64,000 nucleotides of DNA from Gemmatimonadota bacterium (GCA_002727195.1 PBWH01000005.1:300566-364565); one strand, 5' to 3'; counted from the first letter of the stretch, positions 1 through 64,000 are shown. Made by a program: numbers and translations. The notes: generated from the sequence alone by a model not told the origin.

Positions 1-389
1 TTCTCTGCCGCCAGCATAATGACCGTCGCCGCGCTCGCAGACAGCCCTGTGCTGATGATCTTCACCCGCGGGCGAACGAAACGGATCGTGTCGTAGATGG
101 CATATCCATCGAACACGCTGCCACCGGGCGAGTTGATGAAAATCTTGATCGGCTCTTCCGGATCCTCGTGGTCGAGATACAGCAACTGGGCCGTGATGCG
201 TGCGGTCAACTTGTGATCGACCGGATCGGAGATCAGGACCGTCCGGGCCTTGATCAGGCTGCGGCCGAGAAACTCGCCGTCGCGAGAGCCCTTTTCGTCG
301 TCCTCCTCCTCTTCCTCGTCATCCATACGAATGGCGTCGGGAGCCGAACTCTTCAGGTCTTCCTCGGGCCAATTCCGATCGTCGAACAT
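1..389 (-). CDS. clpP: ATP-dependent Clp protease proteolytic subunit (partial)
   Basis: This is the N-terminal 129 residues of ClpP, running off the left edge, so it is absent from the ORF track. ClpP is the serine peptidase core that, with a ClpA/C/X unfoldase, degrades cytoplasmic proteins. The fold signature INSPGGSV lies near residues 86-92, and GLSASAA near 115-121 carries the nucleophile serine (about residue 119). The histidine and aspartate of the triad lie outside the window. The start at 389 follows AGGAAGGA at good spacing; an in-frame ATG at 407 would bury that site. The N-terminus is extended relative to well-known ClpPs and carries an acidic run of about ten Asp/Glu residues (about 23-32). 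Confidence 0.93.
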   Translation of the reverse strand, partial: MFDDRNWPEEDLKSSAPDAIRMDDEEEEEDDEKGSRDGEFLGRSLIKARTVLISDPVDHKLTARITAQLLYLDHEDPEEPIKIFINSPGGSVFDGYAIYDTIRFVRPRVKIISTGLSASAATVIMLAAE

Positions 390-565
390 TGGGACTTCCT
401 TCCTCATAGCGAGCCTTAAAATGACTGATGTCACAGCACCGCTGTGGCACTCTGAAAAGCGGATTCAATGTATCCGATCGATCTGTCTAAGTCAAGCGGC
501 GTAAGGCTTTACGGGGACTTACACACCTTGACGGTGGTGCTCCGGAACAGGTAACTTTCGACCCG

Positions 566-1843
566 ATGGCTGGTCATGCACCCAAACTGAGACCTCGTGA
601 AGAAGCGGTCCGTATCCTCGGCCTCGTAGACGAGGGCGCCCACGCCGATGCCCTCCTGGCGAGTCACACAACCCAGGATCCGGATGCCCGTTTGCTGCGC
701 GAGATCGTACTCGGCACTTTGACCTGGCGGGGACGGCTGGACCATCACCTGGATACCTACCTCAAGCGACCGATCGATCGGCAGAAACGACCGGTGAGGG
801 ACCTCCTCAGGTCCGGCGCTTACCAAATTTTGTTTCTCGACCGGGTTCCCGCCTACGCCATCGTTTCCGAGTGCGTCAGCCTCGCGCGTAGGCACGGGAA
901 AGGCGTGTCCGGGATGGTCAACGCAGTACTGAGAGGATTGGCCGAGGGTCGACGAGAGGTCGTCATACCATCCATTGATTCGGACCCTGTGAAGCATCTA
1001 GCCATCGAACACGCCCACCCTGCCTGGCTCGTGAAACGATGGGTCGAGCGATTCGGAATCGAGCCGACACAAGACCTCTGCCGCGCGGCCAACGTGAAAC
1101 CGCCCCCGACCATCCGCGTAAACGAGCGCAGGACCGATCAGGATAGTCTCCGAACCGAGTTGGCAGACGGTGGGCACGAAGCGGTTCCCGTGGAGGGGCT
1201 TCCGGGCTACCTCACAGTCGGGGCCCCAAGGGGTCTCTTCGACACAGACAGCTTCCACAGGGGCGACTTTACGGTCCAGGGACCTGGAGCAGGACGGGTT
1301 TCCCGACTCCTGAAGACAGCGGAGGGCGACACCGTTCTGGATGTCTGCGCGGCCCCTGGTGGCAAATCGACCGCCGCGGCAGCCAAACCCGGAGTCCGAG
1401 TCGTTGCAGCGGATGTCAGCCTCGATCGCTTGAGAAGACTCGACCAGAATCGGACTCGTCTCGGTCTCGATATCCCGCTCCTGGCGGCCGATGCGAGGCT
1501 GCTCCCTTTCAGAAATACCTTCGACCACGTCCTCGTCGATGCCCCTTGCACGGGTCTGGGCACGCTCTCCCGCCATCCCGAGATCCGCTGGCACCGTGTT
1601 CAGGAGGACATCGCCCGAATGGCCCGGCTTCAGAGAGACATCCTGGTCTCCGCATCGACGGCGGTCTCCCCGGGCGGATCCCTCGTCTATACGACGTGTA
1701 CCACAGAGCCCGAAGAAAACGAATGGGTTGTCGAAAACTTCCTCGAATCACACCCAGAATTCGCCGCCGAGGAAAGTCTTTACGTCCTCCCCGATACGGA
1801 TGGAACAGACGGCGCATTCGGCGTCCGCCTCCGAAGATCCTGA
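566..1843 (+). CDS. rsmB: 16S rRNA (cytosine-967-C5)-methyltransferase RsmB
   Basis: 425 residues, the usual length for RsmB, which methylates C5 of C967 in 16S rRNA using S-adenosylmethionine. An N-terminal NusB-like RNA-binding domain (about 10-135) precedes a Rossmann methyltransferase domain. The SAM motif VLDVCAAPGGKST lies near residue 256. DAPCTGLGTLSRHPEIRW near 325 and YTTCTTEPEENE near 375 carry the two cysteines typical of RNA m5C methyltransferases. The start follows a weak ribosome site. It stands between divergent clpP and the TPR gene, and nothing shows an operon with either. Confidence 0.93.
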   Translation: MAGHAPKLRPREEAVRILGLVDEGAHADALLASHTTQDPDARLLREIVLGTLTWRGRLDHHLDTYLKRPIDRQKRPVRDLLRSGAYQILFLDRVPAYAIVSECVSLARRHGKGVSGMVNAVLRGLAEGRREVVIPSIDSDPVKHLAIEHAHPAWLVKRWVERFGIEPTQDLCRAANVKPPPTIRVNERRTDQDSLRTELADGGHEAVPVEGLPGYLTVGAPRGLFDTDSFHRGDFTVQGPGAGRVSRLLKTAEGDTVLDVCAAPGGKSTAAAAKPGVRVVAADVSLDRLRRLDQNRTRLGLDIPLLAADARLLPFRNTFDHVLVDAPCTGLGTLSRHPEIRWHRVQEDIARMARLQRDILVSASTAVSPGGSLVYTTCTTEPEENEWVVENFLESHPEFAAEESLYVLPDTDGTDGAFGVRLRRS

Positions 1844-2163
1844 GGGTCAGGGCCTTGCCTTGCTAGCGATTCGGCTTACCGCTGCGCCGAACAAAGTTCG
1901 GGGAGGAAGGCAGATATTCTCCTCTTCCACACGCGGGAGAGGAAGTTTGTGTTGCGCACGAACCAGGCCTATTCCCATCGCAGACTTCCCTGAACTCTGG
2001 CTTCATCCTGGCCTTTCCCTGGCTCTTTCCCAGAAAAAGAGGCTACATTTTCGGTGTGAGGACACGTGAACAGCCCCCAAAACCCCTCACGTAAACACCA
2101 AAAGTGCCGATAAGTTTTATGGATATATCCGTCTGACAGACCGAAACACCGATATCGGACCAG
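1844..2163. other. intergenic region without a recognised gene
   Basis: 320 bases with only shadow ORFs. A C/T-rich stretch at about 1989-2034 (CCTGAACTCTGG then repeated CCTGG and CTTTCCC words) resembles a segment near 38907. It may be a promoter or leader for the TPR gene that follows, but no clear -35/-10 pair was found. Confidence 0.4.
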
Positions 2164-5100
2164 ATGAAAAGACTCCCCCAAATCCTGCTTATCTGCATGC
2201 TTCTGCTGGTTTCCGCGGCGCATTCAGGCGCCCAGCAGCAGGCATCCGTCGCCATCTTCCCGTTCGGATCGCTCTCCAGTGGGGATCGATGGATCACCAC
2301 TGGTCTGCCCCGTGATCTCGTCGAGAAGCTCATCCGTACGCCTGAACTGCGGCCTGTTCCACTCGATCGCATCGACGAACAACTGGCCGCCGTAGTGCCA
2401 AAAAAATCGAAAGGTCCCGCCTGGCTGGCCCCATCCGTGCAAAGAAAGGTCGGTGAATGGCTGGAAGCGGACCTGATCCTGACCGGCGCGGTGGGTGCCT
2501 CGAACAGTCGTAGATCGGCGCGGGACTTCCTGGGCGGCCTGTCGATCGTGCCCTCCGTCACGCCCGAGGGTTCCGAGGTCTGGATCGCCGCCCAACTGAT
2601 CGATGTCCACCGCGGTGTCGCCATATCCTGGGCATTCGCGGAGGGCAGCCGTGAGGGATTCTTCGAGCTCCAGGCCGCCATCTACCTCCAGATCATCTCG
2701 GACCTGGGCATCGACCCCGGTACGATGCCGCGTGGAACGGTCGGTCGGCCAACCGAGTTTTCGGCCGCATACAAGACCACGCTGGAAGCGGAAGACATCC
2801 TGCTAGAGGAGCGAGAGGCCAAACACCACGAAAAGCAGTGGCGTCGTGCGATCAAGAAGTTGGAAAAGTCGCTGAAAATCGATCCGAGCTACGCGAAAAC
2901 ATACACCTTGCTTGGGCGCGCCTATCAGCGTCAGGGACAACTGGACGGCGCGCTCGCTGCATTCGGTCAGTCTTCCGCGCTGGACCCGAACTACGTCGAG
3001 CCCCGGATGGCCATCGCCGATTTCGCGAAAATGGCCGGAGACACGCATGCCGAAATGCGCGCGCTCGACTCGGTGTTGGAGGCCGCATCTTGGGACGACA
3101 CCGCCCTCGATCGGATGGGGCAGGCCTACGAACGGCTTGGCCAAACGGAACGGGCCGCCCACTACTACGACCGCGCCATCCGACTGTCCGACGGTGAACC
3201 TGACCGGCTGTATCGAGCGGGTTCGGTGAAAGTCAGCCTGGGCGAGTTCGATAAAGCCATCGAATATCTCGACCGTGCCGTTGCCCGTCTGCCGGGCGAG
3301 TCGCCGTATCACGTCATGCTGACTAGGGCCTACACACGTGCAGGTTATCTGGATCAGGCGCAGGCGACACTCCAGACAGCAGTGGACATCGGCGTCGAGT
3401 CAACGGACCTGTGGCTGGCCGCTGGAGAACTCGCGCTGGAGAAGAAGGACTATGCGGCGGCGGAGTCGGCTTTCGCCCACGTATTAGAACTTCAGCCGGG
3501 GCGGATGGATGCGCGACTGATGGTTGCGCGGTTGCGAGTGCTCCGTGGAGATCATCACGCAGCGATCGAGGCCTACAACGCCGCCATCGCCGACGGCATT
3601 CCGCTCGAAGACATCGTCGAGCCGTTGGCGAAGGCATTTGCCGGTGCGGGTGAGAAAGACAAGGCAGAAGAGCTGTATCGCAAAGCGCTGTCGAACCAGC
3701 CCGACAACGTGGACTGGCTCCTCGCGCGTTCCCGGATTCTGATCGAGTCGATGCGGCACGCGGAGGCCATTCCACCGCTGCGTCGCCTACGCGAACTGCA
3801 CTTGGATCACCTGGACGCGACCGAATGGCTTGCCGGAGCGTATGCCGTTGTGGGCAACGACGCTGAGGCCATCCGCCTGTATCGAGCCCTGCTCGTGTCA
3901 TCGCCCGAACTCAGCCACGTCTACGTCAGACTCGGTGAGTTGAACTATCGCGTCCGGAATTTCGAGTCCGCTCGCAATGCCTATGAAGACGCGATTAGCG
4001 CCGGACTGGGCACGTCGGATGTCTACGCAGGTCTTGGACTTTCGGAGGAGGAGCTGCGTCGCTATCGCAGCGCGAGAACGGCCTATCAGAACGCCCTGGA
4101 CCGGGATCGAACGAACGCGATTGCCCGTGCCGGTTTGCACCGTATGCGATCGAAGATCCGCACGCCGCGCCGCGAGCCTTCGGCGGCGGAGTGGGCGCAA
4201 CGGGGCCACAACCGGATGGACAGCGGCGATATCGAGGGCGCGATCAATGCCTTCGAACGGTCGATCGCGAAGCGTGGGAACAATGCGCGTGTACTGAACG
4301 ACCTGGGGCTGGCCTACGCGATGATAGGGGACACGGGTCGTGCCCGGATCGCGTTCGAAAAAGCGGAGCAAGCGGACCCATCTACCGAGACCGCTTACAA
4401 TCTCGGTCGGCTGAGCTTCCAGGAAGGGAAGCCGTCTGAGGCGATGTTGAATTATCAGATTGTGCTTCAGCGCGACGCCACCTTCCTGACGGCTGCCCTG
4501 AACCTTTCAGCCCTCCAGGCGAGTGCGGGGGACGCCGGAAGCGCGATACAGACCCTGAGCGACATCCGTGAACACTATCCGGAGAGCGGTGCGGTCACAA
4601 TCAGCCTTGCGAACGCGTACTTCCAGTCGGGCGAGCTCGATCGAGCGGCGAGACTGTATCGGGAAGCGACAGGAATCGCAAATGGTGCGGCCGATGCGCA
4701 CATCGGCCTGGGTAATGTCTCACTGTGTCAGGGAGACACGACAAGCGCTGCAGATCACTATCAGCAGGCGATCGCTTCGGCGCCGGACAACCCGGACGCA
4801 CGCGTCAACCTGGGAACGGTCCTGATTCAGCAGGGCCGGTATGACGAGGCAGTGCTCGAGTTTCAGCGCGCCCTCGAGTTGAACCCGTCAGACCTGGCGC
4901 TATACCTGAATTTGGCTGTGCTCTACTACCACACAGAGCAGTATCCTGAGTCCTTGGAATACTGCCGCGCCGTCATCGAACAGGATGCATCGGTCGTGGA
5001 AGCACAGCGTCTTATCGGGGATATCGCGATGGCCACGGAGGAGTATCAGTTGGCCGTGGATACCTACGGGGCGGTTCTCCTGCAGGACAGTGGCGACCTC

Positions 5101-5319
5101 TCTGCTATCCTCGGTGTCGCCGAGGCCTACGTCGCACTCGAGCAGCCGGAAATGGCACGCGACTATTGGCAGCAGTGGCTGGATCTTATCGGGGAAGATC
5201 CCGCATACGAATCCCAGACATCCGCTATCTCGCGTCGCCTAAACGGTGAAGAGAATGCGACCGCCACCTGGTTCTACGAGCAGATCAAGGAGCTCCGCTC
5301 ACTGACGGAAAGCCTCTGA
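2164..5319 (+). CDS. secreted/periplasmic TPR-repeat protein with CsgG/TolB-like N-terminal domain
   Basis: 1,051 residues. A signal peptide (about 1-24, MKRL then a hydrophobic core ending HSGAQ) directs export. Residues about 28-190 (SVAIFPFG..., [20 protein letters not shown]) resemble the FlgO/CsgG/TolB-N-type domain found in envelope proteins. From about 215 to the end there are many consecutive tetratricopeptide repeats with the usual A..Y..A/G..AL..NP pattern (e.g. [20 protein letters not shown]). TPR solenoids are scaffolds for protein complexes, so an envelope assembly or scaffold role is inferred. It is monocistronic; the next genes lie on the opposite strand. It is intact, unlike its downstream neighbours. 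Confidence 0.85.
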
Positions 5320-5382
5320 GCGCCTGACCGTATTTCGCCAGGCCATCGTCTAGGCTTTCGCCGTCTGGAGACGTCTCCCACG

Positions 5383-6045
5383 CTACGGTTTCCGCACACA
5401 CCGGAATCCAAAGGCGTGATCCCGGCTGCCGGGCATCGCCGTATACCGCCCCGAACAGCGGGCAATCCCATCCGTGTTGTTCCAGGCACCACCGCGTAAC
5501 ACGCCACGGCTCGATGTCCATTCCCACACGTTTCCGACCATCTCCATCGCGCCGTATGGGCTAACTCCCATCGGCAGGCTACCGACCTCGACCGTACCGT
5601 ATCTGGATCGGCCTGTCGGATCATAGTTGGCTCAGTCACGATATCAGCAATGCCCCACGGGTAAGGGTAGGACACAAGACCCGTGCACGCTTGACCCCAC
5701 TCGTCTTCTGTTGGCAGCCGCTTTCCGGCCCATTCGCAGTATACCTCCGCATCCCACAAGTCCACTCCAACGACCGGATGCCACTCGTATCCATCCGGCG
5801 GCTTCCCGTCTTCCCACACGTTCCACCGCCTGAGTCCCCTGCCGATAGAAGAGGGGGCACGTCGCTTTGTCTCGTCAACAAAGCTGGCATAGGCCTCCTT
5901 CGTCACCTCGTGGGTATCGATCCAGAAGCCGCCATCGACCAACAGGACCGTCTCATCCACGACTTCATTTACAGCCCGCGTGGGTGGAGTCGGCCGCACA
6001 GAGATCGCCTCCGGTAAGGAGCCAGATGAATGTCACGATCAGCAT
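5383..6045 (-). pseudogene. formylglycine-generating-enzyme/sulfatase-modifying-factor domain protein, frameshifted
   Basis: The gene reads in three frames. A secretion-like N-terminus ([13 protein letters not shown]) starts at 6045. Frame then shifts near 5970 to [16 protein letters not shown]...[15 protein letters not shown], and shifts again near 5635 to ANYDPTGR...[16 protein letters not shown]...LRGGAWNN...[11 protein letters not shown] and a stop at 5383. These are the signature blocks of the FGE-sulfatase family (copper-dependent formylglycine synthases and relatives that lost that activity). Two frameshifts make it a likely pseudogene. Its start overlaps the stop of the upstream broken gene, so the two were probably one transcription unit. 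Confidence 0.8.
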
Positions 6046-6813
6046 CGTGGGATCCAGGTCAGCTTTGCGTCGATCATCTTCCACTCGTTGTCGATGCGGA
6101 CGAAGTGAGCCTCGGCCCCGCGATTCACGATGCGCGAGTGAACGGCGGCCTGTGAGTAATCGCGGTTTAACACGATGCTGAAGACCTGTGGATCGATCGA
6201 AATCTGCCAGTTTCCCCAATGCCGGGCGTATAAGCAAGTCAGCTGATTGAGGAACGTCACTCGGTCCCTGGATTCAGGCGTGGAGACAGGTCGGCCCCGG
6301 TGTACTTCGTCACGATAAACTCCCGAAGCACGTTCTCTGTTCGCTCTGTGAGAAACCCGACCTTTACCCGGGAACGCTCACATCAGGGCGATAATTCAGA
6401 ATCTTCAGACTCGACCCCGGCGGTGGCGACTCGCCCACGTAGAAGGGCCGTGCCGGAATGGACTGATAGATGTCGAATCGGATTTCGTTCTGGACAAACG
6501 CGTAGGCAATATCTCGGTAATAATTCGGACCTGCCTGAAGCGACCTGGGTCGTGGTTTTTCCCGCCCGATCGCACTCAGGTCCTTAGGTCGGTAGTAGAT
6601 TCGGAAGATCTCGTATGCGTGACGCTCCGGTTCCAGCTTTACCCGGAGGCTGTCCATCGGCATCGGATGAGTATGGTTGACCAGATCGTCGAACACCGCC
6701 CTCAGGCTGTCGAGCGACTGGCGTTGATACGCGCGATCAAGCCGATCGTGGTCGGACAGGTGGAGACTGTCCGCGAGGTCGTTCGAAAGCGTCTCGGCAC
6801 GCGTAGAAGTCAT
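6039..6813 (-). pseudogene. unrecognised secreted protein, multiply frameshifted
   Basis: Three reading-frame segments line up: residues from a start near 6813 to ...ILNYRPDVSVP (6364), then LTERTENVLREFIVTKYTGADL (about 6270-6355), then RVTFLNQLTCLYARHWGNW...DNEWKMIDAKLTWIPRC ending at 6039. An in-frame hydrophobic stretch upstream of the ATG (LIYCVFLLMTS) suggests a lost signal peptide and an earlier non-ATG start. I do not recognise the family. Its stop overlaps the start of the FGE-like gene. At least two frameshifts make function unlikely. Confidence 0.55.
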
Positions 6814-6925
6814 CAGCAGAAAGACACAGTAGATAAGATCCAGAGCACGGTCGAGCCCTCAGGCGTCAGGTGTTACTATAAGGAAATGACACCCCAAACC
6901 CGCCGCAACCTCCGCAGGACAAAGG

Positions 6926-6954
6926 AAAAAGCCCGACACGTCGTGTGTCGGGCT
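6926..6954 (-). terminator. rho-independent terminator
   Basis: On the minus strand a 10-bp perfect stem (AGCCCGACAC / GTGTCGGGCT) with a short loop is followed by TTTTT. It lies downstream of the PilZ-like gene and the small ORF at 6996, so it ends that unit. Confidence 0.8.
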
Positions 6955-6995
6955 TCGATGCAACTACGGGATGTATGTGCTGTCTAGGCGTAGAT

Positions 6996-7148
6996 TCAAG
7001 TCCGCTCGGGATCCTCCTGCCTGCATACGAGCCGCTTCGTGTAGGCCGTACCTTTTGCGGCAAGCATATCCCGGATCTCTCGTCTGATCGCGTGCAGACG
7101 ACCACGTTCTCGTCGCACGCTGATAATCCTGTCCGTGTAGGGAGGCAC
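6996..7148 (-). CDS. possible small basic protein
   Basis: A 50-codon reading frame from a GTG at 7148 (VPPYTDRIISVRRERGRLHAIRREIRDML...) lies between the PilZ-like gene and the terminator at 6926. The product would be strongly basic and helical. No Shine-Dalgarno sequence is evident and the family is not recognised. It could also be noncoding 3' sequence of the upstream gene. Confidence 0.25.
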   Translation of the reverse strand: MPPYTDRIISVRRERGRLHAIRREIRDMLAAKGTAYTKRLVCRQEDPERT

Positions 7149-7174
7149 GGGGAGTGTTCTTTTCTGACGCCGAG

Positions 7175-8593
7175 TTATCTCTCCAGGTAAGCAAGCAACC
7201 CGTTGAGGGCCCGATGGATCTCCTTGAAGTGCGGGTTCTCCCTGAGTGCGCGAAGCGGCTCCCACGATTTGACTTCGTAGTTCATCGAATCGTAGTCGGC
7301 CGGGTCGAACCGGAAGGCCACACCCAAGTTGGCGACACGACCCAAATCCTTGCCCGTGTCGATACTTCCATCCACGATCTCCCCGATCACCGGAATCACC
7401 GGCGGCACGTCAGGCTTGTAGATCGCCAGATCCTGCTGGAAGAACAGTCGCGGGTAGAAGTTTAGCAGCAAACCGGTGCCTTCGAGCAGGGACACCAAAT
7501 GCTCGGGATCTTCAGGTACGGACTCGCCGCCCATCAGGTAGGTCTCGAGAAGAGGGCTGTTCTGCAGGCAGGCGCCGCTCACACTGAAGTCGCGAAGGAC
7601 GACAGGCATACCTGTCTGCTTCTGGATGGATCCCTTGGGGCGGACCGTCAGTACTTTGACGCCGGACTTGTGGACGCGACACACCCATCTATGGTGCAGA
7701 TCAGCGCCCTGGACGAACTCGCGAATCGCAAAGTTCAGGACGACGATATCTCCTTCGCGCAACTCGACATCGTCGCGCTTCGTGTCCAGCCGGTTCGGCC
7801 GCCTCAGATGGATCTGGGTACCCCGGGCTTCACCATCGAGCCCGAGCACAGCGCTGCTTCCGACAGGCACCAAGTCTGTTCGGCCAGACCGCAGGTCGTG
7901 CTCAGCCTTCGAGATATACACCGACCTCAAGTAGTTCGGATTTGACTGGATGTATCTGTGGAAGAGAGCGACCAGCTCTTCTGGCTTCTCGCACGACTTG
8001 ACGTCGGCGGGAATGGCATCGTCGCCTGCATAAGGCAGAATTTCCGGGCCGCTGTCCGCGCTCCCGCTCAGCGCCACCCGCTCCGCATACGCGTCGAACC
8101 GGAAGTGAGGGGCGACCTGTGGACCTTTGATGCCTCGTACATGAGCAAACCTGAGGGATCGACGGTTCTCGTTCTTCTTCACCGGACCAACAGGCTTCAG
8201 CTTGAAACCGATAGCCACGCGGGGCTCCAGATGCTGGAGCAGACGGTCCGTAAACCGAACTCGCTGCACGACCTCGCAGGTCAGGTGGTATGGCGTACGA
8301 TTGTGATGGAAACTCAGGCTGACCTGTTCACCTTTTCCGCGCAGGATGCCGGACGAGAGCTTGTACCCAGCCGGCGGAGCCAGGTAGAAGTGGCCCTCAC
8401 GCGCGTAGAGCTCGTTCGGTCGTGCGTAAAACGTGGCGAGACCGACCTCCTCCTGAACGTCCTCACCAGCGGCATTGGAGACGATCGTGCAGACGGCGGA
8501 TCGTGTATGAAACGCGTTTAGTTTCTTGATCGCAGGATCGCCAGTAGTGGGCCGTTTCTGAGTCGGAGTTTTCTTGAAGATTTTCGCAAGCAT
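7175..8593 (-). CDS. possible PilZ-domain (cyclic-di-GMP responsive) protein
   Basis: 472 residues, start supported by CTGGAGCG five bases upstream. No signal peptide or membrane segment, so probably cytoplasmic. An RRSLRF block near residue 142 resembles the RxxxR half of a PilZ site, and DFSVSGACLQ near 325-335 resembles the (D/N)xSxxG half. The two are far apart, so either two degenerate PilZ/YcgR-like domains are present or the match is superficial. If correct, it would sense cyclic-di-GMP and affect motility or surface behaviour. The short ORF and terminator at 6926 follow. Single-gene unit. Confidence 0.45.
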   Translation of the reverse strand: MLAKIFKKTPTQKRPTTGDPAIKKLNAFHTRSAVCTIVSNAAGEDVQEEVGLATFYARPNELYAREGHFYLAPPAGYKLSSGILRGKGEQVSLSFHHNRTPYHLTCEVVQRVRFTDRLLQHLEPRVAIGFKLKPVGPVKKNENRRSLRFAHVRGIKGPQVAPHFRFDAYAERVALSGSADSGPEILPYAGDDAIPADVKSCEKPEELVALFHRYIQSNPNYLRSVYISKAEHDLRSGRTDLVPVGSSAVLGLDGEARGTQIHLRRPNRLDTKRDDVELREGDIVVLNFAIREFVQGADLHHRWVCRVHKSGVKVLTVRPKGSIQKQTGMPVVLRDFSVSGACLQNSPLLETYLMGGESVPEDPEHLVSLLEGTGLLLNFYPRLFFQQDLAIYKPDVPPVIPVIGEIVDGSIDTGKDLGRVANLGVAFRFDPADYDSMNYEVKSWEPLRALRENPHFKEIHRALNGLLAYLER

Positions 8594-8910
8594 AGGCGCT
8601 CCAGAGACCTAAGGTGGTTATGGTAGGCCAGTCTGTGTCTTTAGTGATACTAAAAAACGCTATTTAGTACTATCGTCCAGGCAGACTGGATCCTCAGCAC
8701 GAAATGGATCTACTCGTCCGTTGGTCTCCCTTTCGCAAGCCCTATGCCACGAACCACCTATCCGCATATACGTATGTTTTACAGATGTTTATGTAGTTTT
8801 TATCTCGCATGGGGGTTCCTTGTCATCGGAAAAACTTTCCACCCGTACACAGAAAACCCCCCGGATCCTTCGGATCCAGGGGGCCCAACTGTGCTTGTCT
8901 TCTCTGGGCC
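8594..8910. other. intergenic region between sat and the PilZ-like gene
   Basis: 317 bases. It holds the sat terminator at 8853-8884 and AT-rich sequence at about 8640-8670 that could be the promoter of the minus-strand PilZ-like gene. No coding sequence seen. Confidence 0.5.
8853..8884 (-). terminator. rho-independent terminator of sat
   Basis: Minus strand: CCCCCTGGATCC, a short loop, GGATCCGGGGGG, then TTTT. It lies about 27 bases after the sat stop codon. Confidence 0.85.
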
Positions 8911-10182
8911 TTAGCCTGCTGCTAGAGCTCCAGACATAGCTTCCGACAGAATCGCCGAGGTACTCTCCCGCATGATCCTCGGATCGACCTGCTCGCCGTT
9001 CTGCAGCAGTTCGCGGACCTTCTTCCCAGATATGAACACCGGATCCTCGCCGTCGTGGTTCTCCATCAGATCCACGCGCCCAAGCGACTCGTAGAACGCG
9101 GCAAACCCGACGTTCACTGGCTTGATCTTCAGGTCGCCCTTCAGATCATTGAAGATCGCCTGCGCATCGAAATCACCCCAGATCGCCGAACCGTCGTGAT
9201 AGGGTGCATCGGCGTGCTTTCGACCGATCACGATATCGGTGAACCCGTAATTCTGGCGATAGATCCCGTGCATCACCGCTTCCTTCGGTCCGCCATAGAA
9301 CATCTTGATATCCAGGCCGAGCAGCAAAACCCGATCGGGCACCGACTCACCCAGCCCCGACCACAGCGCGCCGTCACTATCCCCCTCGCCCAGTGCGCGT
9401 GCTTCGATCAGCGCTTCGTAGGTGTGCATCCGGATCTCGGCGCTCACGTCATCCGACTTCGTCTCACCGATCAACGGATTCAGCACCGCTCCTGCGTTGG
9501 CGCCGTCCTTGAGCAGCTTCTCCAGACCGTAGACCAGGGCATACTCGTGCGCGCGATGCAGGGGATTTCGGGTCTGAAACGCGACCACCCGATCCCAGCC
9601 CTTGACCGCAAGCAGTTCACGGACTGCAGCAGGTGACTTCACGTAGTCTCCGAACGCGGGATGTGTCGCTTGAGGCAGAACGTTGACCCTTCCACCAATC
9701 AGATGGGTCGCACCCTTGTCCCCTTCCAGCACCATGTCACCGCCAGGATGATCGGTCCGGTCGGTCAGGTAGACGCTGCGGAGATAGGTCTCCTTGTCCC
9801 AAGGGAACACGTCGCTCAGTTCCAGTGAACCGACAATCTCATCAGCCGAGTTCACCAGCGCGACCTCCTCACCTGCCTTCAAGCCCACTGCCGTTTCCGA
9901 ATCCACGGGAAACGATATCGGAATGGTCCAGGAGTAGAGCGACCCGTTGTACTCGATTACCGACTCCTCGAGCACCCGGTTATACGTCGCCGAGTCCATT
10001 GGACCCTCAAGCGGGCTGAGCGCGCCGTCACCAAATCGGTAGACACTGGATAGGTCCGCATCACTGACGGCGACCTTCGTCAGCTGGGAAACACGTGCAA
10101 CAAACGCCTCCCGATCGCCTTCCGGGACCGCACGGTTGACGGGGACATCAAGACCGCCGTGTGGCTGAATCCGACCGCTCAT
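8911..10182 (-). CDS. sat: sulfate adenylyltransferase (ATP sulfurylase)
   Basis: 423 residues, of the homo-oligomeric Sat/Met3 type. It converts ATP and sulfate to adenosine 5'-phosphosulfate and pyrophosphate in the cytoplasm, the first step of sulfate activation. The PUA-like N-terminal domain (about 1-175) is followed by the catalytic domain with [13 protein letters not shown] near 200-212 (QxRNP and HxxH motifs) and [12 protein letters not shown] near 320. There is no C-terminal APS-kinase domain. The start follows GGAGG, which can pair with CTCC just before the ATG. No cys or apr genes adjoin it, so an assimilatory role is inferred from absence only. Confidence 0.95.
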
Positions 10183-10293
10183 AGGAGAAAACCTCCACCT
10201 GAAATCATAAAGTTGACTTTCCTGATAAACTTCACCTTAAACAGCATCTCAATTTATACGACTCTACCTATAAACACAATACAAAAGCAAAAA

Positions 10294-10368
10294 TCCCTCT
10301 CCCGCGGGAAAGGCTGAATCTGGGTCCGACCGATCCTTCGCGGGCGCAGATTCGTGAGAGGGAGGGGC
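10294..10368. repeat. imperfect inverted-repeat element
   Basis: The left arm starts CCCTCTCCCGCGGGAAAGG and contains GAATCTG. The right arm contains CAGATTC and GAGAGGG, so the ends pair in order. The word CTCTCCC..CGCGGGAAAGG recurs near 58194, which suggests a dispersed family. Confidence 0.45.
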
Positions 10369-10479
10369 TCAGGTGTATGCAACAACCATTCAAGATCGCA
10401 CGAGAATCACACGTCAACAGGTGCGAGGGCTCGACCGTATCGTCTGCACTTCGTCAATTGCTCGAGTATCAGCTAACTG

Positions 10480-10505
10480 AAAAAAGCCGCCTCTCCGGAG
10501 GCGGC
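10480..10505 (-). terminator. rho-independent terminator
   Basis: Minus strand: GCCGCCTC, three-base loop, GAGGCGGC, followed by TTTTTT. It sits 30 bases after the inferred stop of the degraded histidine-kinase gene. Confidence 0.85.
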
Positions 10506-10534
10506 CCAAATCCTTCACGCTGCCGCTGGCTAAT

Positions 10535-10988
10535 CTATCCTTGCCGATGCGAGATCGTAAAAGTGTACTTGCCCCCTTCCCTTCCTCACTCTCCACCCAG
10601 ATCGTCCCCCGTTTAGCTCCACAAGGCCCTTGGTCAGCGCCAGTCCCAGGCTGGTTCACTCGTAGCGGCGGGCGTAGGTTTCGTCGACCTGCCTGAATTC
10701 CGAAAAAATCAGGTCCTGGAACTCTTTCTTTATGCCGATTCCGGTATCCTAGACCTCAATCTGGACCATATCCTGCTCTTTCAGCTCCACCCGCGTCGTA
10801 ACGCTGCCGACTTCCGATACAAAGTCCGCCAGCTCGTTGGCACTCGAGTCACTGCCATCCGCAACTCGTCGGACCCTCCTGACGATCACGGGGAGTGTCG
10901 GCAGGGTCTTGATGTTCCGGAGCCAAGCAGTATGTCTTCGCGATCCATCCCGATCTGTCTCCAAGAGAGCTGTGTCGTCAATCGGCAA
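10535..10988 (-). pseudogene. chimeric remnant: HDOD fragment joined to histidine-kinase ATPase fragment
   Basis: The upstream part (IKTLPTLPVIVRRVRRVADG.DSSANELADFVS) matches the start of an HDOD signalling domain. It runs directly into a HATPase_c domain: GSVTTRVELKEQDMVQIEV, stop, DTGIGI, LIFSEFRQVDETYARRYE, stop, TSLGLALTKGLVELNGG. It then shifts frame twice to WVESEEGKG and KYTFTISHRQG before a TAG at 10535. The N-, G1- and G2-like boxes of a kinase are visible, but TAG and TGA stops and shifts destroy the frame. It probably came from deletion between two neighbouring signalling genes, followed by decay. Confidence 0.75.
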
Positions 10989-11127
10989 CGGTGTCTGGGG
11001 AAGACCGATCTAAGGACCTGACTGAGCACAAACCCTAGTAAAATCTACCCCTTGACGAACAGGGAAATAACGGGAAAAACCAAAGTCAAGCGACAATTAT
11101 CTTGCAGCAGAATGCCCCTGATTCTGC

Positions 11128-11159
11128 AAAAAAAAACCCTCCCGGCGGTGCCGGAAGGG
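11128..11159 (-). terminator. rho-independent terminator after tRNA-Lys
   Basis: Minus strand: CCCTTCCGGC, loop, GCCGGGAGGG, then a run of nine T. It lies just downstream of the tRNA. Confidence 0.8.
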
Positions 11160-11170
11160 CTCTCATTTTC

Positions 11171-11246
<76 letters not shown>

Positions 11247-11335
11247 TTTTGAAATTTCCGGGAAGCCTCTCCCAGAGCGCGTTGAATTTACCGAACGCCT
11301 ATACCCTTGTCAAGAAAACGCCCCAAACGACCGAC

Positions 11336-11650
11336 CTACCACTTGAACCCGTCGTTGTCGGCCACCTTCTTGCGCAACTCGGTCGCCCTCATCTCAAGTT
11401 CCTCGTACTTGGTCTCTAGCTCCGTGATCGCGTCCTGGTGCTTGCCGGCTTCCTTCTCGACGTCATCCATCACCTGCTGGACCTTGTTCATCTCTTCCTT
11501 GTGTCGATCCTTGACCCGGAGGACCTCATGCAACTGCGGTCGAATCGACGAAGCCCGTTTGGTGTAATCCACGAGCGTTTGCAGGACGAACAGAATGCAG
11601 CCGAACGTCAGAACCACGAAGATGGTGCCCAGATCGATGTCCAGGCTCAT
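11336..11650 (-). CDS. small membrane-anchored coiled-coil protein
   Basis: 104 residues. One N-terminal transmembrane segment (about 8-28, GTIFVVLTFGCILFVLQTLV) is followed by a heptad-rich, highly charged helix (about 45-98) predicted to form a coiled coil. The start overlaps the moaC stop by ATGA, so translation is probably coupled to moaC. The family is not recognised, and a link to molybdenum cofactor synthesis rests only on operon position. Confidence 0.7.
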   Translation of the reverse strand: MSLDIDLGTIFVVLTFGCILFVLQTLVDYTKRASSIRPQLHEVLRVKDRHKEEMNKVQQVMDDVEKEAGKHQDAITELETKYEELEMRATELRKKVADNDGFKW

Positions 11651-12129
11651 GCCTCTTCACCAGGACGGATGTAGGTCCCCGACCGACCACCCGTCTTCTT
11701 GATCAACCGAATGTTCCCGATCACCATAGATTTATCGACCGCTTTGCACATATCATAAATCGTAAGCAGGCTAGCGGACACGGCGGCGAGCGCCTCCATC
11801 TCGACACCCGTTCGCTCGTCGACCTTGACCGAGCACCTGACCTCAACAGCTTCCGAACCGATCTCGAAGTCGATATCCACGGCCGTCACGGCGATCGGAT
11901 GACACATCGGGATCAGTTCGTGTGCGCGCTTGGCAGCCATGATGCCCGCGATCCGGGCCGTCTCGAGGACGTTCCCCTTGGGCAGCCCGCCCGCCGTGAT
12001 CGCCTCGACCGTCGTCCCTGCCATCGAGATCTGGGCTCCTGCAACCGCTTCGCGAGCCGTAATGGACTTCTCGCTCACGTCCACCATGCGCACACTGCCG
12101 TCAGAATCGAGATGCGTCAGGTCAGCCAT
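11647..12129 (-). CDS. moaC: cyclic pyranopterin monophosphate synthase MoaC
   Basis: 160 residues, normal length. With MoaA, MoaC turns 3',8-cyclo-7,8-dihydro-GTP into cyclic pyranopterin monophosphate, the first stable molybdenum-cofactor intermediate, in the cytoplasm. Diagnostic blocks are ELIPMCHPIAVTAVDIDFE near 75-93 and VDERTGVEMEALAAVSAS...YDMCKAVDKSM near 105-138. GGRSGTY lies near the C-terminus. Three bases separate it from moeA and it overlaps the next gene by 4 nt. moaA, moaD and moaE are not in the window. Confidence 0.95.
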   Translation of the reverse strand: MADLTHLDSDGSVRMVDVSEKSITAREAVAGAQISMAGTTVEAITAGGLPKGNVLETARIAGIMAAKRAHELIPMCHPIAVTAVDIDFEIGSEAVEVRCSVKVDERTGVEMEALAAVSASLLTIYDMCKAVDKSMVIGNIRLIKKTGGRSGTYIRPGEEA

Positions 12130-12132
12130 CGT

Positions 12133-13347
12133 TTACCACTCGGTCAGAAGCACGACATCCACCTGCGCACCCGCCGCCACCTCGGCTTGGTCCGTCCCCA
12201 CCACGAAGAGGCTGTTCGCATCGGCGATCGAGAACAGGTCGGCCGAACCGTGATGACCCACCCAACGCGTCGTCCACGATCCGTCAACAAACTCGGTGAA
12301 CGCGGGAACAAACTGCTCCCTTCCGGGCGTCTGAGAGAATGAGGCTTCGAGTGTGGCCGTCACGCGGGGCCGATGACAGTCGACAACGGCCTGCATTTTC
12401 TTGAGCGCGGGACGAACCAGCATCTCCAGACCCACCAGCGAAGAGACCGGATTGCCGGGTAGCCCGAAGACAAGCTTCTGCCCGCAGACCCCGAACGTAA
12501 GCGGCTTCCCAGGCTTCATCTTGATCCGATCGAACAACACCTCGATGCCAAGGTCACGCATCACCCCCTGCACGAGATCGTAGACACCCGCAGACACACC
12601 ACCCGAAAGCAGCAGCACATCGCACGTATCCAGACCCTCCTGCATCACCCGTTGCAGATCCTCAACCGTATCGCCCGCAATCCCCATGTAGCTCGATTGT
12701 CCCTCCGCACGCAACACCTGCGCCGCCATCGAGTATCCGTTGCTGTTCCGGATCTGACCGGGTGCAGGGACATCGTCCGGTTCGACGATCTCGTCACCCG
12801 TCGCGACAACCCCGACAACAGGCCGTCGATAGACCGGTACTTCCGTCACACCCACGGCGGCCATGATCCCTATCTCGGGCGAACGAATTCTGCGGGGTGC
12901 TGTGAGCACTGTATCCCCCGTGCGAACGTCCTCGCCAAGCGGAACCCAGTTCTGTCCGGTGGCAGTTGGCTCGAGAATGCGAACCTGACCGTTCTCCGTC
13001 TCGGTATCCTCGACCATCACGACCGTGTCCGCCCCTTCGGGCATCGGTGCACCCGTCATAATGCGGGAAGCACTCCCGGACTGAACGGTCTTCGTCGGAA
13101 CGGATCCAGCCCGAATCTCTTCGACCACCTCCAACGCCACGGGATCCGACTTCGTGGCGAAGGCGACGTCCGCCCCCACGACGGCGTAGCCATCCATCGT
13201 GGCCTTCTCGAACGGGGGCATGTTGATGTCACTGACGACAGGATCCGCCAGCGTATGACCCAGCGCGTCCATCAGGGGAACAGTCGTTGTCTCTAAAGCA
13301 GTCACGCTGTCCGTTACGATCCGGACAGCTTCGTTCATGGGAATCAT
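12133..13347 (-). CDS. moeA: molybdopterin molybdenumtransferase MoeA
   Basis: About 404 residues from the ATG at 13347. The longer ORF begins at a GTG at 13377, and a third choice is ATG at 13338. Only a distant GGAG supports any of them. MoeA inserts molybdate into adenylylated molybdopterin. N-terminal blocks (LMDALGHTLADPV, PPFEKATMDGYAV) precede the MoCF-binding domain with LLLSGGVSAGVYD and KMKPGKPLTFG...FGLPGNPVSSLVG. The C-terminal beta domain carries FVPAFTEF. First gene of the moeA-moaC unit. Confidence 0.94.
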   Translation of the reverse strand: MIPMNEAVRIVTDSVTALETTTVPLMDALGHTLADPVVSDINMPPFEKATMDGYAVVGADVAFATKSDPVALEVVEEIRAGSVPTKTVQSGSASRIMTGAPMPEGADTVVMVEDTETENGQVRILEPTATGQNWVPLGEDVRTGDTVLTAPRRIRSPEIGIMAAVGVTEVPVYRRPVVGVVATGDEIVEPDDVPAPGQIRNSNGYSMAAQVLRAEGQSSYMGIAGDTVEDLQRVMQEGLDTCDVLLLSGGVSAGVYDLVQGVMRDLGIEVLFDRIKMKPGKPLTFGVCGQKLVFGLPGNPVSSLVGLEMLVRPALKKMQAVVDCHRPRVTATLEASFSQTPGREQFVPAFTEFVDGSWTTRWVGHHGSADLFSIADANSLFVVGTDQAEVAAGAQVDVVLLTEW

Positions 13348-13556
13348 TTGTAAGGGATAGCTCCAAGCTTGAGGCACAAACGTAACACGCTATTCGATAA
13401 GAATATAAGCTACGTCATCTTCTTTGTCACCAAAGTGGGCGGCGTCTTCGGCCGTGCGTGCTTGACCGTCCCGCTCCGCACCGATACATTCGACTCGCCG
13501 ATGATGCACACCCACCGAACCGTCCCGCCTCACTCTAACCACGGAACTGAATCAAG

Positions 13557-14279
13557 ATGCCAAACGACAGAACGGCCCTGATCACCGGCGCCGGAACCGG
13601 GATCGGCCGCGGAATTGCCATTGCTTTCTCCGAAGCCGGCATCCAGGTGGCTTTGCTGGGTCGAACGCCCGCAACTCTCGAGGAAACAGCAGGACTGTGT
13701 AGCGGCCGATCGATCACGCTCGAAGGTAGCGTCACCGATCGGGAGGGGCTGGCGCAGGCAGTCGCCCAAACGGAATCGGAACTAGGGCCGATCGGCATAC
13801 TGGTCAACAACGCCGGGATGAACACCCGTCAGCGTAACCTCGCCGACATACCACCCGACCAGTGGGACCAGGTCATCGACGTCAACCTGACGGGAGCCTA
13901 CAACGGTTTCAAGGCCGTCCTGCCTGGATTCCAGAAGTCAGGCGGTGGCCTGGTGATCAATATTTCATCCATGGCCGGAAAGGGCGCGGGCACCGTGGGC
14001 GGCGTTGCTTACAGCGCCTCCAAGCACGGGATGGGCTCGCTCACCCATTCCATCAATGCCGAGTTCAGAGAAGACGGTATACGGGCCACCTGCATCTACC
14101 CGGGCGAAGTCGACACGCCCATCCTGGACAAGCGACCGGTGCCCGTATCCGACGACAAGCGAGCGGCCGCCCTTCAGCCCGAGGACATCGCCGCCGCAGC
14201 CCTGATGGTCGCCAACGTGCAGGACAGAGCAATCGTCGAAGAAATCACGATCTTCCCTCGCCGCAGGGTCACCGGCTGA
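13557..14279 (+). CDS. short-chain dehydrogenase/reductase
   Basis: 240 residues, classical SDR length. The NAD(P)-binding motif TGAGTGIGRG lies near 12-21 and the structural NNAG near 85. The catalytic Ser (NISSMAG, about 140) precedes YSASK (about 155-159), which supplies Tyr and Lys. The substrate cannot be read from sequence; it resembles 3-oxoacyl-ACP reductase-like members and plant-type benzil reductases. It stands alone with about 180 bases of 5' sequence, and rng follows after about 130 bases including a small hairpin. Confidence 0.88.
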   Translation: MPNDRTALITGAGTGIGRGIAIAFSEAGIQVALLGRTPATLEETAGLCSGRSITLEGSVTDREGLAQAVAQTESELGPIGILVNNAGMNTRQRNLADIPPDQWDQVIDVNLTGAYNGFKAVLPGFQKSGGGLVINISSMAGKGAGTVGGVAYSASKHGMGSLTHSINAEFREDGIRATCIYPGEVDTPILDKRPVPVSDDKRAAALQPEDIAAAALMVANVQDRAIVEEITIFPRRRVTG

Positions 14280-14408
14280 GGTTGAGACTGCTGTTGTCTT
14301 TGTCATTTTGACTTTTGTATTTATACGCCCTATTTTCGTATAAATGACCAATTTTTAGCAATTTACGCCGGCCCAGTACCGGCGGAATCGCAGTAAGGAA
14401 GTATTGCT

Positions 14409-15950
14409 TTGAAGACTGAAATCATCATAAACGTCGCCTCTCAGGAGTCGCGTATCGCGATTCTCGAGGATAGCCGACTGGTCGAGATCCTCGTCGAACG
14501 CTCGGAAAGCGAGCGTATGGTCGGGGACATCTACAAAGGGACGATCACGGCCGTCCTCCCCGGCATGCAAGCCGCTTTCGTGGACATCGGCCTGGAAAAG
14601 AGCGCGTTTCTCCACGTTTCCGACCTTCCCGGATCACCCGGATCGATGGTCGAACTGGACGAAGAGGCGCTCGAAGAGATCGAGTATCAGACCAACCGTC
14701 GTGGACAGCCGGTCTTCCAGATCGACGAGATGCTCAAGAAGGGTCAAGACGTCATCGTCCAGATCAAGAAGGAGCCGATCGGTACCAAGGGCCCACGGGT
14801 CACGGCCGTCCCCTCGCTCGCAGGTCGATTCATGGTCCTTGTCCCGGACGGCGACAAAGTCGGTGTATCGCGCAAGATCACGAACTGGGGAGAGAAAAAA
14901 CGGCTCAAGGATTTGGCCAGAAACCTGAAGCCGAGCGGGTTCGGCGTCATCGTCCGAACAGAGGCCGAAGGTAAGGGCGACCGGGAATTCAGGCGTGATC
15001 TGAAGGACTTGGTCAACACCTGGCACCGCCTGCAGAAGACGGGCAGAAAGATGGAGAACGACGGTCTGATCCACAAAGAGATGGCCATGACCTCCAGCTT
15101 GATCCGGGACCTTTTCACGGATGACGTGACGCGGCTCGTGACGGACTCCAAGCAGGAATACAAGAAGATCATCACCTATCTGAAGGGCGTCTCACCGCAT
15201 CTGAGAGAGAAGGTCGAATACCACAGCGGAACAGAGCCCGTCTTCGACGCTTTCGGGATCGAGGAAGAAATTCAGAAGGCGGCGGAGAGACGCGCCTGGC
15301 TCAGAGGCGGTGGATACCTGGTGCTGGACCAGACGGAGGCACTGCTGGCCATCGACGTCAACAGTGGACGCTATGTCGGCCGGGACAACCAAGAGGAAAC
15401 GGTCCTCAAGATCAACCTCGAGGCCGCACGGGAAGTCGCCCGTCAGATCCGCCTGCGTGATATGGGCGGCCTGATTGTCATTGACTTCATCGACATGATG
15501 CTCCCGCACAACAGACGCAAAGTCGAGGAAGAGTTCCGCCATGCCCTCCGGCGCGACCGCTCGAGACCTCGCACCTCCGAAATCAGCGAATTCGGTCTGA
15601 TGGAAATGACCCGTCAGCGTGTGCGACCCAGCCTGCTGTTCACATACAGCGAGCCCTGCCAAACCTGTGGCGGTACGGGTCGCATCATGAGCAAGGAAAC
15701 AACCCTGTCGTCGATCGAGCGCTGGCTGAAGCGAAGCCGAGCCGCTGCCATCGAGCGCCGTTTGACCGTCATGGTCCACCCGGATATGGGCAATTATCTA
15801 CTCGAAAACCGGAAAGAACGGCTCAAATCGATGAGGAAGTCGACGCGCGTCTGGCTCAACGTGGAGACCGACGATTCGCTCGACCCGAACACTTACAGAA
15901 TCTTCTCCCGCAAGCGGAAACGGGACATCACGAGCCAATTTAAAACTTGA
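14409..15950 (+). CDS. rng: ribonuclease G (Rne/Rng family)
   Basis: 513 residues, RNase G size, without the long RNase E C-terminal tail. It is a single-strand endoribonuclease for rRNA 5' maturation and mRNA decay. An N-terminal S1 domain (about 35-125, FVDIGLEKSAFLHVSDL) is followed by the DNase-I-like catalytic part. Metal-binding aspartates lie in IDVNSGRYVG (about 314) and VIDFIDMM (about 357). The zinc-link CQTCGGTG lies near 416. The start is TTG, chosen because AAGGAAG lies about 10 bases upstream and the family begins at this point. rplU follows after about 70 bases. Confidence 0.93.
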   Translation: MKTEIIINVASQESRIAILEDSRLVEILVERSESERMVGDIYKGTITAVLPGMQAAFVDIGLEKSAFLHVSDLPGSPGSMVELDEEALEEIEYQTNRRGQPVFQIDEMLKKGQDVIVQIKKEPIGTKGPRVTAVPSLAGRFMVLVPDGDKVGVSRKITNWGEKKRLKDLARNLKPSGFGVIVRTEAEGKGDREFRRDLKDLVNTWHRLQKTGRKMENDGLIHKEMAMTSSLIRDLFTDDVTRLVTDSKQEYKKIITYLKGVSPHLREKVEYHSGTEPVFDAFGIEEEIQKAAERRAWLRGGGYLVLDQTEALLAIDVNSGRYVGRDNQEETVLKINLEAAREVARQIRLRDMGGLIVIDFIDMMLPHNRRKVEEEFRHALRRDRSRPRTSEISEFGLMEMTRQRVRPSLLFTYSEPCQTCGGTGRIMSKETTLSSIERWLKRSRAAAIERRLTVMVHPDMGNYLLENRKERLKSMRKSTRVWLNVETDDSLDPNTYRIFSRKRKRDITSQFKT

Positions 15951-16019
15951 CACAAACTGGTGTAACGGATACTCTTGCTTCTCTCTTTTCGCATTTCAGC
16001 TGAGTATTCGGAGGCCACA

Positions 16020-16331
16020 ATGTTTGCAGTCGTAGATCTCGGTGGAAGCCAGATCCGGGTCGAGGAAGGGGATCGCGTTCGCGTGAACACGATCGCCGGT
16101 GAACCAGGGGACAAAGTCACCCTGGACAACGTTCTCCTCGTCGGTCAGGATGGCGACACCAAAATCGGCACCCCCAAGGTTGAAGGGGCGGCAGTAGAGG
16201 CCAGCATCTTGGATCACGGCAAAGCCAAGAAAATCCGGGTCTTCAAGATGAAACGACGGAAGGGCTACCGCCGGACCAACGGCCATCGCCAGCCCTACAC
16301 CGAGCTGCAGATCGATAAGATCTCGGCGTAA
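16020..16331 (+). CDS. rplU: 50S ribosomal protein L21
   Basis: 103 residues from the ATG at 16020, which follows CGGAGG. The ORF-track start at 15975 is upstream of this site and adds residues the family lacks. L21 is a large-subunit protein that binds 23S rRNA. Diagnostic features are MFAVVDLGGSQIRVEEGD at the N-terminus and KMKRRKGYRRTNGHRQPYTEL at the C-terminus. rpmA follows after 18 bases, the usual rplU-rpmA order. Confidence 0.97.
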   Translation: MFAVVDLGGSQIRVEEGDRVRVNTIAGEPGDKVTLDNVLLVGQDGDTKIGTPKVEGAAVEASILDHGKAKKIRVFKMKRRKGYRRTNGHRQPYTELQIDKISA

Positions 16332-16349
16332 CGAGATTAGAGGCGAACA

Positions 16350-16610
16350 ATGGCACATAAAAAGGGTGTCGGTAGTTCCAGAAACGGGCGTGACAGCCAG
16401 GGGCAGCGCCTCGGCGTCAAGGCATACGGCGGCGAGTTCGTCACTGCGGGCAGCATCATCACGCGCCAGCGCGGTACGAAGATTCACCCGGGCAACAACG
16501 TCAAGAAGGGCAAGGATGACACTCTCTTCTCCGTCGTAGACGGCATCGTGACGTTCGAGCGACTCGGCAAGAGCCGCAAAAAGGTTTCCGTCTACGCCGA
16601 ATCTACGTAG
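16350..16610 (+). CDS. rpmA: 50S ribosomal protein L27
   Basis: 86 residues. The N-terminus [24 protein letters not shown] is typical of L27, whose N-terminal tail reaches the peptidyl-transferase centre. The N-terminus has no cleavable extension of the Firmicutes type. [13 protein letters not shown] near 40-52 is also characteristic. Second gene of rplU-rpmA, ended by the terminator at 16654. Confidence 0.97.
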
Positions 16611-16653
16611 ACGCACGTTGTAACCGCGGCCTTTCAGGTCGCGCGTTTTGATT

Positions 16654-16692
16654 GGCGCCTTCGGACTCGTTTCCGGAGGCGCCTCGTTTTTC
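16654..16692 (+). terminator. rho-independent terminator of rplU-rpmA
   Basis: Stem GGCGCCT...AGGCGCC with extra TCGG/CCGG pairing inside, followed by TCGTTTTT. It lies 44 bases after the rpmA stop and just before mdh. Confidence 0.85.
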
Positions 16693-16707
16693 CTACCTAC
16701 GAGGTAA

Positions 16708-17634
<927 letters not shown>

Positions 17635-17910
17635 CCGCTCTTTCAATCCTCGATCCTCAATCCAGAGGGACCTTCCGTCGACTTCGGGCGTGTAAGGCTG
17701 TATCAAGCCACGTCTGGATCGATTTACCTTCTGTATTCAACACTTTGGACTCGGCACTCTGAATTCGTTCTGCCCAGAGTAGGCGTCCGACCTGAGCTCG
17801 ACCATGGGAGGGTCCTCTGTCACACCGTCAACTCATCGATTATGTCCTGTCCGTAACGGGTCTCGCCACTCTGACCGAGTTTCTGGCTCCCGTGTTCGGC
17901 TACCTGTCTC

Positions 17911-18360
17911 CCCTGTCCTTCGAGCAGAAAGAAAGCCCTCGAGGAGATCAAGGAACGGGGTTTCGACGTCGTCATGCTCGAAATCCTGATGCCAGGGATG
18001 GATGGGCTTGAAACCCTCGAAAAGATCAAGCGCATTCGGCCCGATCGGGTCGTCATCGTGCTGACCGGACAGGGAAGCCTGGAGAGCGCGGTCGAAGCCA
18101 GTCGCCCGGGGGCATACGACTACCTGGAGAAACCGTCGACCCCGGAGGAGGTTCATCTCAGGATTCAGAAGGCCGTGGAGCACCAAGGGGTCAAGCAGAA
18201 GCTAGAAGACATCGAGTCGATGGTTGGAGACGACTTCAAAGACGTCGTCGGCAAGAGTCCGGCCATCGCGGAAGTCTTCGCTCTCGTTCGAAGGGTAGCC
18301 CCGACCAACAGCACGATTCTGATCACGGGTAAGACCGGCACGGGCAAGGAGTTGATCGCC
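17911..18360 (+). pseudogene. NtrC-type sigma-54 response regulator, N-terminal remnant
   Basis: A receiver-domain segment ([60 protein letters not shown]) continues into the start of a sigma-54 AAA+ domain ([39 protein letters not shown]). The first receiver acidic cluster is missing or scrambled upstream, and a frameshift lies near 17930. The expected phospho-acceptor Asp position reads Glu (MLEILMPG). Homology ends just after Walker A at about 18360, where an AT-rich gene begins; the C-terminal remnant resumes near 18950. Confidence 0.8.
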
Positions 18361-18478
18361 AGTTCACCGATGCGGTGTCACAGAAGACGGGATACCAAGT
18401 ACAAACAAGCAGAGACACGGCTCCATCGGTCACTGTGGAGTAGATAAAGGTGTCTGTTAAAGTATAAAGGAGAAAAGA

Positions 18479-19012
18479 ATGAAAAAATTATTTCAAACTG
18501 TGTGTGAAACACCAATTAGTGCACCCAAAGAAGCATTCAATCTTCACGATTGGGTCTTCACCCTATCGGATAAGGACTACCAAACCACAGCACGCGGACA
18601 TATTGCTGCTGGATCAAGTATTCATACTGATGGAACACAAACGTCTGTCAATGTAGAGAGCGTTGGAGGAAACTTATTAGTCCAACATTATGTAGCAGAA
18701 GTTAAAGAACCTGATTACGTTAAGATGGTTTCTATGTCTGATCTTTGGTTAATGAAGCTAGTACATGTAGTTGTGAAAGTTACATGGGAAATGCGTCTAA
18801 TTTCTGTTTCTGAAAATGAATGTAAATTCCAAAACACCGTATTGGTAGAACATCCTTATTTCATTATGAAAATTTTGTCTGCTCTAGCATTAGGCGGTTA
18901 TTTTGTGAGAAAACATAATGAAGAAGAAACCCCTTTGTTTGCTCAAAACTTAGTCGACCTGACGCACTTGCCTTCGACCATCCAGGAGGGCGCTGCCCCC
19001 CAGATCAGGTAA
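18479..19012 (+). CDS. AT-rich orphan gene inside the NtrC-type gene; possible SRPBCC-like protein
   Basis: 177 codons after a strong AAGGAG site. The first about 155 residues (MKKLFQTVCETPISAPKEAF...) are encoded by visibly AT-rich DNA with A/T-ending codons, unlike every neighbour. The last about 22 residues (NLVDLTHLPSTIQEG...) are GC-rich and belong to the disrupted NtrC-type regulator. The native protein therefore probably ended elsewhere or is now fused. The pattern of alternating strands and a C-terminal helix loosely recalls SRPBCC/START-fold proteins, but I cannot name a family. Likely horizontally acquired. Confidence 0.6.
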   Translation: MKKLFQTVCETPISAPKEAFNLHDWVFTLSDKDYQTTARGHIAAGSSIHTDGTQTSVNVESVGGNLLVQHYVAEVKEPDYVKMVSMSDLWLMKLVHVVVKVTWEMRLISVSENECKFQNTVLVEHPYFIMKILSALALGGYFVRKHNEEETPLFAQNLVDLTHLPSTIQEGAAPQIR

Positions 19013-19198
19013 GTGTCGGGCTACTCGCATCTGTCGCTCCAGGAAGCCCGCGAATCATTCGAGCAGACCTACATCAAGGAAGTCCTAACCAAAACCAACG
19101 GAAACATCACCCACGCCTCGAAAATGGCTGGTATCGCCTGGCAGAACTTCCACCAGAAGCTCAAAAAATCCACGATCGACGCGAATCCCGTCAACTAG
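18946..19198 (+). pseudogene. NtrC-type response regulator, C-terminal Fis-HTH remnant
   Basis: GC-rich sequence encodes VDLTHLPSTIQEG..., a stop at about 19010, then in the same frame SGYSHLSLQEARESFEQTYIKEVLTKTNGNITHASKMAGIAWQNFHQKLKK. The last part is the Fis-type DNA-binding helix-turn-helix that ends sigma-54 activators. It is the tail of the gene whose head lies at 17911-18360. The ATPase core between them (about 200 residues in intact members) is gone. Confidence 0.75.
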
Positions 19199-19240
19199 AA
19201 AAAAGCGCAGTCCTGACACGCATCGACAGCGCAACGCAAA

Positions 19241-19270
19241 AGGCCCTTCCGACTGACATCGGAAGGGCCT
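19241..19270. terminator. bidirectional rho-independent terminator
   Basis: Stem AGGCCCTTCCGA / TCGGAAGGGCCT with a six-base loop. CCTTCTTTTT follows on the plus strand and TTTTGCG on the minus strand. It serves minus-strand acnA and anything entering from the NtrC remnant. Confidence 0.85.
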
Positions 19271-19293
19271 CCTTCTTTTTCTGAACCTTCTGG

Positions 19294-21972
19294 CTAACTC
19301 TTCAGAAAGTTCCTGAGCACCGTGTGCAGAATCCCACCGTTGCGGTAGTAGTCCACCTCTACCGGCGTATCGATCCTGACCGTGGCCGTAAACGTCTTCT
19401 CTCCATCGTCACCAACGGCGGTGACTGTCACATCCTGCAGGGGTTTCAGATCACCCGCCACACCCGTGATCGAGATCGTCTCCTGTCCCTTCAGTCCGAG
19501 TGAAGAGACCGAATCGCCGTCCTTGAACTGAAGCGGCAACACACCCATCCCGACCAGGTTACTCCGGTGAATCCGTTCGAAGCTCTCCGCGATCACTGCC
19601 TGGATCCCCTGCAGTGCAGGACCCTTGGCCGCCCAATCGCGTGACGACCCCGTGCCATACTCCTTCCCCGCCAGCACGACCGACGGTGTGCCCTCATCGA
19701 CATACCGCATCGCGCAATCGTAGATGCTCATCTGTTCGCCGCTCGGGACGTGAACGGTCACGCCGCCTTCGGTACCGGGCGCCATCAGGTTCCGGATCCG
19801 GATGTTGGCAAACGTACCGCGCATCATCACCTCGTGATTCCCGCGACGGGAACCATACGAGTTGAAATCCTTCGGCTCGACGCCCTTCGAGATAAGATAC
19901 TGACCGGCAGGGCTGTCCACGGCGATACTACCGGCCGGTGAGATGTGATCGGTAGTCACCGAGTCGCCCAGGACGGCCAGCACGCAAGCGCCCTCGATAT
20001 CCGTGATGTCCGAAACGTCCGGTGTCAGATCCTTGAAGAACGGCGGCTCCTGGACGTAGGTACTGTCCGTGTTCCAGCCATAGATCTCAGCATCCTGCCC
20101 GGAGATCGCGTTCCACATCTCGTTCCCGTCGAACACATTGCCATAGCGCTCCGCGAACATCTCAGGCTTGAGTGACTGCGCAACCGTATCGGCGATCTCC
20201 TGCTGGCTCGGCCAGATCTCCTTGAGGAAGACGTCATTTCCGTCGCTGTCCTGCCCGATCGGCTCCTTCACCAGATCCACATCGACGCGACCGGCCAGTG
20301 CATATGCGACGACAAGAGGCGGTGAAGCGAGATAGTTGGCCTTTACGTGCGGGTTGACCCGCCCCTCGAAGTTCCGGTTACCGGACAGCACCGAGGCTGC
20401 CACCAGATCGCCTTCATTGATCGCTTCGACAACCGGCTCGGGAAGCGGACCGCTGTTCCCGATGCAGGTCGTACACCCATATCCCACAGTGTGAAATCCA
20501 AGCGTGTCGAGATGTTCAGTGAGCCCGGCCTCGTCCAAATAGTCTGTGACCACGCGCGAGCCCGGTGCCAGACTGGTCTTCACACACGAGGCGACCTTCA
20601 GCCCTCGCTGCGCGGCCTTCTTCGCCAGCAGACCGGCGGCCACCATCACCGACGGGTTGCTCGTGTTCGTGCAACTCGTGATCGCCGCAATAACGACCGC
20701 GCCGTGGCCGATAACCGATCCACCGTTGAGCGACACGTTCACCTGCTGCGTCCGCTGAGCGGCGTTCAATCCGAAACCGCTGTTCCCCACCGGTGCCTCG
20801 AGGGCGTCCTCGAAACCGGGACGCATCTCACTCAGCGGAATCCGATCCTGTGGCCGCTTGGGCCCGGCCAGGCTCGGCTCGATCGACGACAGATCCAGCT
20901 CCAGACCATCCGTGAACTCCGGCTCCGGGCTGTCATCCGTCCGATACAGTCCCTGCTCCTTCGCGTAGCGTTCGACGAGGTCGACCTCTTCAGGCGAACG
21001 ACTCGTGCGCTCCAGGTAGCGGAGGGTCTCGTCATCGATCGGGAAGTAGCCCATCGTGGCGCCATACTCCGGCGCCATGTTCGCGATCGTCGCCCGGTCG
21101 GCGAGAGACACACCGGTCAGGCCGGATCCGTAAAACTCGACGAACTTCCCGACCACACCCTTCTCGCGGAGCATCTGCACAACGGTCAGCGCGAGATCCG
21201 TTGCCGTCGCACCCTCGGGTAGTTGTCCATCCAGCTTGAACCCGATCACCTCGGGAGTCAGCATATAAATGGGTTGGCCAAGCATCACCGCCTCAGCCTC
21301 GATACCGCCCACACCCCATCCCAGGACACCCAGCCCGTTGATCATGGTTGTATGCGAGTCGGTCCCCACGAGACTGTCCGGAAACGCGACGCCGTCCCGA
21401 TTCACGACGCCCTTAGCCAGATATTCCAGGTTCACCTGGTGCACGATTCCTGTTGCCGGGGGGACGACCCTGAAACTCTCGAACGCGTTCGATCCCCAAC
21501 GCAGGAACTCGTAGCGCTCGTTGTTCCGCTCGAACTCGATTTCCGAATTCTGCTGGAGCGCCAGTGAGGATGCGAAGCGATCGACCTGAACCGAGTGGTC
21601 GACAACCAAGTCGGCGGGAATCAGCGGTTCGATCCGGGTCGGATCGCCGCCCAGGCGATCCATCGCGCTTCTCAACGCGGCCAGATCAACCAGAGAAGGA
21701 ACGCCCGTAAAGTCCTGGAGAACGACACGGGCGGGTTTGAAGGGAAGCTCGACCTGGGCAGGCGACTTGGCGTTCCAGCCGGCAAGGCCGGTTACGTCTT
21801 CCTCGTTGACCTGATACCCGTCCAGATTCCGGAGCGCTGCTTCGAGCAGGACCTTGATGCTCATTGGCAGTCTCGTCGTATCTACGTCCAGACGGTCGAG
21901 ACGATAGATGGTGACATCCCCGCCCTTGGTCTGGAGGGTGTCTTTAGAGTTCAGTGGATTATGGTCGCTCAT
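19294..21972 (-). CDS. acnA: aconitate hydratase A
   Basis: 892 residues from the ATG at 21972, which follows GAGGCCC; the ORF-track start at 22053 adds 27 residues lacking family similarity. It isomerises citrate to isocitrate through cis-aconitate. The [4Fe-4S] cysteines appear in [13 protein letters not shown] and [61 protein letters not shown] and [15 protein letters not shown] are classical AcnA/IRP blocks. Transcribed divergently from the lysR gene at 22168, which may regulate it. Confidence 0.96.
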
Positions 21973-22167
21973 GTTTGGGCCTCGCGGGAGATGGATCGGA
22001 GGAGATCTCGATATTCGAAGATGAGACCTGCCGGCAGAACGCGAAAGCAGCATTCGTGTAACAAATGCCGGTCAGAAGTCTGGCTTGGCAACACGCCAAA
22101 TCTAGCTACATTGATAAATTATAAAAGCGAATCATTAGACTACTTTTCATTCTGATAAGGAATATAC

Positions 22168-23055
22168 ATGATCGCTAATCTCGAGACCCTCTCAGCACTT
22201 TCAGAACTTGGCACCATGACCAAGGCGGCCACCCGACTCCGTATCACTCAGTCCGCGGTCAGCAAACGGATCGCGGCGCTGGAAGCCTCGACGAGCCACC
22301 GATTGATCGAGCGTGTCGGCCGTGGCGTTCGCCTTACACCTGCCGGTGTTTCGCTCCTGGAGAAGACGGACCCCTTTATGACGGCGCTCCGTGACGCCTT
22401 GCGTGACGACCGCCCAGCAGGAAGCGAGCGATTGGAAATTGGTGTCTCGGAATCGATCCTGGCTTCGTGGGGGGCCGAAATCCTTGCGCGCGTTTGGGAA
22501 GCCAACCCTCGACTCGCTCTCGTGGTCAACGCACACCGAAGCCCCGTCGCCCTTGATCACGTACGTTCGGGAGAGTACGTCCTCGCCCTCTGTGCGGGCC
22601 TGGCTGAAGACACGCCAGAGCTCCGCTCTGAGGTGATCTACGAGGAGCCGATGGTCATCGTCCCACGCGGTCTGGGTCGGCTGAAACTGGAGAACGACGT
22701 CCAGGTCATGACGATCGAGCCGCATTCTGCGACGTGGCAGTGCATCGGTCGCCGGATTCGTGCGGCTTCCCGATCGTGGCCATTCAGGATCGAGGTCACC
22801 CAAACACTCCAGTCCTTCGCCTGTATCGCACAGATGGCAAAGTGTGGACTGGCCCACGGCCTCGTTCCTTTGGGAATCGCTCAAGCCCTGGGCATTCCCG
22901 AGAAGAACGTCCTTCCATTCCCTGAGCCGGGGCTGACGCGTCCTGTCAGCCTGGTCGGGCGCGCATCCGCCTTTGCCCGTCCCGCGGCGGAGGCCTTTCA
23001 TGAGTCTCTGATCGAAGCCGCGGAGGTGACGATCTCCAGCCGAGATCTCGACTGA
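22168..23055 (+). CDS. LysR family transcriptional regulator
   Basis: 295 residues. An N-terminal winged helix-turn-helix (about 3-62, with TKAATRLRITQSAVSKRIAALE and RGVRLTPAG) precedes a periplasmic-binding-protein-like effector domain. LysR regulators commonly control the divergent gene, here acnA, across an intergenic stretch of about 195 bases that is AT-rich. The inducer cannot be read from sequence. It is followed by gpmI after 99 bases with its own promoter-like sequence, so a shared operon is unlikely. Confidence 0.92.
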   Translation: MIANLETLSALSELGTMTKAATRLRITQSAVSKRIAALEASTSHRLIERVGRGVRLTPAGVSLLEKTDPFMTALRDALRDDRPAGSERLEIGVSESILASWGAEILARVWEANPRLALVVNAHRSPVALDHVRSGEYVLALCAGLAEDTPELRSEVIYEEPMVIVPRGLGRLKLENDVQVMTIEPHSATWQCIGRRIRAASRSWPFRIEVTQTLQSFACIAQMAKCGLAHGLVPLGIAQALGIPEKNVLPFPEPGLTRPVSLVGRASAFARPAAEAFHESLIEAAEVTISSRDLD

Positions 23056-23154
23056 CTGGCATCGAAATCGTGCGATCCGACTCGCCCCAAATCCGACAAA
23101 TGGGTATGTTGAGCCCTTCGTCGCCGGCCAACACGACCCATTGGACACCGAACC

Positions 23155-24717
23155 ATGCCTGATCGATTCACGAGCCTGATCATCCTGGACGGATGGGGGC
23201 TGAACCCGAACAAGGATCACAACGCCGTCTCCATCGCCGACACACCGACGATGGACCGAATCACGCAGGACTATCCCTCCGCGACGCTCCGCACCTCCGG
23301 ACGCAACGTGGGCCTCCCGGACCGGTTGATGGGCAACTCCGAGGTCGGTCACATGAACCTCGGGGCTGGTCGCGTGGTGACCCAGGCCATGACGCAAATC
23401 GAGGACAGCATCAACGACGGCAGCTTCCGCACCAACGATGCGCTCCTCAAAGCAGTCGACCGTCTTGTCGATTTGGACGGCAACCTGCACCTGTTCGGTC
23501 TGGTATCCAATGGAGGGGTCCACTCCTGGCCGACCCACTACCAGGGCATCTTCGAGGTCGCGAAAGCGCGCGGCGTATCACCAGACCGCGTGTTCATACA
23601 CGCCTTTCTGGACGGCCGAGACACACCCCCACAAAGTGGCATCGATCGACTCAAGGAGCTGACCGCCTTCCTCGATCAGCTGGGGACGGGCAAGATCGCC
23701 TCGATCTGCGGTCGCTACTACGCGATGGACCGAGACCAGCGATGGGAACGCACGCAGCGCGCCTACGACCTGCTGACGGAGGGCAAAGGTGAGCGCTCAG
23801 CATCTGCGCTCGAAGCGATCGAGACTTCGTATGCCGGTGGCACAACAGACGAATTCCTCGAGCCCTGTGCAATCGTAGACAACACGGGCAACCCGGTGGC
23901 CACCGTCGGTGACGGCGACTCTGTGATCTTCTTCAACTTCCGTGGCGACCGTCCACGCCAGCTGACACGAGCCTTCACGGACGACAGGTTCACCGGTTTC
24001 GAGCGAGCCGTTCGCCCTGACGTCCATTACACATCGCTCACCCGTTACGAGGAAGGTCTGCCCGTTGACGGGATCGCCTTCCCGCCTGAGGCCCTGTCGC
24101 AGGACATGCCGAGGATCTTCGGGGAGACGGCCAGCTCGGCTGGCAAGCGCCAGCTTCGGATCGCTGAGACAGAGAAATACGCGCACGTCACGTTTTTCTT
24201 CAACGGATTACGTGAGGAGCCTTATCAGGGCGAAGACCGCATCCTGGTCCCCTCACCCAAGGATGTTCCCACATACGATCACAAGCCCGAGATGAGCGCA
24301 CCCGAGATCGCGAATCGTTTGTCGGATGCCATTCGAGCGGGTGAACACGACGTCGCCATCTGCAATTTCGCCAACCCCGACATGGTCGGGCATACGGGTA
24401 TTCTGGATGCCGCCGTGCAAGCAGTGACCACCGTAGATCGATGCCTGGCGCAGGTCCTGAAAGCGGTTGGAGACGTCGGAGGGGTCGCCATTGTCACCGC
24501 CGATCACGGGAACGCGGAACAGATGATCCACTACGAGACAGCCGAACCTCACACCGCTCACACCACGAACGAAGTCCCGCTCATCCTCGTCGATCCCGAT
24601 CATCAATCCGACCTGAGAGAGGGAGGCGCTTTGTGTGACATCGCACCGACCTTGCTCGGCCTGATGGGTGTCGACCTGCCTGCTGAGATGAACGGGAGAG
24701 ACCTGCGGCTGACCTAG
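23155..24717 (+). CDS. gpmI: 2,3-bisphosphoglycerate-independent phosphoglycerate mutase
   Basis: 520 residues, typical iPGM length. It interconverts 3- and 2-phosphoglycerate in glycolysis with two metal ions and a phosphoserine intermediate. LIILDGWGLNPN near 8-19 supplies a metal aspartate. MGNSEVGHMNLGAGR near 60 contains the catalytic serine. HAFLDGRDTPP near 147, NFANPDMVGHTG near 405 and TADHGNAEQM near 452 complete the alkaline-phosphatase-like metal sites. The nearest downstream gene is sucC, 105 bases away, with a separate promoter-like motif. Confidence 0.96.
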   Translation: MPDRFTSLIILDGWGLNPNKDHNAVSIADTPTMDRITQDYPSATLRTSGRNVGLPDRLMGNSEVGHMNLGAGRVVTQAMTQIEDSINDGSFRTNDALLKAVDRLVDLDGNLHLFGLVSNGGVHSWPTHYQGIFEVAKARGVSPDRVFIHAFLDGRDTPPQSGIDRLKELTAFLDQLGTGKIASICGRYYAMDRDQRWERTQRAYDLLTEGKGERSASALEAIETSYAGGTTDEFLEPCAIVDNTGNPVATVGDGDSVIFFNFRGDRPRQLTRAFTDDRFTGFERAVRPDVHYTSLTRYEEGLPVDGIAFPPEALSQDMPRIFGETASSAGKRQLRIAETEKYAHVTFFFNGLREEPYQGEDRILVPSPKDVPTYDHKPEMSAPEIANRLSDAIRAGEHDVAICNFANPDMVGHTGILDAAVQAVTTVDRCLAQVLKAVGDVGGVAIVTADHGNAEQMIHYETAEPHTAHTTNEVPLILVDPDHQSDLREGGALCDIAPTLLGLMGVDLPAEMNGRDLRLT

Positions 24718-24822
24718 CCTCCTCGGTCGTTTTGGCCTTGGGTCCAGGGTAAACTTCCCTATCTTACGTTCTCTGAACGACAAGGGGCGCCAGATCGCCC
24801 GGCAGATTTCAAGGAGCCAGGA

Positions 24823-25986
24823 ATGAAAATCCACGAATTCCAAGCGAAAGACATACTCAAGCAATTCGGTATCCCCGTTCCACAGGGCATGGTCGCGTCG
24901 ACCTCAGCCGAGGCGAAGGCGGCCGCGGACGAGCTCGGCGGCAAGGTCGTCGTCAAGGCCCAGATCCACGCCGGTGGACGTGGCAAGGGTGGCGGCGTCA
25001 AGCTGGCCGGCAGTGCGGATGAGGCCAAGAAGCACGCTGAAGATATAATCGGGATGCAGCTGGTCACGCACCAGACCGGGCCGGAAGGACAGAAGGTCAA
25101 GCAGGTCCTGATCGAAGAGGCGACTGACATCGACCGGGAACTCTACCTGGGAATCGTCCTGGACCGTGCCACCTCGAGTCTGACCATCATGGCCTCGCAG
25201 GCCGGCGGAATGGACATCGAGCAGGTCGCCGAGGAAACGCCCGAGAAAATCCTGAAGGAAAAGATCGATCCCGGCATCGGTCTGCAGGCTTTCCAGGCGC
25301 GCCGACTCGCATTCGGCCTCGGTCTGGAGGGTGATGCGTTCAAGCAAGGCGCCGGGTTCATCGCTACACTGGCCAAGGCATTCGAGGCGACGGATTGCTC
25401 CCTCGCCGAAATCAACCCACTCGTCGTCACCGGGGACAATCAGGTCGTGGCCCTCGACGCTAAGATGAACTTCGATGACAACGCGCTCTACCTGCACAAG
25501 GACATCCAGGCCCTTCGCGACACGGATGAAGAGGATCCGCTCGAGGTCGAGGCTTCCGAGTTCGAATTGAACTACATCAAGCTCGACGGCGAAGTCGGCT
25601 GCATGGTAAATGGTGCCGGCTTGGCGATGGCCACGATAGATATCATCAAGTATGCCGGGTCGTCCCCGGCGAACTTCCTCGATGTAGGCGGTGGTACGAA
25701 CGTCGAGCGCGTCCGGAATGCCTTCCGCATCCTCATCTCGGACGAGGACGTTAAGGCGGTCTTCATCAACATCTTCGGCGGTATTGTCCGGTGCGATCGG
25801 GTCGCTCAGGGCGTCGTCGAAGCGCTCGCCACGCTCGATGTCAACGTGCCGTTGATCATTCGGCTCCAGGGCACCAACGCAGAAGAGGGGGCCAAGATCC
25901 TCGATGAATCGGACCTGGAATTCACAGTCGCCCTCGAGCTTCGGGAAGCTGCCGAAGCTATCGCTTCCACCGTCAAGGCCGCCTGA
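24823..25986 (+). CDS. sucC: succinyl-CoA synthetase subunit beta
   Basis: 387 residues, start after AAGGAGCC. It is the nucleotide-binding subunit of succinate-CoA ligase, making ATP or GTP from succinyl-CoA. The ATP-grasp region has [18 protein letters not shown] (about 45-63), and the C-terminal ligase domain has [15 protein letters not shown] and [17 protein letters not shown]. The alpha subunit gene sucD, usually next to sucC, is absent; a terminator follows directly, so the partner must be encoded elsewhere. Confidence 0.96.
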
Positions 25987-26009
25987 CGAAACTGACATAG
26001 ATCTGCGTA

Positions 26010-26043
26010 GCGGGACTGCCGACGGGGCAGTCCCGCTTTTCTA
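26010..26043 (+). terminator. rho-independent terminator of sucC
   Basis: Stem GCGGGACTGCC / GGCAGTCCCGC with a short GACG loop, followed by TTTTCT; 24 bases after the sucC stop. Confidence 0.88.
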
Positions 26044-26252
26044 TACCTGCACAGCAGCCATAATGGCATTCCGAGGGTGCCACATTGACTCTTATGGTTT
26101 TAGCGCCGATTTCCAATAAATCTCATAAATCATTTTAAAATATATATTTACGCCCTAATCCGGCTTCCGGAACATCACTTGCTTCACATGACTCAAGATT
26201 TACCCAATACTTCGAAATAGAACCGTAGTCACCGAGCAGAATAGGAGAACAG

Positions 26253-28175
26253 ATGAGGAAAGTCATCGGCATCGACCTGGGGACCACCAACTCGTGTGTA
26301 GCGGTTATGGAAGGTGGCGACCCGGTCGTCATCCCCAACTCCGAGGGTGGTCGTACGACACCGTCCGTCGTCGCAACGACCAAAGAAGGTGAGCGCCTGG
26401 TCGGTCAGGTCGCCAAGCGGCAGGCTGTCACGAACCCCCAGAACACGATCTTCTCAATCAAACGATTCATGGGACGACGACACGACGAGGTCTCGACCGA
26501 AATCACCGAGGTCCCGTACGAAGTGAAGTCCGGGACAGGCGGTCTCGCGTCCGTCCACGTGTCGGAGAAGGACTACACACCTCCCGAGGTCTCCGCAGTC
26601 GTGCTCCAAAAAATGAAGCAGACCGCCGAGGACTACCTGGGAGAGAAGGTGGACAAAGCCGTGATCACGGTCCCCGCCTATTTCAACGACGCGCAGCGTC
26701 AGGCCACCAAGGACGCCGGCAAGATCGCGGGCCTCGAAGTCGAGCGCATCGTGAACGAGCCGACGGCGGCCGCTCTGGCCTACGGACTCGACAAGAAGTC
26801 GGACGAGAAAATCGCGGTCTACGACCTTGGTGGTGGAACCTTCGACATCTCCATCCTCGAGCTCGGTGACGGTGTCTTCGAGGTCAAGTCGACCAACGGA
26901 GACACACACCTGGGTGGAGACGACTTCGACCAGAAGATCATCGATTGGCTGGCCGAAGAGTTCGAGTCCGAGAACGGAATGGACCTGCGCAAGGACCCGA
27001 TGGCGCTTCAGCGTTTGAAGGAGGCCGCGGAGAAGGCCAAGTGTGAGCTCTCTTCGTCGATGCAGACCGAGATCAATCTGCCGTTCATTACCGCCGACGC
27101 CTCCGGGCCGAAACATCTGAACACCTCGCTGTCTCGCTCGAAATTCGAGCAGATCACCGATGACCTGATCGAGCGCAGCAAGGCGCCCTGTATTCAGGCG
27201 ATCAAGGACGCCGGGCTCCAAGCATCGGAAATCGACGAAGTCATCCTGGTCGGCGGAAGCACACGCATCCCGCGCGTCCAGGACATGGTTCAGGATCTGT
27301 TTGGGAAAGAGCCGAACCGCGGCGTCAACCCCGACGAAGTCGTCGCCGTCGGTGCGGCGATTCAGGCGGGCGTTCTGGCTGGTGACGTCACCGACGTCCT
27401 TCTGCTCGACGTCACGCCGCTTTCGCTCGGCATCGAGACGCTGGGCGGGGTCATGACCAAGCTCATCGAGCGCAACACGACGATCCCAACGAAGAAGGCC
27501 GAGGTCTTCTCGACGGCAGCGGACAACCAAACGTCGGTGGAAATCCACGTGCTCCAGGGCGAGCGCGAAATGTCGGTCGACAACCGGACAATCGGACGCT
27601 TCCATCTAGATGGAATTCCGCCGGCCCCGCGTGGCATGCCGCAGGTCGAAGTTACATTCGACATCGACGCCAACGGCATCCTGAACGTCGCCGCGAAGGA
27701 CAAGACGACGGGCAAGGAGCAGAACATCCGAATCGAGGCGTCTTCAGGGCTTTCCGATGCCGAAATCGACCGGATGGTCGACGACGCGCAATCCAACGCG
27801 GCGGAAGACAAGGCCAAGCGGGAGAAGATCGAAGTCCACAACCAGGCGGATCAGCAGGTATATCAGGCTGAGAGGCAACTCGAGGAGTCCAAGGACAAGA
27901 TCAGCGAGGATGCCGCGAACGAGGTCCAGGCAGCGATCGATCGCGTCAAGGAGACGCTCCAGGGCGAAAACACGGACGAGATCAAGGCCGCCACGGAAGC
28001 GCTGACTCAGAGCCTGCATCAGATCGCCAGCGAGCTCTACGAACAGGCAGCTGCCGCTGAGCAGCCTCCGGGTGGCGATCCGGCCGCCGGTCAAGAGCCG
28101 AACGCCCAGGGCGAGCAGCAAACAGAAGGTGCCGTCGACGCCGATTTCGAGGTCGTCGATGAAGAGAAGAAGTAG
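26253..28175 (+). CDS. dnaK: chaperone DnaK (Hsp70)
   Basis: 640 residues. An ATP-driven cytosolic chaperone that works with DnaJ and Grp[17 protein letters not shown] at residues 5-20 and [13 protein letters not shown] near 190 form the ATPase site. [19 protein letters not shown] is the second Hsp70 signature, and [14 protein letters not shown] is the interdomain linker. The substrate domain ends in a Gln/Ala/Gly-rich tail and FEVVDEEKK. Monocistronic: no grpE or dnaJ adjoins, and a terminator follows. Upstream CTTGC...ACCCAAT (about 26178-26210) weakly resembles a heat-shock sigma promoter. Confidence 0.97.
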
Positions 28176-28197
28176 ACCCGAGTTCCAGTAGGACTAG

Positions 28198-28236
28198 AAA
28201 AAGGGCGGTGACTCCATCGAGTCATCGCCCTTTTTT
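28198..28236. terminator. bidirectional rho-independent terminator after dnaK
   Basis: GGGCGGTGACTC, CATC loop, GAGTCATCGCCC, followed by TTTTTT on the plus strand and preceded by AAAAA. It sits between convergent dnaK and the SH3 lipoprotein gene. Confidence 0.88.
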
Positions 28237-28308
28237 GGCCTCCTGCTCTCGCTCCCGGCTCGCCTGTCTGGCCGTAGCCTTGGCGAAAGCCGAGAGCCTG
28301 GGAAAGAG

Positions 28309-29067
28309 TCAGGTCGTCGGTTCTACGGTCACGCGTACCGCACCAAGCGCCTTGAGGAACTCGAAGGACACCACGCGTCCCTTTGCCTGAAGTTCACCGC
28401 TCCCCTCATCTCGACTCGAAATCTCCTTCAGGCGGCGCACCATCCATTCCCGGTCACGCTTCAATCCGGGAAGTGCACTCTTCACGAAGTCGAGCGCGAA
28501 CTGCGCATTCACGTTCAGATCGTCCTCGGAAAGGTTCAGCACGCTCACCATCATCATCGCGCGGTCGAGCTTGTCTTCGTCCCCCCAGAACTCCACAACC
28601 ACCTGACCTTTGCGCGTCGCCCCAATCACCCGATCAACACCCTCCAACGGCGGCAGAATCTCCGTTGGGACCTCCTCGGATAACCCCGTCAGCAGACCGT
28701 CGATCGAAAGGGTCTTTGACGTCTTCCGGACCGGTCTCGGCGTACGTCTTCGGACAGTCGTCCCTTGCTTCTTCTGCAGATCCCGATTCAGGCTCGCCCT
28801 GACATCCGGCGGGCTACCCAGGTAGTCCCCGTGAACCCACCCGGGTGCATCGTCTGGCAGCAACACGCTCAGCCACTTCCCTTCGCTCGCCACAATCCGG
28901 AGCTCCTGTCCCCGCCTAACCTGCGTCAAGATGGGATCCTTGACGGAGGGCCCTTTCCTCACGTTCAGAACGGGCGGCACGACGTATGTGGTTTCGTAGT
29001 CGGGAGCGCATCCCGCGGTCGCAAACAGTAGCGTGACAACGAGTATCCTCTCGATTCGTCTCTTCAC
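28309..29067 (-). CDS. SH3-domain lipoprotein
   Basis: 252 residues. The N-terminus MKRRIERILVVTLLFATAGC is a lipoprotein signal with lipobox ATAGC, so the product should be anchored in the envelope through Cys20. A bacterial SH3 domain spans about 28-85 (NVRKGPSV...QVRRGQELRIVASEGKWLSVLL...GWVHGDYL); such domains often bind cell-wall peptides. Residues about 100-252 form a second domain (RVIGATRKGQVVVEFWGDEDKLDRAMMMVS) that I do not recognise. Convergent with dnaK and monocistronic. Confidence 0.82.
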   Translation of the reverse strand: MKRRIERILVVTLLFATAGCAPDYETTYVVPPVLNVRKGPSVKDPILTQVRRGQELRIVASEGKWLSVLLPDDAPGWVHGDYLGSPPDVRASLNRDLQKKQGTTVRRRTPRPVRKTSKTLSIDGLLTGLSEEVPTEILPPLEGVDRVIGATRKGQVVVEFWGDEDKLDRAMMMVSVLNLSEDDLNVNAQFALDFVKSALPGLKRDREWMVRRLKEISSRDEGSGELQAKGRVVSFEFLKALGAVRVTVEPTT

Positions 29068-29343
29068 TGCATTCTCACCATTTCAAGTAGCCGGAACCAG
29101 AACATGAGCGGCGGAAAATAGCGCGGCGAACTGAGAGTGGCAACCGAAACATGGAATTTGACACGGCCGCGCTCACGCCAGATTTTTTCGTTGCTTCGGC
29201 CCTCCACTGCCTACCGTGAGTCACGCTTGAGTCACAGACAGAAATACGACGATTTATCCAGGAACATCGTGGCAGTGCTTGCACGGAACGAAGCACCCAA
29301 CGCGATGTTCACCCCGGCTGGCCAAGACCATCCTCGAGATCGT

Positions 29344-29858
29344 TCCTGTCTAGCGATTCAGCCTGGGCACCTCCGTACTCAATCGCTGGCATATCTACGA
29401 AAACGGCGAGACGGTTTTCGAGGAATACGTCAGTGGTACGCTCGCCCGTGGGTTCTCCGCGAGTGCCTAGGTGCTGGACAACGGCCAGCCCATCTACCGG
29501 AAGAGCCTCAAAGACGATCAACGGTTCGCTTTTGACGCGGAGATGATCCAGAAAGGGTAGGCGTCGGACCTGATCCTGCCCTTGAGGATCGGTGATATCA
29601 CCGTGGGGACCGCAAACTTCACCAGTCGACGGCCGGATGCCCTCCATCCCTGGCAATCAGCTCACCGAGAAGATCCGCAGGGTCGATCCTTCCATCCTCA
29701 ACATCCTCGTCTCCGGATGGGAGCGACGGACGAGTTACAAGCAACTCAGGCACTTCGACCTCCATATGCTCAAGCCGATCGAGAATCTCGAGGAGCTTCA
29801 CCAGATGATCGGTGATGCATTGCGAATCCGGGAGCGCCGACATCGTACCACGGGTTGA
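29344..29858 (+). pseudogene. GAF-domain sensor joined to response-regulator receiver remnant
   Basis: The first half reads as a GAF domain (SVLNRWHIYENGETVFEEYVSGTLA...FSASA, stop, VLDNGQPIYRKSLKDD.RFAFDAEMIQKG, stop, ASDLILPLRIGDITVGTANF) with two in-frame TAGs. It then shifts frame into the C-terminal half of a receiver domain (DGRMPSIPGNQLTEKIRRVDPSILNILVSGW...HMLKPIENLEELHQM), which keeps the receiver Lys of the KP motif. Kinase core and output domain are missing. Two signalling genes appear fused by deletion and then decayed. Confidence 0.65.
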
Positions 29859-29938
29859 ATCCGGCCGGCTTGCATCAAAATTGACTGAACCGTAAATTCC
29901 TATCTTTCCAGACTTTACACCGCAACAGGGATGGCCAC

Positions 29939-30205
29939 TTGACGTTCGATTACAGCGTGCAAAACATCATTGACGGCCAGGGGATTCCAATCGTGATCAC
30001 CGGAATGGTGATCGTCTTTTTTGCCCTGACGTTGATCAGTCTGTTTATCGCCGCCCTGCCGCGCATCCTGGAGCGGATCGCCCAGCGTTGGCCCGAACCG
30101 GAGGGGCACCACCACAGCGCTCCAGCGGCCGCCCAGGCCGGGGTCACGGACGACGTCGTCGCGGCGATTGCTGTGGCTCTTCACCGTCGACGGGCCCGAG
30201 GTTAG
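29939..30205 (+). CDS. oadG: sodium-pumping decarboxylase gamma subunit
   Basis: 88 residues from TTG at 29939, which follows AGGGATGG; no ATG is available in frame. One transmembrane helix (about 17-42, IPIVITGMVIVFFALTLISLFIAALP) is followed by a short charged, His-containing tail. OadG binds the complex together and aids zinc binding in Na+-translocating oxaloacetate or related decarboxylases. It is first in oadG-oadB-oadA, and the oadB start lies only 5 bases beyond its stop. Confidence 0.85.
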   Translation: MTFDYSVQNIIDGQGIPIVITGMVIVFFALTLISLFIAALPRILERIAQRWPEPEGHHHSAPAAAQAGVTDDVVAAIAVALHRRRARG

Positions 30206-30209
30206 CAAA

Positions 30210-31337
30210 ATGGGCATCCTGTTTGAATTCCTGCACACCACGGGCTTCGCCCAGATGACGATCGGCAACATCGTAATGATCGTCATTGGCATCATCTTCA
30301 TCTCTCTCGCCATCACGAAAGACTACGAGCCCCTACTGCTGGTCCCGATCGGGTTCGGCATCATCGTCGGAAACATCGCCTACATCGATACGATGTCGCT
30401 CGGTGTGTATGACGAAGGCAGCGTCCTCTATTACATCTACTTCGGCGTCAGCCAGGGCATCTTCCCGCCGCTGATTTTCCTCGGCATCGGCGCGATGACC
30501 GACTTCTCGACGATGCTCTCGAACCCCAAGCTCATCCTGTTGGGTGCGGCCGCCCAGATCGGCATCTTTCTGACACTCATCGGCGCCCTCTACCTCGGGT
30601 TCAGTCCGAACGAGGCCGGTGCGATCGGGATCATCGGCGGTGCGGACGGGCCGACGGCCATTTTCCTGTCGGCCAAACTGGCCCCTCATTTGCTCGGAGC
30701 CATCGCGATCGCCGCCTACTCGTATATGGCGCTCGTCCCGGTCATCCAGCCCCCGATCATGAAGCTGCTGACCACGCGCGAGGAACGGCTCATTCGGATG
30801 CCGGACCCGCGCGCCATCTCGCGGCGGGAACGCATCATCTTCCCGATCGCCGCTTTCCTGATCGCGGCCATGATTGCGCCCGGATCGATCGCCCTGCTTG
30901 GTATGCTCTTCTTTGGCAACATACTCAAGGAATCCGGCGTCACCGAGCGGCTCGCCAACTCGGCGAGAAACGCGATGATCGACATTGTCACCATCCTGCT
31001 GGGTTTCTCCGTCGGCGCCAGCACCCAGGCGCAGACATTCCTGAAACCGGATTCGCTCCTCATCTTCGGACTCGGCGCTCTGTCATTCGGAATCGCCACG
31101 GCCGGTGGCATCCTGGGGGCGAAGTTTATGAACCTATTTCTGAAGCAGAAGATCAACCCCCTTATCGGCGCTGCCGGCGTGTCGGCCGTCCCGGATTCCG
31201 CGCGTGTGGTGCAAATGGTCGGTCAACAGGAGGACCCTCAGAACTACCTCCTGATGCACGCGATGGCCCCGAACGTCGCCGGCGTCGTCGGCTCGGCCAT
31301 TGGGGCCGGTATCCTTTGGTCCGTCCTGGTCAAATGA
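30210..31337 (+). CDS. oadB: sodium ion-translocating decarboxylase beta subunit
   Basis: 375 residues from ATG 30210, preceded by CCGAGG; the ORF-track GTG at 30168 lies inside oadG. This polytopic membrane subunit decarboxylates carboxybiotin and pumps Na+ outward. Conserved family blocks IGIIGGADGPTAIFLSAKLAP (about 145-165), YSYMALVPVIQPPIMKLLTTREER, SARNAMIDIVTILLGFSVGAST and the C-terminal NYLLMHAMAPNVAGVVGSAI are all present. It is nearly all membrane segments and intact. Confidence 0.95.
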   Translation: MGILFEFLHTTGFAQMTIGNIVMIVIGIIFISLAITKDYEPLLLVPIGFGIIVGNIAYIDTMSLGVYDEGSVLYYIYFGVSQGIFPPLIFLGIGAMTDFSTMLSNPKLILLGAAAQIGIFLTLIGALYLGFSPNEAGAIGIIGGADGPTAIFLSAKLAPHLLGAIAIAAYSYMALVPVIQPPIMKLLTTREERLIRMPDPRAISRRERIIFPIAAFLIAAMIAPGSIALLGMLFFGNILKESGVTERLANSARNAMIDIVTILLGFSVGASTQAQTFLKPDSLLIFGLGALSFGIATAGGILGAKFMNLFLKQKINPLIGAAGVSAVPDSARVVQMVGQQEDPQNYLLMHAMAPNVAGVVGSAIGAGILWSVLVK

Positions 31338-31397
31338 TTCCGGTCGGCAGCGACTCTCCAGACAATGAGCGATGACTCCACGAGCTGAGGTGAAACC

Positions 31398-33185
31398 GTG
31401 AAAAAGAAAGTCACCTTCATGTGCACGGCGTTCCGCGACGGCTTCCAATCGGCCTACGGCGCCCGCGTGCTCACCAAGGATTTCCTCCCCGCCCTTGAGG
31501 CGGCCAGGGATGCCGGGATCGACTACTTCGAGGCAGGCGGTGGCGCGCGATTCCAGTCGCTCTACTTCTACTGCAACGAAGACGCTTTCGACATGATGGA
31601 CGCCTTCCGCGAGACGGCCGGGCCGGACGCCAACCTCCAGACGCTGTCCCGCGGTGTGAACGTGGTCGGTCTCGAATCGCAATCGAGCGACATTGTGAAT
31701 CTGCACGCGCTGATGTTCAAGAAGCACGGCATCACGACGATCCGGAATTTCGACGCCCTCAACGACGTCAACAACCTGATCCACAGTGGGAAGTGCATCG
31801 TGGACGCCGGCCTCAAGCATCAGGTCTGCGTGACGTTGATGGAGCTCCCCCCCGGCTGCGAGGGTGCCCACGACCCCGACTTCTACGAGCGGACGCTCCG
31901 TGAAATCCTGGACGCCGGCATCCCTTACGATTCGGTCTGCTTCAAGGACGCCTCCGGCACGGCAGTCCCTTCGAAGGTCCACGAAACCATCAAGCGTGCA
32001 CGGGCGATGCTCCCCGAGGGCACCTTCATCCACTTCCACACGCACGAGACGGCCGGCATATCGGTCCAGGCCAACATGGCCGCTCTGGATGCCGGGGCGG
32101 ACGCCATCGACCTGTCGCTGGCGCCGTGCTCTGGCGGAACCTGCCAGCCCGACGTGCTCGTGATGTGGCACGCTCTGCGTGGCTCTGATTACGATCTGGA
32201 TCTCGACATCGAAAAGGTTCGGGAAGCCGAAGAAGTCTTCAAAGAGTCGATGGCGGACTACTTCCTCCCTCCGGAAGCAACTGCAGTAGAACCGCTTATC
32301 CCCTGGAGCCCTATGCCGGGTGGCGCGTTAACGGCCAACACCCAGATGCTGCGCGACAACGGCATCATGGACCGCTACCCGGAGATGATCCGGGCGATGG
32401 GCGACGTCGTCCGGAAGGGCGGCTTCGGCACATCGGTCACGCCGGTCTCGCAGTTCTACTTCCAGCAAGCCTTCAACAACGTGATGTTCGGAGAATGGGA
32501 GCGGATCGCCGAGCCCTATGGCCAGATGGTCCTCGGCTACTTCGGGAAGACCCCGGCGATACCGGATCCGGAAGTCGTCAGGATCGCCTCGGAACAGCTG
32601 GAACTCGAGCATACGACGCAGCCGCCGCTCGAAAGAAACGACGCCGATCCGAACAAAGGCATTGAAGCGGCCAAAAAACAGCTCGAAGCAGAGAACTTGC
32701 CGACGACGGACGAGAACATCTTCATCGTCGCCGCGTGCAAAGAGAAGGGCCTCGCGTTCCTCAAGGGGGAAGGCGAAATCGGCGTTCGGAAAGTCGACCG
32801 ACAGGCCGAGGCGCCACCGACCGACGGACCTGCCAGCTACACCGTAACGGTTGACGGGAAATCGTTCCAGCTGTCGATCGACGGCGACCGGGCCACGGTG
32901 AACGGGAAGACGTATCAGGTCAGGCTTTCCGATGGCGAGACATCAGCCGCCGCTCCTTCCGCGGGAGGCGCGGGACAGGCGGTGACAGCTGAGATGCCGG
33001 GTAAGGTGATCCGGATCCTCGCTTCCCCGGGCAGCGCCGTCTCCGAAGGGGACCCGCTTCTCGTGTTGGAAGCCATGAAAATGGAAATGCAGATTGCTTC
33101 GCCCACCAGCGGTACCGTTCAGTCGGTCGACGTCTCAGAGGGAGAGCAAGTCACAGCCGGGGCCACACTTCTCACGATTGGTTAG
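31398..33185 (+). CDS. oadA: oxaloacetate decarboxylase alpha / pyruvate carboxylase subunit B-type, biotinylated
   Basis: 595 residues. An HMG-CoA-lyase-like TIM barrel (about 5-300, TAFRDGFQSAYGARV..., GGARF, and a metal site in FHTHETAG) carries out carboxyl transfer to or from biotin. A conserved PYC/OADA domain follows, then a C-terminal biotinyl domain with EAMKMEMQ near 560. With OadB and OadG it should form a Na+-pumping oxaloacetate decarboxylase; the biotin carboxylase half of pyruvate carboxylase is not adjacent. The gene lies 60 bases after oadB. Confidence 0.93.
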   Translation: MKKKVTFMCTAFRDGFQSAYGARVLTKDFLPALEAARDAGIDYFEAGGGARFQSLYFYCNEDAFDMMDAFRETAGPDANLQTLSRGVNVVGLESQSSDIVNLHALMFKKHGITTIRNFDALNDVNNLIHSGKCIVDAGLKHQVCVTLMELPPGCEGAHDPDFYERTLREILDAGIPYDSVCFKDASGTAVPSKVHETIKRARAMLPEGTFIHFHTHETAGISVQANMAALDAGADAIDLSLAPCSGGTCQPDVLVMWHALRGSDYDLDLDIEKVREAEEVFKESMADYFLPPEATAVEPLIPWSPMPGGALTANTQMLRDNGIMDRYPEMIRAMGDVVRKGGFGTSVTPVSQFYFQQAFNNVMFGEWERIAEPYGQMVLGYFGKTPAIPDPEVVRIASEQLELEHTTQPPLERNDADPNKGIEAAKKQLEAENLPTTDENIFIVAACKEKGLAFLKGEGEIGVRKVDRQAEAPPTDGPASYTVTVDGKSFQLSIDGDRATVNGKTYQVRLSDGETSAAAPSAGGAGQAVTAEMPGKVIRILASPGSAVSEGDPLLVLEAMKMEMQIASPTSGTVQSVDVSEGEQVTAGATLLTIG

Positions 33186-33188
33186 GCC

Positions 33189-33876
33189 ATGACACCTGCA
33201 CTGCGTCTCTTGTTGGCGGTGTGTTTCGCCGTCTCGATACTAGGATTTGCCCACGTTGGCGCCTGGTTGCAGAAGAAGGACGGGGGCTACCTCAAGCTCT
33301 CGTATGCCACGTTCCGGTCGATCACCGTCTTCGACCAGAACGGCGACGCCGTGGACCTGAACGCCGGTGGCGTTTCCTCCGGCGACTACACCTACATCAG
33401 CTTCAACTCCTACCTTGAATAGGGGCTTCACGAGAAGCTCACGGTCATCGCGAACGTGCCCATCAAGCAGGCCAGCAAGACGGTCGACCGAACCGTCGGA
33501 CTCGGCGACCTGACGGCGGGCCTCCGGACACCCGTTCTGGATGGGCCGATCATCCTCCCGCTCAGCAGCTGCGTCAAGGTTCCTCTGTATGGTCAGAGCC
33601 AATCCTCGGCACCATCGCTCGGCACGGTGAATGTCGACGGCGATTCGCGAGTACTGATCTGTCGCAGCTTCTGGCCGATGCCTGCATATGGGACCGCCGA
33701 AATCGGGTATCGCCGGTGAGAACAGCCGGATCGATCCCTCGCTAGTGAACCTCGGATTTTGTCTGGGGCTGAAGACCGGGGAAATATCACTCACCGTTGA
33801 CGTGATTCACACCATCTCCGGCCGAAACACGGCCAAACGTACCTACCTGGCCGCAGGCGTCGCCCACAGCTGTTAG
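33189..33876 (+). pseudogene. outer-membrane beta-barrel-type protein, broken
   Basis: A signal peptide (MTPALRLLLAVCFAVSILGFAHVGAW) starts 3 bases after oadA. The frame reads GGYLKLSYATFRS...YTYISFNSYLE, amber at 33420, then in the same frame GLHEKLTVIANVPIKQ...LGDLTAGLRTPV...PAYGTAEIGYRR. It shifts near 33718 to SRIDPSLVNLGFCLGLKTGEISLTVDV. Alternating polar/nonpolar strands and the GLGDLTAGLR block recall the MetA/phenol-pathway transporter-like outer-membrane family. One stop and one frameshift make it nonfunctional. It may once have served the oad operon. Confidence 0.55.
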
Positions 33877-33894
33877 GCAAACGGAGTTGGAAGG

Positions 33895-34408
33895 CGGCGC
33901 GCCAGTCAGGTCGAGCTGGGCGACAACGCCAGACAGGCGGTCGAGCGTATCTGGTCAATGTGCGCGGAGACCCATACGGAGGCGGATTTCGAGGATCTGG
34001 TACGGGCAATCGGCCTGGAACTGGTCCGGCTCCCGACGAATCTTTATCTCGGTGACGATCCACCGGGTCATCGATGAAGAGGAAAAACGCTTTACCAGCG
34101 ACCTGGTCAACGCGTCAACCGAGTATAGTCGAGTAGAAACGCATAGACTGAGGGTCTACGACGACTGGAAAACCGGGAAAGTGATCTGCCAACGCGACCT
34201 GACGAGGAATATGGAGGGTCTCCCGGAGAAGTCGATCAAGCATCGAGAGGCGATACTCGGCATACCCTCACGCTCGACAGTCAACGTGCCCTACGCGAAG
34301 GGAACGATCGTCCTCAGGATTACAGAGTTAAACGGTTTCTCTGACGCTCGCGTCGAGGTCCTCCTGCTGATGGCGAACACCCTTTCACTCGCTCCCATCT
34401 TCGCCTGA
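33895..34408 (+). pseudogene. GAF-type sensor protein remnant
   Basis: One frame gives SQVELGDNARQAVERIWSMCAETHTEADFEDLVRAIGLELVRL. The next, after a shift near 34030, gives VIDEEEKRFTSDLVNAS...LRVYDDWKTGKVICQRDLTRNMEGLPEK...GIPSRSTVNVPYAKGTIVLR.TELNGFSDARVEVLLLMANTLSLA. This looks like the GAF sensory part of a histidine kinase. No kinase core follows. The intact receiver-AraC regulator starts 128 bases downstream and may be its former partner. Confidence 0.45.
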
Positions 34409-34535
34409 CGAGCGCCAGACGCCGCTTTTTTCATTTCACAAACGCCCCGTTTTTGCACATTATTCACTTCCGTAGCATTTCCTATCGGTTCATATCTTTG
34501 ATTTTCCAGTAGTTACACCACTTTACAGCCTGCAA

Positions 34536-35255
34536 ATGACCGATTCACCGGATAAGACTCCCGTCGTCCTTGTCGCAGACGACGACGAAGACCTCCTCGA
34601 GTTTCTGGTCCTTAGACTCGGGCGCGAACCGTGGGATTTTCGGAAGGCGAGCGATGGTCAGGAAGCGCAGGATATCCTCCTGACCCGGGAGGTCGATGTG
34701 GCGGTTCTCGATCTCAAGATGCCGAAACTGGACGCCCTCAACATACTCAAGTCTGTCCAGCAGGAAGGCGTCGAGTCCGATATCATCATTCTCACAGGTT
34801 ACGCGACCGTCGAGTCCGCCGTTCTGGCGATGCGGCGGGGGGCCCGCGATTTCCTGCAGAAACCCTTCAAGACCGAAGAACTCCTGACCATCGTGCGCCG
34901 GTTGTTGGATGCGCGCTACCCCTCGACGAGAACACTCGCGCAGCGACTGGAAGCGTATGTCAAGGATCACGCCTACGATCCAGCCCTTCGCATCGATGAT
35001 CTCTGCAGCCACTTCAACATCTCCCCGCGATACGTGTCGAAACTGTTCCGTGAGCACCTGGGGACTTCGTTCAAGCGCAGCGTGGCCGAGCACAGAGTGC
35101 ATCGGGCGAAGCAACTGATCGAATCCGGGGACGAGCCACTCTACTCGGTCGCAGACAAGTGTGGGTTTCGCAACTACCGTCAGCTGACTTCGACCTTCAA
35201 GAAGGTCGAGGGGATGCTCCCGCGAACGTATCGCGAAGTGTGCGACAAGACCTGA
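34536..35255 (+). CDS. response regulator with AraC-type output domain
   Basis: 239 residues, intact. The receiver domain (about 7-125) has the acidic pair in VADDDED, phospho-acceptor Asp near 57 in VAVLDLKMP, Thr in ILTGYAT and Lys in FLQKPFK. A C-terminal AraC/XylS DNA-binding domain (about 135-235) has two helix-turn-helix units (IDDLCSHFNISPRYVSKLFREHLG and SVADKCGFRNYRQLTSTFKK). Such regulators often control carbohydrate uptake or use. The adjacent upstream sensor is broken. The next operon, rraA and neighbours, starts 138 bases downstream past a terminator and is a plausible target. Confidence 0.9.
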   Translation: MTDSPDKTPVVLVADDDEDLLEFLVLRLGREPWDFRKASDGQEAQDILLTREVDVAVLDLKMPKLDALNILKSVQQEGVESDIIILTGYATVESAVLAMRRGARDFLQKPFKTEELLTIVRRLLDARYPSTRTLAQRLEAYVKDHAYDPALRIDDLCSHFNISPRYVSKLFREHLGTSFKRSVAEHRVHRAKQLIESGDEPLYSVADKCGFRNYRQLTSTFKKVEGMLPRTYREVCDKT

Positions 35256-35276
35256 GCGCGCCAGGCGTTCAGATCC

Positions 35277-35316
35277 GGGGATGGGCACCAGCCGGGGCCC
35301 ATCCCTTCTTTTCTTA
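35277..35316 (+). terminator. rho-independent terminator
   Basis: GGGGATGGGC, loop, GGCCCATCCC, then TTCTTTTCTT, directly after the receiver-AraC regulator. Confidence 0.8.
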
Positions 35317-35392
35317 TCGAGTTTTCGGATTCCCCAAACCAGAAACACTCCCTACCTTGACGACTTGTCACGCCAAAATCGAAAGGTAATCC

Positions 35393-36139
35393 ATGAATTC
35401 AGGCGGTATCGAAACTCCAGACATCACGCGTCCGCCACAGGACCTGATCGACAGTCTCAAGGGGATCGGCAGCGCGACAGCGGCCGGCGAGCTGTCCAAG
35501 CTCGGTGTCTGCAACCCGCATCTGCAGGGACCGCTGCCTCGACTGGAAGGCGCGAGCATCGTGGGTCCTGCGATCACGCTCCAGTTCCTTCCGAAGCGGG
35601 AAGACATCCACAAGCCCGGTGAATACTCAGGCCCTGAGCGACAGCTCCATCGCCACGCGCTGTATCACACCCAACCCGGTGACGTGGTTGTCGTCGATGC
35701 ACGTGGAGATATGATGAGCGGTGTTTTCGGCGACATGATGCTCACCTACTTCAAGGGGCGAGGCGGCGCTGGCGTGATCGTCGATGGCTGTATTCGCGAC
35801 TGGCCAAACGTGCAGCGTCTCGAGATTCCGCTCTGGACTCGCGGGTTCACCCCCAACTTCCACACGCAAACCAACATCTGGCCAATGGGAGTAAACGTCC
35901 CGATCGGTTGCGGTGGGGTTCTAGTAATGCCCGGCGACATCATCGTTGCTGACGACGATGGTGCCGTCGTCGTCCCCGTCGATCTCGCCCCCGAGCTGGC
36001 CAAGAAGGCGGGCGAACACGCCGAGTGGGAAGTCTTCAGCCGCCAGCGCCTCCTCGAGGGTGGCGATCTGCGGAAGTACTACCCGCTGACAGATGAGGCG
36101 CGCGAAGAATACGAAGCCTGGAAAAAGAAACAGAAGTAA
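35393..36139 (+). CDS. RraA family protein (aldolase/oxaloacetate decarboxylase-like)
   Basis: 248 residues. RraA-like proteins include 4-hydroxy-4-methyl-2-oxoglutarate/4-carboxy-4-hydroxy-2-oxoadipate aldolases and the RNase E regulator RraA. The family block GGAGVIVDGCIRDWPNV (about 123-139) contains the metal/substrate-binding Arg-Asp. GDVVVVDARGDM lies near 98 and MPGDIIVADDDGAVVVP near 180. Its context with sugar-type enzymes favours a small-acid aldolase or decarboxylase over an RNase regulator. First gene of a three-gene operon; next start is 5 bases on. Confidence 0.88.
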   Translation: MNSGGIETPDITRPPQDLIDSLKGIGSATAAGELSKLGVCNPHLQGPLPRLEGASIVGPAITLQFLPKREDIHKPGEYSGPERQLHRHALYHTQPGDVVVVDARGDMMSGVFGDMMLTYFKGRGGAGVIVDGCIRDWPNVQRLEIPLWTRGFTPNFHTQTNIWPMGVNVPIGCGGVLVMPGDIIVADDDGAVVVPVDLAPELAKKAGEHAEWEVFSRQRLLEGGDLRKYYPLTDEAREEYEAWKKKQK

Positions 36140-36144
36140 ACACC

Positions 36145-37854
36145 ATGACACACGGCGGACGCCCCGCTCCTCCTCGTCTTACCTATGAACGCCTCCTTCG
36201 TCACCTCGACGATCAGGTCGCTTCCATCCTGCCCAACCAGATCGTCGACCCCGACCATCCCGAACACGGCGGATTCGTCAGCGCTCAGGAGGGGATGGCC
36301 GGGATGGGTCAGATCGGATGCGCACAATCACTGGGTACGGCCTGGCTCCTGGAGGGATCCCGCTACCACGGCGACCCCGCCCTTCTCGATCGGCTGGAGC
36401 GTTCTGCCGCCTTCTGTCGGGCCATTCGTCGGCCGTCGGGACGCTACGATCTCGCAACCACGAACTGGGATTGTGGACCCTACACCGCGTTTATGGTCCA
36501 GGCCATCGCGCCCGTCGTGGCGGCCGCCCGAAACAGCGACCAGGAGGGGTCGGACCGGGTCGGCGAGGTGTATGGCGAAATCATCCGGACGGCCGTCCCC
36601 GGAATGGCCACCGGCGGCTTCCACACCCCGAACCATCGCTGGGTCCTGACCTCCGCTCTCTCGCAAGCGCTCACCCTGTATCCTGATCTCGACGTCGCGT
36701 CCGTCATCGAATCCTACCTGGCGGAAACCATCGACATAAACCCGGATGGCGAGTATACCGAGCGAAGCACAGCCGTCTATAATGCAATCTGTAACCGATC
36801 GCTTCGCCTTACAGCCGAACACTTCGACAGACCAGATCTGCTCGATGCTGTACGGCTCAACTTGGACGCCGCCTATCGGCTCCTCCACGCCGACGGATCC
36901 GTTGTCACGAGTCTCTCCAACCGCCAGGATCACGGCCAGCAGATCATCCCGGTCTCGATGGTCGACAGCTACTATGCGCTCGCCAGGGTCGACGGAAACG
37001 GCTTCTACGCCGCCGTAGCCGACTGGCTGGGATCCCACCAGCGTGCGGCCGTGCCCTGGTCACTGGAGCCTTATCTGTCGCATCCGGAATGGCGGATCGA
37101 TGACCTCGACCGCGAACCCCTTCCTCCGACCTACACGCATCATATGCCGGCTTCAGGTGTGTGGCGCTCACGACAGCACGACACAAGCGCCACAGCCGCC
37201 ACCGGCATCAGCACCCCTTTCTCGGTCAAGCACGGGGACATCGAAGTGGGCGTGAAGATCTGCGCCACCTACTTCGGCAGAGCACAGTTCAGGGCCGACC
37301 GCCTGGAAGAGACTGAGAAAGGAATCAGCCTGACTTTCGACGGTGCAGGTGGATGGCGGGATGCGCCTGGCTACTACCACCCGGTCGGACGACCCGTCAC
37401 GATGGATGAGTACGCCTACGTTATGCGTGAGCGCGATTACACGGCATATGACCGTCTGTCGATGACCCTCGACATCGGCCAGGTCCCGGGAGGGTTCGAC
37501 CTCCGGCTTTGTACCTCAGAGCCCTTCAACAACATACCCCTTGAGATCCTGTTCGCCTTCAGCCCCGGCGGAACGCTCCATACCGACTCGCTAGTCGCCG
37601 ATGGCGAGGCTGGGCACACGGCATTTCTGCGTTCGGGAACGGCCACCTACCATCAGGGTGCAGACGCCATCTTGGTCGGTCCCGGCGCTCACGCCCATCG
37701 GATGCGTCAGATGCGGAACAGCGAGCCGGAGCCAAACGCATTCCGGCTGTTGACCATGCTGCGACTCCCGGTCGACCACACATTCCATATCCGGACGGGA
37801 ACCTGGTCCGAAGCCACCGAAGCTATCCAGATCGATGGAGGAGATAACGCGTGA
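36145..37854 (+). CDS. unrecognised 569-residue protein, probably alpha/alpha-toroid carbohydrate-active type
   Basis: No signal peptide, so cytoplasmic. The N-terminal about 330 residues show repeated helical pairs with aromatic/acidic clusters (RYDLATTNWDCGPYTAF, GGFHTPNHRWVLTSALSQAL, NPDGEYTERSTAVYNAICNRSL, VVTSLSNRQD) as in (alpha/alpha)6 toroids of heparinase, alginate-lyase and glycosidase families. Residues about 340-560 are strand-rich, resembling the beta-sandwich that follows such toroids. I cannot assign a family or activity. It lies between the RraA gene (5-base gap) and the zinc dehydrogenase (4-base overlap), so it probably acts in the same pathway. Confidence 0.6.
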   Translation: MTHGGRPAPPRLTYERLLRHLDDQVASILPNQIVDPDHPEHGGFVSAQEGMAGMGQIGCAQSLGTAWLLEGSRYHGDPALLDRLERSAAFCRAIRRPSGRYDLATTNWDCGPYTAFMVQAIAPVVAAARNSDQEGSDRVGEVYGEIIRTAVPGMATGGFHTPNHRWVLTSALSQALTLYPDLDVASVIESYLAETIDINPDGEYTERSTAVYNAICNRSLRLTAEHFDRPDLLDAVRLNLDAAYRLLHADGSVVTSLSNRQDHGQQIIPVSMVDSYYALARVDGNGFYAAVADWLGSHQRAAVPWSLEPYLSHPEWRIDDLDREPLPPTYTHHMPASGVWRSRQHDTSATAATGISTPFSVKHGDIEVGVKICATYFGRAQFRADRLEETEKGISLTFDGAGGWRDAPGYYHPVGRPVTMDEYAYVMRERDYTAYDRLSMTLDIGQVPGGFDLRLCTSEPFNNIPLEILFAFSPGGTLHTDSLVADGEAGHTAFLRSGTATYHQGADAILVGPGAHAHRMRQMRNSEPEPNAFRLLTMLRLPVDHTFHIRTGTWSEATEAIQIDGGDNA

Positions 37855-38885
37855 AAGCCGTGATGCTCAGCGAACCCGGACGAATCGAAGTCATCGAAGC
37901 CCCGGACGAGCGGGACCCGGGACTGGGAGAGGTCAGGCTCCGGATCGAAGCCTGCTCGGTCTGCGGATCGGATTTGGAGGGACTTCACGGCCAGCACCCG
38001 AAAATGACATTCCCTCGCGTGATGGGGCACGAAGTCGCGAGCGTCGTCGATGCCGTTGGCGCCGGCGTGTCGAACCTTACCGTTGGGGATCGTGTTGCGG
38101 GAACAGGCCACCGTGCTTGTGGATCTTGTGCTGTGTGTCGGTCCCATCGATTCGCGGAATGTGCGAATCCGGGAGGCCCGGGATTCACGGCCCACGGAGC
38201 ATACGCCGAGTATATGACCGTGATTGCCCAAGACCTCGTCCCGATACCGGAATCCCTTACCGACGACGAAGCTGCCGTCGCTCAGCCGGTCTGCATCGCG
38301 AACCACGCCGTCTCCGGACGAGCCCGCGTCGAAGTCGGCGAAACGGTCCTTATCCAGGGATGCGGTCCAATCGGCCTGTCGGCGATGATGCTCGCAAAGC
38401 TGAAGGGCGCTCGCGTCATCTCGACCGACACCGTCGACTACCGGCTACAAAGAGCAACAGAACTGGGAGCTGACCTGGCGATCAACACTTCAAAAGAGGA
38501 CGTCTTCTCTCCGATTAGGGATCTTACAGGCGGTGCGGGTGCGGACAAGGTGATCGAATGCGTCGGCGGCGACCAGGATGACACCCTCCGGGAAGCCGTG
38601 GAAGCGGTACGGTCGTCAGGGCTGGTCGTGGTGGTCGGCTCGTTTGCCGCGAACCGTGCCACCATCCCGATCATCGACTTCAAGTTCAGTGAAAAATCGA
38701 TCATCGGCTCTCAGGGCATGCCCGAGGGCTATCCACCCGTCTTCGACCTGATGGCTGACGGGACGCTCGATGTAAAGCCGCTGATTACACACCGCGTGCC
38801 CCTGGACCAGGCCCCCCGCGCCCTTGACCTGATGGACCGCAAGGCCGAGGAGGTGATGAAGGTCGTCCTCCAGCCCCAGACCTGA
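37851..38885 (+). CDS. zinc-dependent alcohol dehydrogenase family protein
   Basis: 344 residues from GTG overlapping the previous stop by GTGA. A medium-chain dehydrogenase: catalytic zinc Cys in CSVCGSDLEGLHG near 36, GHEV near 60, and structural-zinc cysteines in RACGSCAVCRSHRFAEC near 86-102. The Rossmann motif GCGPIGLSAMM lies near 172. It resembles sorbitol, threonine or galactonate dehydrogenases; an exact substrate cannot be read. Last gene of the rraA-toroid-dehydrogenase operon, expected to oxidise a polyol or sugar-acid intermediate. Confidence 0.9.
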   Translation: MKAVMLSEPGRIEVIEAPDERDPGLGEVRLRIEACSVCGSDLEGLHGQHPKMTFPRVMGHEVASVVDAVGAGVSNLTVGDRVAGTGHRACGSCAVCRSHRFAECANPGGPGFTAHGAYAEYMTVIAQDLVPIPESLTDDEAAVAQPVCIANHAVSGRARVEVGETVLIQGCGPIGLSAMMLAKLKGARVISTDTVDYRLQRATELGADLAINTSKEDVFSPIRDLTGGAGADKVIECVGGDQDDTLREAVEAVRSSGLVVVVGSFAANRATIPIIDFKFSEKSIIGSQGMPEGYPPVFDLMADGTLDVKPLITHRVPLDQAPRALDLMDRKAEEVMKVVLQPQT

Positions 38886-39314
38886 ACCGAGGCGGCTGCT
38901 TTTGGCCTGAACTCTGGACTCTTCCTGGCTTTTTCCCACGCTTTACCGGCATTTACCATCTTTTTCACTCGCCCAAACTCTTCCGGAAACATTCCCACGT
39001 TATATTAGGTCTTCGTTTGTCTCGTCCCCGCCTGGACATCCAGGCTTGACCAACCAATCTCACCTTACGCGCACAGGATTTTAGGCGTTCGTGACGGCCA
39101 GAGAGGAATCTGATGAGTGGAAGTGACGCCCGACTGGAGGCGATCTCTGCGGTCACGAGCTATGAGCAGAACGGAGCCGCGTTCAACTTTGTCGATACAC
39201 CGACGAGCGAGATCTTTGGCGCCAGCTCAAGACACTGGGGCACACCGTTGAGACCGCTCGATTCTCGAGACTTTCCTGGGGCATCAGCCCCACAAAGCCA
39301 GAATGAGGATAACG
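38886..39314 (+). other. intergenic region with a short orphan reading frame
   Basis: 429 bases. A segment at about 38907-38945 resembles one at 1989. GAGAGGAATCTG precedes an ATG at 39113 (MSGSDARLEAISAVTSYEQNGAAFNFVDTPTSEIFG...), a good ribosome site, but the reading frame degenerates and has no family match. It may be the 5' remnant of a deleted gene or the leader of the PhyH gene at 39315. Confidence 0.35.
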
Positions 39315-40097
39315 ATGCGCACCGCGACCGAGCCAGTCCTGACAGATGACCAGATCGCCCTATACCACAAGGAAGGCTACCAGCTTGTCTCAGGTTTGAT
39401 GTCGGAAGCAATCGCCGACCAAGCTGAGCAGGCGATGTGGCGGCTGATGGAAATGGATCCGGCGGACACGGACACCTGGTCACGCGTGCCCGAATCTGCG
39501 GACGAGTTCACCGAAGGCAGAGGCGTCGTCATCTTCAACGGCTTACAGGATCACGACCTGATGGCGTGTGCGACCGAAGACTACCTGACGGCCGTGGCGC
39601 AACTGCTTGGGGAGCCGATCGGATCGCTCCATCCGCCTGAAGCCGTCCACACCCAGAACCTCCTCCAACGCGACGTCGAGTGGTCGCTGCCCAGACCACA
39701 CGTCGACGGGATTCCGAAGATGCATATGCACCGCACCTTCCCGGGCCCTTACCGGATCACGAGCCTGTTCTACCTGAGTGACGTCGAACATCAGGGCGGT
39801 GGTACCTGTGCCTGGCCCGGGTCGCAGCGGAAAATCCGTGAGCTCGCCGAGTCCGATCCGGTCGCATACGAGCATCTCTACGACCTCAACAAGGACATCC
39901 CGTCTCTAGACCTCGGTGAGCCGATCGAACTGACCCCTAAGCGTGGCGACGTCCTCTTCTTCCAACACCTCTTCGGCCACAACGGGTCCGCGAACGTCCT
40001 ACCTAAGCCTCGCTTTATGATGCGCTTCTTCTGCTCCTGCGAGAGATGCTACAGCACCTGGAAGAAGGTCGATCACTGGGGCCACTGGGCCCCCTGA
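39315..40097 (+). CDS. phytanoyl-CoA dioxygenase (PhyH) family protein 1
   Basis: 260 residues from ATG 39315, which follows GAGG; the ORF starts 12 bases earlier within that site. PhyH proteins are Fe(II)/2-oxoglutarate oxygenases that hydroxylate varied substrates. The N-terminal YHKEGYQLVSGLMS block is typical. The HxD facial-triad half is RPHVDG (about 127) and the distal His is in FQHLFGHNGSANV (about 221). YLSDVEHQGGGTCAWPGSQ lies between. Intact and complete. Substrate unknown. Confidence 0.85.
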   Translation: MRTATEPVLTDDQIALYHKEGYQLVSGLMSEAIADQAEQAMWRLMEMDPADTDTWSRVPESADEFTEGRGVVIFNGLQDHDLMACATEDYLTAVAQLLGEPIGSLHPPEAVHTQNLLQRDVEWSLPRPHVDGIPKMHMHRTFPGPYRITSLFYLSDVEHQGGGTCAWPGSQRKIRELAESDPVAYEHLYDLNKDIPSLDLGEPIELTPKRGDVLFFQHLFGHNGSANVLPKPRFMMRFFCSCERCYSTWKKVDHWGHWAP

Positions 40098-40143
40098 TCG
40101 GCGGTTTCCCACTCTTCTGCTGGATTGTTCCCGAACCTAAAAA

Positions 40144-40368
40144 TTGGACGAACAGCCGAAAAGGCCTGTCTACTCAAGGTTTTCTGCATATGACGTTGAA
40201 CAGGTCTGGCACGACTACCGACTCTCCATCCTCACACATCTGCAAAAACTGCTGCGCGGTCTGACGATCCGACCCAGTCACGAACGACACGAGCGAGTGC
40301 AACTCGCCATCCGTCGTCGGGTCATACAGACAGTCGAAGACCGCAGCGATCTGGGGATGATCAAGTAA
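40144..40368 (+). pseudogene. possible kinase-family C-terminal fragment
   Basis: A 75-codon frame reads YSRFSAYDVEQVWHDYRLSILTHLQKLL...RRRVIQTVEDRSDLGMIK. The YDVEQVWHDYRL pattern recalls the C-terminal region of aminoglycoside-phosphotransferase/ecdysteroid-kinase-like proteins. There is no N-terminal kinase domain, so at best it is a 3' remnant. The opposite strand is also open here, so the call is weak. Confidence 0.25.
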
Positions 40369-40394
40369 CGATAGATTTTGAATTTGAGGATAAG

Positions 40395-40751
40395 ATGGAT
40401 CAGAAAGCGTTCTACGAAGCCAAGCTTGCATACGAGATCGACGCCTACGACCTCAACGCGAAACGTGAGAACGGTGATAAGGTCTTCGTACTCGATGCGC
40501 GATCGCACGAAGCTTTTACAGAGGAGCACATTCCTGGCGCCATAAGCCTGCCGCATCGAAAAATGAGCAAGGCGACTACCGCGCAGATCGACAGGAACGC
40601 TCTGATCGTCACCTACTGTGATGGGATCGGATACAACGCCTCGACGAAAGGCGCATTGTGAATGTTGGGCCTGGGCTTCATTGTCAGGGAACTACAGGTC
40701 GGACTCGTCTGGTGGAAACAGGACGTCTATCCCAAGGTGGCTGGCTCGTAA
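40395..40751 (+). pseudogene. rhodanese-domain protein with an in-frame TGA
   Basis: Full-length single-domain rhodanese frame of 118 codons: KVFVLDARSHEAFTEEHIPGAISLPH, then active-site loop TYCDGIGYNASTKGAL, TGA at 40659, and MLGLGFIVRELQVGLVWWKQDVYP, stopping at TAA 40749. The catalytic Cys is in TYCDG. Homologues usually have CNASTKGA where this has YNAST. The TGA replaces what is usually Lys or Arg. Its stop overlaps the start of the next PhyH gene (TAATG), so the two were one unit. Confidence 0.75.
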
Positions 40752-41578
40752 TGTCCTCACACACTATCACCTATCAGATCCTAAAAACACACAACACCGG
40801 GGGTGTCGAGCTCTTGCGCGACGTAAAAGTTCACGCGACCGAAGAAGAACTCGACCACCTCGACCAGCAAGGTTACCTGGTTCGTGAACGTTTGTTCCAG
40901 GGCGAGCACCTGGAGCAGCTGCGTGACGCGACGGATCGGCTGTTCGATGCAGAGGTCGATCTCGCCAAACGGAAGACGAGTAAACGTTCGTAGGGACCGA
41001 TCCTCCGCTACCTGGAGGACGAAGACCCTGTCTTCCTCTACCTGATCCAGTTCGAGCCGATCGTCTCGATAGCACGCGCGATGATGGGACCGAAGTTTCG
41101 GCTGCGAGGACTGAGCACACGGATCAGCTTCCCTGGAGAGGAGATCCAGTCCGCCCCCTACCATCAACACCTTCGCCTGAATGCGAACCCACGTCCTCGC
41201 TGGTTCTACGACCCACACTGTCTGGATGCCCTGATCTATCTTGATGACCTCAACAACGATACAGGCCCTGTGTGCGTGGTACCCGAATCGCACAAGTGGG
41301 TTGACCGTGAGCCGTCCTTCCGTCACTTCGACTCGCTCGAAAACGAGATCGTCTTCCGTGTTCCGGCGGGCAGCGCCTTCCTGATGCACGGCAACGTCTG
41401 GTACCGCGCCTGTCCCACAGTCGCCGCCCGTCGCCGAATGCTGATCCTGAGCTACACCCCCTGCTGGCTCCGGCGGACCCCTCACGGCACCCGGCCCGAG
41501 AACCCACTGACCGCCTACATCGCCGATGACGCCGACGAACAACTCCGCGAACTCATCGGCACCTCAGGTTACAGCTGA
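40751..41578 (+). pseudogene. PhyH family protein 2, single amber stop
   Basis: A 275-codon PhyH-type frame is interrupted only by TAG at 40991. Before it: EEELDHLDQQGYLVRERLFQG. After it: GPILRYLEDEDPVFLYL...ISFPGEEIQSAPYHQHLRLN...DALIYLDDLNNDTGPVCVVPESHKW...FLMHGNVWYRACPT. The usual HxD is HQH here, while the distal His (MHGN) is present. The absence of the acidic ligand is unusual and may reflect a distinct subfamily or decay. Overlaps rhodanese by TAATG. Confidence 0.75.
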
Positions 41579-41661
41579 AACCTGCGCACGAATACCGATG
41601 TCAGGTTAGGTGCCCTTGGTTTGGGTGTTCAATCTTAATTCATCAATCATCCTCGATCAAA

Positions 41662-42350
41662 ATGACTGACTTCGACAAAGTACGTGCCTACTAGAGCCGT
41701 TTCAACGAATGGGATCATCTCTCGTCGCCTCCAGGTCGATTCGAATACGCCCTGACGTGTGACACGCTCGACGAGATGTTGGAGCCGGAGTCGCGGATCC
41801 TCAACCTCGGCGGCGGTCCGGTCGCTATACGGTTTACCTGGCCGGGTAGAACCACACGGTCACGCTGTGCGACCTGTCACAGGATCTGCTGAACGTTGCA
41901 CGAAGCAAGATCGAAGAGCACGCGGCCTCGAAAAGCGTGGAGGGTGTCCAGGTCGCAAACGCGATCGACCTGTCGGCATTCGACGATACGAAATTCGATG
42001 CTGCCCTGTCTTTCGGCCCTTACTATCACCTGACCGGCGAAGACGAGCGTGAGCAGGCTAGGCGCGAACTCTTCCGCGTGCTGAAGCCGGGTGGACGGTT
42101 TCTCGCATCCTTCCTCCCAAGAATCAGTGGACTCACGGGACTCATCGATCGAGCGGCACCCCATCCGGATCAGGTCACAACGGATGTGTTCGCTCAGGCT
42201 GTGAAATCGGGCGCGTTCCACAACGGCTACTCATCGGGTTTTCAGGAATCGCCGCCTGCTCCGGTCAGGCCCTGTATATCGGGACCAAAGCGTAATCGCC
42301 CCAAAGGGCAAACGGTGACTATGCGTTGCTCAGGAGACGTGATATATTAG
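41662..42350 (+). pseudogene. class I SAM-dependent methyltransferase, broken
   Basis: MTDFDKVRAY, TAG, SRFNEWDHLSSPPGRFEYAL...DEMLEPESRILNLGGGP, then a one-base shift near 41818 into GRYTVYLAG, TAG, NHTVTLCDLSQDLLNVARSKIEE...FDDTKFDAALSFGPYYHL...LFRVLKPGGRFLASFLPR. Motif I (LNLGGGPGRYT) and the acidic motif II (VTLCDLS) are clear. Two ambers and a frameshift remove function. The tail after about 42240 is scrambled. Substrate unknown. Confidence 0.75.
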
Positions 42351-42404
42351 GTATATCAATACAGCTTCGCAGACAGTCTTAGGGCGAACGATGGAGTCTT
42401 GACA

Positions 42405-43274
42405 ATGCTGAAGTATGACCCCCTTCCGGAAGCGGATATTCAACATTTCGATGAACAAGGATACCTGATCGTCCGGAACGCCCTGGACCAGGAGACGGTC
42501 GGTCGTCTGGTCCAGGCCGGAGATCGGCTGGTGGCAAGCGACATGAAAACCAACCGTCAGACGGCAAAAGGCGGCCAATATGATGGCTTTCGTAACGCGA
42601 TCACCCTGGACAGCGCATTCTCGGATCTGATCGACCACGAGCGTATTCTCCCGACCGTCGTCCAGCTCCTTGGTGCGAACCTTCACGTGATGACCTCACA
42701 CCTCATCATCAAGAAGCCCGACGGTAACGACGCTCCGCTCTCTGCGCGTCTACCGGGATGGCATCGGGATTACGCTCAGGCGATGCACGATATGGGCAAC
42801 GTCGCCATCCCCCGTCTCCTCGTGAAGTGTGCCTACTACCTCACAGATCTGACCGAAAAGAACCGAGGCGTCACGATGGTCGCGCCTGGCAGTCACCTGT
42901 TGACGGATCGACCCGAGATCGCCGACGGTGATGTGGATCCGATTGGGGCCGTCGAGCCGAGTATCGCGCCTGGCGACTGCCTGATCTTCGAGAATCGCAC
43001 CTTCCACGCCGGCGCCGCTCACCGGGGACCGGATCCGCGTCGCGCGATCATGATCGGCTACGGCTACCGCTGGGTGATGCCGATGGACTACGTCAAACAG
43101 GATGCGTCGTTTGTGGAGACCCTTAGCCCACTTCAACGCTATCTCTTGGGTGAAGAGTACGAGAACGTCGAAGAATTCCAGTTCGACGGCGGCCGGAACC
43201 CGATCGCCGAGTGGTGCGAGCAGCACGACATTCCCAAAGCTCGTCATCCGCAGGCTCAGGCCGCGATCGCTTGA
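42405..43274 (+). CDS. phytanoyl-CoA dioxygenase family protein 3
   Basis: 289 residues from ATG 42405; the upstream in-frame TTG at 42399 is less likely, and GGAG lies about 10 bases before the ATG. The EADIQHFDEQGYLIVRNALDQ start is typical of PhyH. HxD is in GWHRDYAQ (about 119-122) and the distal His in FHAGAAHRG (about 200), followed by the 2-oxoglutarate-binding Arg region. Intact. Its stop overlaps the TTG start of a Nudix gene, forming a PhyH-Nudix-comB unit of which only this gene is open. Confidence 0.87.
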   Translation: MLKYDPLPEADIQHFDEQGYLIVRNALDQETVGRLVQAGDRLVASDMKTNRQTAKGGQYDGFRNAITLDSAFSDLIDHERILPTVVQLLGANLHVMTSHLIIKKPDGNDAPLSARLPGWHRDYAQAMHDMGNVAIPRLLVKCAYYLTDLTEKNRGVTMVAPGSHLLTDRPEIADGDVDPIGAVEPSIAPGDCLIFENRTFHAGAAHRGPDPRRAIMIGYGYRWVMPMDYVKQDASFVETLSPLQRYLLGEEYENVEEFQFDGGRNPIAEWCEQHDIPKARHPQAQAAIA

Positions 43275-43693
43275 ACAGCTCGAATGACCGACCTCGCGTG
43301 GGAGCCGCCGCCGGCCGCAACGGCAACCGCGAGGTCCTGATGGTTCGCCACCGGCACCGTGAAGGATCGACCTACTGAGTGCTGCCAGGAGGGGGCGTCA
43401 AACCAGGAGGAACCGACCACGACGCCGTGATTCGTGAATTAGAGGAAGAGACGGGGCTGACAGGCACGGTAGTAAGGCACCTCTTCACTAACCCATACCA
43501 ATATGGGCTGTCGTCAACCTACCTCGTCGATGTCCCCGCGGATTCGCAGCCGACACTCGGCGTCGACCCTGAAGAGCTTGGCAGGGACCATCAGGAACTG
43601 ATCGACGTGGCGAGGAAGACGGCCTGCGACTACACACCCTCCTTTAAGGTCGGGAAACTGCTCTCATTCCCGAAATTCGCTCAGGAACCGTAA
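43271..43693 (+). pseudogene. Nudix hydrolase, Trp-to-stop
   Basis: From TTG 43271 overlapping the PhyH stop: NREVLMVRHRHREGSTY, TGA at 43376, VLPGGGVKPGGTDHDAVIRELEEETGL, ending at TAA 43691-43693. The TGA lies exactly where Nudix proteins have Trp (YWVLPGGGV), one base from TGG. The Nudix box keeps RELxEExGL, but its first Glu position is Gly. Translation could restart at the GTG after the stop but would lack the first strands. Substrate unknown. Confidence 0.75.
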
Positions 43694-44388
43694 GCTACTA
43701 CGACCAATCCGCTTACCGTGTTCGCGTAGAGTGGGGAGCGGCAGGTGTCGAAGTCTTCGCACCCATCAGTGACACCATCGTCATCGTGGATGTCGTCGTC
43801 AGTCACCGGGCGGCCGCACTCCCCTAAGGATGGAAGACGGAGCAGGCAGAGACATTCGCGAAACGTCACAACGCGATCCTCGTCGGCCGACGTGGGCAAG
43901 CGGAACTGTGTCTCTCGCCACCCTCCTTATCTGCTCTCGAATCCTGTGCAAGAGTCGTCCTGCCCTCACCGAACGGATCGACGCTCACCCTTCTCGCCGC
44001 CGATCACACGCGCACACTGGCTGGCCTTCTGCGCAACCGTACCGCCGTCGCCGACTATCTCAACAAAGTCGACGGAACGGTGACCGTGACCATCTGCGGG
44101 GAACGATGGCCTGAGAACAATCTGCGTCCCGCCATCGAAGACCAGTTGGGAGCAGGCACGATCGTCCAGGCGCTTACAGCATCGAACTCACCAGAAGCGC
44201 AAGCCGCCGAAGCCGTCTTCTCCTAGGAGCAATCCACGGGTCTTCTCGACACGATGAATGCCTGCGCATCCGGCAGAGAACTAATCGAAAAGGGCTACGC
44301 CCAAGACCTCGCCTGGTCTGCCGACCTCGACACGAGCACAGTTGTACCGGGTTTCAGGGAAGACGCCTACGTAAACGCTGTGACATAA
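43690..44388 (+). pseudogene. 2-phosphosulfolactate phosphatase (ComB) family, broken
   Basis: A single frame from GTA 43690 to TAA 44388 reads SYYDQSAYRVRVEWGAAGVE...PISDTIVIVDV, GWKTEQAETFAKRHNAILVGRRGQAEL, ARVVLPSPNGSTLTLLA, LRNRTAVADYL, ICGERWPENNLRPAIEDQLGAG, ELIEKGYAQDLAWSADLD. This is the ComB family, which dephosphorylates phosphosulfolactate in coenzyme M and sulfolactate routes. TAA at 43826 and TAG at 44224 interrupt it, and the conserved segment after VDV looks shortened. The start appears mutated from GTG to GTA. Confidence 0.75.
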
Positions 44389-44591
44389 GCAGGAAGTCCG
44401 TTTGGGTCTACGACCCCAAAGCTGCGTTCCGAGCTTGTCGAGGGAGGATCGCATCAGCAGCCCGGGGTTACCGATCGCCGAAGGCGGAGGAACCCACGGT
44501 ACAAACGTGTGGCTATCAGCAGCCCGAGCCGTATTCACAAGAATTCGGTATAGCCCACTCGGGCAAATAGAGATCAGGATCCAGGCCCCAT

Positions 44592-45367
44592 ATGACAAAC
44601 CTCACCGAAAACCAACTCGCCGAATTCGAACAGAACGGCTTCCTATCGCTCGAGGCGATCACGACCCGGAAAAGATCGAATGGCTCTGCGAGGTCTACGA
44701 CCGCCTGTTCACCGACCGCCTCGGCTGGGAAGAAGGCAGTCAGTTCGACCTGGCCGGGACAGACGACGACAACGAAGCCGCCCTCCCTCAGATGCTCGGC
44801 CCCAGCGGATACGTCCCCGAACTGCTTGAGTCGACCTATCGCAAGAACGCCGCCGCTATCGCCCGGCAGATTTTCGGGGACGGGATGACCGATCGCGTCG
44901 GCGAGCATATGATCTACAAACCCGCCGGCCGCGGAGCCGCCACCCCGTGGCATCAGGACCAGGCCTACCACGATCCAACACTGGCTTACAAGGGGGTCAA
45001 CTTCTGGATGTCCCTGGACGGTGCGACAGTCGATTCAGGCTGCTTACAATTCGTTCCCGGCTCGCACAAGATGGACGTCCTCTCCCACCACAGCATCAAC
45101 CACGATCCACGCATCCACGGCCTGGAAGTAGACGACCCGGATCAGTGGGCAGACAAAGCCGTACCGTGTCCCCTACCAGTGGGCGGAGCGACCATCCACG
45201 CCTGCTACCTGCTCCACTGCGCCGAACCCAATATCTCCGACCGACCCCATCGGGCGTATACCCTCACTTTCCGCTGCGAGCTAACGCTCCGCGACGTCCC
45301 CATCGATAACTACTGGCGCCGCGAACAGAACACCGCCCGTCAACAGCGCGCCGACAACCACCCCTGA
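44592..45367 (+). pseudogene. PhyH family protein 4, frameshifted near the N-terminus
   Basis: MTNLTENQLAEFEQNGFLSLEAIT reads to about 44660. A one-base shift then leads to DPEKIEWLCEVYDRLFTDRLGW...MIYKPAGRGAATPWHQDQAYHDPTLAYKGVNFWMSLDGATVDSGCLQFVPGSHK...GATIHACYLLHCAEPNISDRPHRAYTLTFR. The HxD motif (WHQD) and distal His (LLHCAEPN) are intact, so only the one indel disables it. GNAT and SGNH sequences follow. Confidence 0.78.
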
Positions 45368-45428
45368 CGCCCCAATGGCACGTGGAAAGTGGACAAACGC
45401 ACTGTGATAGCGGATACTGGTAACGGCC

Positions 45429-45530
45429 CAAGCGGGCTTACCAGAAACAGGGCTTCGACACACACGAGTATGTGCTCGGCACCATCCCGCTCCCGGCCTT
45501 CTGGTTTCACCACCAAGCACAGACTGCTAG
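45429..45530 (+). pseudogene. possible acetyltransferase C-terminal fragment
   Basis: One frame of about 30 codons, AYQKQGFDTHEYVLGTIPLPAFWFHHQAQ, resembles the end of a GNAT acetyltransferase (Y.KxGF...). No upstream acetyl-CoA site is present. The rest of the 298-base gap between 45368 and 45665 holds a repeat-like word TTTCGTGTCTTTTCGTATATG, also seen near 55310. Confidence 0.35.
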
Positions 45531-45665
45531 TCGAGAAAATCTGCCAGGTTTACGAGAATTTTTTGCGGCACCCTTTCGTGTCTTTTCGTATATGGAGCCT
45601 GCCCCTGCGAAGGCAAGGGTGGTCTTCTTCTGGTGTTCGAGAAGGGCCATTCCAAGGAGAATCAC

Positions 45666-46250
45666 GTGCCCAGAATCTTCAGCTTTGGCGCCAGCACAGC
45701 GCAGGGATCCAAGGACGACGAAGGCGGATTTATTGCCCGCATTGGGAAGCGTCTGCAGCAGGAAGGGTTGGGACACGCCGAGAATTACGGCATTGGTGGA
45801 CATTCGACCGACGATATGCTCCCTCGTCTGCCGGACCTGCCGATTCATGACAACTCGGATATCGCGATCGTGACGCTGGGCATAAACGATGTACCCCGCG
45901 CCCCAGATCCCCGACCAGACAGACGCGTCCCCCTCGATCGTCACGACGCCAATGTCCACACGATCGTGGAGAACCTGAAAGGCCGCTGTCGCGTCCTTTA
46001 CGTCACGCAGTATCCCGTGAACTACGACCAGCGAGGCCTGGATAAACAGCTGGTCGAGTCTTACGTCAACGTCGGTCGTCAGGTCGCCCACGAAGTCGGC
46101 GTCGAAATCCTCGACATCCACCCAGAGATCGATGACGCGAAGTATGCCGCCTTCATCCACGAGGACGGAATGCACTTCAACTCCGACGGTCACGCCTACA
46201 TCGCCGACCGCATCTGGGACCATCTGACCGCATCGGGACATTTCGACTGA
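45666..46250 (+). CDS. SGNH/GDSL-type hydrolase
   Basis: 194 residues from GTG 45666, preceded by AAGGAG; the ORF-track start is 33 bases upstream. SGNH hydrolases are esterases or lipases acting on acyl or acetyl groups. Block I reads IFSFGASTAQG (GAS instead of GDS; the Ser nucleophile is kept), block II ENYGIGGHS supplies Gly, block III TLGINDV supplies Asn and block V EDGMHFNSDGH supplies the Asp-x-x-His pair. No signal peptide, so cytoplasmic. Intact among broken neighbours. Confidence 0.83.
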   Translation: MPRIFSFGASTAQGSKDDEGGFIARIGKRLQQEGLGHAENYGIGGHSTDDMLPRLPDLPIHDNSDIAIVTLGINDVPRAPDPRPDRRVPLDRHDANVHTIVENLKGRCRVLYVTQYPVNYDQRGLDKQLVESYVNVGRQVAHEVGVEILDIHPEIDDAKYAAFIHEDGMHFNSDGHAYIADRIWDHLTASGHFD

Positions 46251-46337
46251 ACGACTCCCGTCAGCCCTATTCACCTGAGAGTTTGCGCCGGAACCCGAAG
46301 GGTTGCCGCAAACTCGTCAGCAACGTGGAGAGTTGCC

Positions 46338-47009
46338 GTGCACACCTCTGACTTCAGAAGTACGGATTTCAGTATCGAGGACGGCGATCACACCGTTCTC
46401 CACGCAGATTACTTCGTGTCTTTCAGTATCACCGACCGTGTCGGCATCGTAATCGATCACCGGTTCCAATCCCTGGACGCGGCCACCATCCTGATCGCCC
46501 ACGTCACCGCATTCTACGACCGTTGCCGGTCCACCGCCGACGAGTTCTTCGCCTACCCGGATTTCTTCGCCTTCCAACGGTGTGACCCACTGGACCGATG
46601 CGACTGGTTCGACATCTGGCCTGAAGAGAAGAACGTCGTGCTCAGCAACGACCCGTGGGAAACGCTATCCACCATCGTGAGCCGTGGCGTTAACATCCTG
46701 CTCGTCCCGGACGCAGAGCGGGCCGAACCGCCCGATCCGGAAGAAAATCGACATCGCGCCACGCTGGCCAGCCTCAAGCGCAACCTACGAACGTGCTATG
46801 CGTATGGAGCGGACGGAGACCTGTCGGTCAGCTGTACGAACGAGAGCCTGAAGAAGTGGGGATTTCGTGTGGTAGAGACAGATCCTGAGGGTGAAGCGGC
46901 GAAGAAATGGGAAGCGGCCTGGGAAAGTGGGACGCTCACCCAGGCCTGTAGACGAATCGATCGCGCTGAAGCAATCGGGGCGATTACCGGTAGGTTGGTC
47001 GTCGCCTGA
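46338..47009 (+). CDS. hypothetical protein, family not recognised
   Basis: 223 residues from GTG preceded by GGAGAG. No signal peptide or membrane segment; acidic and rich in Asp, Trp and Phe (e.g. CDWFDIWPEEKNVVL, RGVNILLVPDAER). The mix of strands and helices suggests a soluble globular protein. I do not recognise a family. The ORF is uninterrupted and has a plausible ribosome site, so it may be real; neighbours give no functional clue. Confidence 0.55.
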   Translation: MHTSDFRSTDFSIEDGDHTVLHADYFVSFSITDRVGIVIDHRFQSLDAATILIAHVTAFYDRCRSTADEFFAYPDFFAFQRCDPLDRCDWFDIWPEEKNVVLSNDPWETLSTIVSRGVNILLVPDAERAEPPDPEENRHRATLASLKRNLRTCYAYGADGDLSVSCTNESLKKWGFRVVETDPEGEAAKKWEAAWESGTLTQACRRIDRAEAIGAITGRLVVA

Positions 47010-47035
47010 TCAGCAAATCTGGTGGGACGGCTCTG

Positions 47036-47841
47036 CTAGTGACACTCGGCCTTATCCACCAAGTTGACGAGTCCTTCACCCCACGACAGCCGCTCCGCGT
47101 TTTCCACCAGTAGGTCATACATCCGTTCCTGAACGTTCTCGGCGTCCTGCGCTGCGATATGCGGGGTAAGGATCGCATTCTCCAGCGTCCATAGCTTTTG
47201 GTCGGTAGCGGTTCTATCTCGTAGACATCCAATCCGCATCCGGCGATCGTGCCCCCCTCCACAGCCTCCGCCAGATCGTCGATCCGCGTCGTCATCCCCC
47301 TGCCGATGTTAATGAAGTAGCCGGATGGCTTCATCAACTCGAACAGGCCTCGATTCCACATCCCCTCCGTTTGGGGCGTGTGATGCCCCCGACCCCTACG
47401 ATGAACGCCGTCGCCCGCGAGAGGTCAACGGGGTCGAATTGGCGCGCGTCCTTGTCCCAGCTCGCCTTCCGCTGGACGTCCAGGTAATAAGAGAGTCCAC
47501 GAGAAAGACCGAGGACATACATCATAATGTGCTGACCGATATGATCGCTGAACACGCCTCTCGGATTGCACACCGTGACCGGATGATCGATCAACTCGGG
47601 ATAGTAGTAGCCGGCCGGAGGAGCCGCCTGAGCGCTCTGGATCCACTGCAGCTTGTTCGCGGTCTTCAGGGCCTCCAGTGGTACCACACCATACGCGCCC
47701 TCCGCGTCAGTCAACGCTTCCTTGGCCTCTTCATCGGTGGCTGGGGAGACGACCGTGTATTCGGGTAGGTCAGCTAATCAGGCGTGGGAGCCACGCGCGT
47801 CTGCGATCGTCGAGCGGCGGCATCAATACGAGTTTTGGCAA
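47036..47841 (-). pseudogene. D-isomer-specific 2-hydroxyacid dehydrogenase, internally deleted
   Basis: Minus-strand segments in order: LPKLVLMPPLDDRRRAWLPRL (shift near 47775), LPEYTVVSPATDEEAKEALTDAEGAYGVVPLEALKTA...NPRGVFSDHIGQHIMMYVLGLSR, ATAFIVGVGGI, then directly EGMWNRGLFELMKPSGYFINIGRG...GGTIAGCGLDVYEIEPLP (shift near 47210), LWTLENAILTPHIAAQDAENVQERM. The catalytic His of TPHIAA is present, but most of the NAD-binding Rossmann half after GVGGI is missing. It cannot encode a working enzyme. Confidence 0.75.
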
Positions 47842-47952
47842 GGTGATCGTCCACGTTGAATGTTCGGGGAATCGCGCTACAATCAGGTGCCGGAACGGGT
47901 GAAGGCCAAGCAGGCTTCTTGCCTCACGACCTGACTCGTATGGTGCTACCCT

Positions 47953-48613
47953 ATGCTGCTCAATCCGCACGACGACATCCTCTCCGTCCGGAGATCGTCC
48001 CTCCAGAGTCTGCTCTCGTTCTACGAGCAACATCGAGAGCGATCCCCACGTTTCTACCCGAAACGTGTTCACTTTCTTCGTCGTCCTCAACCTGGCGTGC
48101 ACCTGGGCCGGCCTGTTCACCACGTTCCCTGAGTATCTGCACGATGCTCAGGGCCGGCATTACTTCCTCATTCAGTTTCCCGTCGACCTTCTTGGTGCTG
48201 TCTTTGACAGCCTCTCCTTCTTCATAACGATCGCCATCGTTCGGCGGGCCCTGGTCACACACGCGGGCTGGACCTACGTATCCCATCTGTCACTGGACGG
48301 CGTGATCGCGATTCTGGCGACGTTCTGGGTTCTATTCGTCTTCGTCGTTTAAGGCTGGATAGTACACGCGACCACACCGGGAGAGCCGATGTTCGGTTCG
48401 AAGCCCCTCGATGATCGCCAAGATCGGTATACGATGATGCTCACGGACGCACTGCGGAATCCGTTCGCCAACGTGAGGAACATCTACTTCAGATTGTTGA
48501 TGGGAGTATCGGCCAGCTCGCCGACTTGTGTTTACGTAGGGCTGTTCTTTAGGGTTGTCGTGGTTCGTGTGAACCGGAAGACCCGGGATCCTACGACAGA
48601 AGGGACTGTCTGA
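47953..48613 (+). pseudogene. integral membrane protein, broken
   Basis: MLLNPHDDILSVRRSSLQSLLSFYEQHRERSPRFYPKRV shifts frame near 48065 to FTFFVVLNLACTWAGLFTTFPEYL...FLIQFPVDLLGAVFDSLSFFITIAIVRRAL...LSLDGVIAILATFWVLFVFVV. TAA at 48350 follows, then in frame GWIVHATTPGEP...ALRNPFANVRNIYFRLLMGVSASSPTCVYVGLFF. At least four hydrophobic helices. Family not recognised. It is convergent with a broken ECF sigma gene and could have been its partner. Confidence 0.55.
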
Positions 48614-49203
48614 ACTGCGGATGGTGGGTTTCCAGGACGTCTCTGAGGCGAGTACGACACCGGAAAAGGCGCGACTTGACGGTGCCGATCGATACACTCC
48701 ATCTGCCCCGGAATCTCCTTATACGACAGATCGTCGATTTCGCGAAATACGAGCACGTCACGCCAGACGGGCGGAAACTCATCGAGCGCGGCGGTCAGCA
48801 TCTGGACCATTTCTGTGTGCTCTACTGCGGCATCCGATCGGGCTGATCCGGCCGTACGCTTGAAAACCCCCTCGATCACCTCCTCGCGACGCCGGGACAT
48901 CGACAGCTGCCAATCCTTCCACCGATTCAGGGCAACCCCATACAGCCACGTATAGAATTGGGAATCACCGCGGAATCGCCCAATCGATTGGTGCACCTTG
49001 AGACTGACATCCTAGAGAAGATCCTGCGACGCTTCACGGTCGATGGTCAGCCGAAAGAGGGTCGCGTAAATACTATCCCGATACCGGCAAAGCAACATCG
49101 AGAATGCGGTTTCATACCCTGATTGAGCCGCCTTTATGAGGCGAATTTCAGGGGATCTGCCGGTATCATGTCGCTCTGAAGGTGAGGAAATATTCAACAA
49201 CCA
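48591..49203 (-). pseudogene. ECF-type RNA polymerase sigma factor, broken
   Basis: Minus strand reads RLIKAAQSGYETAFSMLLCRYRDSIYATLFRLTIDREASQDLL, TAG at about 49013, DVSLKVHQSIGRFRGDSQFYTWLYGVALNRWKDW (sigma region 2). Then MVQMLTAALDEFPPVWRDVLVFREIDDLSYKEI, a shift near 48710, SIGTVKSRLFRCRTRLRDVLE (region 4). The full ECF architecture is recognisable, with one amber and one frameshift. The start is a TTG near 49200-49203. Loss of this sigma would silence its regulon. Confidence 0.8.
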
Positions 49204-49290
49204 TACTCCACAAAAATAAAGTCAGTTAACACTTACTTATTAGTTGTGGCTCGGCGCATCATTGTCAATGATCCGAATGTACACGCAGAA

Positions 49291-49322
49291 GGGGCGCCAT
49301 CTCCCCCTGAGATGACGCCCCT
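49291..49322 (-). terminator. hairpin after the cold-shock gene, weak terminator
   Basis: GGGGCG-CATCTC ... GAGATG-CGCCCC forms a stem with one mismatch 28 bases after the csp stop. On the minus strand it is followed only by TTCTG, so termination strength is uncertain. Confidence 0.5.
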
Positions 49323-49349
49323 CACGTAAGCTTTATTGTAGAGACCGGC

Positions 49350-49556
49350 TCAGCCGCCGAGCTTCACGACATTCGCAGCTTGGAGACCCTTGGGGCCCTC
49401 CTGAATATCGAAGGAAACCGATTCACCCTCGGCCAGTGTCTTGAAGCCCTCGCCCTCGATCGCCGAGAAATGCACGAACACGTCTTCACCACCATCCTGC
49501 TCAATGAAACCAAAGCCTTTGGAATCGTTAAACCATTTCACTTTACCTTCAGGCAC
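49350..49556 (-). CDS. cold-shock domain protein
   Basis: 68 residues from GTG at 49556, which follows GAGAGGTGG; the ORF-track start at 49640 adds a nonhomologous N-terminus. A CspA-type single-strand nucleic-acid-binding OB fold. RNA-binding motifs KGFGFI (RNP1) and DVFVHFSAI (RNP2) are present, and the chain ends [10 protein letters not shown]. Acts as an RNA chaperone or in cold adaptation. An about 160-base 5' region before 49717 is AT-rich and could hold a regulated leader. Intact. Confidence 0.93.
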
Positions 49557-50064
49557 TAAGTTCACCACCTCTCTAAGTGGAATCCGTGCAAATTCTCGAG
49601 AGCTGAACCAGGCGAGGCCACCAAACCCGACGCTTGCCATGTCCTTCTACTTCTCATCAATTGCACACGGGGGGGATAGGAAATCTTCTATTTAGCAAAA
49701 GATTATCTACTTCGCAATGCACCGTCAACCGAATTCTTCCAGACAAACTTTTCCCGCACAAGACGCGAAATGGTCGACAACCAGCAGCGCCCAATCGGCA
49801 CGAACTCCGCGCTTCTGGCCCTTTGGATCGACCTTGAACGAGATGGACGCTCGTGGCGGCGGCAGCCTCGCCTTACCCGCACAGATAGACGCTCAAGTCA
49901 CCCACCGATCGTCACCCCAGTTGCGCCCTCATCTTATCCGATCAGGTCAAATCACTTCCCCGGCACGTCGGTGCGGTCTGGCCATTGACCGATTCTACCG
50001 ACATCTTACGGATCAGACGAACCGCCCATCTTGTAAATCTTTACGACGCCGAAAGGACCGATCC

Positions 50065-50859
50065 TTGAGCGCGCTAACTGACGAACAGATTCACACCTAC
50101 CACGATCAAGGATTCTTGATTGTCCGAGAGGCCTTCAACCGGTCCCAGATTGACCGTTTCATGAAACACGCGAAGGCGGACCCCCTCCTCGCCCGGGACG
50201 TCAAGCACAACCAGAACTACGATGACGATGACGGGATCGACACCCGGCTTGTGAACCGCCCCCGTTTGGACGACGACATTTACACGGCATTCGGCATCAG
50301 CGAACGGATCGCGGGACGGTGCGCGGCGCTCTACGACGACCGGATGCGTCACTTCTATCACCTGAACATGCAGAAGGAACCGAACACGGGTGGCTGGCAA
50401 TACCATCAAGACTACGGATACCACTACAAGGAGTTCCTGTATCCAAAATTCGTCAGTGTGATGCTCGCCCTCGATCCTGCCACCAAGAAGAACGGCTGTC
50501 TGCGTGTCGTGCCCGGTTCCAACAAATTGGGTCGCCTCGAGCACCTCCAATCGGGGTCTCAGCTGATCACCGACCCTGAACGTCTGGCCCTCGTCCTGAA
50601 AGAAATGGACGAGGTCCACTGCGAGCTCGAACCGGGCGACGCGATGTTCTTCGACGGCAACATCCTGCACGCGTCGGCGCCGAATGTGAGTGACAGGCCT
50701 CGCTGGTCGATGATCTATGCCTACGTTCCCGCGTCTAATCCCTGCGTACTCGACCCGCTCCCTGAGCCAATGCTGGACGACCCGATCGAAACTCTGGATG
50801 ACGCGGCCGTCGACGCGATCGCAGACCGTCACTGGGCAAGCATTCAACAAGCGTGCTGA
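50065..50859 (+). CDS. phytanoyl-CoA dioxygenase family protein 5
   Basis: 264 residues from TTG 50065, which follows AAAGGA; the ORF-track start at 49717 adds 116 residues of low-similarity sequence. LTDEQIHTYHDQGFLIVREAFN starts the domain. HxD lies in QYHQDYGY (about 113-116) and the distal His in NILHASAPNVSDRPR (about 201), with the 2-oxoglutarate-binding Arg just after. Intact. Its stop overlaps the ATG of a broken Nudix gene (TGATG). Confidence 0.87.
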   Translation: MSALTDEQIHTYHDQGFLIVREAFNRSQIDRFMKHAKADPLLARDVKHNQNYDDDDGIDTRLVNRPRLDDDIYTAFGISERIAGRCAALYDDRMRHFYHLNMQKEPNTGGWQYHQDYGYHYKEFLYPKFVSVMLALDPATKKNGCLRVVPGSNKLGRLEHLQSGSQLITDPERLALVLKEMDEVHCELEPGDAMFFDGNILHASAPNVSDRPRWSMIYAYVPASNPCVLDPLPEPMLDDPIETLDDAAVDAIADRHWASIQQAC

Positions 50860-51198
50860 TGGCGAGAGCGCCCGTCAACGCACTGGTCTTGCCGTATCGG
50901 GTGACCGGTGAGCAAATCGAGTTTGCGGTCTTAAACCGTGCGGACAGCGTTCGGAGCCTGAAGGAAGATTTCTGGCAGAGCATCAGTGTTCAAAGACACC
51001 GGTTGGGGGCCTGATGTCTATGTCGTGCGAGAATTTGCCTTCGGTGTGGACGTCGGCGATCACGAGATTTTGCTGGCCGAGGAACATGTTGAATTCGGAT
51101 GGCTGGCCTTCGACAAAGCAGAGGCCATCCTGATGCATCAGAGCAACAGAGTGGCCCTGGGCGAACTCCAACTAAGCATCCGGCGCCAAGACCTGTAG
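50859..51198 (+). pseudogene. Nudix hydrolase lacking the Nudix box
   Basis: MARAPVNALVLPYRVTGEQIEFAVLNRADS...EDFWQSIS is the first part of a dATP-pyrophosphohydrolase-like Nudix protein. It passes at about 50985, with a frame change, into VFKDTGWGPDVYVVREFAFGVDVG...EILLAEEHVEFGWLAFDKAEAIL, which is the region normally after the Nudix box. The catalytic GX5EX7REUXEEXGU segment is absent. Start overlaps the PhyH 5 stop and PhyH 6 begins 15 bases downstream. Confidence 0.7.
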
Positions 51199-51213
51199 TG
51201 AAGGGAGGTTCAC

Positions 51214-52116
51214 GTGTACAGATCCGCACTTGATCACTTGATGACCGACGAGGAACGCGATCACTTCGAGACGCGTGGCTTTCTCCCTGTCGAGAACGCG
51301 CTGACGTCCGAGGAGGTCGACGCCCTCCTTGGTGAGGTTGATCGGCTGCACCGGGAAGCGCGAGACGCTGGCGACAAGCGGGCAACCAAAGATGGCGCCT
51401 GGGGCAAGGCGGACATCGTGGGTCTCTCGGAGCCGTTCACGAACCTATCAGATAACCCTCGCGTTCTGCCGAAGGTCTGGGGTACGATGGGCTGGAACAT
51501 CATGCTCTACCATACCCACCTACACGTGAAGCCTCCGGCACCCGATGCCGAGGAAGGCGAGGGCTGGATGGAGTTCCATCAGGACAGCGGTCGCGTCAAT
51601 CTGGAAATGCGGACGTTCCCTCAAGCGCGGATCTCACTGAAAGTTGCCTACTTCCTGACCGATGTATCCGAACCCGGTCGCGGAAACTTCTACATCCTTC
51701 CCGGCAGCCACATCTCCGACACCATCCCGATCTCATCGGAAATCGGCCGTGACCCCGCAGAGGCCAGATCGGAAGGCATCCCGGAGGGGGCGATCCCGGT
51801 TTGCGCCAAACCAGGAACGGCAGTGCTCTTCGACCGACGTCTCTGGCACGGCCGAAGCGCCAACCGGTCAACACTGACCCGCAAAGCGCTCTTCTATGGC
51901 TACAGTTACCGGTGGATTCAGCCAAAGGATGCGATGACGGTCGAACACCTGCTTGAGGATGCCGATCCCGTTCGCCGGCAGATGCTGGGTTCGGTCGTCA
52001 ACAACAATGGTCGCTATGTCCCCGTTGACGAGGATGTACCGCTTCGCGGCTGGCTGATCGAACACCTGGGCGAAGAAGCCGTCGCAGAAATGGATGAGCG
52101 GGCCCTTGTCCTCTAG
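51214..52116 (+). CDS. phytanoyl-CoA dioxygenase family protein 6
   Basis: 300 residues from GTG preceded by GGGAGG. MTDEERDHFETRGFLPVENALT begins the domain. HxD is in EFHQDSGRVN (about 121-124). The distal His is in LWHGRSANRS (about 211). AYFLTDVSEPGRGNFYILPGSH is the typical core strand, and YSYRWIQP follows the 2-oxoglutarate site. Intact. Third member of a PhyH-Nudix-PhyH run. A 364-base region without a gene follows. Confidence 0.88.
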   Translation: MYRSALDHLMTDEERDHFETRGFLPVENALTSEEVDALLGEVDRLHREARDAGDKRATKDGAWGKADIVGLSEPFTNLSDNPRVLPKVWGTMGWNIMLYHTHLHVKPPAPDAEEGEGWMEFHQDSGRVNLEMRTFPQARISLKVAYFLTDVSEPGRGNFYILPGSHISDTIPISSEIGRDPAEARSEGIPEGAIPVCAKPGTAVLFDRRLWHGRSANRSTLTRKALFYGYSYRWIQPKDAMTVEHLLEDADPVRRQMLGSVVNNNGRYVPVDEDVPLRGWLIEHLGEEAVAEMDERALVL

Positions 52117-52480
52117 TCAGTGCGTCTACATGCTGCGCCACGCCGTATCCGAATGTGGAACCACTGCGTTCCGCGTCGACGACGACTTGACAGAGGAGCT
52201 ACGGCGTCCGATCGAGGCAGCCTGATTCGGCAGTTGTACAGATACCCGAACCTGGCTCGACTTTACCACGCTGACGAAGGCTGGATCTAACACTGAACCT
52301 CGATTACCTCAGGTGATCCGTCCCGAGGTCATCGAGCGGAAGCAGCCCATCCGTATCTGCAGAACCGACCTGAGGTGCAAGACGATCCGTCACGCCGAGG
52401 TTATCCCTGTTCATCCTGTGTTCATCTAGCCGCGCCAACGGCGCGACGGGTGACCGCTCTTTGCTTTTCACTACTTAAAC
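52117..52480. other. intergenic region with a dispersed-repeat word
   Basis: 364 bases. The first 85 read CVYMLRHAVSECGTTAFRVDDDLTEELRR, perhaps a gene remnant without a recognised family. TTATCCCTGTTCATCCTGTG at about 52401 is a repeat-type sequence. No complete gene seen. Confidence 0.4.
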
Positions 52481-53341
52481 ATGCGCCTCGGCCTCAACAC
52501 GCTGATTCGAGACCCGGACGATCAGACGCAATGGATTCCCATCGAAACCATGATCGACCTGGCCATCGAACTCGGCCTCGACCTGATCGATGTCCAACTG
52601 GATCGTGGCTTGCGAAGCCTGGATGACGCATACCTTCGATCCATCCGCGAGCGGTGCACTAGCAGTGGACTCGACATCGGCTATGCTGGAGTCGGCCACG
52701 GGTTCGTGGGCGTGCGCGAGCACGATGCGACGATCACGGCAGACGCGCTGGCCGCTGACGAATGGGAAGATCGAGTCAGCTAAGTCGAACAAGGGATGGA
52801 TGCCGCTATCACGCTGGGCGCTCCGCTGGTCCGGCTGTTCGCGGGAGCCATTCCGGAACAGACGCCAGACCATGACAGCATCTGGGTCGCAGCGGTGTCA
52901 GCGTTCCACCGAGTCACCACCTACGCCGACAATCGCGGCGTCCGAATCGGCCTCCACAATCACCCTCCCGCAGTCGCCCCCACAGGTGAAGACATCCTTC
53001 GGCTGATCCGCGACATCGACCAGCCAAACGTCACGGTCATCATGGATACGGGCCAGTGGCACGGATCCCCTGGCACCAATCTGCAAGGCACATCGGATCC
53101 CGAGGTCGACTTCTACGCCTACATGGCCCAGGTCGCTCCACAAACCTCATACGTTCGGGCCAAGATTTACCGGATCGATTCTGGGATGGAGGAGTGGCTG
53201 GACTACCCGCGGATTGTCGGGATTCTGAAGGCCGCCCAATATGACGGCCCCATCTCCATCGTCTATGAAGACCGCAACAACCAGTCCGCTTACCCCGAGG
53301 CCCTCCACCTGGCCGTCAACCATCTCCGCGCCCTACTTTGA
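52481..53341 (+). pseudogene. sugar phosphate isomerase/epimerase-type TIM barrel, single ochre stop
   Basis: A 286-codon frame is interrupted only by TAA at 52781. MRLGLNTLIRDP...MIDLAIELGLDLIDVQLDRG...DEWEDRVS, stop, VEQGMDAAITLGAPLVRLFAG...RVTTYADNRGVRIGLHNHPP...NVTVIMDTGQW...YVRAKIYRID...YPRIVGILKAAQYDGPISIVYEDR. The xylose-isomerase-like barrel and metal ligands (His, Asp, Glu) are visible. Downstream restart at ATG 52796 would lack the first barrel strands. Probably recent inactivation. Confidence 0.78.
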
Positions 53342-53454
53342 CGTCGGCCTCCGATCGATCCGTCTCCAGGGCGCTTGATCATCGCATCAGCATTCCCGTA
53401 ATTGCTTTCGATCACCGGGTAACCCGTCCGCTCTTCATTTTCCATTGGTCTCCC

Positions 53455-54044
53455 ATGCCGCTCGTTTCTCCACTACCCATAGAAAGCAATCCTCAAGTCG
53501 CCAAACTCGCCGGGTTCTTCAACGAGACCCTCGGCTACTCCCCCAACAGCGTCCTGACCACGATGCGCCGCCCGCAGATCGCAAAAGCCTTCATCGAACT
53601 GAACTCATGGAAAACAATGGACGGGTGACGAGCGCGCTAAAGCGACTCGTCGATTACGTCGCGAGCAACGCTGCGGGTTGCCGATACTGTCAGGCGCACA
53701 CCATTCGCGCCGCTGAGCGATACGGGGCAGAGCAGGAGCAACTCGAGAATATCTGGGAGTACGAGACACATTCGGCGTTCAGCGAAGCCGAACGCGCCGC
53801 CCTCGATCTCGCGAGAGCTGCATCGCTCATCCCGAATGCTGTCGACGAGCAACTCCAGTCGCGAGTGCGAACTCACTGGACCTACGAAGAGATCCTCGAG
53901 ATCCTGGGTGTGATCAGCCTGTTCGGTTACCTCAATCGCTGGAACGACAGCACGGGGACAACGCTCAAACCTGACGGTGAAGCATCAGGAGACCGGTGGC
54001 TTTCCGATCGCGGTTGGACAGGTGGCAAGCACCTGGAGTCCTGA
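53455..54044 (+). pseudogene. carboxymuconolactone decarboxylase/AhpD-like protein, frameshifted
   Basis: MPLVSPLPIESNPQVAKLAGFFNETLGYSPNSVLTTMRRPQIAKAFIELN shifts near 53612 to GRVTSALKRLVDYVASNAAGCRYCQAHTIRAAERYGAEQEQLENIWEYET...FSEAERAALDLARAAS...YEEILEILGVISLFGYLNRWND. The AhpD redox motif CRYC with following His is intact. The family handles peroxides or alkyl radicals. One frameshift inactivates it. Confidence 0.78.
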
Positions 54045-54094
54045 TATCAGGGAAGCGGCCAAGGGCTTCGGATGATGTTTCCCCGAAAACCAAA

Positions 54095-54232
54095 CGAAGA
54101 CCACGAAATACACGAAAGAGGAACATCACCGTAGAGGTCTCGATGATACCCAGGCTCAGGATTCTCCGTGAGCTCTCGGCTACTGCCCCTTTTCGTGTGT
54201 TTTCGTGTCCTTTTGTGGTCTTCTTTCCTTTT
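54095..54232. repeat. inverted pair of CACGAAA-type repeat words
   Basis: AAGACCACGAAATACACGAA at about 54098 and its approximate reverse complement CGTGTCCTTTTGTGGTCTTC at about 54207 flank about 75 bases. Similar words occur near 45575 and 55310. No gene lies between them. Confidence 0.5.
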
Positions 54233-54256
54233 CAAGCGGACATATAAGCCCAGCAA

Positions 54257-55276
54257 ATGCGCGCGCTCCTGATCTCCTACAGTCACCACGGCCGTGCTAT
54301 CGCAAATATCTTACGCGACCTGGGTCACGAGATCGTTTGGGTCGTTGACGGCGAGCCGGATCCGCTCCAGAACCTACAGCAGGAGTTCGATTGCCCCGGG
54401 CACGCTGAACCCGAAGCAGGTCTGGACGCTGCCAGTCCGGATGTGGCCATCATCTGTGGAAAACACACAGAGATTCCGGGACACATCCAGGCCTGTGTAG
54501 ATCGTCGAGTCCCCTACCTGGTCGACAAACCATTCGCCGACTGTGCGGGCCGACTCCGACCGGTGGCGGAGGCATCCGTCAAACACGGCGTTCCCAGCGC
54601 GCTAACACTTCCAAACCGTGCGACCAAACTGATCGCGACAGTCTCTAAGATGATCGCAAACGGGTCGCTCGGAGACCTAGTCCTCTACAGCAGCCGTCTC
54701 TGCAACGGATCTCCCGGTCGGTATGACACGATACCGTCCTACTGGCACAATCAGCCGGACGTGTCAGGTGGTGGGTGTTTTGCGACAGAAGCGGCCCACG
54801 GCATCGACACCTTCCTCCAGTTCTGTGGGAACAGTCCTGTCCAGGTCGTGGGCGCCGTACTTTCCAATGCGCTTCATCGACGAGACATCGAAGACAGCGC
54901 CATCGGGATGCTGCGCACGGCATCTGGAATCAGCGGAATCATTGAGACGGGCTACACGTTCCCGTCAGGTGGCTGGTCGGGCGACCACTTTTTCCGTTTT
55001 GTCGGCACGAAGGCATCTGTCTTCATGGGATACAACGAGGAACACGAACACGTCATCAGCGTACACAGCGAGGATGGGGTGACGTTCTCAAAAGACATCG
55101 ACCACGGCGAGCGAATGCGGTCCATCGTTTCAGCCGGCCTCGAGGCCGTTGGCAACGGCCGCTCTTTCGACCCAGATATTACCCAGGCCGTTCGTATCCT
55201 GGAGGTGCAGGACGCCGTCTACGTTCACGCCCGTCGTTCCAACTTGACCAATGGCCCGTTTCCTCTGGGTTTGTGA
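54257..55276 (+). CDS. Gfo/Idh/MocA family oxidoreductase
   Basis: 339 residues. NAD(P)-dependent sugar or inositol-type dehydrogenases. The N-terminal Rossmann part begins MRALLISYSHHGRAIANIL, with an atypical dinucleotide loop, and PDVAIICGKHTEIPGHIQACVDRRVPYLVDKPFA carries the DKP motif (EKP in most members). GGGCFATEAAHGIDTFLQFCG near 172-192 supplies the catalytic His-Asp pair. The C-terminal beta sheet follows. Intact. Probably acts on a sugar-like substrate with its neighbours. Confidence 0.85.
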   Translation: MRALLISYSHHGRAIANILRDLGHEIVWVVDGEPDPLQNLQQEFDCPGHAEPEAGLDAASPDVAIICGKHTEIPGHIQACVDRRVPYLVDKPFADCAGRLRPVAEASVKHGVPSALTLPNRATKLIATVSKMIANGSLGDLVLYSSRLCNGSPGRYDTIPSYWHNQPDVSGGGCFATEAAHGIDTFLQFCGNSPVQVVGAVLSNALHRRDIEDSAIGMLRTASGISGIIETGYTFPSGGWSGDHFFRFVGTKASVFMGYNEEHEHVISVHSEDGVTFSKDIDHGERMRSIVSAGLEAVGNGRSFDPDITQAVRILEVQDAVYVHARRSNLTNGPFPLGL

Positions 55277-55385
55277 TGAGCACCGTCTCCTAGAAGGGTT
55301 TGGCTTCCTTTCGAGTCTTTTCGTGTATGAAGCCTGTCCCGAACGGAGTCGGGTGAGGGCTCGACACGGCTGCGCGTGACCTCTC

Positions 55386-56378
55386 ATGACCTCCATTTCC
55401 TCCACCAACTTCACCCTCTCCTCCTTCCCACCGGGCACCCACACCTGGACTCACCTCCACTTCGGCGCCCCCATGCGGGTCCCCGTCACGGTTCCCCTCG
55501 CCGTCGCCCGGGGCGTATCCGACGGCCCAACCTGCCTGGTCACAGCACTCGTCCACGGTGACGAATTCGAAGGCCCGGCTGCCATCGCAGACTGCTTCAA
55601 CACGCTCGACGTCTCCAATCTATCGGGCACATTCATGGGCCTTCCCGTCACCAATCCCTGGGCCTACGCCGGCCAATCCCGCAATACTCCTGACCACTAT
55701 GATGGTCTCAACCTGGCACGCCAGTTCCCGGGCGACGTCACCGGCTCACGTACCCAGCAGCACGCCGCCCTCCTCTATAACTGGGTCACGGAAACGCTGA
55801 CCAGCGAAGACGTCTTCATCGACCTGCACAGCGCCGGCTCGCAATACGAGTATGCCTCGATGGTCGGCTACCACCCAACCGGCGACGAGTCCGAATCTCG
55901 ATCACTAGTCCTCGCTCAGACCTTCGGGATCGACAATATCTGGCGCATCCCCGAATCACCTTCGTCAACGCGAACGTTCAACAGTACCGTCGCCAGAACC
56001 GGCATACCGACGGTCGGAACAGAAGTCCGCGGATGCGGCGCTCTACGAGAATCCGATGTAGCAGACCTCGTTACCGGTCTCCGGAACGTGATGGCCCACC
56101 AGTCGATGCTCCCCGATTCCGCGCCCGACGAGAAGCCACGTCCGGTACACACCACACACCAGACGAGCTTCGCCTCGAGTGGCCTTTTCCGCACGAACGT
56201 AGATCTCGAAGCTTCGGTCTCGGCCGGCCAAACCCTTGGCCACGTCTACTCGCTGAAGGGTGAACTGGTGGAGACTGTCACAGCCCCGATCGGCGGGGTC
56301 ATCTGGGCCATCCGCCGCTTCGCCTCCGTCCGCACAGACGACCTCGCATTCCTAGTCGCCACTCAGCAGAGCAACTGA
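55386..56378 (+). CDS. succinylglutamate desuccinylase/aspartoacylase family protein
   Basis: 330 residues. A zinc-dependent M14-related deacylase. HGDEFEG near 55-61 carries the first His and Glu zinc ligands, FIDLHSAGSQYEY near 140 supplies the third His, and GTEVRGCG near 212 supplies the catalytic Glu. Members remove acyl groups from amino acids or ectoine precursors; the substrate is not predictable. No signal peptide. Intact. Follows the Gfo/Idh gene by about 110 bases that contain a repeat-type word. Confidence 0.85.
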   Translation: MTSISSTNFTLSSFPPGTHTWTHLHFGAPMRVPVTVPLAVARGVSDGPTCLVTALVHGDEFEGPAAIADCFNTLDVSNLSGTFMGLPVTNPWAYAGQSRNTPDHYDGLNLARQFPGDVTGSRTQQHAALLYNWVTETLTSEDVFIDLHSAGSQYEYASMVGYHPTGDESESRSLVLAQTFGIDNIWRIPESPSSTRTFNSTVARTGIPTVGTEVRGCGALRESDVADLVTGLRNVMAHQSMLPDSAPDEKPRPVHTTHQTSFASSGLFRTNVDLEASVSAGQTLGHVYSLKGELVETVTAPIGGVIWAIRRFASVRTDDLAFLVATQQSN

Positions 56379-56682
56379 AGTGGGCTGAGCTCCATTCATC
56401 ATCCTTCTAACTGCGATCCCTCTCATCTGCAAGGTACCTGTTGAGACTCAAGAATTCTGTGTCCATTTGTGTCCATCTGTGGTTTCTTCCTAGCCTTGCG
56501 GCCGAAGAGTTGGGACCAGCATAGCCTTCTTCCCAATAGGGCTCCCTCAGTCTGGACTCGCCACCTTCCGTGCCCTCCGTGTCCGGAGCCTGCCCTGAGT
56601 AGCGCACGCAGTGCGCGTATCGAAGGATGGTTTCATCTATCTCCCTTAGAGGATCGTCAGACCAGGAGATCAGATAACGATA
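56379..56682. other. intergenic region with dispersed-repeat words
   Basis: 304 bases. TGTGTCCATTTGTGTCCATC at about 56458 and CCTGCCCTGAGTAGCGC...TATCGAAGGATGG at about 56589 are repeat-type sequences. No coding sequence seen. Confidence 0.5.
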
Positions 56683-58113
56683 ATGGGCTATCCAAGCGTA
56701 TACCCGACCGGATCGACCATCTACGACCCGGACCAATGCTTCAACGGATACACCTGCTTCCGTTCTCACCAGGGCGTCGTACTGGTTGACATGAATGGCA
56801 AGGTCGCGCACCTCTGGAAAGGCCTCGAAGGGTTCCCGGCCAAGCCAATGCCGGGCGGATTCGTCGTCGGCAGTACAGCACGACGCAACCCGAAGTATGG
56901 CTACCTGGATATGGAAGACCTGGTCATGGTCGACTGGGACGGGAACGTCCTGTGGAAGTACGCGAAATACGATCGCGTCAAGGACGGCAGGAAGCAGAAG
57001 TGGATGGCCCGCGTTCACCACGACTTCCAGGTCGCGGGAAACCCGGTTGGCTATTACGTGCCGGGGATGGAACCGAAGCCCTTTGGCAAGCCGGTCCTGA
57101 TGCTCGCTCACAAGAACATCGAAGCGCCCCAGATCGCGCCTGGCAACATCCTGGACGACACGATCATTAATGTTTCGTGGGAAGGTGAGATCACCTGGGA
57201 GTGGCGATTCAGCGACCACATCGAAGAGATGGGGTTCAGCGAAGCGGCGCGAAACACGATGCATCGGAATCCGAACATCGTGCCGGCGGGGGGCGGGATG
57301 GGCGATTGGGCCCACGTCAACAGCCTGTCAAAGCTGGGCCCGAACAAGTGGCATACGGCAGGCGATGAACGCTTCCAAAAAGACAATATGATCGCCAGCT
57401 GTCGCCAGACGAACGCGCTCCTGATCATCAGCCGACGGAAGCCGCACAACATCACCTGGCGTGTCGGACCGGACTATGGCGAGTCGGAAGCACTGCGAAA
57501 GCTTGGGCCGATCATTGGGCCACACCACGTGCACATGATCCCGCGAGGTCTTCCGGGAGAAGGCAACATCCTCGTCTTCGACAACGGCGGACGCGGCGGC
57601 TACGGCGATCCCAATACAGGTGCCCTCACTGGTCACAACAACGTCATTCGGCCGTACTCACGGGTCATCGAATTCGACCCGAACACGCTGGAGATCGTGT
57701 GGGAGTTCAACGCACAGCTGGCAGGCGGCGCGCCGCTCGTCCACGACAGCCGGTTCTACAGCATCCTGGTCAGTTCCGCCCAACGCCTCCCGAACGGCAA
57801 CACGCTTATCACCGAAGGCTCAGACGGACGGTTCATCGAGGTCAACCAGGACTGCGACATCGTCTGGGAATACATCAGCCCCTACGTCGACCCCAAGTTC
57901 AACCACAACCAAGTCTACCGCGCCTACCGCATCCCGTATGACTGGGTCCCGCAGCTTGATCCGCCCGAGGAAGTACCGATCCACCGCCTGGACAACAGCA
58001 GGTTCAGAGTGGATGACTCAGGGACGAATCGCACGACAGTCGCGACGCTGAAGCGTGGTGGAAAGGTGAATACCGATCCTTCTTTATGTGTGATCCCAAC
58101 CAGGTCATCCTGA
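56683..58113 (+). CDS. arylsulfotransferase (ASST)-like protein
   Basis: 476 residues. ASST proteins are beta-propellers that transfer sulfuryl groups between phenols. Repeated blades (GVVLVDMNGKVAHLWKG, DLVMVDWDGNVLWKY, NVSWEGEITWEWRFSDH, EVNQDCDIVWEYIS) and His-rich motifs WMARVHHDFQ, WAHVNS and GPHHVHMI fit the family. No signal peptide is visible, unlike periplasmic ASSTs. The last residues (about 470-476, PTRSS) fall in the dispersed sequence CAGGTCATCCTGAGC, so the native C-terminus has probably been replaced. Activity uncertain. Confidence 0.75.
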   Translation: MGYPSVYPTGSTIYDPDQCFNGYTCFRSHQGVVLVDMNGKVAHLWKGLEGFPAKPMPGGFVVGSTARRNPKYGYLDMEDLVMVDWDGNVLWKYAKYDRVKDGRKQKWMARVHHDFQVAGNPVGYYVPGMEPKPFGKPVLMLAHKNIEAPQIAPGNILDDTIINVSWEGEITWEWRFSDHIEEMGFSEAARNTMHRNPNIVPAGGGMGDWAHVNSLSKLGPNKWHTAGDERFQKDNMIASCRQTNALLIISRRKPHNITWRVGPDYGESEALRKLGPIIGPHHVHMIPRGLPGEGNILVFDNGGRGGYGDPNTGALTGHNNVIRPYSRVIEFDPNTLEIVWEFNAQLAGGAPLVHDSRFYSILVSSAQRLPNGNTLITEGSDGRFIEVNQDCDIVWEYISPYVDPKFNHNQVYRAYRIPYDWVPQLDPPEEVPIHRLDNSRFRVDDSGTNRTTVATLKRGGKVNTDPSLCVIPTRSS

Positions 58114-58482
58114 GCAGGGCGAAGGATCTCTCGGGGATCTGGACCATTCCCGGCCGGATTACGCCCTCACCGGCTTCGGCTGGAGCCGAACCGTCCTCTC
58201 CCACTCGCGGGAAAGGGGAGGGGAGCCGACCACCCAATGTACCAAGTCCCAGCTTTCGGTCGGCTTGGGCCGAGCCACCTTACCCCCTCTCACCCCCAGC
58301 CTTTGGCTGGGGGTGGACGACTGTCGTCGCTACTACCTCAGACCGGGACACGACGCATAACCTATCCGTTCACAGAGCGCGAGCCCGATTCACATCCCGT
58401 ATCGAAAGACAAGCAGCCAGCATAGCCTGCTACTCAGGATGAACGGGTTTCAGTCTGCTTACTTCGCATCATCCTTCCTGAA
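58114..58482. other. repeat-rich intergenic region
   Basis: 369 bases with several short elements: GGTCATCCTGAGCAGGGCGA at about 58103, CTCTCCCACTCGCGGGAAAGG at about 58194 (matching a word at 10297) and a strong hairpin CACCCCCAGCC TTT GGCTGGGGGTG at about 58286-58311. No gene. The hairpin may end ASST-gene transcripts, although no T-run follows. Confidence 0.5.
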
Positions 58483-60375
58483 TTACACAAACCTCCCAAA
58501 CCAATCCACCATCCGCTGGAAGTACTCCTCACGCAGCTTCGGATGTGCCGATTTCCGGAATCCATGCGCACCCCCCGGAAACCGCACGAATTCCACCGTA
58601 TTGCCCTGCCGTTTCAGCGCTACGTAGAACTGTTCCGTCTGTTCGATCGGACAACGGTAATCCGCCTCACCCGTCATCAGCAATGCGGGGGTCTGTACGT
58701 CTTTCGCATATGTCATCGGCGAACGCTCGACGAGCGCGTCCACATTCTCGATCGACGACCCGCCAAACTGATTCTCACCGAACGAAACACCGATATCCGA
58801 TGTCCCGAAGAAGCTGTACAGGTTCGTGACCGGGGCGCCGATCACGGCTGCCTTGAACCGATGATCGCGTCCGATGATCCAGCTGCTCATGAAGCCACCG
58901 TAGCTGAACCCGTGCACGCCCATCCGGTCCGGGTCGACGTAAGGTCGCTCGCAGACGAGATCGACCGCGGCCATCAGGTCCAGGAAATCCTCGCCTCCCC
59001 AGTCCCGCAAGACGGCCTTCATGAAATCCGGTCCATACGACGAGGATCCTCTCGGGTTCACAGCCAGGACGAGATATCCCTGTCCGAGCAAGATCTGCTG
59101 AGATGTGTCGAACGACTCCGCAAACCGTCCGTTCGGTCCGCCGTGGATATCCAGAACCAACGGATACGACTTCGACTCGTCGAACCCTTCCGGGAACAGA
59201 AGCCGCGCGTGGATTTCCGTGTCCTCCCGATCGAACGTAAAGGACTCGACATCGGACAGCGACGGAACGCTCCTATTCGTGTCGGTCAGATGTCCACCGG
59301 AGCCACCAACCAGGTTCAGCTCATAGATGTCAGCCGGCCGGCCCATCGAGGACGCGATCGCCACGCCTTTCCCTTCACGCACACAGAGCGACGTCAGAGT
59401 CAGGTCACCGCCCGTGATCACCTCCTCGTCCCCCCCGTCCTCGTGGACACTGCAGACGAAAGACTCGCCTGCCCGGTCAGCGATGTAAACGAGATCGTCG
59501 CTCCGCGTCCAGCAAACCTCAGGGATCGGCTGCACGACAGCGCGGAAGTCACCGGCTACTGGACGCGCGTGCTGTCCAGGCTCCAGCACATACAGCCAGG
59601 ACTGACGTGGATCCCATACGTCCGGATCGTGGGATCCCGCCGCCACGAGTTGATGTCCATCGTGTGACCACGCCACGGAACCCGCCCGTGTCATCCCCTC
59701 GGATCGGCACACCGTTTCCCGCGTCTCCAAAGTCATTACGTGCACTTCAGAGTGCCTTGAGAAGTCCCGCCCTTCCACCGCATCGGTCACATACGCGATC
59801 CTCGTCCCATCGGGCGACCAGACAGGCGCGAGGTGATCACCCTCGCCATCCGTGATCTGCTCGGGCTCTCCGCCTACCAGATCAGCAATAAACAGTTGAG
59901 AGAAGGCATCTCCTCGCCAGCCGTCCCCATCATCTCGATACCGGATTCGTCTGACCACTTGGCCACGGGGCACATCATCGTCCGATTCCTGTGCATCCGG
60001 ATCCACCTGTGACACGAGCGCCAGGAGGTCTGATCCCGGTGCCCAGCCATAGCTCTGCACGCCCGAAGGAAAGTCCGTCACGCATCGCGCTTCTCCCCCT
60101 GCCGTGGGAATCACCCAGACCTGCTTCTTCCCATCCTCTTGCCCACGCAGAAACGCGATCGACGCCCCATCCGGGCTGAACCGCGGTCCTCCGTCTTTGG
60201 GACCGGCCGTATAGATCTGTTCGTCTCCATCGTGCAGCACAACGATCCGCGACTCCACACTCCAGTCGGATCGGTTGGTCTCCGTGCGCACAAAGACAAT
60301 GCGGTTCCCGTCCGGTGACAGATCCGGACTGGTGACTTCAATCAGATCGTGTATGGTATCAGGCAGAAAAGCCAT
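58483..60375 (-). CDS. S9 family (prolyl-oligopeptidase-type) serine peptidase
   Basis: 630 residues. The N-terminal about 370 residues form a WD40/TolB-like beta-propeller (SPDLSPDGNRIVFVRTE, PRFSPDGASIAFLRG, APVWSPDGTRIAYVTD). The C-terminal alpha/beta hydrolase domain has the nucleophile in GVHGFSYGGFMSSW (about 495), Asp in LLMTGEADYRCP and His in FPGGAHGFRKS. It resembles acylaminoacyl or dipeptidyl peptidases. No signal peptide. Start follows GGGGAGGC. It adjoins the cupin gene on the same strand 72 bases downstream of it. Confidence 0.9.
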   Translation of the reverse strand: MAFLPDTIHDLIEVTSPDLSPDGNRIVFVRTETNRSDWSVESRIVVLHDGDEQIYTAGPKDGGPRFSPDGASIAFLRGQEDGKKQVWVIPTAGGEARCVTDFPSGVQSYGWAPGSDLLALVSQVDPDAQESDDDVPRGQVVRRIRYRDDGDGWRGDAFSQLFIADLVGGEPEQITDGEGDHLAPVWSPDGTRIAYVTDAVEGRDFSRHSEVHVMTLETRETVCRSEGMTRAGSVAWSHDGHQLVAAGSHDPDVWDPRQSWLYVLEPGQHARPVAGDFRAVVQPIPEVCWTRSDDLVYIADRAGESFVCSVHEDGGDEEVITGGDLTLTSLCVREGKGVAIASSMGRPADIYELNLVGGSGGHLTDTNRSVPSLSDVESFTFDREDTEIHARLLFPEGFDESKSYPLVLDIHGGPNGRFAESFDTSQQILLGQGYLVLAVNPRGSSSYGPDFMKAVLRDWGGEDFLDLMAAVDLVCERPYVDPDRMGVHGFSYGGFMSSWIIGRDHRFKAAVIGAPVTNLYSFFGTSDIGVSFGENQFGGSSIENVDALVERSPMTYAKDVQTPALLMTGEADYRCPIEQTEQFYVALKRQGNTVEFVRFPGGAHGFRKSAHPKLREEYFQRMVDWFGRFV

Positions 60376-60447
60376 ATGCCCGGCCTCCCCATGGAGAATG
60401 GTGAATGGCTGATGGATATTGGGAAATGCTGTTGAACTCTTTGGTCA

Positions 60448-60879
60448 TTAGTCACTTTTCAATGGTCGTTGACTCCGAATGCTCTTCCACGGCTCCTCCT
60501 CTGAGACATCCACCAGCGCCGGCCCTTCCAAGACCGCCGGCGACAGAATGGCCAGGAACACGAGCTCGTCGTCCCCCGCATTGTAGGTTCCGTGCACCAT
60601 ATCCACGGGAATATGTGCCGAGTCCCCGGGCCCAAGCAGCTGCTTCTCCCTGTCCACCCACTGCTCCGCCTGCCCGCTGATCACGTAGATGATCTCCTCC
60701 ATCGCCGGATGCCGATGGAACGCGTGCGCTTCGCCCGGCGGCATGTTCACCCGGACGAGCATCAGGTGTTCCGCATCCGTCAGCCCAGGCCGACTGATCC
60801 ACTCGTTCGGCCCCCACGGCGCCTCCTCGACCTGCACGTCATCCTTCCCGATGAATCGCAGAATATCCTCTCGTCCCAC
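60448..60879 (-). CDS. cupin-domain protein
   Basis: 143 residues from GTG 60879, which follows AAGGAG; the ORF-track GTG at 60909 lies upstream of that site. A single cupin: motif 1 PPGEAHAFHRHPAMEEIIYVISG has the His-x-His and Glu metal ligands, and motif 2 GDSAHIPVDMVHGTYN supplies the last His. Function ranges from dioxygenase to isomerase to sensor and cannot be named. Upstream of the S9 peptidase on the same strand. Confidence 0.85.
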   Translation of the reverse strand: MGREDILRFIGKDDVQVEEAPWGPNEWISRPGLTDAEHLMLVRVNMPPGEAHAFHRHPAMEEIIYVISGQAEQWVDREKQLLGPGDSAHIPVDMVHGTYNAGDDELVFLAILSPAVLEGPALVDVSEEEPWKSIRSQRPLKSD

Positions 60880-60988
60880 AACCAGCTCCTTCTGGTGGGC
60901 TCTGCCCACGCTTTTCGGATGCGTTACACACTGGTCGCCGTGCTTCGCACGGTGACCTTCACTACGAGCTCAGTTTCGCCTACTGGAA

Positions 60989-61236
60989 TCAACCCAACAC
61001 CTCCAACGCCCGAATATGATCAGGCTTCAACCCGCAACAGCCACCAATCGTGGACACGCCATCTATCCGCCACTCTCGCACGTGCGCCACCAGTTGCTCC
61101 GCCGAAATCACATCCTCGAACTTCCAGTTCGGCATCTCGAAGGTCCCACTGTCCGGGTAGGCATAGGTCGGCCCAGCGAATGTGTCCCGCAGGATGGCCA
61201 ACGTATCTCCAATGATGTTGCTGGACGTGTGCATCA
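60989..61236 (-). pseudogene. homocysteine S-methyltransferase C-terminal fragment
   Basis: Minus strand VMHTSSNIIGDTLAILRDTFAGPTYAYPDSGTFEMPNWKFED...LVAHVREWRIDGVSTIGGCCGLKPDHIRALEVLG matches the last about 80 residues of the homocysteine methyltransferase family. The zinc GGCC pair is present, but the N-terminal barrel with the third Cys is missing. The fragment starts exactly at the stop of the M81 gene, marking a deletion junction. Confidence 0.75.
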
Positions 61237-62703
61237 CGTCTCGAACGGGAACATCGGTTGTTGCCTGTACTTGTACTCGAAGGTGCGCATATCCGCCGCC
61301 GTTGCTCCGTCGGTGTTCACTCGAATCAGGTCGGCACACACAGGCGCATAAGCCGCCACCGGTGCGTGAACACCCTTCGCCACGAGAACTTGAAAGTCAG
61401 CCGGATCCAACCCGATACTCGTCACCACGCCAAGGCTTACCGGCACCGTACGTCGTGACGTCAGGCTGATCGTAAGCCCCGTGTCCGTGGTCACCACAGT
61501 CGTCGGTCCCATGTCGAAGTGGGTGTATCCGCCGTGTCGAATCTCGCTCTCCTCGAACGTACCCTCGTGCACGCTCTTGACCGTCACCTCTGCCGTGAGC
61601 GGCTCCCCGTGGCGGTCGTCAGTCTTCCCACCCATCGACAGCGTCAACCGCCCGCCCGGGCCGGCAGTCCTCGCCGCCTCCTGCGATTCACGGTCGTAAA
61701 GACACACGAACGCCGTCGTGTCCCCACGTCGATGGACCTCGTGTGCGATCAGCGTACTGTCCGCCGCCGAACCACCGCCGACGTTGTCGCCCATGTCCAG
61801 TAGGCAGATCGGCCCCGTCTTCGAGACCGCTGACGCGACCGCTTCCTCCACGGTCACGTACTCCCCGACAAACTCCTCACGATGCTCGAGCATGTAGTCG
61901 ACGATCTCCTGCGCCAGACGCTCGGCCAGATCTGGATCATCATCGGTCACCACGATCGCCGCGGATCCCATCTCCTCAACATCTCCATACGGAAACCCGA
62001 GCACGACGGAGTTCGACAGTACGCCAGGCTGCTCCAGCTGCTTGTTCGCGAGTTCATACATCGGCAGACACGGCCACTGCGTCGTCCCCTGCCGCTCGAT
62101 ATTGATCCCGAACGGCGGGTGCACGGCACGCTGGACAGGCCGAATTTCCCCTCGCAGCGTCCGGACCATCAGGTCGACTGCTTCGAAACCACGCTCCTTC
62201 TGATCAAGATGCGGGTTCGAGCGGTAGGCGATCGTTACATCGCACGTTTCGACCATCCGTTCCGACAGGTTAGCGTGCGGGTCGATCACGCAAATGATCG
62301 GTATCTCCGGACCCGCAAGCGTACGAAGCCGCTCGAGCCAATGGCCGTCCAGGTCTCGATACTCATCGCCCTCCCCCGCGTTTGCCCCGTGCGGGGAGAC
62401 GAGATAGCCATCCAGTCTGCCCTCAGCCTCAACGGCCTCGAACATCAGCCGAATCAGCGTGTCGCACGTCTCCTTCGTAATCGTCCCTGAAGGCGACGTC
62501 CCGGCGTGGAAAATCTGTACGGGTTCGATATCCGCTTCATCCAGCCCCTCGAGAAACGCCGTCAGTTGGTGCAGCCCACCACCGAACGTTTCACGAATCT
62601 GCTCGCCAAACAGGATGCCGTCCCGCTCGAACAGCTCGATCGTGGTCGGGGTAACGGCAAACGTGTTCGACTCGTGCATCAGGGAGATGATTCCAACTCT
62701 CAT
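61234..62703 (-). CDS. M81 family metallopeptidase (MlrC-like)
   Basis: 489 residues, start after AAGGATGAGG. The family includes microcystin-degradation protein MlrC and many predicted amidohydrolase-like proteins. MRVGIISLMHESNTFAVTPTT at the N-terminus, YLVSPHGANAGEGDEYRD near 100, CVIDPHANLSERM near 140 and LLDMGDNVGGGSAADSTLI near 300 are characteristic and include the metal-binding His/Asp set. Cytoplasmic, intact. Downstream DNA is a truncated homocysteine methyltransferase. Confidence 0.92.
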   Translation of the reverse strand: MRVGIISLMHESNTFAVTPTTIELFERDGILFGEQIRETFGGGLHQLTAFLEGLDEADIEPVQIFHAGTSPSGTITKETCDTLIRLMFEAVEAEGRLDGYLVSPHGANAGEGDEYRDLDGHWLERLRTLAGPEIPIICVIDPHANLSERMVETCDVTIAYRSNPHLDQKERGFEAVDLMVRTLRGEIRPVQRAVHPPFGINIERQGTTQWPCLPMYELANKQLEQPGVLSNSVVLGFPYGDVEEMGSAAIVVTDDDPDLAERLAQEIVDYMLEHREEFVGEYVTVEEAVASAVSKTGPICLLDMGDNVGGGSAADSTLIAHEVHRRGDTTAFVCLYDRESQEAARTAGPGGRLTLSMGGKTDDRHGEPLTAEVTVKSVHEGTFEESEIRHGGYTHFDMGPTTVVTTDTGLTISLTSRRTVPVSLGVVTSIGLDPADFQVLVAKGVHAPVAAYAPVCADLIRVNTDGATAADMRTFEYKYRQQPMFPFET

Positions 62704-62797
62704 GCCTCATCCTTGTCGGCTGTTTGATTCATCGACACATTAGTACTCGCAATACAACACCCTTTCACGCGTGCGTCAACGGAGGCTCTACGCAACT

Positions 62798-64000
62798 ATG
62801 AGCCTAATCTCCACGCTCGAATCCGGTCTTCACCTGAAGTCACTCGAAGGTGAGTCCGAGGACCCCCACCGACGATTCGTCCTGTTCCACGGCAAGGACA
62901 AGTCGCATTGGGGCTCGACCTACCGGAACGGTGCGCACCCGACGGTCACCGACGTGAAAATCTTGGTGGTCGTAGAGCCGGCGTCTCACGAGGTCGTCTC
63001 ATCACTGGTCCTCATCCTGCAGACCTGGCGATACGAGACTATCGACCTGACGGTCGGCCGGATCGAACTCGTCAAGACGGATCGTGCATATCGCCGTCTG
63101 GGCTTGATGCGAGCCCTAGTCGAGGCCGCACACGATCGGGCCGACTTAATCGGTCACGATCTGCAAATCATCTGGGGCATCTTGGGCTTCTACGGCCGGT
63201 TCGGATATACCCAAACCATTCCCAGAGGCCAGAGTGCCGACCTTGCCACCGGATCCATCAAGACGGATCGGGACATACGGTTCAGCCTGCGGCCTGCATC
63301 TTCTGGGGACGCTGAGTTCCTGGTATCGATCGATGACCACGTCAGTTCGCGCTATGCGGTGACGTCGCCCCGTGATGCGAGAGTATGGAATTGGGAAATC
63401 GGTGGACGCCCGGCCCGGAAACGTCTCGTCAGTCTGATCGTCGATAGCGACGGGTCCTATGTTGGCTAGGTCGTCACCCAACCGGACTTCACGAACGTTT
63501 ACGCCTGGTTCGTCGGACCGACGATGTCGTATCTCGAGACGTTCGAGGACGTCGACATCGCCATGATCGCACAAGGATGTGACTTCGCTGACCGTAACGG
63601 AAAGAACCCTCCGAGGACGATCGTCGTACAGTCTCCGCCCCCCGAGATCGAACGCCTGATCGCGCTCACCGGCCAGTATGTGGCCCCGCCCAACCGATGG
63701 GACTGGTATATTCTTACTTCTAACCTCCCTACATTGATCTCGAAACTCGCTCCCGTCCACGAGAAACGAGTCGAGGGAAGCTCAGCGCACCGATATACCG
63801 GGGCGTTCAGCATCGATCTGGGCGATCGCGCCGGATTGTCCATCGCATTTGAAGACGGACGAATCACTGAAGCTTCCGCCCTGGAAGATATCAGCCGAGC
63901 CGACGCGCGTTTTGCGACAGACACGTTCCTAAATCTTGTGTTCTGTGAACGCACGTATGAGACACTCGTATCCAACCATCCCGACTGCACGGCCAACCGA
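62798..64000 (+). pseudogene. Eis-like GNAT acetyltransferase, amber-interrupted and cut by window end
   Basis: From ATG 62798 (GGAGG upstream): VTDVKILVVVEPASHEVVSSLVLILQTWRYETIDLTVGRIELVKTDRAYRRLGLMRALVEAAHDRADLIGHDLQIIWGILGFYGRFGYTQTIP is a GNAT domain with the acetyl-CoA-type RRLGLMRAL loop. A second GNAT-like part follows with TAG at 63467, then in frame VVTQPDFTNVYAWFVG...PPNRWDWYILTSNLP...SIDLGDRAGLSIAFEDGRI, the SCP2-like tail of Eis proteins. It remains open to base 64000. One amber makes it a probable pseudogene. Confidence 0.7.

Follow-up and report, generated by a model that had tools for sequence, protein, structure and literature searches.

1. Background

Polysaccharide lyases of the heparinase II/III-like superfamily (PF07940; PL12, PL15 and PL21, also PL17, PL33, PL35 and PL39) are the described enzymes against which the protein discussed here is best read. 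In most of these families an Asn, a Tyr and a His of the β-domain make up the catalytic set, and in the PL15 exo-heparinase a His directly follows the Asn (Asn336-His337) (PMC12088678). Where PL15 and PL21 enzymes act on L-iduronate, a His of the toroid serves as the base and the Tyr as the acid, and the families that act on D-uronates pair the Tyr with residues of the β-domain (PMC11848413). Broad breakdown of pectin, alginate and other acidic polysaccharides has already been reported for the Latescibacteria (PMC4454575).

The locus described below lies in a metagenome-assembled, 5.4 Mb genome of a Gemmatimonadota bacterium, within a 64,000-nucleotide stretch of DNA that we refer to as the window and from whose first letter all positions are counted. 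It consists of a gene for a 569-residue protein of a family without a name, flanked by genes for an RraA-family protein and a zinc-dependent dehydrogenase, behind a response regulator (Table 1). The local operon is itself of minor interest; the value of the locus is in the unnamed lyase-fold family that it brings to light.

Table 1. Features of the locus in window coordinates, with the residues of the 569-residue protein discussed in Section 6.
Feature	Position	Strand	Basis and remarks
Receiver + AraC-type HTH response regulator	34536..35255	+	239 aa; Pfam Response_reg 3.6e-22, HTH_18 2.5e-20
Intrinsic-terminator-like hairpin, U-rich tail	35277..35315	+	between regulator and RraA; stem then UUCUUUUCUU
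RraA-family protein, NCBIfam PRK08245 subfamily	35393..36139	+	248 aa; PF03737 1.5e-34
Cytoplasmic lyase-fold protein of 569 aa, family without a name	36145..37854	+	predicted from model, Foldseek and relatives
H160-T-P-N163-H164 of HTxNHRWV motif	36622..36636	+	motif invariant in 52 sequences
E206-R-S208-x-x-x-Y212 of DGxxxERSxxxY motif	36760..36780	+	E206, S208, Y212 invariant
T255-x-x-S258-x-R260-Q-D262 block, putative substrate contacts	36907..36930	+	T255, S258, R260, D262 invariant in 52 sequences
Zinc-dependent MDR dehydrogenase	37851..38885	+	344 aa, GTG start; PF08240/PF00107

2. The Locus and Its Flanking Genes

The original prediction described three intact, tightly spaced genes, and its coordinates are exact throughout, as are the gap of 5 bases between the RraA and lyase-fold genes and the 4-base overlap (GTGA) between the lyase-fold and dehydrogenase genes; all four ORFs, the regulator included, are full-length and coding as judged by homology. 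Its description of the surroundings as a region where most accessory genes are broken is right only in part, since some downstream PhyH and methyltransferase-like ORFs do look fragmented, but the upstream oxaloacetate decarboxylase genes and at least two downstream PhyH genes are intact. At 40658-41578 a PhyH-like dioxygenase gene appears to be broken into two ORFs that differ in frame, probably a pseudogene or an error of assembly, with several intact PhyH paralogues nearby. The decarboxylase genes, of the sodium-pumping type, occupy 29942-33185 (γ-like, β and α, with β and α intact); β and α are syntenic in a genome of the sister genus (G001), where a histidine-kinase-like ORF precedes them.

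The receiver-AraC gene had been put forward as the natural regulator of the trio. Between its stop codon and the RraA gene, however, stands the hairpin with the U-rich tail (MFE -23.1 kcal/mol, z -2.9), which is not among the terminators listed by a consensus scan, and in G001 its 72% orthologue (contig C51) follows the oxaloacetate decarboxylase β and α genes, as it does in the window, with RraA 3.7 kb beyond it and antisense ORFs in between. The hairpin and this synteny together indicate that the regulator is linked to the decarboxylase region rather than to the trio. It was rejected as an operon member on these two grounds and is probably not part of the three-gene unit, belonging instead to the neighbouring decarboxylase region.

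Both flanking enzymes are of the kinds that had been predicted. Pfam, NCBIfam and PDB matches place RraA in the aldolase superfamily; it scores 301.8 bits against NF006093 (PRK08245; cut-off 208) and matches PDB entries 5x15 (6.3e-69) and 3noj, a 4-carboxy-4-hydroxy-2-oxoadipate (CHA) aldolase (7.6e-24). The NCBIfam CHA aldolase model is matched at 4.7e-34, with 117.9 bits against an equivalog cut-off of 179. A part in the breakdown of sugar acids is supported by the contexts in which the RraA gene occurs: in one genus its neighbours encode KDPG aldolase, kinases of the PfkB and ROK types, an amidohydrolase and a protein resembling 3-hydroxyisobutyrate dehydrogenase, and in other genomes it has a DUF6785 membrane protein, a sulfatase or an enzyme of the enolase superfamily nearby. 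The same three libraries class the dehydrogenase with the zinc MDR enzymes, as one of polyol/threonine-dehydrogenase type (PDB 2dfv, 5.6e-46), with zinc ligands read from its sequence as C38 and H60-E61 and structural ligands as C90, C93, C96 and C104. It fails the NCBIfam equivalog cut-offs for scyllo-inosose 3-dehydrogenase (IolM; 203.1 vs 450) and threonine dehydrogenase (Tdh; 196.8 vs 458), and it has a single close orthologue, 72% identical, on contig C31 of G001, away from both RraA and the lyase-fold gene.

3. The Trio as a Unit

Genome context gave no sign that the trio is conserved, an outcome that the original prediction had named as counting against it. Across about 100 loci of the 569-residue family no RraA homologue turned up within about 8 kb, the G001 copies of RraA, the dehydrogenase and the nearest lyase-fold orthologue are on three separate contigs, and the trio arrangement recurs in none of the genomes examined, a set that held no other genome of the window's genus. 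The neighbourhood survey and the distribution over contigs in G001 led us to reject a conserved three-gene module. They also favour the view that the three genes came together by chance in one lineage, with RraA ancestral, the other two inserted later and no common pathway, as does the place of RraA among the core genes of the class, where it occurs in varied contexts in 46 of 60 genomes (mostly with a best match of 66–85% identity). Set against this are the spacing of the genes on one strand, in which the short gap and the overlap suggest co-translation and co-regulation in the source genome, and the suitability of all three gene types for sugar-acid breakdown. Weighing these, we give chance juxtaposition slightly less than even probability. 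It concerns the operon and is compatible with a lyase reading of the 569-residue protein. A joint pathway of the three enzymes, whose cooperation we infer, is no more than plausible; in it the sugar that the lyase releases, or a sugar acid derived from that sugar, may be a substrate of the co-translated dehydrogenase and of the RraA-type aldolase.

4. Fold and Distant Homology of the 569-Residue Protein

Neither single-sequence nor profile searches returned a convincing Pfam, NCBIfam or PDB match by sequence for this protein, and no match to a characterised family with an unrelated role, which would have told against the original prediction, was encountered; matches to 3-dehydroquinate dehydratase at 0.04 are short chance matches and were set aside. 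An AlphaFold2 model, built like the calls of invariant residues from 52 family members, has a pLDDT of 94.5 and a pTM of 0.92 and consists of an all-helical toroid (helices, residues 14-317) followed by a β-sandwich (strands, 329-563). The best 50 Foldseek matches in the PDB are all polysaccharide lyases of the same architecture or human dermatan sulfate epimerase, with E-values down to 2.7e-10, and the lyases among the fold matches represent PL8, 12, 15, 17, 21, 33, 39 and related families; the likeness is global only, with a query-normalised TM of at most about 0.56 and identity of 9–14%. As modelled, then, the protein has the toroid and antiparallel β-sandwich of the heparinase II/III-like superfamily, and the earlier impression of an α/α toroid in a cytoplasmic protein of lyase-type fold is upheld by the fold prediction, the structural search, the profile comparisons below and the lack of a signal peptide (Section 5).

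Homology was tested independently of the model by comparing alignments as profiles, with control families for reference, because single-sequence profile comparison lacked power. Against seven heparinase II/III proteins of the same genome the comparison gave E = 8e-5 and an HH-suite probability of 61%, and against all twenty of the genome's heparinase II/III proteins a score of 48.2 over 253 columns, where 18 unrelated control families reached 25.1 at most. Of two further alignments of the genome's heparinases, one of three sequences and one of six long ones, neither was matched significantly, which confines the link to a part of the superfamily. The PL8 profile scored 23.1, within the control range, and a Lyase_8_N match at 0.0014 appeared in one of the 52 members. 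None of the 52 passes the gathering cut-off of Pfam Hepar_II_III_C (PF07940), and the window gene is not among the genome's 32 PF07940 matches. It is nonetheless well supported that the protein belongs to the heparinase II/III-like lyase superfamily, as a distant branch.

5. Distribution and Genomic Surroundings of the Family

Relatives of the protein are encoded at 408 or more loci of GTDB species genomes, in every case without a family name in the libraries searched. The phyla concerned include Chloroflexota, Armatimonadota, Bacillota, Spirochaetota, Verrucomicrobiota and Acidobacteriota, with Caldicoprobacter oshimai and Paenibacillus thalictri among the named species; the family is present in 42 of 100 related genomes, and no viral relatives were found. 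The source genome itself holds four further full-length paralogues (52, 43, 38 and 31% identity). Its five copies are scattered over the family tree and are therefore not recent duplicates, an origin that this dispersal rules out. The window copy forms a long branch in a mostly Latescibacterota clade, and the syntenic orthologue in G001 is that of the copy on contig C15 (C15:57818-59479), not of the window copy; the window copy keeps all family-invariant residues and departs from the consensus at only 3 of 62 strongly conserved columns.

Family members begin about 24 residues ahead of the first conserved Gln and have no recognisable signal peptide by a hydropathy test, so the family probably acts on imported oligosaccharides. 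Its neighbours in various phyla differ from locus to locus and indicate no single substrate: a GH88 unsaturated uronyl hydrolase gene lies 26 bases upstream of the lyase-fold gene at one locus (L106), genes for an apiosidase-like protein and a GH78 rhamnosidase accompany it at another (L122), and GH38 (L136), GH5 (L125), an FGGY kinase together with an MFS transporter (L133), ABC sugar transporters and MFS transporters are found elsewhere. A Pfam tally of neighbours is dominated by WD40 cross-hits and yields no one recurrent partner. Within Latescibacterota the recurrent upstream partner is a Gfo/Idh/MocA oxidoreductase, not RraA, directly upstream in at least nine Latescibacterota-type loci and overlapping by 4 bases in seven.

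Three further arrangements were observed. At L083, L087, L089, L093 and similar loci the overlapping Gfo/Idh/MocA gene mostly stands behind genes for a 265-aa Pfam-less protein and a DegT-like protein. In Clostridia a protein of 725-734 aa without a Pfam match, a possible conserved partner, has its gene a short way upstream of the lyase-fold gene (L122:1997-4198, L130:5786-7960, L137:5815-7989), directly so in L130 and L137 and with two genes between in L122. One lineage has membrane proteins of the DUF6785/DUF6784 type (L067:570-2483, L195:9508-11484) beside the lyase-fold gene, another has them beside RraA, and they are candidates for a transporter link between the two.

Several of the source genome's 32 PF07940 matches are clustered on contig C23, and the genome also has two PL8-type genes; no GH88 partner scored above cut-off there. 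In a genome of this size, such a number of predicted heparinase II/III proteins indicates a strong specialisation on acidic polysaccharides.

6. Candidate Active Site and Activity

In both profile comparisons N163 falls on the heparinase Asn, and in the first N163-H164 falls on the N-H of L140; Y212 falls on the heparinase Tyr, with DGxxxERSxxxY aligned to the heparinase DGxxxExSxxYH. Judged by this alignment and by the invariance of N163, H164 and Y212, the family appears to possess the toroid Asn (or Asn-His) and the Tyr about 50 residues apart. A catalytic His of the β-domain or an HxHxD metal site, which most of these lyases cannot do without, was not found: no conserved His lies 130-166 residues after Y212, and the only strongly conserved His of the β-domain, H518, is 306 residues past it. 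With an Asn-His pair and a Tyr present and the β-domain His and HxHxD absent, the simplest mechanism is one in which imported uronate-containing oligosaccharides would be cut by β-elimination, N163 being the candidate neutraliser of the uronate carboxyl group, H164 the candidate base that takes the C5 proton and Y212 the candidate acid that protonates the leaving oxygen. With moderate confidence we take the 569-residue protein to be a cytoplasmic oligosaccharide lyase of a distant heparinase II/III-like branch that acts by uronate β-elimination, its activity and substrate class being inferred from fold, residues and gene context.

A lyase fold may also carry another activity, be it hydrolysis or C5-epimerisation of the kind seen in dermatan sulfate epimerase. 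Dermatan sulfate epimerase 1 (6hzn) is among the fold matches, lyases and mammalian epimerases have a conserved fold and active-site features in common (PMC11848413), and the β-domain His of most lyases is missing here; but the GH88, rhamnosidase and sugar transport neighbours suggest breakdown over polymer modification, and a cytoplasmic location is ill-suited to epimerisation of a polymer, so we regard another activity as unlikely. Quite improbable is an elimination from an oxidised (keto) sugar, in which a Gfo/Idh/MocA enzyme or the zinc dehydrogenase would oxidise first and the lyase-fold protein then cleave the glycoside, for although the Latescibacterota-type oxidoreductase genes and the overlap of the window's sugar-type dehydrogenase with the lyase-fold gene speak for it, the aligned Asn and Tyr are uronate-lyase residues for carboxylate neutralisation and C5-proton chemistry, and sampling of other phyla showed no such Gfo/Idh/MocA link.

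To return to the uronate lyase, a wider proposal, which we make tentatively and hold to be nearly but not quite evenly poised, is that the family represents phylum-spanning, unclassified intracellular lyases that would use a toroid-only Asn-His and Tyr, with no His or metal in the β-domain, to act on a uronate that is L-configured or unusual in some other way, and hence a new polysaccharide-lyase family. If these proteins are lyases, uronate breakdown gains an intracellular branch through them, and they offer a natural test of how far enzymes can do without the β-domain His and the metal site.

7. Comparison with Described Systems

The window RraA passes the PRK08245 cut-off but is under that of CHA aldolase, and the dehydrogenase has both zinc sites and full-length similarity to the zinc MDR dehydrogenases IolM, Tdh and RspB, yet scores far under every equivalog cut-off. 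For the 569-residue protein, PL8 hyaluronate, chondroitin and xanthan lyases give the best Foldseek E-values, and their catalytic residues, like the candidates proposed here, are all in the α domain; however, the PL8 His nine residues before the Tyr is absent (the equivalent position, 203, holds Glu in the window protein and a residue other than His in the sampled members), and the protein is shorter and cytoplasmic.

With the heparinase II/III-like lyases it has in common the α/α toroid and β-sandwich, the aligned catalytic Asn and Tyr and the DGxxxExS...Y motif, the spacing from Asn to Tyr being 49 residues as compared with about 53-57 for the heparinase-type residues of PMC12088678 and PMC11848413. 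It differs from them in that its family lies below Pfam detection, at about 9–14% identity, is cytoplasmic and has neither the β-domain His nor the HxHxD metal motif. The closest residue set to its N-H pair and Tyr without a β-domain His is that of PL15 and PL21 acting on L-configured uronates, and by this analogy L-configured uronates would be the first substrates to consider.
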